64,000 bases of DNA. Source: Chamaelirium japonicum. Lineage: Eukaryota > Streptophyta > Magnoliopsida > Liliales > Melanthiaceae. Location: positions 9,788,840 to 9,852,839 of the forward strand of contig OX393555.1 of the NCBI GenBank assembly GCA_947650365.1. The letters run 5' to 3'. Both the position numbers and the translations under genes were made by a program. The notes under the pieces were generated by a model that had not been told where the DNA came from, searched no databases, and was given only the letters and a program-made list of their open reading frames with translations. Positions 1 to 64,000 of this stretch are shown here, piece by piece; the first letter of the stretch is position 1; every line of letters begins with the position of its first letter.

Positions 1-462
1 GTCTAACACTTGACTAGGTTAAACCCCGTTTCGATCTTTGGACTTCTTTGAGCCATTACTTTAGCGCCCTGTCCTCTGATTGCCTGATCGGTTCATCGAA
101 AAAAAAAAAACAACACTAAACCTGGTTAAACCAGCTAAGCTAGTTTGGTTCAAAATGAACTAGATGGTTAATTAATTACTTTTACTTAATATGGCAAGTT
201 ACTTTAAATTTAATTTCAGAAGGCCTCATAGCTCGTGCAGATCGAATCTCGGTCGCTCGATGATAGGCACCCAATAGGTGAATCGCACTACACCTAACCC
301 CGCACTCATCGGGCGGCTGCCACGATGGCAGGAAAGGAGGGAAGGAAGAACAAGGGAATGGGGAGCATGAGGGTGCAATGGAGATTATGTTGCATCCCTT
401 GAGCCCGCATGCCAGTCAGCCCATCATGGAGGACACACGGCCCAACCCAGTTTCTTTTTGCC

Positions 463-470
463 TATAAATA
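463..470 (+). promoter_or_regulatory. TATA box of DMC1
   Basis: TATAAATA lies about 185 bp upstream of the DMC1 ATG. A short CT-rich tract (about 507-527), common in plant leaders, follows it. The predicted leader has one upstream ATG near 570 that opens a tiny ORF. The transcription start is inferred, not seen. Confidence 0.6.
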
Positions 471-652
471 CCCCTCTAACGAAAACAAACCATTCGCTCG
501 CCTCGCTCTCTCTCTCTCTCTCTCTCGATCGTTTTGCTGCCCTAGATCGATCCAAAGAGAAAAGCGAGGATGATCGACGTCAAGTGAGTCGATCTCGCCT
601 TCTTTCCTCTTCTACTGCAACGGAGATCCGTGGAAAGCTTACGCCCTCTCTC

Positions 653-3600
653 ATGGAGCGCAGATTCGAAGAGCAAGGCCAGCTCCAGCTGATGGATCGA
701 GATGACACCGAGGAGGAGCTGGACTGCTTCGAAGCCATTGACAAACGTGAGATCTCAACACGATTCCCCCTAATCTTCTTTATTTACCGATGTTTTCCCC
801 TTGTTCGACTGAATTCCTGAAGAAACTAGGCTAGAATTTAGTCGCTCTGCATCTCGTTAATCAACAAGTAGATTTCAGCTCGTTTTTATGAAATCACTTG
901 GAAATTCAAGAAGAATTTTAGCTCGTATCAAGTAAATTACTTCAGAAACTTTCTGTATTTTAGATCCTGTGTAGCAGATTAAACGCCAGCTTGATCTTCG
1001 GTCCGTTCTTTCGATTTCTTATACAAATACGCCGGAATTGAAAGGATTTTGATGATTTTGGGATTTTGAATTTATGCTAAGCCGTTTGAATTTGAATTTC
1101 TTTCCATTTTCCCGCTCCCTCCGGTCTTTGCAGTGATCTCTCAAGGAATCAATGCGGGAGACATCAAGAAGCTTCAGGATGCGGGGATCTATACCTGCAA
1201 CGGCCTCATGATGCATACGAAGAAGGTTTACATGATCTGCTGCTTCAGACGGAAGGACACTGTAGGACCACCTCCGTTACTTGACCGTCATCTCTTTCCG
1301 TTTTCGTTCCTCTGCAGAATCTGACGGGGATCAAGGGATTGTCGGAAGCGAAGGTCGATAAGATCTGTGAGGCCGCCGAGAAGCTTGTGGTTAGAGCTCC
1401 GTTCCCTCTCGGTGAACTTGCGGCTGTTATTGTTTTGTTTGTTTAGCTGAGTCTCTTTCTTTCTTCTCAGAACGTCGGTTACATCACCGGAAGCGATGTG
1501 CTGCTCAGAGTAAGATCCGTTGCTCGATGCTTATGCGGCTATGCCGCATGCTAAAATGCGCCTGATAGGCTATCCGATCTGAACCGTTGGACTTGCTCCA
1601 CTGCAGTTCATCGGATGGATCCAATCGTTCAAATCTAAACAAATCGCTCACTGAGATTTATGTATGTTGCAGCGCAAGGCGGTGGTACGGATCACGACCG
1701 GAAGCCAGGCCCTGGACGAACTGCTCGGCGGTAACCTCTTCGAATATTTCCTCACGAATAACAAACCGACTGATTCATGCGGGGTGCAAGATTTTAATAG
1801 ATGTTTGATATTATCGCGATTTGGTTGTTTTGTTTAGGCGGGATTGAAACGCTTTCAATCACGGAGGCATTTGGGGAGTTCCGGTAAGACCGATTTAATC
1901 GTTTTTTTTCCTGTTAAATATTCGACAAAAACAGGATCTATATTTCAATCTGACCGTTGATGACCGTTCATCAGATCGGGCAAAACCCAGCTGGCCCACA
2001 CGCTCTGCGTTTCTACACAGGTCTCTACCCAATCCTTCGCGGTACTTACGTTGTATAACCATTCAAACCACAGCTCAACCGTTGATCTTACGTCTGATGC
2101 TCTCTGCAGCTTCCGGTCCATATGCATGGCGGCAACGGAAAAGTGGCGTACATTGACACGGAGGGAACATTGTATCCTTTTGTGTTATCATCCCCGCGGG
2201 TGCACTGTATTAAACCGTACATAGCCTGGCCTACCTGTTCGATCTTGACGCTCACTCAGCCGGCCGGACAGGATCGTGCCGATCGCGGAACGATTTGGGA
2301 TGGACGCCGGCGCGGTGCTTGACAACGTGAGTCTTCGATCTCTCGACCACCCTGATCATGATATTAGTCTTTCTTTGTTGTAGGTTTAATATCCTCCCTG
2401 TTCGGCTGTTTTGAATGAGAGAGCAGATCTTATACGCACGTGCGTACACGTACGAGCACCAGTACAACCTGCTCCTCGCTCTGGCTGCCAAGATGTCCGA
2501 AGAGCCCTTCAGGCTTCTGGTGAGTCCCTTTCTTGGTATCTCTGCAACGGTAGTATCCAGTAGATAAGTGCCACGTGTGCTTTACGATATTGATCGGTGG
2601 CTCTCAGATCGTGGATTCGGTGATCGCGCTCTTCCGTGTGGATTTCACCGGGAGGGGAGAGCTAGCTGAGCGGCAGGTATATATATATGACGGAGTGGCC
2701 GACACGCACCGTCGACTCCATCTCACGGTGCATCGCATGACACGTGTAAATCTTGAACGAATTCGGCTTGATCTTACACGTGCGATCATCTTGTTCGTTT
2801 ACAGCAAAAGTTGGCCCAAATGCTGTCACGCCTTATAAAGATCGCGGAGGAGTTCAACGTCGCCGTGTACATGACCAACCAAGGTTAACGTCACACCCTC
2901 CATATTTGGTTGCACTCAAGGGTTTTACGATGATATAAAACATTTTTTTTACTAATTTTTTGATTTATTTGTTGGCAGTGATTGCGGATCCGGGCGGTGG
3001 AATGTTCATATCGGACCCGAAGAAGCCCGCGGGAGGGCACGTGCTGGCGCACGCGTCCACAATCAGGTTGATGCTGAGGAAGGGCAAGGGCGAGCAGCGC
3101 GTGTGCAAGATCTTCGACGCCCCCAACCTCCCCGAATCCGAAGCTATATCCTTCTAATTTAGCTAGAAAAAATTTTCTTATTTATTTATTAAAGCGTAAA
3201 TTACATTTTAACCCATAAAATTTATCCCAAAATCACTATGCCCCTCTGTTAGTTTGATTTGTTCCAAATGGGTCCCTATAGTTTTAAAAGCTAGCAAATA
3301 TAATTTCTGCCTAATCAAACTGAATTGAAGCGGGGGAAATATAGTTTATTAACTTTAGGGGGGTGTTAAGTGATTTAGGAATAAACTTCATGGGGGGGCA
3401 AAGTGTAATTTATCTTTTGTTTGGGTTATTTTGACTTTGCACCCCAAGTTTGGCCTTGAATTAGACTTTACCCCCCATAATTTCATTATTTAGACTTTAC
3501 CCCCCAAAACCAACTGTTCCGTCAGCTCATCCCCAAAACATTATTTCTTTTCCGTCAAATGACGGAACAGTTAGATTTGGGGGGTAAAGTCTAATTAATG

Positions 3601-4850
3601 AAAAGATGGGGCGTCAAGTCTAATTCAAGGCTAAATTTGTGGGCAAACTCAAAATAATCCTTTTTTTTTTTTGAAAAATTTTATTCATACCCCATAAATC
3701 TGTAATTAGCCCCCATTACCAACAAACTTGAACACACCCCATTTTTTTTTTCATACCCCATTCCTATCCCAAAAATACCCTTCCCCTTTACACCCCACCT
3801 TCAATACACCCCAGTTAAATGGCCCACCCCAACTTGATTATACCCCAATCAAACACATACCCCCTTAAATATACCCCAATTATATGCACTCTTGAATACA
3901 CCCCACTCTTAAATAAACCCCATCCAGTTGGCTTGTACTTGAAGACACAAGTAGAGCTGCAACTTGGGCGGGCCAACCTGAACCCAACCCGAGTCCAACC
4001 CGAACTCAACCCGAATTTGGGCGGGCTAATCCGAGCCCAACCCAAATTATTTCTCCTCAACCCGACAGGACCCGACACGAAGTTAGCGGGTTTGGGTCAA
4101 GGCTAAACGGGTTCGGGTCGTAAACGGGTTGGGTCCGGGTTTAGGGTCTGGACAAGGTAGACCCGGGAAGACCCGTTTAGTATTCAACGGGTCGGGTCGG
4201 GTCGGGTCTACCAGCAATCAGATACTATAATATGTAATACCAGTGGGTCTTTCGGGTCAGGTCGGGTCGAGTCGGATTGGGTCGGATCGGGTCAACTGAA
4301 TAGATCCGGGTGGTAAACGGGTCTTATCGTGTCTACCCGTTTATTAGCGAGTCGGGTACGGGTTTAGGATCTAGACACGATTAGATAAACGGGTCGGGTC
4401 CGGGTCAAGGGGTTTTGGACACGACACGACCCATTGCCAGCCCTAGCTGCAACTTGGGCGGGCCAACCCGAACCCAACCCGACTTTGGGCGGGTTAACCC
4501 GAACCCACCCCGCACAACCCGGCCAACCCGACGGGTTGGGCTTGGGCTAAGTTTAAACAAACCTTGGGTTGGGTTGGGGGTACAAAAGACCCTGAGTAGG
4601 GGCTTTGGGGTAAAAAAAAACAAAAAAGGGGGCATTGTTGGTATTAAAGGATTGTTGAGTAAGTTATCGAGAAACGATAGGGATACGGGGGCTAATTACA
4701 GATTTTTGGGGTATGAACAAAATTTTTCTTTTTTTTCAGTTAAAATTTCAGCTCCTCAGCTTCGAGGAGCTTTCTACTTGGTGGCCCTTGACACGTGGCG
4801 ATCACGTGTTTCAGATAACCCCAGGGGGGGTCGCGGATGCAAAGGATTGA
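653..4850 (+). CDS. DMC1: DMC1 meiotic recombinase, 14 coding exons
   Basis: Meiosis-specific RecA/RAD51-family recombinase; it coats resected ends at meiotic breaks and drives interhomolog strand invasion in the nucleus. Coding exons: 653-746, 1134-1225, 1318-1389, 1471-1509, 1673-1730, 1838-1883, 1975-2020, 2110-2171, 2260-2326, 2427-2519, 2608-2676, 2805-2883, 2979-3145, 4806-4850. They join in frame to 342 codons plus TGA; the family is usually about 344. Visible: N-terminal helix-hairpin-helix region (about 33-99), Walker A GEFRSGKT (131-138), Walker B LLIVD (222-226), and the DMC1-type C-terminus ending DAKD. RAD51 differs in the N-terminus and in many core residues. The start at 653 is the first ATG in frame with the family; an in-frame TTG near 458 overlaps the TATA box and was rejected. 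Eleven introns are GT-AG of ordinary type; the introns at 2172 and 3146 look U12-type. All ATPase motifs are intact and no frameshift is seen. Confidence 0.96.
2172..2259 (+). other. U12-type GT-AG intron 8 of DMC1
   Basis: The donor reads GTATCCTTTT, the consensus for a minor-spliceosome 5' splice site. The sequence ATCTTGAC at 2242-2249 fits the U12 branch site, with the branch A (2248) 11 nt before the CAG acceptor. Length is 88 bp and the intron splits the Phe codon after EGT. It has no polypyrimidine tract typical of U2 introns. Confidence 0.8.
3197..3413. mobile_element. MITE copy 1 (TIR taaattacattttg...)
   Basis: Inside DMC1 intron 13. The ends are inverted (TAAATTACATTTT... and ...CAAAGTGTAATTTA) around a T/G-rich interior. 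The right half, including GGTGTTAAGTG, matches a second copy at about 60836-61024. No coding capacity. Confidence 0.65.
3423..3660. mobile_element. Hairpin MITE, 238 bp
   Basis: The two halves are close reverse complements: GGGTTATTTTGACTTTGC at the left and GCAAACTCAAAATAATCC at the right. Both arms carry the block CCTTGAATTAGACTT and ACTGTTCCGTCA. Transcription of DMC1 pre-mRNA would place a long hairpin in intron 13. Confidence 0.7.
3673..4728. mobile_element. TIR element with nested GGGTC-rich repeat
   Basis: Terminal inverted repeats of about 45 bp (GAAAAATTTTATTCATACCC at the left, its near complement at 4684-4728) bound about 1,056 bp. The middle (about 3952-4520) is degenerate GGGTCGGGT/ACCCGAACCC repeat with hAT-like ends: TAGAGCTGCAACTTGGGC near 3953 and CCATTGCCAGCCCTA near 4432-4446. 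A block starting GCTGCAACTTGGGCGGGCCA occurs twice, near 3957 and 4447. No transposase is present. Nested insertion is likely but the order is not resolved. Confidence 0.6.
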
Positions 4851-5186
4851 GGCTGGATTCCGTTACCCCTTCTTCATCAGTACAGTACTAGTGTGGACGG
4901 TGTGCCTGGTGATAGCATGCGTTGCGTCAGGTGCTGATCAGGATCTTTGCTGTTTGCTGATAAGATTCTGCGGGTCTCTGTTTTGTTTTTCCTGCGAATT
5001 GACATCCATTTGCTGCCTCGGATTTCGCTTACTTTTCTTGGAAGTGACATTTTGTGGAGAGTAACTGGAGCCCAATGCATATCTTTTGCTTGTAATTTTG
5101 TGCTTCTTTGCTCAAAGTAACGTAGCGATCTAACCTAAGAGTAAGGTTGGAAAAGCCAAAGGATTGGAATTCCGTATTTTGTCCCC

Positions 5187-5980
5187 CATCGGATAATCCC
5201 GGAAAAAAAAAAGCGATAGTTTTCTCACCATATTTCGTGAAATGCTCTGTTTTGTGATGGGACCCTGTGCTACGGGACTGAAAACACCTGATGTTTCATA
5301 AATTCCGGCGCAAAGATTTTATGTCGGTGGGCTAAAAATCCAGGGATTTTTTACAAATCGACCCCTATAATCTTCTCATTTATATATAAATCCCTGTAAG
5401 GTTAATATTTGTATATAAACCACTTAAATCATCTAATATTTATATATCGATCCGCACAGCTAGTTGGCATCTAGTATGAAAGAATATTTTTGAAATAATC
5501 ATTAATCTAAAGGGAAAAAACACTGATTTACCAATTGTTTTAATTAGTTAAATTTTCTTATCTTTATTGAATATGGACAACCCAAAACAAAAATAGGTAT
5601 AACCCGAGTCTAATTTGGATCTAATTCGAAGAATTCTCATATTAGAGATGTATTTACTGAGTTTAGATAAAATATTAAGGATGAAATCGAAAATATTCTC
5701 TTGTTTTGGATGTCATCTAACTTCAATGGTAAGAATGTAATGTTTGAATGAATTGAGGGATTTATATATAAATCTTACTTTAAAGAGGTTTATATGTAAA
5801 TATAAAAAATATATATATAAGGGTTGATTTATAAAAACCCTATTTACCGTGGGATAATCTCGGTTTTTAGCTCCTTGTCCGTTTTTTATGGGAGCCTACG
5901 TTATAGGGCAGAAAATCCCAGATGTTTCAACAATTTCGGCAGAAATAATTTGCATCTATGGACTAAAAAAACGAGATATT
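5187..5980. repeat. Diverged direct repeat split by a MITE
   Basis: The stretch at about 5187-5342 (GGATAATCCCGG ... CTGATGTTTCATAAATTCCGGC ... GGGCTAAAAATCC) recurs in altered form at about 5850-5975 (GGGATAATCTCGG ... CCAGATGTTTCAACAATTTCGGC ... GGACTAAAAAAAC). A MITE lies between the two copies. Confidence 0.55.
5343..5840. mobile_element. MITE family A, copy 1 (about 498 bp)
   Basis: Ends are inverted: GGGATTTTTTACAAATCGAC and GGGTTGATTTATAAAAACCC. The interior is AT-rich with no ORF. The reverse complement matches the element at about 28740-29256 over its length, including the block around GACATCCAAAAC and the GAATTATCCC-like motifs, so this is a repeated family. Confidence 0.75.
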
Positions 5981-6207
5981 TTGTGAAACTTTGTGAGAGA
6001 TCTCGATTTTTAGTTCATTGGAAAAACCTTGACCGATGGATTGGTGTATTGGACCATGAAAAAAAAAACAAGAGACATTATCCAAAATATTGCAAAATTC
6101 AAGCCATTTACATTTATATCTCGAGGTTTCATTTGTCGATGTTTGTAGCTTCACCCTCTTCAAATTGTACCATGGCCGAATGGTCTACTTAGGAAAATAC
6201 TATTTAG

Positions 6208-7019
6208 GAAGCTTGAGCATCGGTTTGAGCACTTCCCCAATATTATCCTCTTGTGTCGCTCCTCCCCTCTGGCTCAAGGGTTTTAGTGACCCCATCTTAG
6301 CCTCCTCGGACATCGGCGGTGGCTCCAAGGGGGCTGGTATCTTGGCTGTGGAGATATTTTCGGGGAGGGATCTGGCCCTCTTCTTCCCCTTATAAATAGG
6401 GGTTTCCTCCGGCAACCGGTTATTTTTTGATTAACGAGTCGAAGACGAGTGGCGACCTCAGCATGTTAGATGTCTCCTATTGGTGTCAGAGGCTTGGTTC
6501 ATCGCCAGGTTTAAGCCAAAGGAGCAGATCTAGCCCATTCCCCACTATTGGCGGCGGTGTTTTTCTGATCGGGCTCCCCTTGCCAGCGGTGAGGGTCCCG
6601 GGGCTACGGTGGAGGCGGGTTTCAACGACGACGGGTGAGCAGCTGTGTCCTCGTCCTTTTTTGGTCGAATTGCTAGTGTCATTGGCGGTTGATCGTCTTT
6701 TTTGGTTACTTTTTGTGGTTGTAGTTCATCGGAGGTGGCACTGTCTCCACCGGAGGTCGGAGTGGTGGGTTGTAGATACTATTATTATTATTATTTAGAT
6801 TTTATGATACTTTTTGGCATCATGTGGTGTGTCGGGGTGTCATTTTGTTGTTCGCCGGAATGACGATTTTTTCGTTTCCCCCACCCTGGGTGATGTGGTG
6901 GTGTTGTTTGGCCTCAGGCGAGTTCTTCCACCAGGTTCAATTGTTCGTGCTTGCGCTAGGCTGTGGCGCCTTCCAGAGATCCGGTGACCTCCCCATTTCA
7001 AATACCAAAAATAAAATAA
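6208..7019 (+). mobile_element. ORF-less non-LTR retroelement, copy 1 (812 bp)
   Basis: Flanked by a perfect 14-bp target duplication AAAATACTATTTAG (6194-6207 and 7020-7033), with an A-rich 3' tail (CAAATACCAAAAATAAAATA). Internal landmarks shared with the copy at 57709-58537 are AAGGGTTTTGGTGA/AAGGGTTTTAGTGA, AGCCTCCTCGGA, a CCTTATAAATAGGGG box, a TGGCACTGTCTCC block and a GGCGCCT block near the 3' end. No convincing ORF. The target duplication and tail point to LINE-driven retrotransposition. At about 0.8 kb it is long for a SINE. Confidence 0.7.
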
Positions 7020-7033
7020 AAAATACTATTTAG

Positions 7034-8460
7034 CTCGAAATGTTTTGACCGAATGGTACACCCGATTGATGTGTCCTAATCACAGCTGTCCATTGCACCT
7101 AATCTCGACCAATGAATCGCATTCAATCCGGATTGGCAAGCAAAGTGACGCTATGATCGGATGCCAAGTCAATCCGTCTGACCATTCGGGACAAACGCTT
7201 CGGGCGGAATTAGCACTTCTTGTCTCGATATTGTCGAAGGTTAAGAACCAAGCGGTTACAATAATTTAGCTGCAAAACCAGTTTGTTACAATTAATAAAT
7301 TTATGATAATTAGGTGGTCTCAATCAGTTCTTTGGGCCCTTCTGTAATTAGTAATCAGTCGCAATCTAGCTAAGACTCATGTAGGATAATGATTGAGTGG
7401 GCTTTGTGATGATGGGCTCGAAGGGCTTGGGTCATGTGATTCACTAGAGTTGGCCCTAACTGGCCCGAGAAACGTGAGTCAAATATACCACTTCTACCCT
7501 TCCCATTAAATCTATCTAATAGGGAAAAGAACATTTTTTCGTGTGGAAAAATTAGCTCTACTTCTACCATAACGTGCCTCTTTCGGCCGGTTTGTATTCG
7601 GTCAATATGCTAACTTGTAAAGAAAACCAGTGCATGCTTGAGCCTGTTGGCACTCGGACGGTTGTCTTTGACGACAACACTCTTCCGACCACCTTAGACG
7701 ACAAGACATATTTAACAACTTGTGTCTGTCAGTACTCGGATGGCCGCCTTTGACGACAAACACACATCCGACTGCTCTCAACGGCCGTCTTAAACGGCAA
7801 AACATATTAGGCGGTGGCAAATTCATCGGGGGCACCAACACTGATGTGGGCACCGCTGATGAATTTTGTCTCCCCGCCAAATGTATTTTGCCACTGGAGG
7901 TGGTTGCAGCAGTGCTTGGTCTGCTTCACCGTATCCATTGACTGACCTACTTCTCCACTTGAAGCTGACTCTATAAAAGAACATGTTTACACCTAGAAGT
8001 CAATTCCAATCATCGTTCTAATATAATTTATGTCTAAATATTTATAAAATGCACTCTATCAATGTCTTACTTTGAATATGATGATACAAAATCAGTAACA
8101 ACAATAAAGAACTATATATAAATTATAATTAAAATCCAAAGATCAGCAGCTAAAAATGCACTTAGAACAAATACGTAGAATAAAAGCATGAGATTAAAAC
8201 TTTATGCACAATAAATTAAATCAGAGAACGAGTTGACTTTGAGCAATTAACTAATGAATCAAAATCTACATTGCTACCTAGGAGTTTAGCAGAGCAAGTG
8301 GTAGATGAGCAGTAGAGATTATTTCTATTACTCCAATGAGAACCAAAACATCTATTGGATTATTGTCTTTACGAAGTGTGCAGGAAACAAAACCATAATT
8401 ATAAGGATAAACCATTGACGAACATAAGACATGATCAACATAGGAACAAAGTTCTTTTTT
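7034..8460. other. Intergenic, no gene
   Basis: No gene is seen. A degenerate repeat at about 7640-7830 carries CACTCGGACGG-type and TTTGACGACAA-type motifs in units of roughly 95 bp. The rest (7930-8460) is AT-rich and shows nothing recognised. Confidence 0.5.
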
Positions 8461-8475
8461 TTAACTTACAATGTT

Positions 8476-10513
8476 TCTTTTTTTTTTTGGAGAATCCCTC
8501 TCAGAGAATAGGGGGGGGGTTCGGCCTAGACCCCTACCTGTTTATTAAAGAAGAAAAAGAGTAGAATACAATTCACGGTTGCTATTACAGAGGTTCAAAA
8601 GAAAACTCCTGGCACCCGACGAAGCACAGGACGCCCATAGATGGATCAACGACCTCATCATAAAGATGACCCTATCTGACGTCAAGGTCTTGCCCTGGAA
8701 GATCCTCCAGTTCCTCTCTAGCCAAATAGACCACGAGATTCCAATGGCAAGCATATCCCAGCCGCGGTGATTTGGACCCTTGAAACGCCTACGTCGCCAA
8801 GATCCCCACAGCTTCATGATGCTATCCGGAGCAGATCTGGTACCCAGGAGGCAAGTGAAGTGAGCGCACACCGACTTCGAGAAGTCACAACCCAGCAACA
8901 GATGGTCGGTTGTCTCCTCCGCCCTGTCGCACAGGCCACATGCTAGGTCAGACACCCCTGGGTGGTTCATTCTCAGCAGATTGACCTTAGTAAGGATCCT
9001 GTTCCGGAAGGTGAGAAGCATGAAGATCTTTGTCTTGGGGGGCATCTAGCTCTCCAGATCGCCTTGGCCAGAGGGTAGGAGATCCCTCCGAAGTTGAGAA
9101 ACTTATAGCAACTCCGAACGGAATAGGCGCCTGAGTTGGACCACCGCCACCCCGCTTCGTCGGGTGCCTCCGAGAGAGAAATCCCTCCCAAAACCTCCAA
9201 CAGCTGGCCCAGCTCCTGAAGGTACTCCGAAGGGAAAGGGACAATGAACTTGGGTCTCCAATCTGTGATCCCCCCTCGGACTGTGGCCTGCGACCGCACT
9301 GATGCCCCCTTGATCGAGGTCAGGGCATAGAGGTTGTAGAACAACGTCCGGAGCGGTAGTTCGCCGGTCTAGAGGTCCTCTCAGAATTGGACCTTCGTTC
9401 CGCTCCCCGCGATGAGCCTGGATCCGCAGCGGTAGATCTGAGAGACTCTGGAAACCCCTTTCCAGAAGGACAAGATCAGACCCAAAGTCCTCGATCTGGA
9501 ATGTAGGAGGGAGAATCTCTAAAAATACCTCGTCGTGATGATATTCCGGCAGACGTCGCCGACTCCCGACTGGAGTCTCCACCACAACTTTCCCAGCATC
9601 GCCTGGTTAAAGTCCCCCAATTTCAGGACCCCCAAGCCCCCCTGCTCCTTGGATTTGCAGACACTACCCCATGCTAGGAGAGGGTATGAACCGGAGTCGC
9701 CTGCAGCCCCTCGCCACAAGAAACTGCATCGCAACCTGTCAATCTGGTTGATAACCCACACAGGGAAGTAGTAGAAGGAGAGATAGTAGGACGGAATAGC
9801 GGAAAGGACGGAGTTGACCAGGGTTAGCCTCCCTCCGATCGAGAGCAGGTTGCTCTTCCACCCTGAAAGCTGTTACTCTAGCCTCTGTATAAGATCTAGC
9901 CACCCATCCCTTGGCAATCGCCGATCGGAGATAGGGAGGCCTAGGTATCGGAAGGAAAGCTTCCCTATTTCACAACCGAGTATAACTGATAGATCCAAGG
10001 GAAGGTCTGGGAGAGACCCCAAGTAGAAGATGGCCGACTTAGCGAAGTTGACCTTCACCTTGGACGCGAGATAGAAACACTGTAGAAAGAGTCCGAGAAC
10101 CATTGCCTATGCCCGTTTAGCCTTCAAGAATAGCAAGGTGTCATTTGCGAAGTGAAGGTTAGAGACCTCCTAAGTCTCCGCCCTGATGCCTTCCAGGAGG
10201 CCAATCTGAACTGTCTTCTTCAGAATCGCGTCGAAGATATCCACCACCAAGATGAAAGGAAGGGGGATAGAGGACACCCCTACTTCACCCCCCGACGCAT
10301 CAGAAAGGAGTTGCTCGCTACTCCGTTGATGAGGCAAGATAGTCTAGAGGAGGAGAGACAATCCCCCAGCCAGGTGTGGGGGAGCCCCCTCCGACACAGG
10401 CTCTCAAGCAAGAAAACCAAACCCAGCTTATCGAAGGCCTTCTCGAAGTCCAGCTTGAGGAGCACCGCCTCGCCATTCGCGTGACGAAGGTGATGAAGAA
10501 CCTCCTGCCAGTA
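8476..10513 (-). mobile_element. 5'-truncated LINE on minus strand with 15-bp TSD
   Basis: A perfect duplication, TTAACTTACAATGTT, flanks it (8461-8475 and 10514-10528). The poly(A) tail appears as the T tract at about 8478-8488, so the 3' end is on the left. The reading frame, in pieces on the minus strand, starts inside the reverse transcriptase (LLKLDFEKAFDK, 10465 downward), runs through the thumb region (RYLGLPISDRRL; FLWRGAAG), and ends in the zinc-binding zf-RVT domain (CGLCDRAEETTDHLLLGC). Frameshifts and stops break it, and the catalytic YADD is replaced by a FAND-type sequence near 10145. It is a dead 5'-truncated copy with no RNase H. Confidence 0.92.
8545..10465 (-). pseudogene. 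LINE reverse transcriptase remnant
   Basis: Coding part of the LINE above. Conserved pieces in order on the minus strand: LLKLDFEKAFDK (10465-10280), the RT palm/thumb piece with RYLGLPISDRR (10103-9873), FLWRGA and LGKLWWRLQ (9761-9519), and the terminal zinc finger with WLERNWRIFQGK (9045-8545). At least three frame changes separate them, so no functional protein is expected. Confidence 0.88.
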
Positions 10514-10528
10514 TTAACTTACAATGTT

Positions 10529-11796
10529 AATAAAAACAAAACTTAGATACCAAGTATCCTATCTTAGTGGATCCAAGTTGGATCAAATGCAACTCAATTT
10601 TATTGCAAAAGTCAAAAGAAACAAATTGCGGGATTAAAATAAATGACTTGTTAAGAGCAAGACATGCCATTGAAATTCAGATTTTTTCTTAGTAGGCTGC
10701 TCTATATCCTGATCAAACATTAAAAGCAATGATAGGAAAAACAAAATTGGGAGGAGGCTACCCAAGGACGTGCTTGTTGATGTTGGAGGCCTCATTAGAG
10801 TGTTTATAGAAATTCATGATTAGCACTTTGAACCCATTCAATGGCCCAAGGCTTACGATGATGTAAGGAAGATATTGATGATAAATACAATTAAAAAAAA
10901 GTACAGAAGAATAGACGCTCATATATTCCTGTTTATTGAAAGAGGTGAAAACCTCATCGCAGCAATGGTGTGGAGAAACATTCTCCACATTTTTCATATA
11001 CCTCTTTTCAAGTAACAAAGATGGTTGCAAGTGTTGGTTAACCACCTACAGAGTAGCAGACCATCAAACTTCTTCTGGATGGAGATGCTATTTGAACATA
11101 TGACAAAACATAAACACTGGTATAATGTCGAATTAGGATCGGTGTGATGGCGGAGGCAAACAGACGCCTGTGATCTGGTCCCAAGTTAGAATCAACAAAG
11201 AAAGTTGTCAAAATAGGTTGGATGAATATCATCATAAGCGAAAACTCACACTAGCATTGTTGTGGGCAAATCATCACAGATTCTTTAAGAATGATTTTGG
11301 ATTGATGGAGTTAGAGAGTGTTTTTTGGAGCAATTGCTAAACCTAACCCACCATATAAGGAAATATAAGGAAAAAAAAAGGTGGTGATGGGTCAAAGCTC
11401 TAAAAATAAATAAAATTAAGGCATCACGTTTCTAAGGTGATGCATAGCAGTCGATTGCTCCCTCTTTCTTTACTTATGATGGTGGTCGTGGCAGCCAGAC
11501 CTGAGGAGATCCCCTTCCTCACTCCTGCTGCCCATTGTTGGGGAAAATCCCTCTCTCCCTCTTTAATGATGTTGGAGGTTGTAGCCGCCGGACCGGAGTA
11601 GATCTCCCTCCTCACTATCACTGCCCATTGTTGAAGAAAAACAGGGGAGGGTTCACTCTTTATTGATGATGGTGCCTTCTCTTTGTTGATCAGAGGAGAA
11701 ATAAGGGAGGGGGCTGATTCCTCTCTCTCCCTTTACTGATGATAGTGACCGTGGCACCGGACCAGAGGAGATTTTCATCGAACAAAATCAAATAAA

Positions 11797-11874
<78 letters not shown>

Positions 11875-12210
11875 CTCCGCCTATAATGCTTTCACCTTAG
11901 GATGATCATTCTTTTTCAAAAAAAAAATCAACAAATAACTTGAATTGAGGAACTGAAGAGGATTTAGAAAGAACAAATCGAAGAATTCAAACGAATTAAA
12001 GAAAAAAAAAAACCAAATTTCATCTTGCCAAAATCCAGGCAAGAATCGGCAAAAGCCGGTAACTTGGGATAAAAGAGACCATGAGATGAATATAGCCGTT
12101 GGGGAGGACGGGCCAAGCGTGTACATGTTGGGTTGGGGACTTGGGAGAAGTAGATCATGAGGTAGGGACAGATTAAGAGATGGGAGGGTAAATTAAAAAA
12201 AAAAATTGGA
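10529..12210. other. Intergenic, simple and degenerate repeats
   Basis: No gene is recognised. Between about 11455 and 11780 a unit of about 110 bp containing CCCATTGTTG and CCTCTTT/GGAGGAGAT motifs repeats in diverged form. A long (GA)n tract follows. The remainder is AT-rich with nothing recognised. Confidence 0.5.
11799..11871. repeat. (GA)n microsatellite, 73 bp
   Basis: An uninterrupted GA dinucleotide run of about 36 units. Confidence 0.98.
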
Positions 12211-12214
12211 ATCA

Positions 12215-12560
12215 CTGTGATGACAGCTTTCCTTTGATTAGGTTTTTCTTTTTTTTTTTATCTGAATAAGGATTTCCATTTGAAATCGGGATTATAGAGT
12301 GAAACTTTTGAAATCATGAGCTTTCCTTTGATGACACTTTCCTTTTGAAATTGGGATCAAAGAGGGAAACATTTGTTGTGATGACAACTTTCCTTTGATA
12401 ATGTTTTTCTTTTGAAATCGGGATCATAGGGTGAAGCTTTTAAAATCAGGAGCTTTTCCTTTGATGACACATTACTTTTAAAATTGGGATCAAAGAGGGA
12501 AACGTTTGAAATCAGGTTCACTGGCATTACAACTTTCTTTAGATGACGCATTTCTTCGAC
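12215..12560. repeat. Degenerate tandem repeat (GATGACA..TTTCCTTTGAT)
   Basis: The blocks GATGACAGCTTTCCTTTGAT / GATGACAACTTTCCTTTGAT and GGGATCAAAGAGGGAAAC recur two to three times. Spacings are about 130-160 bp. Confidence 0.65.
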
Positions 12561-13205
12561 GACAGATGGCTCTGATGAAAGGAATGAGATTCCGAATCAT
12601 TATCAAAAAATGGGGGTTAAATCTAAACCGTTGACGATGGGCTTCTAATGGATGCCCTTTTTTGTCTAGTCAGTTTGTTTATTTTTGTCTAGTCAGCTTG
12701 TTGTTCTATTTTGTATAGTCAGCTTGTAGACTATCGTGCCATGTTATATAGAAAGGTTTACTTTGCTACTGTTTGGATTTAAAAAGTTTAACTAGTAGTA
12801 AAAAAGTTTTACTCTGAAAAAACCAAGTAAGACTTTTGATTTACTATTAAAAGGCTATGTTGACCCATGTCACATCAGCAACTACATGATCGAGAGAGCA
12901 TCCCCTGATGGATTCAACTATCTCCACTAATCATTCTAGTTTCAACGGCTAAGATCTATGTGCCATGAGATGAGCCCTAAGGGGATGCCACCACCACCAG
13001 TCGTGTGACGACCAAGATCCAATAGGCCAAGAGCCAAGAGCCAAGAGCCAAGACTCCTGAGGCTGGAATGCCAAGATGGATGAGGTGAGGTGTACAAGGC
13101 CACGAGTTAGCTCCACATCGCTTGGAGAGAAGGAGATCCTGAGCAACTTATATAATTTCCCCTCCCAAACATAGAAGACGCATTTTAAAACCGTGCGCCG
13201 CTACG

Positions 13206-13290
13206 GAATTCGTAAGAACTCCGTAGTTAAGCGTGCTCGGGCGAGAGTAATACCAGGATGGGTGACCACCCTGGGAAGTTCTCGTGCGGG
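13206..13290 (+). ncRNA. 5S rRNA-like domain in left Cassandra LTR
   Basis: Contains the 5S internal promoter blocks AGTTAAGCGTGCTCGGGCGA (A-box region) and GGATGGGTGACC (C box). The 5' part of 5S is replaced by other sequence. It is a retroelement-borne copy, not a genuine 5S gene; Pol III activity is possible. Confidence 0.88.
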
Positions 13291-13630
13291 CACGGGCAAA
13301 GCGGACAAAATCTTGTGTGTTTGGGGCGGATGTTACAAAATGGTATCAGAGTCGGTTCTCCTCGGGATGGGGGGGGTCTAACCCTACACGAGGACATGTA
13401 GCCCTAAGGGGGGTGGATTGTGACGATCAAGATCCAATAGGCCAAGAGCCAAGAGCCAAGTGCCAAGACTCCTGAGGCTGGAATGCCAAGATGGATGAGG
13501 TGAGGTGAGGTGAGGTGTACAAGGCCACGAGTTAGCCCCACATCGCTTGGAGAGAAGGAGATTCTGAGCTACTTATATAATTTCCCCTCCCAAACATAGA
13601 AGACGCGTTTTAAAACCGTGCGCCGCTACA

Positions 13631-13715
13631 GAATTCGTAAGAACTCCGTAGTTAAGCGTGCTCGGGCGAGAGTAGTACCAGGATGGGTGACCACCCTGGG
13701 AAGTTCTTGTGCGGG
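13631..13715 (+). ncRNA. 5S rRNA-like domain in right Cassandra LTR
   Basis: Same 5S-like blocks as the left LTR, with a few substitutions (AGTAGTACCAGG here, AGTAATACCAGG in the left copy). Confidence 0.88.
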
Positions 13716-13767
13716 CACGGGCAAAGCGGACAAAATCTTGTGTGTTTGGGGCGGATGTTACAAGTCG

Positions 13768-14170
13768 CCGCCCACCACTGGTTGTCATCGCCCCGTTGGC
13801 CATCGTGCCTTGTCGTCGCCGACTAACACCCCCAAAGGTTGCCACCCTGCTGTCCACCACCCGCAACCGGCCACTACCCCCGCTACCCACCACCAGTCAC
13901 CATCCTATCATCCACTACCTGCCACTGACCACCACCCACGTCGCCCACCACCTGTCGTCGCCGCCTCATTGCCTTGCCGGCCAACGGCCGCCACCCCCAT
14001 CAACCATCGACCGACCACCGCCGCCCCCATCGGCCACCACTCGCCCTGGTGGCGAGTAGCGACGGGTGATGGAATGGGGGGGCGATGGAGGGTGGATGGA
14101 GGCCAGTGGGACAACAACGGGTTGTCGGTGACTAGCGGGGGTGATGGATGGCGGCCAACATGGCGGCGGC
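13768..14170. other. GC-rich CCACC/CGCC stretch
   Basis: Low-complexity C-rich sequence with repeated CCGCCACC, CCACCAC and CGACC words. Long open frames here (13618-14289) run out of the Cassandra LTR and show no domain; they look like GC-content artefacts. It resembles the interior of the TIR element at 59946-60243, and Cassandra may have landed in a relative of it. Confidence 0.45.
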
Positions 14171-14679
14171 GAGCAAACGATAGATCTACTTTCTTATATA
14201 CTTTATTAGTTAATCAAAATAGTTGTCCAAACGTAACGGTTTACTTTACTGGTCAATACAAACAACAAAAGAGAAATCATATTTACTAGTCGATCTTGGA
14301 GACTTACTAGCCAACATCCGATTTACTAGCCTTTACTTTTCGGGTCCCAAAATTAAACAGGCCATTTGAGTGTGGGTACATCTAAATGTATTTGTTTACA
14401 TTAAGTCCACCAAACCAAGGTAGGTGAAAAACAGATCCTCTCCAATATCTTCAACACTACAACGGTGACACACTTTTTTAAATGTCAAATGTACCTTTAT
14501 GCTCCTCCATCCTCATCTCACTGGAACCCCTCTGCTCCGATGTCGTTGGAACCTCTCTGCCCCCACCTCCACCCCTTACACTCTTCCTTTTTCTCTCCCT
14601 CTCTACATGCAAGAACCCCCTCCACCCCTCACACCTTGCCACTTTCTTTTTCTTTCCCTCGCCACTCGTCGGAACCCTC

Positions 14680-15470
14680 CTCCGTCCCTCTCACCTTGCC
14701 TCTGCCTTTTTCTCTCACTCTCCATTTGCCAGAACCCTCTTTAGCACCTCCTCTTACCTCGCCGAAACCCCCATATGCTACCCCACGCCCACGACCCGAC
14801 CCGATGCTATCAACGACCCGACTCAACCATGATACTCATTTATTTTGAGTATAATTTAGTAAGTCGAGTATTACCTAAAAGTCGAGTACATTTATAGTAA
14901 AATGAGTATCCCCTCACACCTCATCTTTTTCTTTTTCTCACTCTCCAGTCGCCGGAACCCCCCTATAGCACCTACTCCCACTTGGCCGAAACCCCCCATC
15001 CGCTACCCCAAGCCCACGACCCGACTCGACACGATCAATGGCCTGACTCGACCATTACACTCATTATTTTTGAGTATCATTCATTATGTTGAGTATTACT
15101 TAAAGTTGAGAGTAACATGAGTATCCCCTCACACCTTGCCTCTTCATTCATCTCTCCCTCTCCACTCACCGGAACCCACTATAGCACCTCCTCCCACCTT
15201 GCCGAAACCCCCCTTCTCTACCCCAAGTCCACGTCCCGGTCTGGCGCGATCAACGGCCCGACTCGACTATAACTCATTTATTTTGAGTATCATTCATGTA
15301 GGTTAAGTATTACTTAAAAGTTGAGTACATTTATAGTAAAATAAGTATGTGCTCACACCTCGCTTCTTCCTTCTTATTTTCCTCTCCACACGCCGGAACC
15401 CCCTATAGCACCTCCTCCCACCTTGCCGAAACTCCCCTCTGCTATCCCAAGCCCATGACCTTAATTGGTA
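14680..15470. repeat. Minisatellite, about 220-bp unit, 3.5 copies
   Basis: Units start near 14685, 14900, 15118 and 15341. Each has CTCACACCT..., CGCCGGAACCC, TATAGCACCTCCTCCCACCT, TGCCGAAACCCCC, CCACGACCCGACTCGAC, then TTGAGTATCATTCAT and a short AT stretch. The last unit is cut short near 15470. An earlier, weaker unit may begin near 14600. No coding signal. Confidence 0.8.
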
Positions 15471-15989
15471 TGGATTTACAAGAACCTATGTATGTAAAGC
15501 TCTCACTCTCAAAATCCTCACTGTATAGCCTTAATTGGTAAAGACTTACAAGGCCCTAGCAATTACAAGAAGAGCCAAGGAAAAATGATTTTAAAGTTAT
15601 TTAGGGTGTTGCTCTCTTCGAATATCTTCAAGAATGGATGGAATGATTTTTCAAAATTCAAAATGGGCTACAAAATGCAAGAATTGCATCGGTTCTCCTT
15701 ATCCTTTGATTTTTTTTTGTTTTTGAGATCAAAGATCTTGCGATTTAAGGCTTTGAAATTCGAATTTAGGGTTATTTTTTGAGGTTGCAAGTCATTATAT
15801 AAAATGGTAGTTTAGGTAAATTTGATAATTTTTCGTGGGTAGATGGGTTAATTTAGTGGCTAAATTATAGGACCTATTGCAATAATTGTTGAAACAATGA
15901 AAGTTTTGTAATAAATTTTTCTTTATCAGGACCAATAGTGAGTTATTATTTGTTAAAACAACCTATCACCAAGTTTCCCTTTTTCTCTA

Positions 15990-16090
15990 TTGAGACGTAC
16001 CAGTCTGGTTAGAGCAGTGCCTGTTAGTGTCCACACACGAAAGACCAAGGTTCAAAACCTGCAACAACTACATGATTGCAAATATTTTTT
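15990..16090 (+). repeat. tRNA-like SINE fragment
   Basis: TGGTTAGAGCAGTG resembles a Pol III A box. GGTTCAAAACC, about 40 nt further on, resembles a B box. There is no full cloverleaf, so it is read as a SINE head and not a tRNA gene. Confidence 0.4.
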
Positions 16091-16215
16091 ATATTTTATA
16101 CCTAAAACCAATCTTGAGTTCTACCTCAAGAGAACCACATTATTATACACCATTGCCATGGGCGGGCTACCTATGGGTGAGTGGGGTCAATTGACCCCAC
16201 TCACTGACTCAAATA

Positions 16216-19200
16216 GAGGCTGCGCAGTGATGGGGATGCTTCGGCGATGAGGGCTTTCTCCCAATTCATCCGGCATCAAGAGTTGATCGATCTTCCCTTG
16301 TCCGGACGCACTTTCACGTGGAGCAACAAGCGAGAAGACCCGATTTTGGCCAGGCTGGATCGGTTCCTGATCTCGTTGGATTGGGACTTGCGCTTCCCCG
16401 GCTCGATTCAGGCAGGACTGGCTTCCTGTGTTTCCGACCATGCACCTATCCTTCTCTCTACTGATACGATCTTGCCAACCCGGCCACCTTTTCGGTTCGA
16501 GTCGATGTGGTCTATGGAGGAGGGTTTCGAGGACTTGATTGCCGGGTGGTGGGGCGAAGCAGGGTATGTTGAGAATTCGGCTCTGAACATGGCGAGGAAG
16601 CTCAGATACATCAAGAAGAAGCTTCAGTCCTGGAGCAGGGCTCATTTCGGGAATGTTCTACGTCAGAAGGCCTCAACCTTGGCTGAAATTCAGATGCTGG
16701 AGGCCAGAGGAGAGTCTGCCGTCCTTACCACCCCGGAGGCCGCGAGGTTGAACGAGCTGAACCAAGACCTCGTGCTCCTATTACGGAAGGAGGAAGGAAT
16801 GTGGAGGCAGCGCTCGAAGGAGCAGTGGGTGAAATTAGGCGATGCGAACACCTCCTACTTTCATAGAGTTGCTAATGCTCGGAGGAGGAAGAATTTTTTG
16901 GCATCCCTGTGGCACGAAGACCGCGAGCTGACGTCCACGGCGGACATCCTCGGTGCAGCTACTTCTTTCTTCAAGTCCTCCTTCCGGGAGGATGAACTCT
17001 CGACAGGGCTTTCCTATGACTGGAGCTGTGCGGATTTCCCGAGGCTACCAGGGGGCTCGGGAGTCGATGCGGAGTTTACCACCGAAGAATTCCGGAAGGC
17101 GGTTTTCCAGTCCAAAAGCGATGGGGCCCCGGGTCAGGATGGGTTTCCAATGGAGTTTTACCAGAAGTTCTGGGACATCTTGAAGGACGATCTTTGCCGG
17201 CTGCTTCACGACTTCTTCTTGGGCAAGGTGCGTCTTCACTGCCTCAATCACTCGTGGATTATCCTTCTGCCTAAGAAATCTGCTGCATAGACCATTCGGG
17301 ACTTCAGGCCGATTTTCCTGTCGAACTGCCTCTACAAAATTATTACGAAGGTTTTAGCCAACAGGCTCGCGGACAACATCTCTCTGTTGGTTTCTCCTTC
17401 CCAGACCGCTTTCATCAGGGGGAGGCTGATCCTTGATAGTGTGGCGGCGGCTCATGAGACGATTTTCCACTTGCGTGAATCCGGAGAAGAAGGAGTGCTT
17501 CTGAAGATCGATTTTGAGAGAGCTTTCGACCAGATCAAATGGGATTTCTTGCTAGATCTTTTAAAGGCTAAGGGCTTCTCTGATGGATGGTTAGGGTGGA
17601 TTAGAGAGATACTGGTATCCTCGAAGCTATCTTGCCTTATTAACGGGGAGCAGGGCAAGGACTTCAAGGTTTACAAGGGACTGAAGCAGGGGTGCCCTCT
17701 GTCCCCGTATCTTTTCATCCTGGTGGTTGATGCCTTCGATGCAGCAGTTCGGAAGGCGAATGCTGAGGGTTTGGTTCGGGGAGTTGGCGGTCATGGCTGG
17801 ACAACCTCGAACTTGCATTATGCAGATGACTCCCTTTTATTCGCAGCAGCTTGTCCGTTCCAGTTGGTATCTCTTAAGATCCTCCTTTACGGGTTGGAGC
17901 TGACCTCAGGCCTGAAGATAAACTTCCAGAAGAGCAGTCTCTACTACATCGGACCGGGGGATGCAGGGTGTGGTTTGGCCAGACTTTTGAATTGCAGAGC
18001 GGCGAGCTTACCGATGAAGTATCTGGGACTGCCCATCAGTGATCGATCGCTACGGAGGGAGGATTGGGAGCAGCTAATCCTTAAGATCGAGAGGAGATTG
18101 GAGGGATGGAAGGGTCGTTTTCTTTCGTCAGGGGGTAGGCTGGTGCTGGTCAACTCGGTGCTATCTTCGATCCCTTCGTACTACCTTTCCTTCTACTACC
18201 TGTCGTTCTGGGTGGTAAAGAGGATTGACAAGATTCGGCGCTCCTTCCTCTGGCATGGTATGGGGGAGAATGTGGGAGGCTACAATTTGCTGAGGTGGGA
18301 CCAGGTTTGTCTTCCTAAGAAGATGGGAGGCATGGGGGTCCTGGACTTGCGCAGATTCAATATCTCGATGTTAGGGAAATGGTGGTGGAGACTGCAACAG
18401 AATTCTGGGGGGTCCTGGAGGGACGTCATTCTAGCAAGATATTTTAAGAGGTTCTCTCCCCTGCACGCTCGGGGTAGATCGTCGGGCCGGATCTCTCACT
18501 TCTGGAGGGGCATTCTGAGGGTTAGAGACCTCTATAGGGAGGCTACTTCGCTTGTTCTAGGCGACGGGAGGTCCATCAGATTCTGGAAAGATCCCTGGAT
18601 CGGTAACAGACCGCTGGAGCAGCTCTTCCCAGCCCTCTACTCCTTGGCCAGGAACAAAGGAGCCTCGGTCCGCTCGCAGGCTTGTCGGAGGCAGGGGAAC
18701 ATCAGGTGGCGTTTGAAGCTTGGTGCTCCGTTGAATCAAGAAGGTCGGCGGGAGTGGCAGGACCTTCTCCCGATTTTGCGGTCGGCCTCCTTCAAGATAT
18801 CCCGGGATGAGGTCCGGTGGAGCGCCTCGTCTTCCGGAGTTTTCTCCGTTTCCTCTTTCTACAACCATCTTCTGCCTCGGGTTCCACGCCATCGTCCTTC
18901 TAAGGCTATCTGGAAGACGAAGGCTCCCTCGAAGGTCCAGATCTTTTCCCTTTTAGCCTCGAGGAATAAGATTCTGACCAAGACTAATCTAATGCGGAGA
19001 AATCACCCACGGGTGTCGGATGCCTCTTGCACTTTCTGCGGTTCGGAGGAGGAGACTGCCTCTCACCTGTTGCTAGGATGCCCTTTTGTCAGGTCGTTGT
19101 GGGATCATTTTGAGAGTAGAGCGGGGCTTTCTTCCCATCCCATCAGGGCCCTTTGGACATCTTGGAGAAGGAGGAGAATTCTGAGGGAGATCCGGAAGCC

Positions 19201-19467
19201 GTGGGACGTTTTGGTCATGGCGATTGTGTGGGTCATCTGGCTAGAACGGAACAACCGGGTCTTCAATGCTAAGTCCGCAGGGCAGGAGAAGTTGAGGCAT
19301 TCTGTCATCTCCCTCTTCAGTGCTTGGATTGTACCTTGGCGGGATAAGCTAGGGGCGGAGGCACTCTGTTTTTGTAACGGTATCCTATCTTAGTTCGTAA
19401 TGACTTCTGGTTTGGGTCCGCCAAACCCTCCCTCCTGTTTGGAGGGGTTCTCAAAAAAAAAAAAAAA
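16216..19467 (+). mobile_element. 5'-truncated LINE with 13-bp TSD
   Basis: The duplication ACTGACTCAAATA flanks it (16203-16215 and 19468-19480). A poly(A) tail of about 16 ends it. The 3' UTR (19394-19452) carries a stem-loop, AACCCTCC...GGAGGGGTT, just before the A tail. The body holds the C-terminal part of an APE-type endonuclease, a full reverse transcriptase and the zf-RVT domain. Confidence 0.95.
16217..19393 (+). pseudogene. LINE ORF2 (endonuclease tail, RT, zf-RVT), one amber stop
   Basis: Reads in one frame from the truncated 5' end to TAG at 19391-19393, broken only by TAG at 17288-17290. Order: end of the endonuclease with SDHAPILL; a linker with the GDANTSYFH motif usual in plant LINEs; reverse transcriptase with SDGAPGQDGFPMEFYQ, FRPIFLSN, KIDFERAFD, GLKQGCPLSPYLFIL and the catalytic YADD (17818-17829); thumb KYLGLPISDR; and terminal zinc finger CTFCGSEEETASHLLLGC with WLERNNRVF. 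There is no RNase H. As only one nonsense codon interrupts it, the copy is fairly young. It lacks its 5' end and is not expected to move. Confidence 0.93.
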
Positions 19468-20008
19468 ACTGACTCAAATATATTAAAATTTTATTTTTAT
19501 TATAATCTGTTTAGTCTTAACTATTGGTTTAACCCCACTCCATTGATTCACCGAATCCTACTTCACGATATCATGTGAAAATTAGTTTTTAATATAATTT
19601 TTGAGCCCACTGATAAAAAAATCCTAGAGCCGCCACTGGCCATTGCTGCATAGGACAACCTAGGGATTCAATTATGCGGCCTCCCATAAGGGAAACATCA
19701 GGTTTACTGCTAGGATGCTACCACAGTTGTGAAGTAGAGCATTGAAGTGATCAATACCAAACCCTATAATTAAAGTGATCAATACTCACGGAGAGGGATT
19801 TCTCAAAAAATAATTGAAGGGATATAACAAAATAAAGTTGTACATTTAAATCTAAATTTAAGAAAAATATGGAGGAAATGAGAAGAAATATGTAGGGCAT
19901 TCTCCGAGATAATGAGTTGAAGCATAAGTTGGCCCGCGAGTTAGCCTGAGCGGGCCTTTTGTTGGAACAAATGAGTAGGTCCATGAGCCGAATCCAATAT
20001 TGCCCTTC

Positions 20009-20710
20009 TGTTGAGTTTAGTCCCACATCGCCTAGGGAGTTGGACGATGGTGCTCAATATACCTTCTAATTAGGGCTGGCATTGGGCCGGACTCAATCAA
20101 GCCCGGGTTCAGACTCATATTTTTTTCTTTGACCCATGACAGGCTCACTTTTGTATCGGGCTTTATAGACAAGACCCAAGCCCAAGGTCATATGAAACAT
20201 TTGGGCCTGGGCTTGAAAGCCTTCAATTACTACCTTTCTTCCATACACTTATTTGGCATTAATCAATGGTAACATAATTATCTTATTTTACAAAATTATT
20301 TGTTTTTATTTTATAAACTGTGGTGTAAGCTTGACTGTAAGATACTCTAAGATATTCCATAGCATACCGTTGTTATCTAATCAAATAGAAAAAGTCCATT
20401 CCTAGATATGTCCGGCCCGAACCCGATCCCAAATATGAAAGTGGATCGGGTTCGGGCCGGATCTATACAAGCTCAGGCCCAGCCTGTTTTACTTTCGGGC
20501 ACAAATTATAAGCCCATGCCCATATATAACGTTTGGGATATAGGCCCAAACCCATTCGAAATGGGCCGGGCACAATTGGGCATGGGTCGGATCCAGACCC
20601 ATTGCCAGCCCTACCTCTAATAGGCCTCCCCTTACGATCCGGGTTTCGAGCGTAAGGGTATCTACCAATGATATCAAAACCAAGTTCTAGTCGGGTAAAG
20701 GTATGGCTAG
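20009..20710 (+). mobile_element. TRIM-like LTR remnant split by hAT MITE
   Basis: TGTTGAGTTTAGTCCCACAT (20009 on) and the continuation GGCCTCCCCTTACGATCCGGG (after 20621) together match the LTR type seen in the YUCCA intron (TAGTCCCACATCG ... CTTACGACC). After GGGTATCTACCA comes ATGATATCAAAACCAAG, like the primer-binding region TGGTATCAGAGC. A second LTR is not seen. Confidence 0.6.
20071..20613. mobile_element. hAT-type MITE, 543 bp
   Basis: Inverted ends TAGGGCTGGCATTGGGCC and GGGTC...CCATTGCCAGCCCTA. The 8-bp flanks are CTTCTAAT (20063-20070) and CCTCTAAT (20614-20621), 7 of 8 identical, the size expected for hAT. The interior is GGGCC/CCCGA-rich with no ORF. Confidence 0.78.
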
Positions 20711-21140
20711 GTTGTGCCCAAGGTGTACCTCTTCCTCTGCTCCTACCGCACGAGAGAGGGGTTGGCAAGTGTTCATACATAGTCTCATGTACTTGCCTCC
20801 ACGGAGTGGTATTCAACTTCCGCGCAAGAGCTTGATCCCTTGGAGACCAGCTTCTTGGTTTTAAAAAAGTATTTTACCGGTGATGCTTTTAACTCCTGTC
20901 GATAAAAAATAATATTTTACTGACAAAAAATGTATTAATCATTGCTAAAAATAAATACATCGACATATATACAAATTTTATCGGTAATAAATTTTAAAAT
21001 TTTATAAAAAATCAATAGGTTTTTTATGATGATAATTATTATTTCGGTCGGCACAAACCCATATTATATATACCGACAAAAAAAAAAATTATATAGGTAA
21101 AAAATCCTTTTCTTGTAGTGTAAATATTGGTGGCACCTTA

Positions 21141-21383
21141 GGGGGTGTTTGGTATCGATCCGGAAGTGGCTGTTTCTTTTTTCGATTATGAATTTTGAAA
21201 ATAGCAACTAGTATTTATTTCAGTGGAATGAAGAGTTGGGATCATGATTTTTTTCATTCCGTACGATTCTCTCCCAACCGAACGCTGAATCTTCAAATTA
21301 ATACTAGAAATAATAATTAATAAAAATATCCTCTGTTGGATGAGGATTAAACGGAACAGCTGTTCGACATGCCAAACACCCCC
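21141..21383. mobile_element. Tourist-like (PIF/Harbinger) MITE, 243 bp
   Basis: Inverted ends GGGGGTGTTTGGTATCG and ATGCCAAACACCCCC, flanked by TTA (21138-21140 and 21384-21386), the target preference of PIF/Harbinger. Its reverse complement matches the element at 62047-62288 (shared TTTAATCCTCATCCAACAGA). Confidence 0.88.
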
Positions 21384-21389
21384 TTAGTT

Positions 21390-22430
21390 GAGGGGACCTG
21401 AAAAGAGGGTATGTCGCTAAGCGAACATATTAGCTACTAGCTAGTCGGCCAGCAAGCACAACATAGATCACTTCAGCAGAAGACTTAGTATCCGTAGGCG
21501 AAGGAGACTCGTTGAAGGCGTCACCGTGGTAGTACTAGAGGAGCCATGTCGTTCAGAAAACTTCATCCTTACCATCGCTCCTCGATCAATTGTCCAATAG
21601 TCCAACAATCATAACAAAACACCTAGCCACGAACAAATGATCGACAGAGGGGCTTGGCAAATGTTCGAGTCTAGTTTTGTAGTCCAGACACGAATGCTTG
21701 TTGATGGAAGCGCGATACGTTGACTCGGCACCGGCGAAAAACATAATTCTCTAGGGTTTGCACACAAGTTCGATCACCCAACTCCTTTCTTCCTCTTTCC
21801 CATATTCTCAGTGTTGTACAGGAGTGATAAGTTGCATCCCCTCAGCTCGACTTTGATGTGACGGCAGATTTTCAAGATAATACAATAGAAATATGTAGGG
21901 CAAATGAGTCGGGTCGAAAGAGAGTTCAAGTCAACTACAGCCGTGCTATTTTGGACAGCAGCCAAGCTCTGGCCGAATGATGTGGCATCGAATCATAGCG
22001 TTCTTTGACCTGCGGGTGCGATTCATCGGTCAGAGCTGGGTACAGCGGATGTCTGTGATCCGGACACGTCATTCTGGCTGACAATTGGGGATAGATGCTT
22101 CGGGACAAATAGCTAGAGTTTGCCGTAGGAGTTTGGAGTCTTTGGACAGTAGCTCTTGATCCTCAGCCAAGATGCAACCGCCTTGTAATCGGAGCCGTCT
22201 TATTGTGGACGGCAGTTACTGATTCAGCGACCATGATCAGCCATCATTTGCGCTCTGGCTGGGTTGTTAGGGTCAACCACAACCGTCCCATTTTGGACAG
22301 TGGCTCTTGATTCCCCGTCAAGATGCAAACCACCTTAGACTCAGGTTGGCTTGATCTGGTCAACAAAGGAAGGAGCCAAGCATGCTCGATCTCTACACTA
22401 GTGTCTTGTCTATGTGGCTTTATCATTGTT
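21390..22430. other. Intergenic, nothing recognised
   Basis: Short diverged phrases recur (TTTTGGACAGTGGCTCTTGAT near 22293; GGACAGTAGCTCTTGATCC near 22144), suggesting an old duplication of about 150 bp. No gene or structural RNA is seen. Confidence 0.4.
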
Positions 22431-22600
22431 GAGTTGGCAAAGCAATTAATACTTGGTTGAGGAAGTTGTGGGTTCGATCTCTGACTCGGTAGGAAAATTT
22501 TCGTGTGGGTCGGTGTGCATTTCTGTAGATATTGGTTAGAGCACAAAATGATCCATTACCCTAAAGATTTCTTGACACCCATCTATACCAAAATAAAATC
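22431..22600 (+). mobile_element. tRNA-derived SINE, copy 1
   Basis: Head TTGGCAAAGCAATTAATACTTGG (A-box region), then GTGGGTTCGATCTC (B box), a unique body with CGTGTGGGTCGGTGTGCAT, and an A-rich end. The same order occurs near 46249 and 58946. Confidence 0.65.
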
Positions 22601-23446
22601 TACAATTTTTTTATATATGCATAATTTATGAACATAAAGGCCAGTAAATGGATTATTGTCTGAAGTATTTGGTGGTCTGAGGTGTACTCGAATAGCTACT
22701 GAATTATTCATGGACTATTCATAATTTTGTTGACTAATCAAAGAATATATCTATTTTTATATGATACTTATTTTATTTTATTTGAAAAATCCCTTTCAAG
22801 GAGATTATACGATATATATAGATAGTATTATTCTTTTTATATGAAATTATAAATATAAAAGAAAATTTTATATGCTTTATGACTTTGAACCTTCGCTGCC
22901 ATTTTTTTTTCGACATCCGAATTTTGCCTATCAACTGAATTATTTTTAGACTTATTACTATCTTAGTGCTCAATGATGCATCTGGACAGTGAAATTTTGC
23001 TCAAACGAGCTATAGCTCTAGATGCTTAGTGATACATCTGGATTGCTCACTGAAGATTAGAGAGCCGTCTGATCTAAACTTTATACCAAGCCGATCATGA
23101 TTTGTGCATGTCCCCAATACTCTTTTTACACGCTATCATATTGCTTTATTTATCCTTACATATTATGGAACGATCCAGATGCATCACTGAACATTTGGAA
23201 TATCCCCTTTTTAGAGTAAAAAATTTCCTCCCACACACAAAGTTTTCCACATGGAACACCCATGTAAAACCCCACACACAACATGGAGATTAAGCTCTAT
23301 TTAATCTCCTCTTAACTTCCCTCTAAACTACTCAGCAAAGAGCCCATTGACAACATAACCAATCTCCACACAAAAATAGAAATAAACATTCCCCCAAATC
23401 CATCAATTCCTCGCACACCTACCCAAAAAGTCATGAAATGAACACC

Positions 23447-23451
<5 letters not shown>

Positions 23452-23484
<33 letters not shown>

Positions 23485-23681
23485 TGAAAAAGGACTCACT
23501 GTTCAAATGATGTGGCAACAGTCTTTACAGTAACAAGAAACAAATGGAGGTGTACAACGTACATTGTCTTTTCTCTCTACTTCCCCTATATATTGGAAGA
23601 ACCCTCTAGCTAACTCAGACCCCGAGGGACTGATTTTTTTCTCTCCTTGATTCTCTTCACTATAGCATTGTGTCTGCTTGT

Positions 23682-23722
<41 letters not shown>

Positions 23723-24000
23723 TAGAGAGAGAGAGAGAGTCTATTACCTTTCATGCATACAAGACCCTTGTCTTTGCTCCTTTCTGATCATCAGGAGTAC
23801 GTACAACAGAAGATCAAGACGAAGGAGTGAAGGAAAGCTCTTCAATGTAATGTATATGTTTGTCGGAGACAGAGAGATATCTAGAGAGAGGGATAGATAT
23901 CTAGAGAGAGAGAGAGAGTCTTAGTTCGTAGGTTGAGAAAAATCTACGGTTTTATGAGACTTGGGCTTTAGCATCTTTCCAATTCTGAGAAGGGAAAGCT
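23452..24000 (+). promoter_or_regulatory. YUCCA promoter and leader region
   Basis: A (CT)n tract (about 23452-23481) and a TATA-like CTATATATTGG near 23587 precede a predicted leader of about 390 nt rich in GA repeats (23684-23720, 23725-23740, 23893-23918). The leader holds upstream ATGs, including a start-stop ATGTAA (23845-23850). That overlaps by one base an ATG opening a 24-codon uORF (23850-23924). The transcription start is inferred. Confidence 0.5.
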
Positions 24001-24725
24001 ATGCTTTCAAACGGCAGTGAGACCACCACTGACCACCAAGGCAGCCGGAGCCCGAAGGTTTCGGCCGTTCCTGGCCCTATCGTCGTCGGCGCGGGACCCT
24101 CGGGCCTCGCGGTGGCCGCCTCGCTCCGCCGACTTTCGGTCCCCTCCCTTGTCCTCGAGCGGTCGGACGGCATCGCCGACCTCTGGCGCCGCCGCACCTA
24201 CGACCGCCTCTCCCTCCACCTCCCAAAGCCCTTCTGCCAGCTCCCCCACCTCCCTTTCCCTCCCCACTTCCCTAACTACCCCTCCAAGTCCCATTTCCTC
24301 CACTACCTCCACTCCTACGCCCACCACTTCTCTCTCCGCCCGCTCTTCCACCGCGCCGTCGTCTCCGCCCGCTTCGACGGCACTATCTGGCGGGTCACCA
24401 CCGTCCACCGTCCTCACCCGATCGACTCTCGGCCGTCGGAGCATTCGTGTGGCGGCTCACCGGGTGAGTTCGACGGAGCGGAGGTGGTGGAGTACGTGTC
24501 GCGGTGGCTGGTGGTGGCGACGGGGGAGAACGCGGAGCCGTCGGTCCCCGAGCTTAAGGGGAGGGAGGGGTTCAGGGGGGGTGTGTTGCATTCGAGTGAG
24601 TACAAGAGTGGGGTGGAGTACAGGGGGATGAGGGTGTTGGTGGTGGGATGTGGGAATTCAGGGATGGAGATGTGCTTGGATTTGTGCGAGCATGGTGCAT
24701 TGCCCTTCATGTCAGTGAGAAGTGG

Positions 24726-24803
<78 letters not shown>

Positions 24804-26184
24804 TAGGGTTTTCTTGACCTTACCCCTTCTTAATTAAAAACTATCACTTCCGGTCTTAATTTTTGAGTTTTAACCCTCGGTTGAAAATATCCTTGGTGCC
24901 CATAACGCTGATTTTTATGTGAAGTAACAAGTAACTATTTGGATTTGAGTTTCAACCCCTAGCTTCTAAATGTATTGAAATTAGATTCCCACAAAATCCT
25001 CATTCAGTGCCAAGAAGCTGATTCCCGCAGAAGCAGTTAGAATCAGTCTTTTTAATTTTTTTTTTTTTTTAGAAATTCATCCTTTGTGGGGGCCGGAAAT
25101 GGGGGTCGGGTTGGTATGGATCCCTACCAGTTTATTGATATAAGAATAATATTATAATAGATCGAGAAACAAATCAAACTTTCACAGTTACATTAAAAAA
25201 ACATTATATCTTTCAAATGATTCTGCTAGGCAACGGATGGACCAAAGCTTTACGAAATTCATGATCTTAAGCTCCACCTGTTTCATGGTGATAAAACTTA
25301 TTTTAAACTTAACATTCTAGAATTTCGCTCCAGTCAAAGACTCCAGCATGTAGCAATGGTGAAATTGTCCTGGCCCTAGGTGTGGATTTTACGAGAATCT
25401 AGTCGGCACATAATCAAATCCAAACATGCAGGCTCGGTAGTTTTATCTTTTTAACATGTGTGATCTCCATTATTGCAATTCAGAACTACGATTTCACACG
25501 ATGGACTTTTTCAATGGATGGTAAGAATAAAAAATTAAGAGTGAAGGGAGTGTTTTTCAACTACCCTAATTAACCGGGGGGTTAAGTATAACAAAACCTA
25601 TGATATGGGTCTGATGAATTTTTTGCATGCAAAAACAGGTGCATGTTCTACCAAGGGAGATACTTGGAATATCCACATTTTGGGTGGCAATGAAGCTGCT
25701 GAGATGGTTTCCAGTGAGATTGGTGGACAGATTCTTGCTCATGGTGGCCAAGGTGGTGATTGGAGACACAGAAGAGTTTGGGCTGAAAAGGCCCAAGATT
25801 GGGCCTTTAGAGCTAAAGAACAACACTGGCAAGACCCCTGTTTTGGATGTGGGAGCCCTAGCCCTGATCAAGGAAGGGAGGATTAAGGTGGGCCCATACA
25901 TCTCTGTGTGATAACCCAAGTAATCAATCTAGAAAAATGATGTCATTTTTGCAGTTTTATTAAATAAAAAAATCCCTCTTTCTGGATTCTCTTAAAAAAA
26001 ACAAATTTCTTTCTGGACCCAAATCCCAGTTTGGATGGCTCAGAGGATTTTATGTTGTCTTTTTCTGCCCCCCTCCCCCCAGATGCTTGTCTTTTTGTTG
26101 ATTTCTGCTATTTTTTGTAAATGCTAATTCTGCAATTTTATGATCATGGATGTATTTTCCTTTTCATGTCATCAGGCATTAGGA

Positions 26185-26241
<57 letters not shown>

Positions 26242-27753
26242 TTTGTATCTGACAGTCGCTCTGCATCTTATGCTGCCAATTTCAGATAGTACCAGAGGTG
26301 GAATCCCTAACAAGCAATGGAGCCAAGTTTGTTGATGGAAGAGAGATGGGATTTGACTCTGTGGTCTTTGCAACTGGGTACAGGAGCAACGTCCCCCTCT
26401 GGCTCAAGGCAAGTCCCCAATTCCGTTCCTTGGTTGATTCCACTGATTCACTCAGGAACTCCGTTCTGTAGCTCTAACATCTCTTTATAGGACTTGGTTC
26501 AACTCACCCAGAGCTAGAAATGTTGGGTTAGTCCCACATCGGTTTGGGGGCTGGGCGACAATGGTTTCATGTATCCTCGGGTACTACTGCATACATCGGA
26601 TGTACGGAGTGGTGCATCGGACGGTTGCGGACCGAGGACTGCACGGACCGCAGACCGCACCTAAGCATTCCCAAATATATATTACGACCTTGGTTTTGGG
26701 ACGAGAGAGCTTTTGATAGGGGTATCAAAGCAAGGTTCCACTCATAACCAGTTCAGTCGGACTAGCTAGGTTGTGTCTCTTCCCACGTTTTGCACAGGAG
26801 GGGGTCTCTCGGAGTCTATCCAGTCCTCGCCTTGTGTGTGAGAGAGATTGTTATGTTAGTTCCACATCAGCGGTTAGTCCCACATCAGCTAGGGTTCTAG
26901 GCGATGGCAGCTTTATATACCCTCTAGTAGAGCTCTCCTTACGACCCGAGTTTAGGGCGTAAGTGTCTCCACATGAAAAACACCCTGATTTCTCTCCTTT
27001 GTGAAATGGGTTTCTTGCTATTTACCTGGCTCCTTTATGTTTTCCAGTCATCAATTTGATCAAAAGATTGTCTACTTTAATATAACTATGGCACTTTTAT
27101 AAAAAAAATAATTAATGGGTTTTATGTTATATGCCCTCTCATCCCAAAATCCAAGTTATAAGGGGAGGTCCACGAAAGGTATATGAAGCACCATCACCCA
27201 ACTCCCTAGCCGATGTGGGAGCGAGTAAACCTAATAATCCCCTCCTTACATGGGCTAAACCCCCCGCAAGCCCCCCTCTTATGAGTAGAGATCAGGGCCA
27301 TCAGGCTGATCAGGGGAAGAGGCACACATTGGACACAACCTGGCCATTCCTTGGTCCGACAAGAACCTGGTTTTAAGGAATCTCGCTATACCACTGTTAG
27401 ATACCGTCTAACCCCAAAACCCTGGTCGTAAGGGATGGTCCAGAGAGGATATATCAAGCGCCATCGCCCAACTCCCTAACCGATGTGGGACTAAACCCAA
27501 CATTTGATATGTGCTAGCTTGAGTTTAGTGAAAGAATCCCTTCAGATTTTCTGATTTGTGTTTCTGATCTCCTCCGCAGGATTGTGATTACTTCTCTGAG
27601 GATGGGAAGCCCAAGACCTCATTCCCTAACGGATGGAAAGGGGAGAATGGGCTCTACTTTGTTGGATTCACAGGGAGAGGGCTCCTCGGTGCCGGTGTCG
27701 ACGCGGTTAGAATCGCTCTGGACGTCGCCGGAGAATGGAAGAGCCCTTCATAG
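24001..27753 (+). CDS. YUC: YUCCA-type flavin monooxygenase, 4 exons
   Basis: FAD- and NADPH-dependent monooxygenase that converts indole-3-pyruvate to indole-3-acetic acid, the last step of the main auxin pathway. Exons 24001-24726, 25639-25887, 26286-26408 and 27580-27753 join in phase 0 to 423 codons plus TAG, the usual length. Motifs: FAD-binding GAGPSGLA (30-37), ATGENAEP, the FMO signature [11 protein letters not shown] (FxGxxxHxxxY), NADPH-binding GCGNSGME (216-223), VHVLPRE at the exon 1/2 junction, and FATGY (353-357). The C-terminus has [20 protein letters not shown]. Introns 1 and 2 are GT-AG; intron 3 uses GC-AG. Exon 1 is strongly C-rich at third positions, unlike the AT-rich introns. 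No disabling change is seen. Which YUCCA paralogue it is cannot be told here. Confidence 0.95.
24732..24798. repeat. (CT)n microsatellite in YUCCA intron 1
   Basis: A run of about 33 CT units begins 5 bp after the exon 1 donor (GTAAG). Its length may vary among individuals. Confidence 0.97.
25056..25180 (-). mobile_element. Short LINE 3' tail in YUCCA intron 1
   Basis: A T tract (about 25056-25069) is followed by GGTCGGGTTGGTATGGATCCCTACCAGTTTATTGAT. This is related to the 3' end of the minus-strand LINE (TTCGGCCTAGACCCCTACCTGTTTATTAA at 8520-8548). It reads as a very short 5'-truncated antisense copy. Confidence 0.5.
26188..26237. repeat. (CT)n microsatellite in YUCCA intron 2
   Basis: Uninterrupted TC/CT run of about 25 units, 48 bp before exon 3. 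Confidence 0.97.
26521..26970 (+). mobile_element. TRIM-like element in YUCCA intron 3
   Basis: The left LTR-like block starts TGTTGGGTTAGTCCCACATC and runs through a TTACGACC... section. GGGGTATCAAAGCAAGGTTC (about 26719-26738) fits a Met-tRNA primer site. A second, diverged block begins near 26849 (TGTTATGTTAGTTCCACATC) and ends near 26965 after CTCCTTACGACCCGAG. No coding capacity. Confidence 0.6.
27130..27502 (-). mobile_element. TRIM element, minus orientation, YUCCA intron 3
   Basis: On the minus strand the 5' LTR (27502-27395, 108 bp) starts TGTTGGGTTTAGTCCCACAT and ends ...TATCTAACA. It is followed by GTGGTATAGCGAGATTCC, like a primer-binding site. A diverged 3' LTR lies at about 27240-27130 (CGATGTGGGAGCGAGT on +). 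The internal part is about 150 bp. Its LTR is related to those at 20009 and 26521. Confidence 0.65.
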
Positions 27754-28735
27754 CACATGGATTTTTGCTTACTAGTAAACCCTAGAACCCAAATTGAGCA
27801 AGGAAAGCGGTTTCATGGGGAACTGCTTGAAGTTCCTATTGCTTTCTTTCCCTCTGTAGATGACAACAAAATTTTGGATAGGATCTTGTTTGTCTTAACA
27901 CACAATGTTGAAAGAGGGCAGTGGGGGTAGTTCCATGCATTGGCATCAATGTCTTGAGTGTTGGCTATTCAATGCAAAACCCTGTGCTGTCTTTTCTCTC
28001 TCCATCTCTCCCCCCTCTGGGGTTTGGCCCCCTCTGCTCCCCAAATTCCAGTTGCTTTGGAGTGTTTGAGGCCAGGTCTTTCTCTGAGGAGCTTGCTGGC
28101 TCTGAGGACTCCATCTTGTCTCCATTCTCACAGGTAACCTGTACTCTCTGATGCATAGCCGGGGGCACTGGGCTGCTCTCATCAATCTCAAGTCTCACTC
28201 AACCTAACCTTCCCAAAAAAGAAGAAATCACACCACATGATTGTTGTGATGATGCATACTTTTGAGTGAGGGACTTCCACCACCTGAATGTTTGCTGTTG
28301 AGGTGCCTTTTTATTTCTCTCAAGTCTCACTCAATCATGTCTCTCCATCAGACGGCTGTGATGCCTGCCACATCATCTATGAAGCACGGCTGTGATGCCT
28401 GCCACAAAACTCAAAAAAGGACAATGATACGCCAAGGGCACGAGAATTTAATGATATCTATAATACATGTTACAGCGTGTTACTTATTTACAAGCATACC
28501 ACTATAACAGGAATATTTCATACCATCCAACCATATGTACAAAGGCTGAGATTTATAGATAACGAATGAAATAACTTTTAGGCTAGTGCGATTCACCTGG
28601 GAAGAGGGATAAGAATGGTAGAGTTTAAATGGACTTGAGATGGAGAGATATGATTGAGGAGGAATGTAACATATGACTTGAGGGCTGGATTGTAAAAAAA
28701 TATATGACAAAATACATTTAAGGGGTTTTATATAA
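27754..28735. other. YUCCA 3' UTR and intergenic sequence
   Basis: The first few hundred bases probably include the YUCCA 3' UTR; no clear polyadenylation signal decides its end. A 21-bp phrase, ACGGCTGTGATGCCTGCCAC, is duplicated near 28352 and 28386. No gene is seen. Confidence 0.45.
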
Positions 28736-28739
28736 AAAA

Positions 28740-29256
28740 AATATTTTTTACAAATCAACCCCTACAGTCTTCTCTATTTACATATAAACCACTATAAAAT
28801 TGATATTTATATATAAACTCCTCAACTCATTCAAATATTACAAATTGACCCCTTCAGTTAGCTGACATCCAAAACGAGGGTATATTTTCGACTTCTGCCT
28901 TAATATTTTACCTAAACTAATTAAATACCCCTCCAATGTGAGAATTTTTCAGATTAGGTCCAAGTTAGATGGAGGTTATGTCTGTGTTTGTTTTGGGTTA
29001 AGTCCATGTTCAAAAAAGATAGATCAATTTAAGTAATTAAAAACATGGATAAATCAGTTATTTTCCCTTTAGATTAATGAAATAACAGTCGAATGAATGA
29101 ATGTTTTGGAAATATTCCTTCATTTTGGATGCTAACTAATTGTAGGAATATATATGTAATATTGGATGATTTAAGGGGTTTATATGAAAATATTGATTTT
29201 ATAGGGATTTATATATAAATACAGAATATGATAGGGGTTAATTTGTAAAATATCGT
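28740..29256. mobile_element. MITE family A, copy 2 (about 517 bp)
   Basis: Reverse-complement copy of the element at 5343-5840. Ends are ATTTTTTACAAATCAACCCC and GGGGTTAATTTGTAAAATAT. Shared inner blocks include CCCTTTAGATTAATGAAATA and GTTTTGGGTT. Confidence 0.75.
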
Positions 29257-29488
29257 ATTAAAAGTTGGGAACATATTTGCTAATAGCATTATCGTTCATA
29301 CGTTTTTCCATTAGGGTTAAATACTTTAGGCCCAATTGGAACATGCTACACCTCCCTTTGTCTCCCATTTTTCTCTTGGCTGAAATCTTTCTCTCTCCCT
29401 TTCTCCGTGGTCCCCCCATTTAGGAGAGCAGTTTTGCTACTTGACTACTTTGTTGCACTTGCTTACGATCCAATTGTGGTCTACCACT

Positions 29489-29935
29489 AGGGGTGGAAAT
29501 CGATCGGGTTCGGGTCGGACCGTACCCCTATCCATACACATACCCATTCGGGTATTATAGGGTCCATACCCAACCCATACCCATTCTGTTAGAAGAGGGT
29601 CCATACTCGATCCAGACCTAAGCGGGTTTCAGGTTTTGGTTCGGATTCCGGGTATAAATTGGATATAATTTTATGTATTCTTCTCCATCAAATATTCAAT
29701 TATTTTAGAAAAAAAATCAAGATATATATAATGCGATGTTAAGAAGCTCTTTTGGTTTTTTTATTACAATAGGGTTTTAGTAGTGTATAAATTTGGGTAA
29801 GGATATGGGTTCGGTTAGAATTTAGGTATATGACCATGAGTTTGGAGTCGAACTGTATTATCTAGTATATAGAAAAGGAGCAATCGGGTTTCAGGTATGG
29901 ATATTGAGGTACCCATACTCAAGAGGAGCAATCGG
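29489..29935. repeat. hAT-like GGGTTCGGGTCGG repeat
   Basis: Starts TAGGGGTGGAAATCGATCGG, like the hAT MITE ends elsewhere in the window, then runs through degenerate CCCATACCC/GGGTATGG motifs. The right end is not found; the neighbouring minisatellite element may have replaced it. Confidence 0.4.
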
Positions 29936-29939
29936 GTTG

Positions 29940-32110
29940 GTTGGATTTGGCCTGCGGCCAGCCATCGGCAGCACCCGAAAACTGATTGCATCCTTTGTGC
30001 CCGGTTGGGAGTCAACCGACCGCAGGCTCGACCCGGCACCCGACCGCAAGCCCGACCAACAGGACCACAGGCTCGACCGACTGGGCACTGACCAACCGGG
30101 CCCGGTCGGTCAGATTTACCCTGCGGCCTGCCTCCGGCAGCGCTCCATGACCGACCGCTCCTGGCTCGGTCGGTCGATGGCGACTGACCAGCCGGGCCAG
30201 CCAACCAACCGATCGCCCGGCCAGGCCAATCGACCGACCGGGCACGGGCACGGGCCGATTGACCAGACGCTGACCAACTGGGCTGGCCGATGCACCCGGC
30301 ACCGACACGCTGCGATCGACCGCCCGGCACACTCCCCGACTGACCGACCCCGGACAGCGGGTCAGCATGCATGGCGGTCGACCCCGGACAACGGGTCAAC
30401 GGACACGCCCTCGACCGGCCCTTGGCAGGGGGTCAACGGGTGTCATAGTCAACCCGGACAGTAGGTCGACGGACACACCCCTGGCCAGCCCTTTGCAGGG
30501 GTTCGGAGGGCCTCGACGGTAGGCCTCGGACAGCGGGTTGGCGGACACGCTTCTAGCCAGCCCTTGGTAGGGGGTCGGCGGGCTCGACGGACGGCCCTTG
30601 ATAGCCGGTCGACGGATATGCCCTCGGCCATCCCTTGGAGGGTGTGCGCAAGTGCGGCGGCCGGCCTTGGACATCGGTCGACGGGCACACCCCCGGTCTG
30701 CCCTTGGTAGGGGGTCGACGGGAGCGATGACCGACCCCGAATAGCAGGTTGACAGACATGCCCCGGCCATCCCTTTGCAAGCGGTCGGTAGGCGCAACGG
30801 TTATCCCTGGACAACGGGTAGGTAGATGAACGATGATCGGCCCCTTGGCAGGGGGTCGGCAGACAGACAATGGTCGGCTGCTCCGAACAGTGAGTTGACG
30901 GACACGCTCCTAACCGACAATTGGCAGGAGGTCAACGGGCGTAACAGCCTGCCCCGGACAGTGAGTCGACGGATACACCCTCGGTCGGCCCTTGGCAAGG
31001 GGTTGGCGGGCGCACCGATCAGCTTCGGACAGTGAGTCGACGGACACACCCCCGACTGGCCCTTGGTAGAGCGGGCGTGACGGCCGACCTTGTACAATGA
31101 GTCTGTGGACACACCCGTCCGGGCCTTGGCAGGGGGTCGACGGGCGCAACGGCCGACCCCAGACAGCAGGTCGACAGACACACCCTCGGTCAACCCTTGG
31201 CAAGGGATCGGCGGGCACGACTGTCGACCCCAGACAGTGGGTTGACGGACACGCCCCCAGCTAGCCCTTGGTAGGGGGTTGGCAGGCGCAACGGTCGACC
31301 CCGGACAGCAGGTCGGCGTACATACCCTCGGCAGGCGATCGGCGGGTGCGACGGTAGACCCCGGACAGCGGGTCGACGGATACACCCCTTGCTAGCCCTT
31401 GGTAGGGGGTCGTCGGGTGCAACGATCGGCCCTGGACAGTGGGTTGGTAGACGAACAACGATCGGCCCTTGGCAAGGGGTCGGCATACGGACAACGGTCG
31501 TCCCTGGATAGCGGGTCTTTGGATATGCTCCTGGCCGGGCCTTGGCAGAGGGTCAGCAGGCACGACGACCGGTCCCGGACAGTGGGTCGACGTACATGCC
31601 CCCTATCGGCCCTTGGCAAAGGGTTAGCAGGCACAATGGTCGACCTCGAGCAGCGGGTTGGCGGATACGTCCCCAACCGACCCTTGGCAGTGGGTTGGCG
31701 AGCGCAATGACCAGCCCCGGATAGTAGGTCGGCGGACACACCCTCGGCCGCCCCTTGGTATTGGGTTAGTCGGCACGACGGCCGACCCCGGATAGCGGGT
31801 CGGTGAACACTCCCCCGGCCGGCCCTTGGCAGGGGGTCGACGGGAGCAATGCCTGACCCCGGATAATGGGTCAACGTACACGCCCCCGGTTGGACCTTGG
31901 TAGGGGGTCAACGGGCATGACGGTCAGCCTCATACAGCGAATCGGCAAACATGGTCCTGATCGGCCCATGGCAGGGGGTCGGTAGACGCTACGGTTGCCC
32001 CGGACAACAAATCGACAGACAGAACTTTGGTTGGCCTTTGGCAGGGAGTTGGCTGATTCTTTCCAAATACTCATCAAGCCACCTCGATATCGACAAATCA
32101 GTTTTGCACC
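29940..32110. repeat. GC-rich minisatellite, unit about 71 bp
   Basis: From about 30340 to 32060 a unit of about 70-71 bp repeats some 24 times: CCCCGGACAGYGGGTCGACG, GACACRCCCCCGGYCGGCCC, TTGGCAGGGGGTCGRCGGGC. Before it (29940-30340) lies diverged sequence with two blocks of CCTGCGGCC...CGGCAGC about 165 bp apart. The minus strand stays open for up to 194 codons of PLPR-type repeats, but the unit length is not a multiple of three and frames switch, so no protein is called. The position just upstream of an LTR-like sequence fits the 3' untranslated arrays known in Tat/Ogre gypsy elements. Confidence 0.85.
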
Positions 32111-32161
32111 ATAGAGTCCTAGCCGGCAAGGTTAGCACTTGTCTAGCAAGGAGGGGATAAC

Positions 32162-32599
32162 TGTGGGTGCAAAATCTGGCTAACGCTTGATGGTGGGACC
32201 TGCAAGCCATGTCTGTGACTTGCCAACCCTTCCTAGGGCCCACGACGGTGGACCCGCCAGCCCTGCCTAGGGTCCACACATACTATCTAGGGTCTAGTAA
32301 ATACCCCCTGCTATTTACCAAAACCCTTGATATTCCCAAACCTCTATAAATAGAAAACCCGACAAATATTCCAGATCGGAATTCATTATTCCTATTTCCA
32401 CTTTCTGTTTTCCAGAGCTCTCTGAGCCTTCTAGTGATCAAGTTCTAGTCAAACCTACTCCACCCTCTGTCTATTTGTATAAGCATTCCTCGGCCTGTCG
32501 AGAGTAGCTCTACTTCTTCAAAGATACTGGATTCAAAGACTGCATCTTATCACACGGAGACGTAGGCTTTAGTCGAACTTCGTCACCACATCCTGTGTC

Positions 32600-32648
<49 letters not shown>

Positions 32649-32719
32649 ATTGTGTCTGTGTGACAGCTAAGTACGTGATAGCTCAGCATCCCATAGTGCA
32701 TCACATCTCGAAGGTCAAC
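32162..32719 (+). mobile_element. Gypsy-like LTR (Tat/Ogre style)
   Basis: AGGAGGGGATAAC (polypurine-like) precedes TGTGGGTGCAAAATCTGG at 32162. A promoter TATAAATAG lies near 32345. CGGAGACGTAGGCTTTAGTC and GAACTTCGTCACC (about 32556-32588) resemble the U5 end of plant gypsy LTRs. A (CT)n tract (32602-32643) follows. The right edge is uncertain; hAT-derived sequence starts by about 32720. No gag or pol lies beside it, so it is a solo or truncated 3' end. Confidence 0.5.
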
Positions 32720-34932
32720 ACCTTCCATCGACCATTGGAGGGGAACCATATGACGGCCGTAATTTATTTCTACAATATTCATCAACATGAGCTTGTTTAT
32801 CATTAAATATAATGCTCTCCAAGATAGGTTTATCAAGTGAAATATCAGCTATTTCAAGTATTCTAGCACCCTGCATTCTATCAAATGTATCTCCTCTAAT
32901 ATCCCACATCTTTGTCTAGTATTATTTGTATTGTGGAGTCTTTTTTGATAAAAGACAAAGATTTGAATGTACATATACCAAATCTTGGCCTCTTTTTCGT
33001 GTTATCTTGTTCTTTTCAAAAAGTTTATGAAGGAGAATGTACTCCAACTCCTCTCACAACATGACGAGGAACACGGTTAACTAAGTAATTTTATAGCTAA
33101 CGTTTGCAGTAGAGGCGTAGACAATCCATGAGAAATTCACACAAGTCTGGCTCCATCAACCATCTATAATTCATGGAATCGATGTTTGCAAATTCTGTAA
33201 ATCCAAATGAAAACTTGGCAAACTCCATATTAACTTGCCTTCATTTCTCCACATTAGGAAAGTATCTTTCATATCACTTTTGTCTTTCTGCTGAAATCTC
33301 ATCTCTATGTGGAGGAACATGGTTGTGAGACTCTCTAAGTCATTCAGTACTATAATACCAATAAGGCCACAATAATACCCAAGGTTCAACGAGTTTGCAA
33401 AGCAATGTAGGGGTGTTTTGTTTTTACCCCATCAATCCACTAGTATGTAACGTACCACTGAATAAAAACTTGGGTCTTTATCTTCTCGTTTAGTATCATA
33501 ATGGTATATAATAGCCTTCACCTTCTCTATCATAGAGTCGCACATATCATAGACCAGATGAAGGCAAAGCATATATGTGTCTGCAAGCCTCAACATCTCA
33601 TAAATGGGTTCTGTGAAAGCTAGAATATAGTCGATTTTGTCTCACCAAATGTCATCCAGTATTTTTTTTTTAACAAATGTCGCTCTCCCAATATCATCCT
33701 CCTGATAATATGACCAACGACTACCAATTACCATGCTCTTAAGACCTTCAATTCCTATATCTGTTTAAATCTTTTCAGAATCACAATGCTTGAAGCGAAG
33801 CATGTCTCCACAATTGAGAGCAAATTCAACTTAACATGCTCATTAACATAGATAATCACATGTAATGGTTCATAATGAATATTTTTGCTATTAAAACACC
33901 ACTTATAATCTCCTTTATCCAATCACATTGTGCATATACTTCAGCATCGGGTTCATTGTCTTTTGAGAAGTATATATATGTTCCTTAAAGCAAGATTTAA
34001 TGTATGCACCACACATGGAATCCAAAAAATATGTGAAAAATGGGCCTCAATAAGCAACCTTGCACTCTCAAAAATAGGCACATTGTCTATAATAACTTCC
34101 ACCACATTATGATGACCAACTTCATAAATAGTCTCGTTGATTAAATTGGTTAGAAAGTGCTTGTCTGTGTACTAATTCACCTTCACAATTAATACCTTTA
34201 AATAATATTGGACCACTCTCACAAGCTCCCATGAAATTTATGATCGGCCTCCACTGTGCATAAGTCCACCCATCACTAACAATACTTAATCCCTTATCTT
34301 TTCATATATTCTTTGTCGTTTCAAGAAACCTCTCAATATGGGCTCTTTTCTTTAGTAAAAGTGAAGTTATCAAGAAGTTATAACCCGGAGGGACATAACC
34401 AGAAATTATCTTGCTATTTACAGCAGCTTTAGTGAAAGTGGCAATATACTACGAATTTCTTGCAAGGTAAACAATAAACCGGCTAAATAAAACATCCTTG
34501 CAATCAAATTGTGCATCTCTTTCTGAGTATCAAAATTAAATGCTTTCTTAATTCTGATTCACCCAATCCTTTTCTCTTCTTTTTCGGTAATAAAAAACTT
34601 GTAGTACTAAGACTTGTATTTGAAGTCGAGGAGGAACTAAGGAAGAAGCCCTACCACATGATGATGGAAAAAGAACTTGTTTAGGTAAACAAGCCTTCAC
34701 CCTCAACTCGACTTCCTCCACTAATTTTCTCATTTTGATTAATAACTCAGCAAACCTTTGGACCTGCCCGGATTCCACTACCAGCAATCTTTAACAAATG
34801 TGTCTCCACCCTAGAATACCATCCCTTAAAAACTATTTGACAATAATTGCATCTGAGGCTACAATTCTCTCCTCCCACCACCTTATCAATTCTAGTAACA
34901 TACTTCCAAAGAGAACTATCATCAGATTCCAT
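32690..34932 (-). pseudogene. Decayed hAT transposase
   Basis: Minus-strand pieces in order: BED-type zinc finger (34932-34747; SLRCNYCQIVFKG...SRVETHLL), the DUF659 core (about 34450-34180; IISGYVPPGYN, KGLSIVSDGWT, WRPIINFMG), the part with VVHTLNLAL (about 34020-33960), and the C-terminal region (32909-32715; MWDIRGDTFDRMQGARILE). Stops and frame shifts break it many times. The gypsy-like LTR abuts the 3' end, so the LTR probably cut off the hAT terminus. Confidence 0.85.
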
Positions 34933-35039
34933 AGTGACTTAATTACAAATTAACTTCCTACAAAAAAGCCGTGAAAGAAAGATAAAGTAAATATACTCAT
35001 TTCTCTTGAAATTAAATTAGTTATGGCTTGTTATGATAC

Positions 35040-35400
35040 AAAAGAACGACTGTGATTCAATTTTGGCTTCATTGTGATTCAGTTTTGTCTTCAAGTAGAA
35101 GCCAAAACTGAATCACAATTTTGGCTTCTGAAATTAAATTAAAATTAATGTGATTCAGTATTGGCTTCAGATAGGTTGAAGCCTTCGACCTAGAATCCTT
35201 AGAGGATTGAATATGTTAAAGTCAAAACTGAATCACAATCGTCCATTATTCCTAGCCTGACCGATGAACCGCACTCAACCCTAAATGGCATACAAAAGAA
35301 CGATTGTGATTCAGTTTTGGCTTTAATCCTATCTGAAACCTCAAAGGATCAGATAGGTTAAAGCCAAAACTGAATAGCAATCGTCAATTACACCTAGCCC
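35040..35400. repeat. Cluster of inverted GATTCAGTTTTGGCTT repeats
   Basis: GTGATTCAGTTTTGGCTT and its complement AAGCCAAAACTGAATCAC occur at least seven times in both orientations, making several overlapping hairpins. They look like nested or tandem MITEs. Confidence 0.7.
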
Positions 35401-35559
35401 AATTGGTAAATCACACTCTGGCCCAATTGGCAACGGCTACGATTTAGTTTTGTCTTCAACGTATTTGATCCATTGAGGTATCCTCTGAGGTTCTAGCCTC
35501 AGAGGATCATATTAACCTTATGATCAGATAGGGTGAGCCAAAGTTGAATCTCAAGCCTC

Positions 35560-37015
35560 ATCCGCTCGCACTCCTACATGGAACACGGTACGCACGTGTT
35601 TGACACATATCCGGTGCATGTCCATATCCGACACGAGTATAGGGGGGCTGGGGAAGTGTTCATGCCTTAGAGCACGTCACAAACTGAGTGAATTGAATGA
35701 AATGATGAACCGTAGAGGAGTCCAAACTCTTAGCTCTTGTTCGATAACGTGAAAGGGGTATTCGTGGATCCGCTTTTTATTGAAACCTAGAAAAAAGTAT
35801 GTTTGATAGCATGGACGGAATAAAACAGTGACCCGTGTTTTCTTAAAACTGGAAAAAACATCTGATCGAAACTTTCGGATGCCCCTTTCAACAAAAGACA
35901 TATCAAGGGTTTACGATACCCTGGTGTGTCTTGTGGTTGCCTTTTCGAGAAAACCTTAGCAAGTTGTCTTATTCTTCATCGTCGACAAATACGGCGATCT
36001 CCAACGAGTCGAGCAAGCCATGGATTCTCCTAGGTATCATCTTCAACCACCGCTACCTTTCTCCAACTGGCCACTCGAGCTGCCTGTTCGAGAAATACCC
36101 ACTAGCCGCCTTCGGGAGCTCATCTCCGACTACTGCAGCACACGATTGTCTTTGGAAGCTTATCTCCGATCAGTGCAACACACGACTATCTCCGGGATCT
36201 CATCTCCAACCACCGCAGCACACGACCCATAAGGTATTTCTCAAGCTCTGTCAGAAATAGTTTCCAAGATTTGAAAAAATAATTTCAAAAATTTCATGTT
36301 TTGGTTTTCAAAGCCTTGAGAACAATTTCATGTTAGAAACTATTCTCAAGATTTCAAAAAAAAATTCTTTTCATTAATCCATTTTTTTAAAAAAATTAAT
36401 CTATGTGAAATGATGTATGGCGTGATTGACAATGTATGATGTGTAAATTGATGTCTAATTTTTGCAGTAATCTAATTCTCTGATTTTTTTTTACAGTAAT
36501 CCAGATTTGTTCAATCGTAATGAATTGATCTGTTTTAAATTATAAGAGGTTGTGAATTGTGTAAAAGATGTATAGTAGCACAATTAACATTAATTCAAAT
36601 AAAATTATGTAAAAGATGTAAATGATCTATTTGAAATTGATTTGTGTAAAATAGTAGCACAATTCAAGTTAATTAATTATTCAATTACACATGCTTCTGT
36701 GTATCACATCTTTTGATTTTTATGGCTTCTTTGTTAATAATTCAAGTGAATGATTCAATTACACATGTTTCTGGGTGAAAGAAAACACAATTCACATGAT
36801 TCAAGTTAATGATATGGTTGAAATTGGTTTTTCTTTCTTCTATGTATACCTAATAGTCTTTGCGAACCAATTCAATTTGATCCCACTTCGAGCAATGTAT
36901 GGTGTAAGATTTGATTTTTTGTGGTGGGTTATGTGATTGTTTTGGTTTTACCAAACAACTAAAATAATTATTGACTTGCATGTTTTCTTAATTAATTTAT
37001 CAATCGATAGGATAA
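35560..37015. other. Intergenic, no supported gene
   Basis: Small open frames (35677-35901 on -, 35931-36260 on +) lack any recognised domain. CACGACT/CTCATCTCC phrases repeat about every 50-60 bp at 36110-36230. From 36260 on the DNA is AT-rich. Confidence 0.4.
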
Positions 37016-37019
37016 CTGA

Positions 37020-37920
37020 AATATCAAAGCCCAATTGAAACACTTTTAAAGACAACTTACTCGTGGAACTACTCACAACACAATATTTCTCTACATAAAT
37101 CAGCTAATGCATTGACGAAAGATGTTTGGTCATTTATCGTAGAAGAATTTACAAAAAAGTACGGTTCATTCTATAAGAAGGATAAACTCTAAAAATGAAT
37201 AAGGATCCTAGGAGAGTACTATAAGATGAACTATTCACTGAACAAATCAATTGAGTTTGGGTGTGATCCAAGACAAAAAAAGTTTTACCGCAGATGAGGC
37301 AGTATGGGACGATATAATTGCGATGAGTTTATAGCATGAGGTGGTTTCATAAGACTAATCATATATGTACTTTTATAAGACTAAAATGGTTTAATATGTG
37401 TATAGGTAAGACCCACAGTAAAGATTTATATGGATAAAATATTCTCTCCACACGAGAGCCTTGCAACCATTTTTGGAGAAAGCATTGCCGATGGGCGTGA
37501 CTCAATAATTGGAGTAGAGTTGGAGACCTCCCAGCCTTCTTCCCTTCACTCACTCATGAAAGGCATTGCCGACTCGACCCTTGAGATTGTTGAGGGTAGT
37601 AGGTCTAGTGACGAGCCTACCTCACCTCCACAAATGCATTCACGATCGACCACTCCTCGTGGTATCTCTAGAAGATCTAATAAAGGAATGAACAAATATA
37701 AGCACAAGTGAGTGAGGATGCAATAACAAGGATTGATGCTGCATTTGAGAAATTTCAGAGTTTGTATCTTATGTGTCTATACCCCAAGTGTTAGCAGCAT
37801 TAGGGGAGACCCTAAGGTTAAATGAGATCGAATATGCAAGTTCAATCTCTTTATTTGCCGATTCTCGGACCTTAGCAATTGTTGTGTTGTTTTGCCCCCT
37901 GCATGTTGTCGTACCTTTCT
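37020..37920 (+). pseudogene. Decayed Myb/SANT-like ORF of PIF/Harbinger type
   Basis: Broken frames give, in order: KSANALTKDVWSFIVEEF-like and KKYGSFYKK pieces, IEFGCDPRQKKF (37250-37285), ADEAVWDDIIAM (about 37290-37325), and then LATIFGESIADGRDS in a 93-codon frame (37430-37711) that ends in a Ser/Arg/Lys-rich tail. The order matches the Myb/SANT-like partner ORF of PIF/Harbinger transposons (GWDP... / DEVWDDYI / FG-DRATG motifs). Stops separate the pieces. No DDE transposase is seen nearby. Confidence 0.55.
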
Positions 37921-38559
37921 TATGGAGAAGCTTAAATAATTTAAATATTTTGAAATTGGTAATTGTTTGTAATATGTAAATTATACTCTGAAACTGGATA
38001 TGGTTTGTTATATTTATGTAGAACTTTCAAACTTGATATGGTTTGTAATAATTAAAAGTACCACTTTGAAACTTCTAGATTGTCACTATTATTTTTTTAT
38101 TATTTATGAGATTATTATTTTTATTATAATTTTTAAAAAATAGGGCTATATAAAATAACTCTAACTGATGAATAGTTAAAGGCCTACTTCATGATACTAT
38201 GTGCACTGATTGTGGTTGGACTTCGTTACACACAACGACTTATTCCGAGGAACAGAGTTCACACAACTGTTTTGACTGGAGTTAGATTTATAACCAAACT
38301 CGCAGTGGATTCTGGTCATGAGATTCATGATCTATTGTGAATGAACTCACACCTTTAAATAAAGGGGAATTAGCGGTTGATCCCCCATATGTGACTCATT
38401 TTAGCATTAAGGACGCCCAACACATTGTTTAAGCTGGGGTCCCTTTGCAAAAACCGAAACGGCTTCAATAACATTTAATCATTTTACTGTTTTTAAAGCC
38501 CATCTATATCCATCAGATTTTGCTCAAATTGCAAACCCTACCATCAGCTGAAATTCAAA

Positions 38560-39225
38560 CGTACAGATACAGTGTAGCAAACGTGACTATTTTTTTTAGA
38601 ATAATATTTGCTACAGTGAAATTACTGTAGCATTTTTTTTTGAAAATGCTCTATATAAAATTTTTATATTTTTTACTATAGTGATATTACTGTAGCAAAT
38701 GTTACTATTTATTTTCGGAATTTAATTATTTGCTACAGTGAAATCAGTGTAGCAAATATTTTTTTGAAAAACTCGATACTATTTTTTTTTTTTTTTTGCT
38801 ACAGTGAAATTATTGTAGCAATGTTAATTTTTATACCAAAATGTTACTATTTATAAAGAGTAACATTTTGAATAATAAAGAGTAACATTTCAAATAATAA
38901 AGAGTAACATTTGCTATAATGAAATCACTATCGTATTTTTTTTAATAAACCTCGTTTAAAATCGAAAAATTATATACATCAAAATCATTATAGCAAATGT
39001 TACTCTTCACTATCGAAATGTTACCCTATATAAATAGTAGCATTTCGATAATGAAGTGTAACATTTGCTACAGTGAAATCACTGTAGTAATTTTTTTGTT
39101 TTGAAATCACTATAGCAAATGTTACTCTTCATTATCGAAATGTTACTCTTTATAAAAGTAACATTTTGGTAATGAAGAGTAACTTTTGCTACAGTGAAAT
39201 TACTGTAGCATTTTTTTTTTTGAAT
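38560..39225. repeat. Array of nested palindromes (GCTACAGTGAAAT..)
   Basis: Two palindromic modules alternate. X is TTTGCTACAGTGAAAT plus CACTGTAGCAAA. Y is GTTACTCTTCATTATCGAAA plus its complement around TTTATAAAG. X occurs at least seven times over about 660 bp. A related cluster lies at 61190-61510. No ORF. Confidence 0.85.
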
Positions 39226-39299
39226 CATGGAGGCATAAAATATCAAGGATGTTGCTATTTGCATCCCACAAAGTGATATGGGCACCCAACCTAGCAGTA

Positions 39300-39720
39300 A
39301 CAATTAAAATACCCAATGTATCCCCAAGGCCTCATAGGTCGAATATTCAGCTCGATTCGAGGCCCTTCCCCCTTTACAGGTTTCACCCAAGCTCTCGGAA
39401 TTGAAGCCTAGGCGCCACAACATCGCAGGGCCCAGGCTCCGATTCTTGCAGCTGCACCATTGACCCATTTTCGACCGATTTTGGGTATTTTTGGATCCGC
39501 TTAGGTCGTCGGATGGAGGGATCATAAGTGTGAATTGTATTAGGCCTTTCCTACTATATAAAGGGATCGTCGTGGGTTCTCGGAACCCATTGTACTCTTC
39601 ATCAAATAAGAAGATATATGAGTGTGCTGCCGCCGGTGAACGTAGACAAAATTGCCGAACCACTTAAAATCCTTGTATCTTCTGATTTGTCTGGGCTCTC
39701 TATTTCTTTTTTAACATTTG
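39300..39720 (+). mobile_element. LTR-like sequence (copia style)
   Basis: TACTATATAAAGGGATCG (about 39551) acts as a TATA region. GTACTCTTCATCAAATAAGA and GAACGTAGACAAAATTGCCG AACCACTTAAAATCC (about 39640-39672) match the R-U5 layout of plant copia LTRs. No second LTR, primer site or coding region is seen. The edges are not set; TGTTGC at 39249 and TTAACA near 39715 are candidates. Confidence 0.45.
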
Positions 39721-39724
39721 ATTT

Positions 39725-40550
39725 GTGTTTGGATCTCTCGATATCATTGTTTGCATCATTTTATCGTTGTTGCTCTCTTCCGCCGCACAACAAAGGGCAC
39801 CGCCGCTTCCACTAACGGTCCAATATAATGCAACCAGTCATCGCCCTCCTTTCCTATTCCTCCTCTCGTCTACTCCATCTTCCACACTGGAACGTACCCT
39901 AGGCCCCTGGAGACATGCCGGTGGACCGGAGCAGGAAGGAGCAGGAAGGAAGGAAGGAGGAGGAGGTACCGTGCTCTCATCAAAAGGGTGCCCCTATCAA
40001 AGCAGCTAGCCCTATATATCAATATTACTACACCCAATCTCAAAGAGTTTTCTTAAATGGATGTGGTAGCTAGCAATGGTGCTTACCGGATGATCCTCGA
40101 GCTGAAGCTGGGAGACCGAGTGCTTGCTCGATGGAGGAGACCCGCAGTCGATCGGTCTATACAACGGATTGGGGGGAACGCCGGCGGCCGGTGGTGAGGA
40201 AATCGCTGCATGTTTTGGTAGTACCATGAAGTTGGAAGGATTTTGACATCAGTTTTAAGCAATGAAATTCGGTAATGTTATAAACCTATTAACATCACTT
40301 GTTTAATGATGTGTAAGGTTTAGGTCATAAGTCGCACCATGTGCCTTACCTTAGAATTATCCGGAGAAGCTCAGGATGTCTCTTCATCGACGATGACGAA
40401 GATCAAGAAATCTCACAAAATCATCGACAGAGATCACGCACAAATCAAGCTATCAAAGATTTGATTAAAGAAATCAATGACCAAAGATTTGGTAGCAAAA
40501 CACAACCTATCAGAAGCTTATTAAGGTGACCCTAAGGTTAGTAGTGATGG

Positions 40551-40617
<67 letters not shown>

Positions 40618-41460
40618 CACAATATAATTCTTTCCTCTTGGTTAGTGGTTGGGTTGGGTAGGAGCTTGAATTGTGCTTGGGCTGGACCGGGCCGAGCCAA
40701 GGGTCTCAGCCTAGGCCCTGCTCATGTCCTGTATAATTCAGTTTTTGAGTCGGGCCATTGAAATCGACAGCAGCCCGCGGCCGGCCCATGGGGTCCCTAA
40801 GTTAGACTGGATTTAGTACGAACAGTGATTGAACCAGGTCAGGCTGGCCCATGAGAAGACGGGCCTCATCTACAGCTACAGAACCAGACCACTGTACTCC
40901 CTCCCTCCCTCCCTCTGTGATCAAATTTTGAACAAAATCCAAACTAGAAATCTAAATATTTGGTTTGGATTTGGTCCTAATGTAGCCCATAAACAGCAAT
41001 CAAGAATTTAACTTCCAATTTACATGACTCGAACCTAACCTGTATCGGACCAAACCCATTCAGATCCTGGTCAGCCAATAATTTTCAGGTCCAGAATCAA
41101 ATCCTAGACCCGAAACCACTTAGGGTCAAGCCTGGATTAGAGCCGAACCAAACCAAACCCAACTCGGCCGATAAGAATACTCTTTGGAAATTTGGAATAC
41201 ATACTCATCACAAAGTGTTCTGTTGTACACCAATTTATGTGGAGAAATGCTACATCCTTCAACATGACCATCATGGAATGGAATTTATTTTGGATTTCAT
41301 ACTAAGGTGAAGAAAAGAATGGAAAACAAAGAAATGAGGAGGGTTCAATTGTAATTAACTACAACTAAAACCTTAACAAACTCTGCTTAATGGAATTTGA
41401 ATGTGAGGTCTATAGATAAATGTCGCTTGATCTATCGGTTAGACCACCATCATCATCCGA
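39725..41460. other. Intergenic downstream of the calmodulin-like gene
   Basis: It holds a (GA)n run (40554-40615) and a degenerate GGGCTGG/CCCGAACC low-complexity stretch (about 40640-41180) like the hAT-MITE interiors. No gene is supported. Confidence 0.5.
40554..40615. repeat. (GA)n microsatellite
   Basis: A GA run of about 30 units. Confidence 0.97.
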
Positions 41461-41481
41461 TCAGACCACCATCATCATCCG
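41441..41481. repeat. 22-bp tandem duplication at the calmodulin-like stop
   Basis: AGACCACCATCATCATCCG occurs at 41441-41459 and 41463-41481. The second copy codes for the C-terminal RMMMVV; the first lies just beyond the TGA. Each copy has its own stop context (GTCTGA, GTCTAA). Confidence 0.85.
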
Positions 41482-44400
41482 CACAAATTCTTCGTAATTC
41501 ACTTGCCCATCGCCATCTGTGTCAGCCTCTTTGATCATCTGTTCCACCTCTTCATCGGTCAACTTCTCCCCGAGATTGATCATCACATTCCTCAACTACA
41601 TCAATGAAATAAAACGAAAAAGAAAAAGAAAATCAAGCAATGGACAATGGTGGTCAAATTCTATGTCATTCTTAGTCGAGGATTGGAATCTAGAGAAATT
41701 TTGCGAAATATCATAAAATATCTTGTTTTTCTTATGGACAGAAACGAAATATAGTTGTCGAGATTAGTAAAGTATGCGGGCCGTTACACGGTGCCCTGGG
41801 TAAAACAGGATATTTCGCAAAATTTTGGGTGAATATTATCTCAAAGCAATTGTTCTTAGCAACATAAAAGCGGCGAATAATGTTCTAACATGATTTCATC
41901 AAAGCAATTTAAAATTGTCAGCATTATCAGAGTATCAATCAAAGTCCTCCGCTAATTGTGTCAGATTTCATGATCAACATAAATGTGTGGAGGGATTTTA
42001 ATTAGAGGGGAACATAAGAAGATAAAGTTTCAGTAGTTAATCAATCCAATGTTCACCTCGCTGGCCGAAATGTACCCATTCTGGTCCTTGTCGAAAACCT
42101 TGAAAGCTTCTTTCAGTTCCTCTTCAGCATCAGTCTCCTGCACAGCCATGGAAACTAACACCTCAGTTCTCTTAAATGAATCAAGTAAACAACAACAATA
42201 AAAACTTGTTTGTGCTTGAAAATTTCCCGATCGCCTGATCATAATCAAGGTTTTAAATGTCGATTTTGATGTCGACTTCGGTTTATCAAAAAAAGAAAAT
42301 TGGTCAGATTTCGATCAAATGTTGGTGGAATTCTGTATTTTTTAAGGAAAGCCTTAGATAAAAAATTATTATATTTCGATCAAATTTCAGTTGATTTTGG
42401 TCAAAAGTCTATAAGTGATAAAGATGGAATCTATAGCTAAATAATGAAACCTTTTGGTGAAATTTCCTAAAAAAGACATAATATTGAATTTCGGTCAAAT
42501 TCTGGTTATTTCGGCCGAGAATTTGTGATGTCAAAGGGAAATTCGGTGCTATGGAATTTTTACCCGATTTCTATGTTGAAACCAAAAAAAAACTATATTT
42601 CGGTCACTTCAGAGGAAATTTGTTGACATTTGATTCCATGATCATAATAACCTCTTCCAAATATCCTGGTCTAGGGTCACACGGTAAGGCTTTTACTTAC
42701 AGGACAGGAAGGTTTGTGTTCGTTACCTTCATTTTTCTAGCCATTAGGCCCAAGAACTCTCCAAACTCGATGCTGCCATTCCCGTTCACATCGACCTCAC
42801 TGATCATATCCTGCAACTCCTCTTCGGTAGGGCTCTGGCCCAATGATCGGATGACGGTTCCCAGTTCTTCAAGTGTGATGCAGCCTACCATATTTGATTA
42901 ATGATTAGATATATATAGTTGAGAATCAAATTACACTCTAAAAACAACTACAGACAGAATACATTCAACAAGCTTTGCCCCACCAATTATCATTGGAATC
43001 GGCAAATCAACTAAAATAGAACAATTAGAACTTCTACACAACTTTACACGATTCACACACGAAAAGATAGCTTAGATTGTAAAATATTCTGCCAAAAGAA
43101 AATCAACACATACTAGAGTCTTCATGGTGTACATAGACAAAATTATTGGCTCAAGTATATTGATCATGTAGAGATGGCAACGGGTCGGGTTAAAAACGGA
43201 TGGCCCTATCCCGTCCCATTAACAAATACCTTGTCCCAAACCCATTTTGGGTTTGGAGCGAAAATTCCAAACCCAACCCACTTATATTAACCAAAATCCA
43301 AACCCATGTCGTCCCAATTATACTTGGATGGGAAGAATCAAAGAGAGTTGGATTGGGATTGGAATAAAAGATAACACCAAACGTAACATGAACTAAATTT
43401 ATTTTAGGTAAAATATAGGTAAGTTCTAGACTTTTTTGTAAGAAATATATTTATGGAAGGAAAGTTTTGGGTTAGCAAGTGCAATTAATGTTAATTTATA
43501 TGTTAATCGATATATGTATATGCAATCGGGTCTGGTTCGGGACGGAATATGCTAATCCCGACCCCGTACCAAACCCGATCGGGTTTTTTTCAAAGAATCT
43601 CAAAGCTACCCAAACCCATTTAATTCCATATTTCCATCACAAACCCATTAAAGCCATCTAATTGACATCCCTATCGTGCAATGAATATCGCCTCTTGGTG
43701 AATGCACTAGAGACCTGGGATCGAATCTGCCTTCATCAAACAAATAGTCAGGTAGATGTCCGGGCATTACACTTCTCAGATGTGACGTTGGTGGATTTCT
43801 CCAGAAATGTTTATTGTGAGAAGAATGAACTAATAAGCGCTGTAAAGCACATTAACCTAATCATTTGTAGACACCAAAATTTATGAGGAATCGATAAATA
43901 CAAAAAGGTTGTAGCCTCAAATATCTATATCTATATATAATATAAAGCAAACCCTTAGTTACTGTAGCACTACAAAAACCGCAGGATAAGTGTGGGCCTT
44001 TCGGCATCTCCTAATAGGGGAATGTTCCAGATTGGGTGCCCCAAGCCATCATGGCCCGTCACCTATGAGGTGCTGCCATCGGATGGTTGTGATGTCACCA
44101 TGCTCCGAATCTGAGCCATTCTGGGTGTATCATTGGTTCCCGGGCCTCGTCCAGGTGGTCAAACTAGTAATTAAACAAGGCAATCAATTGAATAGAAGCC
44201 ATAACAAGCCTCACACCATTGGATGGGCCTAGCTAACCTAACAAATGAATTATTTTCATCACAATAGAAGTCAATTGGAATGGTTTAGTTCCCTATTAGG
44301 TGGGTTTGACCATGAAAAAATCATGGAACCTATGCTTAGGATTTGAGCTTGTGATGGATTCACATATGGATGAGAGAATAAAAAGTTCCCTAAAACCTCA

Positions 44401-45081
44401 GGCAATACAATAATCCCATAAGAGCCCATCGCAAATCTACGATGAATCCATAAAGAACATCGATATCACAAAGAAGGTATTTGTAAAACATCTCAGTTTT
44501 CTCCTCGCCCGAAATGGACTATTTCGTGAATCCACTTGATATATTGAAAATTGGCGGTATTTTGCGATAAATCTCTCCCTTTTTTTTTCCTCTCAATATA
44601 TCGCACGAAATCGAGATTTTCAGCATTGATCACAAGGAAGTGAAATTTCATTAGCTATCTACATCACCGATATATAGAACACAACAAATCTCCCATCAAC
44701 ATAAACAAATAAATCCACATAAGAGAAAACCTTATCAGGGCTCTTTGTCAAGATGACCCAACACTAGATTGGAGGAAAACCATTGAAGCCCAATGGACTT
44801 AGAGACTCAATAAACACCTTTTAGCCAAAAAGAGAAAGAACAGGGTAAAAACCCTATCAACCCATTAAAACAACAAAAACACATGGATTATAAACATGAA
44901 AAAACTCATTAAAACCCTAATAGGATACAAACACATAAGCACTACAATGGGGAGGTGAGACCACCACCATCCAACCCAAATTGAATTCAGATGCTCACAA
45001 GCCCATGAACAACAAGACCCCAAAGAATAGCCAAAAATAACCCATGCTCATAAGACCCATCGACACACATTGACCCATCAA

Positions 45082-45120
<39 letters not shown>

Positions 45121-45199
45121 AAGGCAAACCATCTCCATCCTTGTCAAAGAGGCAGAAAGCCTCCTGGAACTCAGAGATCTGCTCCTCAGTGAGATCCAT
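41461..45199 (-). CDS. Calmodulin-like protein, four EF hands, 4 exons
   Basis: Small Ca2+ sensor that changes shape on binding calcium and docks to target proteins. Minus-strand exons: 45199-45130, 42884-42727, 42137-42057, 41595-41461; all junctions are GT-AG, giving 147 codons plus TGA. EF loops: DKDGDGCITLEE (19-30), [12 protein letters not shown] (55-66), [12 protein letters not shown] (92-103), [12 protein letters not shown] (128-139); all keep Asp at position 1 and Glu at 12, so all four should bind calcium. The central helix has MARKMKETDAEEE. It is very close to true calmodulin but differs at the N-terminus (MDLTEEQ), in [13 protein letters not shown], and in the tail MMMVV. This fits the CML8/CML11 group better than conventional CAM. 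Intron 1 is 2.2 kb and carries transposons. Confidence 0.95.
43169..43673. mobile_element. hAT-like MITE in calmodulin-like intron 1
   Basis: Ends TAGAGATGGCAACGGGTCGG and TAATTGACATCCCTA are inverted. The interior has repeated CCAAACCCA/GGGTTTGG words and no ORF. The 8-bp duplication is not clean (ATCATGTA and ATCGTGCA are candidates if the ends are shifted). Confidence 0.6.
43674..43890 (+). mobile_element. SINE-like copy in calmodulin-like intron 1
   Basis: TTGGTGAATGCACTAGAGAC, CTGGGATCGAATCTGCCTTC (B-box-like GGATCGAATC) and ATCAAACAAATAGTC match the element at 57496 (TTGGTAAAGTC, TTGGGATCGATTCTGCTTGC, ATCAAATTAATAACTAG). Confidence 0.5.
45085..45117. repeat. (GA)n in calmodulin-like intron 1
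   Basis: About 16 AG units lie 12 bp inside the intron from the exon 1 donor. Confidence 0.95.
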
Positions 45200-46245
45200 G
45201 ATACTAATAAATAAACAGAGAGAATGGTGAGGCAAGCAAGAGAGAGAAAGGGGAAGGAGGGGAGAAGGATCCCTTGTGGTGAAGAAACAGGGGAAGCCAA
45301 GGTGGCCTTTTGTAGGATTGGGGCCCTGGGGGGTTGGGGGAGGGAGCTTTGGAGGATCGGCTTGACTTCTTGGAAAAGCAGGTCAAATGGCATTTTAGTG
45401 ATTATCGTCATCATCATATATTAATTGGAAGAGATCCTGCATAGTAGGGCTTCTTTGCTCTGCTCAAAGTCTAGACGTGGGTTCTCATGCTAAATCCACC
45501 CCCTCTCTCTTCCCACCTTAGTCCGGTCCAAGCAACCCGGTCTGGCTGAGTCAGCTGACCATGACCCACTTTTCTCTCTTGGTTTTTAGTTTTTTTTTAG
45601 GGAAGAATTCCTCGAGTTTATTCCTAGTTTTCATTACTTCTCAGTGAAAATATTATAATAGGAGGCATGGGATGAACCCTAGGTGGACTCTTAATGTTGA
45701 GAATTCTGCTACACGATACCGGAGGAACAATCTAATACCGAGTCGTTTCGATCACGATGGGTCCACAAAGTTCAATCGCACAAACGATCTTCCAACGGAT
45801 CGATGCAGAACAAGCAACCAAATATAAGTAGAGAAATAGAAAAAACAAAGACGGACAATCACAAAGCAAATACAAAGGGGAGACAAGAGATTTACGTGAA
45901 AACCCTTATGGAAAAAAACTACAAAACAACTGATTTTCTTTTTCGTTTTTTTTTTCTGGAGGGGGGGTCATGGACATTCATGTCCCATTAGAGTGGAGCC
46001 AGTTTGTTTTCATATATAAAAAAAGACAATGGTTTGAAGCCTGCAACAGCCATAAGAGTGCAAATATATCTATCTAAGAACAATCTTGTATTTGCCCACA
46101 TGAGCGCCACAATTATTATACGTATTAGTACCACAGGATAAACTCGGGATTCAATCATGCAACCATCTGGAAGGGAAACAGCAGGGTTACCTCTAGGATG
46201 CAACCACAATTGCAAATAGATCAACAGATACCCACCAAGGGATAT
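45200..46245. other. Upstream region of the calmodulin-like gene
   Basis: Leader and promoter of the minus-strand gene should lie in about 45200-45600; no clear TATA box is seen. Two T tracts followed by non-LTR-tail-like sequence (about 45590 and 45947) suggest short antisense retroelement ends. No gene. Confidence 0.4.
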
Positions 46246-46248
46246 AAC

Positions 46249-46430
46249 AGTCGGCAAAGCAACTGAAGCTTTGCTGAGAAGGTTGGAGGTTGTGGGTTCA
46301 ACTCCTCCTTCCCTCGATTTATCGAGGAGTGAAGTCGGAATAGCCGAGTGGGTCAGACTTCACTCCAGAAGGGATTAATTAGTCCAATCCAGAAGTGGGC
46401 CCCCTTCAATCTCAAAAATAAAAAATAAAA
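46249..46430 (+). mobile_element. tRNA-derived SINE, copy 2
   Basis: CGGCAAAGCAACTGAAGCTT (A-box region), GTGGGTTCAACTCCTCC (B box), then GAGTGGGTCAGACTTCACTC and an A-rich tail with AAAAATAAAAAATAAAA. Same plan as the copies at 22431 and 58946. Confidence 0.65.
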
Positions 46431-47890
46431 GTTACAAATAGAATAGATAGATAAAGAGCTCTTTTGGGTGAAAAGAAGAATAGGTGGTGGGAGAGCTGCT
46501 ATTGCGGATAAACAGAGTTCATATAAAAAAAAAAGGGGGAGGGATGATATCAGTCCATTCTTTTTAATTGTTCTTCCCCATCTCTGAACAGCTGGAAGTA
46601 GTATTTGGCGAAAATTGTTGGTGAGAAATAGTATTCGACTGCGGCATTAGACGGCTACTAAAAGTGGTCTTAGCCTTAAACCATCCAAACTAAATAGTCC
46701 AAATTTTTATTATTAAAAAATTATTAATTTTGATAGGAGCAGTTGACAATTGGACCATTTTTTTTTTACTTAACCTTGAAAAATTAGTATTCAGTATATT
46801 AAGTCCAACTTAGAAGTGACATAAGCATGAAGTATACAATTCAACCAGACAAAAAAACTTTACAAACGCGTTACAACTTCGATCACAACCGTTCCTTGCA
46901 TCCAGGCTCGATCGATGGATCTCACTCATCCCCAACAAGCAGGCAATAGACAACTGTTTTGGGGTATGTAAAGAGCTCGTAAACCTTCTATCTAGTTGAA
47001 TAACATTGCTTTACAGACCCTTTACAGGCTCGATCACGACTATCAGTTGCCTGTCGGTCCGGATCTGGGTGCAACAGACGATCTTGATCAGGCCTGTAAA
47101 GGTTTCTGTCTGGTTGAATACTATTTATTTATTTTTAATTCCATTGATTTCACATACGCAAAACCACCTTACTCGGCTCACCAAACCAAATCGAGGAAAT
47201 GGTCTCTCACTAAGATTGTGGAAGCCTTCTCGTGATAGCATCACTTCGTTTACAAAATTGCTCCTTGGCGACTCCCCCACTCAATCCTAACCCTTAAAAT
47301 GTATATATTATTTTTCACGAGCTTTCAAGCAAGAAATAAAGTCATGAAAACAAATGATCCTGCCTACGACAGATCGTCGTATAGGTCTAATCTCATTAAG
47401 AAGGAAATGAATATGGAGTACAATTGTAATTAAGAAACCTTCACAAACAAGATAGATGGATAAAAAAATTTAGATTCTCTCAACCCGGCATCAACCTTTA
47501 AAATTGACAAAGCAAACTGACAAAGACACCAAGAAATATTAAAGATCGGTTGGCGAGTAGGGAGACCTACCATTATGCATTTAAACCCAATCAGGAAGGA
47601 AACAGACTGCAATGTTCCATTGACGGGAAAGAAATCACAGATAGAGCAGGATGCAAGTTGTGACGTAGGAAATCATATTCATTTTGGTAGCACAAATTAT
47701 TAGCCAGAGAGCGACATAAAACGATATAAAATGAATTCAAGTTATGAGAGATATCATTGACTAAGCAATCTCTTTAGCCTCTCTTGGAATAACTTGAGCA
47801 AACACATTATGGCATTGTCAATGGATTTTGCAATATACAATGAAGAAAACAAAGGACAAAACATCGGAGAGGAGCAATAGAATCCTTAAT
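46431..47890. other. Intergenic, nothing recognised
   Basis: Mixed AT-rich sequence. A phrase with CTTTACAGGCTCGATCACGA and related words repeats loosely near 46880 and 47015. No gene supported. Confidence 0.4.
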
Positions 47891-47899
47891 GTGAAGAAA

Positions 47900-48055
47900 T
47901 CATTGTCGATGCATTGGTGAGGCGCATAATCTCTGTCTTCAAGAGTTGGACGGCCAAAGATTTTTGTAACCTTATTTTTTTTTAATATTCTCTTATAATA
48001 ATATCTAGTCGGGGGCTGCCGAACCCTCCCACTTCACGAAGGGTTCCTAAAAAAA
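47900..48055 (+). mobile_element. LINE 3' end fragment
   Basis: Coding residue RRIISVFKSWTAKDFCN (about 47920-47970) resembles the LINE ORF2 C-terminus (VISLFSAW...CFCNG). GAACCCTCCC...GAAGGGTTC forms the same 3' stem-loop as the LINE at 16216, followed by a short A tail. Confidence 0.6.
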
Positions 48056-48099
48056 TTAATAGTTGCAAACTGGATAAAAAGTTTTAAAAAACCTATATT

Positions 48100-48990
48100 G
48101 TAAGGATGGGGTCTACTATGGAGCACAAACCTGTGAGAAGGCTGTTACGGATCAAAGTCTTCGGTGATCTAGATTTGACCACTGGGTCTTACGTGAAAGT
48201 GATGCCGCAAGGGATCGGTGTTGGGTTTCTAGAGATCACAGACTCGAGAAGATGATTCACACACAATCACAAGAAGAAAAATATATTGGCAATCAAGGAT
48301 TAGGATGTCCTCTACAGAGACTACAATAGCCAGGTGGTGGGTCACTGTTTGTCAGACCCTCGTACACAGTATCTCTACACTCTCTCAGAACAATCACACG
48401 ACGAAGGAAAATAAAACGACAGATACACAAGAGAATACCAAATAATACCAAGAGTAGAAGCGATCACTGAAGTAGACGTGTTGAGGAACCCGGATAAGAT
48501 CCACAAAGTCGAAAGAGATGCCCACCTAGAGAATAACCTCACCAAATCTCGCTCTTCTTTATTCCTTCTTCTTCCTTTCACTTCTTTCTCTTATTCCTTC
48601 TCTCCTTCCGTTCTCTCTCACAACGTTCTATCCCTTCTTGACGGCTGAAACAGCCATGCAAACTCTAGAGCCACACATTCCTTTATAGAGAAGGAAACGT
48701 ATGACAAAAGGACTCAAATCCGACTCAAACCCACATCCAACCCACACACGATTCACCCGGATGAAAACATGCATGGTCGCCCAAGCGAATTGATCATGCA
48801 TTCTGCTTGCAGACCCCGTCCCAGATTCGCCCAGGTGAGCCCAATTTCGCCTGGGCGAAATTCATGCCGCCTGTCTGCTTCGGATTTGGCTTTTGTAAGC
48901 CAAAACCCAAAAAACATTCCACTAAAAGATTCAATGTAAGTTTCCAATCCATTGCCGACTTGATTAAATCCAACACATGAAACATGCTGA
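48100..48990 (-). repeat. Possible LTR remnant, minus orientation
   Basis: On the minus strand TGTTGGATTTAATCAAG (from about 48993) is followed by CTCTATAAAGGAATGTG (TATA-like, about 48690) and a long T/C-rich stretch. Primer site, partner LTR and coding region are absent, so this call is weak. Confidence 0.25.
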
Positions 48991-49448
48991 GAATCATTAC
49001 CGTTACCAAGTGGTGCGTGGGGAAGAAACTACCCAACAAAAAAAAGAGGTGAAAGAGGGAGAAAATATTCAAAAATAGAAGAATGGATATTATTTTAATA
49101 TAACTTTGATCACCAATTGCAAGGTAGTAGAAGAAAATACAAGTAATAGTAGTGGTAATAAGGTAACTTTGATGCGATAGAGAAAATTCAATCAAGCCTC
49201 TCTATAGGAGGTTCTTACAACCTGTAACAATATTCAAAATTTGCCAAGAAAGGTATGGAAAGTTCAACAATAGAAACTTAAAGATGTACAACATTGCATC
49301 CTCTGATGTAGATTTTAACAAATATATTAAGTGTGTTGGAGTTTCTCCACTCTACCACGTCTCATAAGTCTTCAACTCAAGAGAAGGGTGATTCTTCTTC
49401 TCCCTTCATTCCTACCTGCACTCAAATACTAAGACATGATGTAGAGTG

Positions 49449-49990
49449 TTTTTTTTTTGATAAGTTAGATGGGTCATTACATTATGACCTTTAGGTCATC
49501 CCAAACGAGGCTAGCTAAGACAGCAGGGAATTACGAGTCCCAAAACCTTCACGACCATATAAGCGAGCCTCTCGCGCTAGCCAGTCAACTGCTCGATTTC
49601 CCGACCAAGCCACCCACTGGACCGTGATATGTGAAAGACGTTGTCAATCCTGCTTGCACTCCACCAGGATCGAGCAAATATAACCCGTACATCCCCTGCT
49701 AAGCACCAAAGCATCCCTAGTTTGGGATGCATCCGTCAGCACCCGAACCTGGGCATACTTCCTCCGAACAAGCTCCGCAAAGACCCCCTTTAGCGCCCAC
49801 AATTCGGAATGTAGAGGCGATGGAACCCAGCAACAGAAAGAGGCGGCCGTCTTCACCACACAGTCCCTGGTGGCCAAAACCCATGCCAACTCGCCATCTC
49901 CGCAGGCGAAAGAAAGGACCCATCAGTCAAAACCATATAGTCGACATCAGAATCCCAAGTTGCCACTACCCCATCAGAAGAGGGGAGGAG
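49449..49990 (-). mobile_element. LINE 3' fragment with RNase H domain
   Basis: A T tract (49449-49458) marks the poly(A) end of a minus-strand insert. The minus frame (49889-49644) reads AWVLATRDCVV...SPLHSELWALKGVFAELV...VLTDASQTRDAL, matching the RVT_3/RNase H domain found at the end of some plant LINEs; an HISR...GWLGREIE piece follows. This lineage differs from the two LINEs above, which lack RNase H. It is 5'-truncated and broken. Confidence 0.65.
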
Positions 49991-51449
49991 GGTTGGCGGC
50001 CTCCTCTTTAACTATTGTTGTAAAGATCAAAGTGAGGAGGAGGAGGACAACCTTCTTCATTGTTGATTCCAGATGGAAGAGGGGAGGAGGAGGGTGGCCT
50101 CCTCCTCCACCGTTGCTACTAGATCGAAGATGGGAGGAGGAGGGTTGTCTCCTCCTTCACCATTGCATCTACAATCTAAAAATAAGGGAGGATAACAGGC
50201 CATACTTTCCTCTTTATTGCTAATTGCACCACCCCCCCCCCCCCCCCCCCCCCAAACACACACATACACCCACCCACCCACCCAAAGGGGAGGAATGCGA
50301 CTGCCCCTTTGAGCATGGGTCGAGAAAAATGGAGAGAGAGAGAGAGAGAGAAGAACCCTCGTGTGACTGTATGGTTGTTGCCCTAACCCCCTCTCCCCTT
50401 TCTGTGTTTTGCTGCAAAGGGAGCAACTTATATGGTCAGACCCTCCTTGGAAATCCTTAGGGAAGTAGCCACCCATAGATGGACATCCCTACTTGTTGCT
50501 GACCTCCTATAGAAAGGGAGAAAACTTAGGGGTTGGCCGCCACCCCATGGGATTTGTTTCCTCATGTGGTTGGCCTCCTTTAAGAAGGAGAAAACCTAGG
50601 AGTCAGTCACCCTATGAGGATGTCTTTTCTTATGTGGTCGGTCTCCTATTAAACCAAGTGGGATGTCATCTTGTGTTTCCTTATTTGGTTGGCCCATAAT
50701 ATTTTTAGGAGATCTCTTTCCATATCTGAAATCACACACTTACGGCAAATGCATGAGGATGCTAGGGTCATCCTCCAGGTACATAAATACACCCACACAC
50801 ATGATCGACTGAGTCGCCTTATTTTACAGAGACTTGGCCTACTTTTGTAGACCCATGTGGGTCCCACATGTGGTGTCACTTAGTAAATCCTAGTTCTACT
50901 AGGATTCCCACTGAAGAGAGAAGCTATATTGAAGCATCGGTTCACCTAATGAAACCCTGACTTCTAGTACCACCTAGTTCTTCTTGTGTTAGGTATCCTA
51001 AGTCATTCCGGTATTATCCATGACTAGAACTCTTACTTGTACTAGGACTAGATTAGCTCGACTGTATAAAGAGATTAGGAGTTGGGATCAATTGGGACCT
51101 TGATGACATTGACTCCAACTGAACTTATGGTCCTAGTCATCTATGACTTATACTAAGATCTAATTAGCCATGGCTACAACCACGACTAAGCTATTACTTT
51201 ACTTTGAAATCATTAGATATTACACAAGTATCCCATGTCCACTATGTTACATTGGACCCCTCCTTCTGGTGTCCGTGAAGCTACCAAGGATCATAGATTG
51301 TCCATCCCAGCATAGCTTACCCACTCGATTCTCAATATTTTAAATCCTTGGGATCAATATTTTTACTTTAGAATCGTCTGGCAATACATGATGATAAACC
51401 TTTCATGGAAGTGGCTCAAGGAGATACCCAGCTCTCCTCAGTGAGTAAA
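49991..51449. other. Intergenic: C tract and short tandem repeats
   Basis: Two diverged units with GGGAGGAGGAGGGTTGTCTCC repeat at about 50060-50170. A poly-C run of about 23 lies at 50231-50253. A loose repeat of about 75-85 bp (GGAGAAAACCTAGGAGT, TATGTGGTCGGTCTCC) covers 50510-50700. 50880-51449 holds unclassified repeat-like DNA that continues after the foldback element at 54380. Confidence 0.45.
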
Positions 51450-54379
51450 TGTCACGCCCCGGATCCGGCTACAACAGAAACCAGCCAGACCCGAGGTGTG
51501 AGGGGGGTTAAGATGGGTAAGCCAACATAGTAAAATATTCTGGGGTGGATTTTATCAATTAATTTATTACTAAGTTATCATTGACTATTTATTATATGAT
51601 GGGGATGGCTTTGTGGAAAAGCCTATCGGGCTTTGAGGAAAAGTCTGTCAAACGAAAAGAAATGAAACTGGTATTTATTCAGAGCATCTAAAACAACCAA
51701 CAAGGTCTAGTCACTTATTACATAATCAATTGGAAATAAAGATCACAGCTAACTAATATTTCTAGAGTCCTCTCTCGACAGCTAAGCTCCTCTAGGAAGC
51801 ACCTGAGAAAGATCTATGGTACCTGAAAAGAGTGTGTAATAACATGGTGAGTTTACAAAGGTAAACTCAGTGAATAGTTAACCCTAAACTAACTAGGGTA
51901 AACTACAAATGCATTCTACCCATCTCGAGGTTAACGAGAGGAGCATTACATATCCATTTTAAATAATATTATTTAGTTTATACTAACAAGAGAGCAAGCA
52001 AAAGATACTACAACATACAGTACAATGTCAAACTACAAATTACAATAATACGATATTTAACCATTTACATCTACAATTATGATCATGAACAATGCAAGTT
52101 ATATCTAACCTACCCCTAGGGTAAACCGACAGTTTTCTACATGATTCTACCAACAGACAAAATATATTTCCAGTGTACTTGGTCAACCAGAAAATACTCA
52201 TATAGCCATAAGGGGGCTTGGTCTTTCACCATGGGGGCACTCATGCCTAGCTTGCTTCTTCGGGGTCATTACCCATGGGTGGACTACTAGGCCACTCGGG
52301 CTTTACCACCTGTCTAACCCTGTGACCCTACCTACTTTATTTGGATTTTGCATAGGCGATGGTTCATGTCTCATCATATGTACACGGGTCCCCTACTAAT
52401 GCTCATGGGTAATCATTTTTTCTTTCAGAAAACAACCTCAACTAAGAAAATATCTCAACCAGTTTCTCCACCGAGACTGCCAGCTCTTTGGTAACTCGAC
52501 TGCACTATGGGTCACATGGTCACCATGATTCAGTTTCAATCATTAATTTACACCGTAATTTATATGGAAAATCTACTAGTTCGCATGCATCCTACTGTAA
52601 GTTTAGGTTTAAGCTAACTACTATCGATACTATAAAGAATACTACACATGTATCATAAGTGATAAGAGAAAATATATATAGTTTCAGGGTTTGTTCAGAA
52701 GCAAGGCATAGTATGCCCACTTCCCACATGCAGTACTAGTCATCCTGTCTACATGCATTGGGCATAACCACATGCAATGTTTTGTTTATTTAGTTATATA
52801 TCTACTATACTACATATGATTATAGTTTGCCCTTACTAGAGTAGGGTCAATCATGTTCACCAGGATTGCAGCTCGGTGATCCCCAAGTGTTTTATCTTGG
52901 CAGTTTGTTCTTTCAGCGGCACAACGGACCCACGGGCCAGACACTTGGGGATCACTGAGTCGCAATCCAGGTAAACATGACTAACCCTACTCTAGTTAGG
53001 GCAAATTATAATCATATATGTAATATAGTAGATAACTAAATAAAAAAAAATATTGCATGTTGTCATAGTATGCCCAAAGCATGCATGCGAGATGACCGGT
53101 ACTGCATATGGGAGATGGGCATATTATCCTTAATTCTGATTGAACCCTAAAATTATATGTATTTTCTCTTATCGCTTATGATATATGTGTAGTATTCTTT
53201 GTATTATCGAAAGTAGTTAACATAAATTTAGACTTACAGTAGGATGCATGTAAACCAATAGATTCTTCATATAAATAGTATTATAAATGTTAATGATTTA
53301 AATTGAATCATGATAATCATGTGACCTATGGTGCAGGTGAGTTACCATAGAGTAACAAGGGCTGACAGTCTCAGTAGAGAGACTGGTTAAGACACTGTCT
53401 CAGTTAAGGTTGTCTTCCTAGAGGAAAGACTGACGACCCACGGACATGGGTAGAAGACCCATGTGCACAGGATGAGACGTGAACCACCGCTTGTGCACAA
53501 TCCGAATAAAGTAAGTAGAGTCACAGGGTTAAACAGGCGGTAAAGCCCAAGTGACCTAGTAGTCCACCCATGGGTAATGACCCTGAAAAAGCAAACTGGG
53601 CGGGAATGCCCCATGGTGAAAGACCAAGCCTCTTTATGTCCATATGGGTATTTTCTAGTTGATCAAATACATTGGGACAAGGTATTGTTTGTTGGCAGAA
53701 TCAGGTAAAAAATTACCGGTTCATCCTAAGAGTAGGTTAGATCTAACTTGCATTGTTCATGATCATGATTGTAGATGTAAATGGTTAAATATCGTATCAT
53801 TGTAACTTATAATTTGACATTATAATCGTATGTAGTAATATCTTTTGTTTGCTCTCTTGTTAGTGTAAACTAAATAATATTATTTAGAATGGATATGTAA
53901 TGTTGACCTCGTTAACCTCAAGATGGATAGAATGTGGTTGTAGTTTACCTTATTTAGTTTAAGGTTAGTTGTTCACTGAGTTTACATTTGTAAACTTATC
54001 CCGTTATTACACACTCTTTTCAGGTACCATAGATCCTTCTCAGATGCTTCCTAGAGGAGCTCAGCTAATGAGCGAAGACTCTAGAAGTATTAGTTGGCTA
54101 TCTTTATTTTTCAAGTGGCTAGACCTTGTTGTATGTTTTAGATGCTCTGAATAAATGTCAGTATCATTTCTTTTTGTTTAGTAGGCTTTTCCTCAAAGCC
54201 TGGTAGGTTTTTTCTCAAAGTCATCCACATCACGTAGTAAATAGTTAATAATAACTTAGTAATAAATTAAATGATAAAATCAACCCCATAACATTTTACT
54301 ATGTTGACTTACCCATCTTAACCCCCCGCACACCACGGGTCTGGCTAGTTTCCATTATAGCCGGATCTAGGGCGTGACA
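51450..54379. mobile_element. Foldback element, arms of about 1.44 kb
   Basis: The left arm (51450-52890, 1,441 bp) and right arm (52941-54379, 1,439 bp) are reverse complements along their whole length, with a loop of about 50 bp (52891-52940). Ends are TGTCACGCCCCGGATCCGGC and GCCGGATCTAGGGCGTGACA. Flanks GTAAA (51445-51449) and GTAAG (54380-54384) may be a diverged 5-bp duplication. TG...CA ends with a 5-bp duplication would suit an LTR-derived or palindromic solo-LTR origin; long inverted arms suit a foldback transposon. No ORF above about 75 codons. Confidence 0.9.
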
Positions 54380-54384
54380 GTAAG

Positions 54385-55715
54385 GGACTCCCATAGCATG
54401 CCTACGTTCTCCAGTCTCCAATGTAAGTCATCCAATCTTTCCAGATTTTGGCCTATGATAGGCCTTACTAATTGATAGGTCAAAGCGACAAACATCAATC
54501 CAACCTAGAATCCGCGTGATATTTTGGGATTTAGTATTTAGTTAACTAGTAGAAGAGTGATCATAGTCTTAGCGACAATTTATTACACTTAGTCCACTCT
54601 TTATTCTGTTCAGTGTACTCCAAGCACACCAACACTCCGGGATTAGAGCCAACCACTTCAATGGTCGAGATAGGCAATCTCTTTATTACGAGAAGTCAAT
54701 GGTGTTACAGTCTTGCATAATCTGGAGTCCATTCCAAATACTGAGTGTGAAATTACTAAGGTGTGTATAGTGCACTCAGATCTTCTATGTGTGGATCTCT
54801 TATAAACACCCGAGTCACGTACACTCCAGTGAACTAGTGATTTATATAAGAAAATTTGATTGTGTAAATGCAATGTCTTATTATTGTCAGACATACTGGA
54901 ATCGGTATGAAGGACACACCAATTCCAATATCCACCGGGGTGTAAATCAATAATGTTTTCTCTGAGTCAAATATGTAGAATCAAGTAAGTGTTCTCAGAC
55001 CGAATCCAAGAATTCTGTCACTTTTACATGCGGCCCATAGGAAGCACATATAGGTTGAAGGTCTTGTATGTGGGTAAAGGCCATTCCAGTCATGCCATGG
55101 CTGACTCTTCTTGATTAACCATCACCCATAAACCATGCCCACATTCTATATTTCCTTGGAGATGTTCGCATTACTGGATGGGATGGGGTCTCTGGGGCTC
55201 ATCAAGATACAAGAGATCAAAACCACTACAGTCACAAAAAACCTCCTAACCCGAATCATGAATGAGTCTCTGATAGCACTAGGGGCCCATCTCCTGTAGG
55301 ACCACAGCCAAGACAAGATCGAGATAGTTGGAGAAGAAAAAGAGAGGGTGACCCTCCTCCCAGCCCATGGTAGCGAGAATGTCTGCTATTAGGTGGAGCA
55401 GACTGGTTAGCAAGGGAGGCTAGGTTGTACAGACTAGAAGGTTTTGGGGAATCATATTTTCCTTCTACCTTGCTTGGCCTCGTGTGGGAGGACCTTAAAG
55501 TTGTGATGTAATGACCATTTCTGATCTACCAAAAAAAAAAAAGGTGGTACAGAGCATGGAAGAATATGTCTATAATGTGCAGTCTTGATTAATAAATGAA
55601 ATCTTAGAGTTCAATTTTTTTAGTATTTCTGAGTTTTTTTTTTCGTGCTTCAACTCTAAAAAAAAATTATGATCGAAGACATACTGTTGAAGCAAAAAAC
55701 AAAGCAAGAAAAAAA
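54385..55715. other. Intergenic, continuation of the pre-foldback sequence
   Basis: CTCCCATAGCATGCC continues the sequence interrupted at 51449. An A tract (55529-55540) after CATTTCTGATCTACC may end a non-LTR fragment. No gene. Confidence 0.4.
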
Positions 55716-55716
55716 G

Positions 55717-55718
<2 letters not shown>

Positions 55719-55754
<36 letters not shown>
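55719..55754. repeat. (TA)n left of Micron-like element
   Basis: About 18 TA units directly abut the left end of the element at 55755. Confidence 0.95.
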
Positions 55755-57495
<1,741 letters not shown>

Positions 57496-57650
57496 TGCTA
57501 GCTAGGTGAGTTGGTAAAGTCGGGAGAGGGGGAAGGTTGGTACCAGATACTTGGGATCGATTCTGCTTGCATCAAATTAATAACTAGTTGGGGGTTGGCA
57601 TAACCCTCTCTCAAATGAGATACCGAGGGATTCTCCCAAACAAAATTAAT
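57496..57650 (+). mobile_element. SINE-like element with LINE-type 3' stem-loop
   Basis: GAGTTGGTAAAGTCGGGAG (A-box-like), CTTGGGATCGATTCTGC (B-box-like), then GTTGGCATAACCCTCTCTC...GAGGGATTCTCCCAAAC. The tail resembles the LINE 3' ends in this window (AACCCTCC...GGAGGGGTTCTC at 19425-19452). Confidence 0.5.
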
Positions 57651-57708
57651 TAAATTATCATGTATGACTTATGAGCATTATTGGGTACCTCATCACCAAT
57701 ACTAGTTA

Positions 57709-58537
57709 CTTATCTAAAACACCAAGAGAATAAGTGGCTCGGAGCCCTTTCGCCCCCCTTTCCTGTTTTTTTTTTTTAAGGGTTTTGGTGAGCTCCCTCC
57801 TAGCCTCCTCGGATGTCGCCAGCGAACACAGGGAGATTAGGCGTTCGGTCGGCTCTTCCTTGGGTGCGGATATGGTTCCCCCTTCCATCCCCTTGTAAAT
57901 AGGGGGTCCCCTGCAGCAATGATGTTTTGTTCTCGTCTCTCCAGAGCAGCGCGGACCTCCCCTTGTAAATAGGGGGCCACAACGACTTCGGTGTAGCGAC
58001 CTCCGATGGTAGCTATGGGACTATAGATCTAGACCCCACCCTACCTGTGATGGATGTTCCAAAGATGGGTCTTCATGGTCCCTTACTCAGATCTACAGAG
58101 TGGATCCCAATGGCAAGTGGCAGCAGTGGCTAAATCGGCAGCAAATCGGGCTCGTGTGACTCCTCCACCTTTATGCCGAGCTGATGGTGGCAGTGTCTCC
58201 CTCGGAGCAAGTGGCAGTGTCTCCCTCGGTTTTTTTTTTCTCGTCGGGTGGCGGTTTTGGTTGTTCTCCCGTGGGGGTGGCAGTATAGTTTGTGCTCCTA
58301 CCGGTGTGGTGGAGGGTATGTTCTGATCCTCCGGATGCAGTGCTTTTGCCACCGTTTGTGATGTTGTATGTAGATGGTGGCGCTAGTGTCCCTCTTTCTG
58401 CTCCGGCGGCATGACGAGGGTTGTCGGTGTGGCGTTTGTGCCCTCTCTCCACCGAAGTGGCGGTTTCTTGCGTGCACCAGATTGTGGCGCCTCCTTAGGT
58501 CTGTTTCTTACTTATCATTCAATGAACCAAAAAAAAA
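57709..58537 (+). mobile_element. ORF-less non-LTR retroelement, copy 2 (829 bp)
   Basis: Flanked by ACTAGTTA (57701-57708 and 58538-58545) with a poly(A) tail just before the right copy. Shares AAGGGTTTTGGTGA, TAGCCTCCTCGGATGTCG, CCTTGTAAATAGGGGGTCCC, GGCAGTGTCTCCCTCGG and GGCGCCTCCTTAGGTCTG with the element at 6208-7019. The box CCTTGTAAATAGGGGG occurs twice here (57890, 57960). No domain-bearing ORF. Confidence 0.7.
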
Positions 58538-58945
58538 ACTAGTTAGTGGACTTCCTCACTGATTTTTTATACTACAAAACAATAGGGGTTGGACCATAAA
58601 CTAATCGTAGCCTACCCGATTTCTACCCTTAACTCGTATCTTACTAAAACCACTACAATAGAGTATTGTGAGAGCTCTTTAACTCTATACTGCAATACAG
58701 TAACCTATTTATCAAGCAATTTAATGATGATAATTTGTAGAAAGAGAAAACTATGCATGACACGTGTCCCAAAACACGAGCCAAAATCACAATTAATGTG
58801 CATGGGTTGAGTATATATGGACCCTCCCATACCCCAATGGGTGGGGGTAGGGTCCGAACCGTTGCCACCCCTAGAGACATTTGGTCGAACACTAAAGCCA
58901 TAAATGACCAAGAGTTTGAAAAAAAAAAATCCAGATAGGGTTATG

Positions 58946-59120
58946 GGAGCTGGCAAAGCAATTGATGCTTGGGTAAGGAAGCCATGGGCTTGATTCCTCT
59001 CCTGTTCAATTTACCCAAGGGTGTGTAGAGAAACTTTCGAGTGGGTCAGTGCATATTCTTGGAGAGATTAGGTTCCATTGTCCCAGAGGTTGTGGGGCAC
59101 CCGTCAATTAAAAAAAAAAT
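58946..59120 (+). mobile_element. tRNA-derived SINE, copy 3
   Basis: GCTGGCAAAGCAATTGATGCTT, GGGCTTGATTCCTCTCC, CGAGTGGGTCAGTGCATATT and an A tail (59108-59118). Matches the copy at 22431 in order and wording. Confidence 0.7.
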
Positions 59121-59547
59121 TGATATTCATTTTAATGCTTTTTTTTAGTCAGCTACATACTACTGGTGTGAAAATAACAAACATGATTTTGATGTCTATT
59201 CCTCTGAGCAAGTGAATGTGATACCTTAATATTTACAAAAAAATATTAATTACAATCATCTTGATATAAAAAATGGAATGGAAATAGTAACCCAACCCAC
59301 AACAAGAAATGAATTATCCATAAACCAGTCCACCCTTGAACCCAAGATCTTTGGGTAAGCCAATGGACAGCACTAGCCTCAGTCTGAGGAACCCACTGTA
59401 TCGACACCTGCATAAGTAGATCCCATGCCGTCAAGCAATACTTCTAACATGGAATTCTTTCATATGCTTCTAATATGAAATGCGGAGCCCGGGAGTATTT
59501 TTATCAATATTGAATACTCTCAAATATATCTTCATCAGTATACAATG

Positions 59548-59720
59548 TTTTTTTTTTGGTAGAAACTACGAGGGTTTTATTCATTAGCGTTAAAATTTTT
59601 ACCGCTCCACAAGCAGGAGCGGGCGTCGAACTTGCGACCTCTCGCCCTGGAATGAGAGGTACTTCGTCCTATGGATGTGTGACAGCCATCGCATGCACTG
59701 CAAATCGAAGAAACCTAGGA
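59548..59720 (-). mobile_element. tRNA-like SINE, minus orientation
   Basis: The T tract (59548-59557) is the poly(A) end. On the minus strand GAGAGGTCGCAAGTTCGACG (59645-59620) holds a clear B box (GTTCGACGCC). The upstream half is diverged. It is not a complete tRNA. Confidence 0.5.
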
Positions 59721-59945
59721 AAGAGTTCTAGAAGCCACGTAAGCAACGCTTAAAAACCATGTCTGCTGTTCGACCAGACAGCAAATCTATGGCAAAGTTC
59801 ATGTAGGTTGGGAGCCTTGGAAGTGAAACAGTGATTTGCACTGTTGGATCAGTACTTCAAAGAGCCGAAGAATTTCAAGAGTCACACAGTGTTTTGAGTC
59901 CAAGATGATCGTGTTCCAATGGGCCGCTGACGTTTTGGGGAGTGA

Positions 59946-60243
59946 CACATGATAATCCTAATTTTAATGGCCACGATCTATAAGTCATGGGATGAATTCT
60001 AGGACACCACAACCTCCGGTCGTCATCCACCATTGGCAGCTGCCACCCCACAAGCCGTCCGCCGTCGATCACGACGGAGGGCGGCCGGTGGGGCAGTGTT
60101 AGATGACCGGGTCAGTAGGAGTGGTGGATGACGACGGTGGTAGACGGTGGCCAGTAGCAGCGATAACCGAGGTGGTATAATCTAGTAGAGTTCATCCCAT
60201 GGCTCATAGATCAAGACCATTAAAATTAGGATTGCCACGTGTT
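59946..60243. mobile_element. TIR element of about 300 bp
   Basis: TIRs of about 55 bp: ATAATCCTAATTTTAATGGC and ATAAGTCATGGGATGAATTC at the left; the right end (60188-60240) is their complement with few changes. The interior is CCGTCGTCA/GGTGG-rich. The piece at 12940-12990 (GATCTATGTGCCATGAGATG) is related. Confidence 0.75.
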
Positions 60244-60800
60244 TCTCAGCCAAAACCTTAGAGACAAACCCCTGCCGTTGGGTGCACAGGTAGCGTACTT
60301 GTTCCAACGTGGGGCCCGCTATAGTGGCTACCTGGGTCCCTCCCTCCACCTGGCGTTATCCCGTCAAAGACGAGGCCGGCGACTGCGTGGACCTCCTCCT
60401 CCGGCGCGTCCCTCTGGCCGTCTCCCGCGGTCACCGTCGCCGCTCGATAACTTGGTCGCCACGCTAAAATCGCGCGAGAGCACACGGGTGGAGTTCTCGC
60501 GAGAAGACGTGGCGGAGGACTCACACGCATCCCGAAGGGACGGCACGTGCCGGGGGACCGTGGGCGTGGGGTTGGTGGGGGGATCCTCGCTGGTCGGGGT
60601 CAGGGCCAACTGTTCCCCCCTGTCGCACGTGACCTACGCGCTCGTTCATACACCTTTTATATCTCACTCTCCAGTCTCCCCTCCCTCTCTTCACGCGTTT
60701 CTGACCTGGACCGACGGACCCTCGCACGTGCGGTTGAACTACAGAAAAGGGCTCCCGCGGAACTGATTAATTGTATGCGCGTGCGACTTTAAAGCCTTGT
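60244..60800. other. GC-rich, CpG-rich island-like stretch
   Basis: Rich in CG, with a TCTCGCGAGA palindrome (60497-60506), several ACGTG cores and a TTTATATC box near 60655. Frames of 81-175 codons on both strands show no domain. It might be the promoter or first exon of an unseen gene, but no downstream exon was found before 64000. Confidence 0.3.
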
Positions 60801-60835
60801 CTTCTTCGACTGCCAAGTGCCGGCACTCTTTAAAA

Positions 60836-61024
60836 AAAATTATATTTTGCCCCCTTTAATTCAGCTTCGATCACATTAATATTACCAATTGGGGTAATTA
60901 AGTAGTTGACAAAATAGAGTATTGTACTAACATTTCAAACTTTGGGAGCGATTTGGAACAAAATAAAGTATAGGGGTGTTAAGTGTTTTTGACCTAAACT
61001 TTAGGGGGGCAAAGTGTAATTTAT
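60836..61024. mobile_element. MITE copy 2 (partner of 3197-3413)
   Basis: Starts AAATTATATTTTGCCCCC and ends GGGGGGCAAAGTGTAATTTA. Shares TAGGGGTGTTAAGTG with the DMC1-intron copy. Confidence 0.65.
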
Positions 61025-61189
61025 CCTAAAAAAGAGGCAATGTGACTAAGGTCCCTGACAAGAGATTGGTTTAATGATAAAGACGGACAAAAGGATGTTT
61101 TAGTTGTAGATTCATCTGTTTAAAAAATATCGTTTTTACCCCTACGTGCAGCTGTACAAGGAATCCTATGAGAAGTAGTTATTCGGTAA

Positions 61190-61510
61190 AGAAGAGTTAC
61201 AATTTTCTATTGTGATTTCACTGTAGCAAAAAAATAAAACAAAATTTCTCCGAAAAAAAAACCACGTTGAAATCATTATAGCAATTGTTACTCGTTTATC
61301 ATCGAATTGTTATTTTAAGCTATCACCTTAACAATTGTTACTCTTTATTACAGAATTGAGTAACAATTGCTACAATAATTTCACTGTAGCAAAAAAAAAT
61401 TTATTGAGATTTATCAAAAACAAATTTGCTACCGTGATTTCATTGTAGCAAATAAGACTAAGAATAAGACTAACATTCGAAAATAAAGAGTAAGAATTGC
61501 AAATAAGGCT
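61190..61510. repeat. Second GCTACAGTGAAAT-type palindrome cluster
   Basis: ATTTCACTGTAGCAAA and TTGCTAC.GTGATTTCA motifs alternate with GTTACTCTTTAT-type modules, related to the array at 38560. Confidence 0.75.
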
Positions 61511-61514
61511 AACA

Positions 61515-61800
61515 TTTGTGATTTTAGTATTAGGGGCATTTTTGTTATTTAAAGGGGAGAAAACTCAACGGAGAAACTTGCTCTAAATGCATCTTTTTTG
61601 AGAGGGACCAGGTGCAAAACCATCTTATTGCCTCTTTAAACTAAAAATGACCTTCTAGAAAGGACTTATTGTCAGCTCCCCTTTAAGAGAGTTTTGCACC
61701 AGTTTCCTCCATAAAAGATGCATTTACAGCAAGTTCTAATCTTGACCCTTTTTTTTCCTTTAAATGACAAAAATGTACCTAATCCTAAAATCACAAAGGT
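61515..61800. repeat. Inverted repeat, arms of about 105 bp
   Basis: GTGATTTTAGTATTAGGGGC ... AAATGCATCTTTTTTGAGAG (61515-61620) is mirrored by 61690-61800 (complement GTGATTTTAGGATTAGGTAC ... AAATGCATCTTTTATGGAGG). MITE-like. Confidence 0.7.
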
Positions 61801-62046
61801 TACTTTTCAATGTAGCAAAGAGTAACAATTCTCTAAGACCATGTTTGGGGAAGCTTCTCAATTCCCGCCCACTATAGTTCACCCGCCAATACAACCATAT
61901 GGTGCAACACCAAATGAGAGCTGAGGAGAGAAAACCACAACTAATGCATCGTAGTTTCTCTCTCCCTGTTAATATGTATTTTGAACTCAGTGTGCGGTGT
62001 CTTACGAGAGACGGCTCTCTATTCTGCTCCACCAAACACGTACTGA

Positions 62047-62288
62047 CGGGGTGTTTGGCATGAAGAACAATTGTTATGCTTAATCCTCATCCAACAGAGG
62101 GTATTTCTATCAATTGTCATTTATAGTATTAATTTGATGGTTCAGTGTCTGGTTGGTAGAGAAATGCATGGAGCGATAAAATCGCTTTCCCAACTCCTCA
62201 GTCCACCGAAACAAACACTAGCTGTTACTTTTAAAATCTGGAACCGGGAATAGAAACGACAAGTTCCAGAACGATGCCAAACGCCCCC
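62047..62288. mobile_element. Tourist-like MITE, second copy
   Basis: Ends GGGGTGTTTGGCATGAAGAA and ATGCCAAACGCCCCC; flanks TGA/TAA, near the TWA target of PIF/Harbinger. Inverse orientation to the copy at 21141. Confidence 0.8.
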
Positions 62289-62460
62289 TAAGTCACTCCT
62301 GGTTTCCACCATACATCCCATTTTTTTGGATCAAACCCCAACCCAATTAAGTCGCATCTCAAAAATATCATTGTCCCTTCGGTACAGCCTACCCCATTCG
62401 AGGACATCCCAAGTAAATCTACCTTTCTCCCTTTTTCTAACACGAGCCCCGCCTCCTATT

Positions 62461-63762
62461 CCTTCCCCATCATTACCACCACTGTTGTCTCCAATTCTCC
62501 ATCCATGGTGTTACCGCATCCTCGTCCTTCCTCATCAGAGATACCGCCTCCCCTTCCCCTTCCCCTTCCTCCTCCTTTACCATTGTCGGCATCGATGCCT
62601 CCTTGCCTTCCACTTCCTTCTCCAGTGCGATGTACTCATGGAATGCAGGATGGTAATGAGATTTTTTCTTCAACTCTAATTATATAGTTAGACTAGGATA
62701 AAGTAAAGGCTTGACATGATTGTGAATAGGGTGGAACCTTCAGGGACTAGGGTTCATGGCTTCCAACCGGGCCCGATCGACACACTACACAAGTGTCTCT
62801 ATCAATCTTTCAGGACCCGGTTAACTTGCGTGGCCATCTAGAGTGCGACGCAAGCTGCACTCCAATCCCCCTAGACTTACTATGCTCTCTCGCATACCCC
62901 TGCTCTTCACTTAGTATTGGTAATGCGATGTCCCTCAACTTGATGCCATGTGTGAACTCGAGGTGGAGAGCACCGTCAGACTCGAGTGACCATCTGACTA
63001 GGTTCCTTCCAAGTTGATCATCTCATCGCACCTCCGGTCGCTTTGGCCAAGCAAGCAGATCCAGTCAATAGCTCGACTGTTGACCACCAAGCCTGGGTTT
63101 AGTGCGGTGTATATAACACCAAGGAACGCACCTCCCAATAAGGATATGGATGTCCTGCAGGAGTGGCGTGCCAATGCAACGTCAGCCCGATAACCCAACG
63201 CATCGTGGTATTGGGTCGTGGTTAGATCTCTCACACGTTGGTGAACCAAAGTTTCCTGCAACTGGTTAGTCCACCGGTTATGATTCCTCAGGGTTTAGGA
63301 TCGATTACCCTAAGCAGAAACACGGCTATATGCACCGGTGTCTACTCACTGATCGATCTGTACACCATGTTGGTTCTGTTCAGTCACAGACACTGTGTCT
63401 GCTAATGACCATGGTGGAAAAACACATGCTTTGTCATTTCAATAGCTTAACCTGATAGGGTGACCAACCCTAATTAGAGCTGCGAACTATTTAGGCTCAT
63501 AGGACCAATCCACTGAGTCTCCCACTCAGATGGACTACTATATAGCCATGACTCTTTTAAGTCATGTATATAGAACACATACAAAGATACGCACCATAAA
63601 GCAAATATCAACTCATTTATTAATCAACCAAGTTTTTACATGCTCTAAACCACATCTTATACCACACCTTCCCCATCATTATCACCACTGTTGTCTCCAA
63701 TTCTCCATTCATGGTGTCGCCGCCTCCTCATCCTTCCTCATCAGAGCTACCGCCTCCCCTTT
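62461..63762. repeat. Direct repeats of about 100 bp, 1.2 kb apart
   Basis: CCTTCCCCATCATTACCACC (62461 on) recurs at 63667 with CACTGTTGTCTCCAATTCTC and CTTCCTCATCAGAG in the same order. The intervening 1.1 kb has no recognised coding sequence. They may bound an element or be a small segmental duplication. Confidence 0.6.
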
Positions 63763-63875
63763 CCCATTGCCGGCATCAATGCCTCCTTGTCTTGTCATTC
63801 CTTCTCCATCATCATTGTCGCCTCCTCTTCCTTCCCATCGTCGTCGCCTTTACCTCCCCTTCCACATCGTTCCCA

Positions 63876-64000
63876 CTAGGGGTGCAACTCGAGTCGGGGA
63901 ACCACCCCAAAACCAAACCAAACTAGTTCGGATTTGCTATATTGCAACCAGAACCAATCTAAATTGGGCAAACCCGAACCGTTACCCAACCCACACTAGG
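63876..64000. repeat. hAT-like repeat cut by window end
   Basis: TAGGGGTGCAACTCGAGTCG followed by AACC-rich low-complexity words, like the left ends at 29489 and 43169. The right end lies outside the window. Confidence 0.4.

Follow-up and report, generated by a model that had tools for sequence, protein, structure and literature searches.

How does a plant genome come to carry 2.93 kb of DNA that mirrors itself about a short centre, with the TG...CA termini of an LTR at its ends? The question is raised by positions 51450–54379 of the window, by which we mean the whole 64,000-nucleotide stretch analysed (C7:9788840–9852839 of Chamaelirium japonicum). A sequence-only reading had described the locus as a near-perfect palindrome with a 50-bp loop, of LTR-like origin and unlike a classic foldback transposon. 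BLAST self-comparison placed the inverted repeat at exactly these coordinates and confirmed the arms and the loop; "near-perfect" does not stand, as the arms are 84.1% identical. The LTR-like origin was upheld by the TG...CA ends and by the match of both arms to a gypsy LTR. The possible 5-bp duplication GTAAA/GTAAG was likewise recovered, as a target-site-duplication-like flank matching at 4/5 bases. The features of the locus are as follows.

51445–51449, no strand: left copy of a probable 5-bp target-site duplication, GTAAA
51450–52890, − strand, 1,441 bp: arm A, an inverted copy of the 3′ (U5-side) 1.44 kb of a gypsy LTR, with a U5 end on the outside (left) that reads TGTCACGCCC on the + strand
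52891–52940, 50 bp: loop and junction, between arms A and B
52891–52894, no strand: TTTA, where arm A meets the LTR-homologous loop (junction); in most copies it matches neither side
52895–52940, + strand: loop proper, LTR sequence that is not duplicated and runs on into arm B
52941–54379, + strand, 1,439 bp: arm B, the sense-oriented 3′ (U5-side) 1.44 kb of a gypsy LTR, with GGGCGTGACA at its end
54380–54384, no strand: right copy of the probable target-site duplication, GTAAG, a 4/5 match

Anatomy and decay of the palindrome

The inverted match between the arms scores 2,375 bits; when positions 50001–56000 were shuffled 20 times by mononucleotide, the best inverted self-match reached 34.4 bits. 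Symmetry ends at the outer ends of the arms: in the 300-bp flanks the best inverted match is 10 bp (E 0.11). Across the 1419 aligned bases, 1194 are identical, and the arms differ by 174 transitions, 51 transversions and 42 gap columns in 11 gap openings, corresponding to a K2P distance of 0.184. Identity per 100 bp ranges from 75% to 89%, a spread slightly greater than binomial, and divergence is thus distributed over the whole length of the arms. All duplication lengths from k=3 to 12 were examined at the flanks. The 5-bp pair differs by one transition (P 0.0175 for k=5 alone), and the runner-up was k=9, with 5/9 bases matching (P 0.058).

Transitions between the arms fall at 31/58 CpG sites (53%), 23/80 CHG sites (29%) and 120/464 CHH sites (26%), and the observed/expected CpG ratio is 0.45 in the palindrome versus 0.70 in the window. 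The palindrome is an old, CpG-decayed repeat, and the decay observed suggests that it was probably methylated as a repeat.

RNA from the palindrome is predicted to fold along its axis. When each strand was folded alone and without a shuffle control, 1284 of 1286 predicted pairs on the + strand and 1282 of 1282 on the − strand lay on the palindrome axis; counting G-U pairs, 90.4% and 90.2% of aligned arm positions, respectively, are able to pair. A transcript of either strand, if made, would therefore be predicted to form a hairpin with about 90% of its arm positions paired, a possible substrate for Dicer-like enzymes. The 21–24-nt siRNA output suggested by the sequence-only reading is thus a prediction from folding. 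In the available part of their description (PMC4687873), endogenous inverted-repeat siRNA loci of the IR71 type resemble the palindrome in the long stem-loop transcript possible in both; here the arms are 84% identical and the fold is a prediction.

Several other features lie in the window. Positions 13004–13763 contain a pair of direct repeats, each about 340 bp long and 94.5% identical to the other. A stretch resembling TGGTATCAGAG follows the first, and the second holds a 5S rRNA match (Rfam), which was the only match in the Rfam scan of the window and lies outside the palindrome. These repeats look like what we take to be a Cassandra-type TRIM element. A LINE-type reverse transcriptase with a zf-RVT domain, encoded in a 700-aa open frame, is found at 16217–19390. 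The open frame at 23989–24834, which has FMO-like and pyridine nucleotide oxidoreductase domains, is probably a host gene exon. Positions 30375–31916 hold a GC-rich (67%) minisatellite of 22 diverged copies of a unit of about 71 bp. Two short palindromes of the MITE or foldback type, of about 240 bp (3423–3660) and 290 bp (61510–61802), are unrelated to that at 51450–54379.

The source LTR family

Arm A was used to query the 1.52-Gb host genome and gave 44 matches from the best 40 of 1,371 candidates. The best-scoring copies are 81–82% identical to the U5-side half over 1.4 kb. Twenty matching regions were retrieved for comparison with the palindrome; they include two almost identical copies (L020 and L021, 0.999) and the two LTRs of one element (L012 and L013). 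All 20 hold a single arm with no adjoining inverted partner. Nineteen of them match arm B and on into the loop, which identifies the loop as LTR sequence belonging with arm B; in the remaining copy, L019, the match ends just short of it. Past the loop, the copies carry on into common LTR sequence that is absent from the palindrome. A query spanning the palindrome centre gave the same picture: among the best 40 of 122 candidates, the match at each of the 39 other places sets in at query position 152–165, mostly at 154/155 (52894/52895). These 39 places match the loop and arm B side only, and none spans the centre.

The family LTR starts TGTAACACC, ends GGGCGTGACA and is not palindromic. Its length is 3.4–3.8 kb in 12 of the 13 copies with both ends, and 4.26 kb in L010. 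In L011 and L012 (two of 18 flanks), a PBS begins 2 nt past GGGCGTGACA, matching 11/12 positions of TGGTATCAGAGC, which we take to be a PBS motif. GGGCGTGACA is thus the U5 end. No PBS was present in the other 16 of the 18 flanks, as expected of solo or 3′ LTRs; the end of L027 is damaged. Correspondingly, both ends of the palindrome carry GGGCGTGACA or its complement, making two U5 ends and no U3 end, and its 5′ terminus is TGTCACGCCC, not the family start TGTAACACC.

The internal sequence of L027 carries pol pieces in the order RVP_2, RVT_1, RT_RNaseH and Integrase_H2C2, the last at 25.4 bits against a cut-off of 25.5; the Integrase_H2C2 match of L012 reaches 64.9 bits. Overall, six of ten ORF pieces from internal domains gave a domain match. 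With protease, RT, RNase H and integrase in gypsy order, the source family can be assigned to Ty3/gypsy from its sequence. The search that the sequence-only reading had proposed, for single-arm copies and for a gypsy LTR matching one arm, thus found both, in the 44 matches and the gypsy pol domains. Its suggestion of a palindromic LTR fails, since the family LTR is asymmetric; in the alignments, the palindrome consists of two head-to-head copies of that LTR's 3′ 1.44 kb. As published descriptions go, the rice elements Retrosat2 and RIRE8 resemble the source family in having LTRs of more than 3 kb whose 3′ terminal 10 bases are GGGCGTGACA, and differ in that their LTRs start TGTCACACCC rather than TGTAACACC (PMC3485330, seen in part). 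Two pattern scans of viral contigs and one distant plasmid search gave no relatives beyond the host.

The 13 LTRs with both ends were sorted into solo, 5′ and 3′ LTRs after their flanks had been seen. All seven solo LTRs with host DNA on both sides have matching 5-bp flanks, five at 4/5, like the palindrome, and two at 5/5; by chance, a match of 4/5 or better is expected at 0.017 and 5/5 at 0.0012. The other six adjoin internal sequence: five 3′ LTRs score 0, 0, 1, 3 and 3, and the 5′ LTR L028 scores 1.

The relationship of the two arms was analysed in a tree of 38 rows (36 LTR halves and the two arms; four of 40 copies, shorter than 900 bp, were left out). Arms A and B are sisters (SH-aLRT 89, UFBoot 97) on a short stem (0.012), in a tree that is near a star. 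Raw identity of arm A is 0.845 to L009 and 0.841 to arm B. The arms have three private bases in common, and unrelated pairs have up to four. With only three, the arms were not doubled after a long residence in the genome as one LTR. The arm sequences thus fit a doubling that took place at insertion or close to it and whose source had recently been active, and do not fit duplication of a long-resident LTR. They are compatible with one cDNA molecule or two, and the private bases do not demonstrate copying from one molecule.

Outward-facing U5 ends elsewhere in the genome

A 21-base U5-end pattern matched the genome at 420 + 383 places within three mismatches, compared with five for a control. 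A biased part of these at least 803 ends was compared: 100 of the pattern matches, merged with the matches of the arm A and centre queries, gave 158 distinct U5 ends, some with estimated positions. Within 15 kb of one another, these form 32 same-direction neighbours, two inward pairs and three outward pairs. All three outward pairs among the 158 ends have matching 5-bp flanks, at 4/5, 4/5 and 5/5.

Outward pair 1, C7:9840289–9843218: the palindrome, flanks GTAAA/GTAAG
Outward pair 2, C4:8907954–8916101: L049, flanks ATAAT/GTAAT
Outward pair 3, C3:69797030–69799469, 2,440 bp: L050, flanks CTCCC/CTCCC

In L049, a full LTR and the roughly 3.3 kb of internal sequence next to it point one way, and a U5-side LTR piece of 1,084 bp points the opposite way. 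The two arms agree at 975/1083 positions (90.0%), and 2–4 nt at the junction are common to internal and LTR sequence, varying with the copy compared. L049 reads as a minus-strand cDNA that was already beyond the first strand transfer, had reached 3.3 kb into pol and was joined to an inverted 1,084-bp U5 fragment.

L050 carries a 157-bp inverted U5 end. Its arms are 74.5% identical, and its left arm is 88% identical to the U5 ends of L028 and L043; being nearer to these than to its own partner, that arm indicates that the ends of L050 came from different templates. L028, L033, L035, L041 and L043 share a different U5 end variant, similar to the left arm of L050, and this subset suggests recombination between LTR subfamilies.

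Among the best 40 of 2,566 candidates, the left end of L050 was found at four of the 40 scored places, all on C3. An ordinary LTR family with such a 5′ end was considered for L050 and rejected, the left end being confined to this C3 cluster among the scored places. Because L051, one of the four places, has flanks homologous to those of L050 on both sides, we read the C3 set as a single insertion multiplied by segmental duplication; the right U5 end is lost in L051. The region C3:69657524–69835300 is a tandem segmental duplication holding at least four copies of the left end of the L050 insertion.

Origin and significance of the palindrome

It is proposed that the palindrome is probably an aberrant Ty3/gypsy reverse-transcription product, inserted by integrase with two U5 ends. 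Minus-strand cDNA would start at the PBS, which in relatives lies beside the U5 end. After about 1.49 kb, still within the LTR, the growing strand would switch onto minus-strand DNA, either its own, with strong-stop DNA snapping back to prime itself, or that of a second cDNA sharing its particle. It would then copy this template back to the U5 terminus, and completion of the second strand would yield the 2.93-kb anatomy observed, a 50-bp loop between two arms that each end in U5. Integrase would join both U5 ends to host DNA, leaving the flanks GTAAA/GTAAG. L049 would result from a switch made later, once the first strand transfer had taken place. Against two-U5 integration, the duplication at the palindrome is 4/5 and not 5/5, and two of the three outward pairs have imperfect flanks. 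The 4 bp TTTA at the junction is unexplained, and there is no clear microhomology.

The primary paper on strong-stop DNA self-priming is said to be that of Guo in 1997. In HIV-1 work, self-priming of minus-strand strong-stop DNA is an aberrant cDNA product, as outlined in PMC4668388; the snap-back step proposed here is the same, and the palindrome differs in being an apparently integrated genomic fossil of a plant element. Complex LTR elements of Triticeae, rice and maize have been described as composites from aberrant reverse transcription with one flanking 5-bp target-site duplication (Sabot and Schulman 2007, PMC1950507, in the part available). The palindrome would be like them as a composite from aberrant reverse transcription, its one probable flanking duplication pointing to a single integration. 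By the same account, those elements have components in the same orientation, two cores and a third internal LTR, whereas the palindrome has inverted halves, no core and U5 at both ends. No description of an integrated U5-U5 palindrome was found in the open-licence literature on palindromic and inverted-repeat LTRs, as covered mostly by titles and the starts of abstracts.

Other origins would have to account for the same anatomy. Two opposite solo or 3′ LTRs could have lost their 5′ halves together with the intervening DNA and been end-joined at 52890/52895. Such a chromosomal fusion would suit the 4-bp filler at the junction, the mere three shared private bases and a divergence between the arms about equal to that of independent copies of the same age. 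It is nevertheless unlikely, as both LTRs must have broken at nearly the same LTR position, to within about 50 bp, and chance must have given outer flanks that match at 4/5 in register (P about 0.017); nor would independent insertions predict the 4/5 and 5/5 flanks of the other two outward pairs. Local inverted duplication of one integrated LTR, started by an internal break and carried out by fold-back repair or by replication, yields a palindrome with a short loop. We consider this improbable: outward copying would not halt exactly at the LTR end, the flanks are without symmetry, the match resembling a target-site duplication lies outside the duplicated end, the arms have almost no private mutations in common, and other U5-U5 loci with target-site duplications were found.

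The TG...CA ends, the size near 3 kb and the 5-bp flank would also suit a solo copy of a family with palindromic LTRs, and the accessible part of PMC3485330 gives 10-bp inverted LTR termini for rice Retrosat2 and RIRE8. That reading is very hard to sustain when 20 of 20 retrieved copies are single-armed, normal LTRs start TGTAACACC and the second arm is absent from all 39 other centre-query places among the best 40 of 122 candidates. The chance that the palindrome is a DNA transposon of the foldback or Mutator type, bounded by long terminal inverted repeats, is slight in the extreme; such an element would have long inverted arms and a short centre, but the arms belong to a gypsy LTR. Moreover, for Mutator-like elements a 9–11-bp duplication with at most two mismatches is expected, according to the part of PMC3310237 available, and the 9-, 10- and 11-bp flanks here match at 5/9, 2/10 and 2/11. 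An assembly or read fold-over, for which nothing observed here speaks, can be virtually dismissed: arms of 84.1% identity together with CpG decay are not those of such an artefact, the 16% divergence comprising 11 gap openings and CpG-weighted transitions. The genome search also returned the locus at C7:9840289–9843218, though from the same assembly.

Beyond this locus, the aberrant-product origin leads to a wider proposal, which we regard as evenly poised: plant gypsy integrases may repeatedly insert two-U5 cDNAs arising from minus-on-minus priming. "U5-U5 elements" would then form a fossil class that ranges from short-armed to fully palindromic, and the palindromic ones would be transposon-seeded hairpin genes that could silence their own family. 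If such products integrate, failed strand transfers leave traces in genomes that can be dated, and integrase needs no U3 end. The signature of outward U5 ends with a 5-bp duplication is searchable in any LTR-rich genome. Retrotransposons, if such integration occurs, can make hairpin loci, perfect at birth, against themselves.
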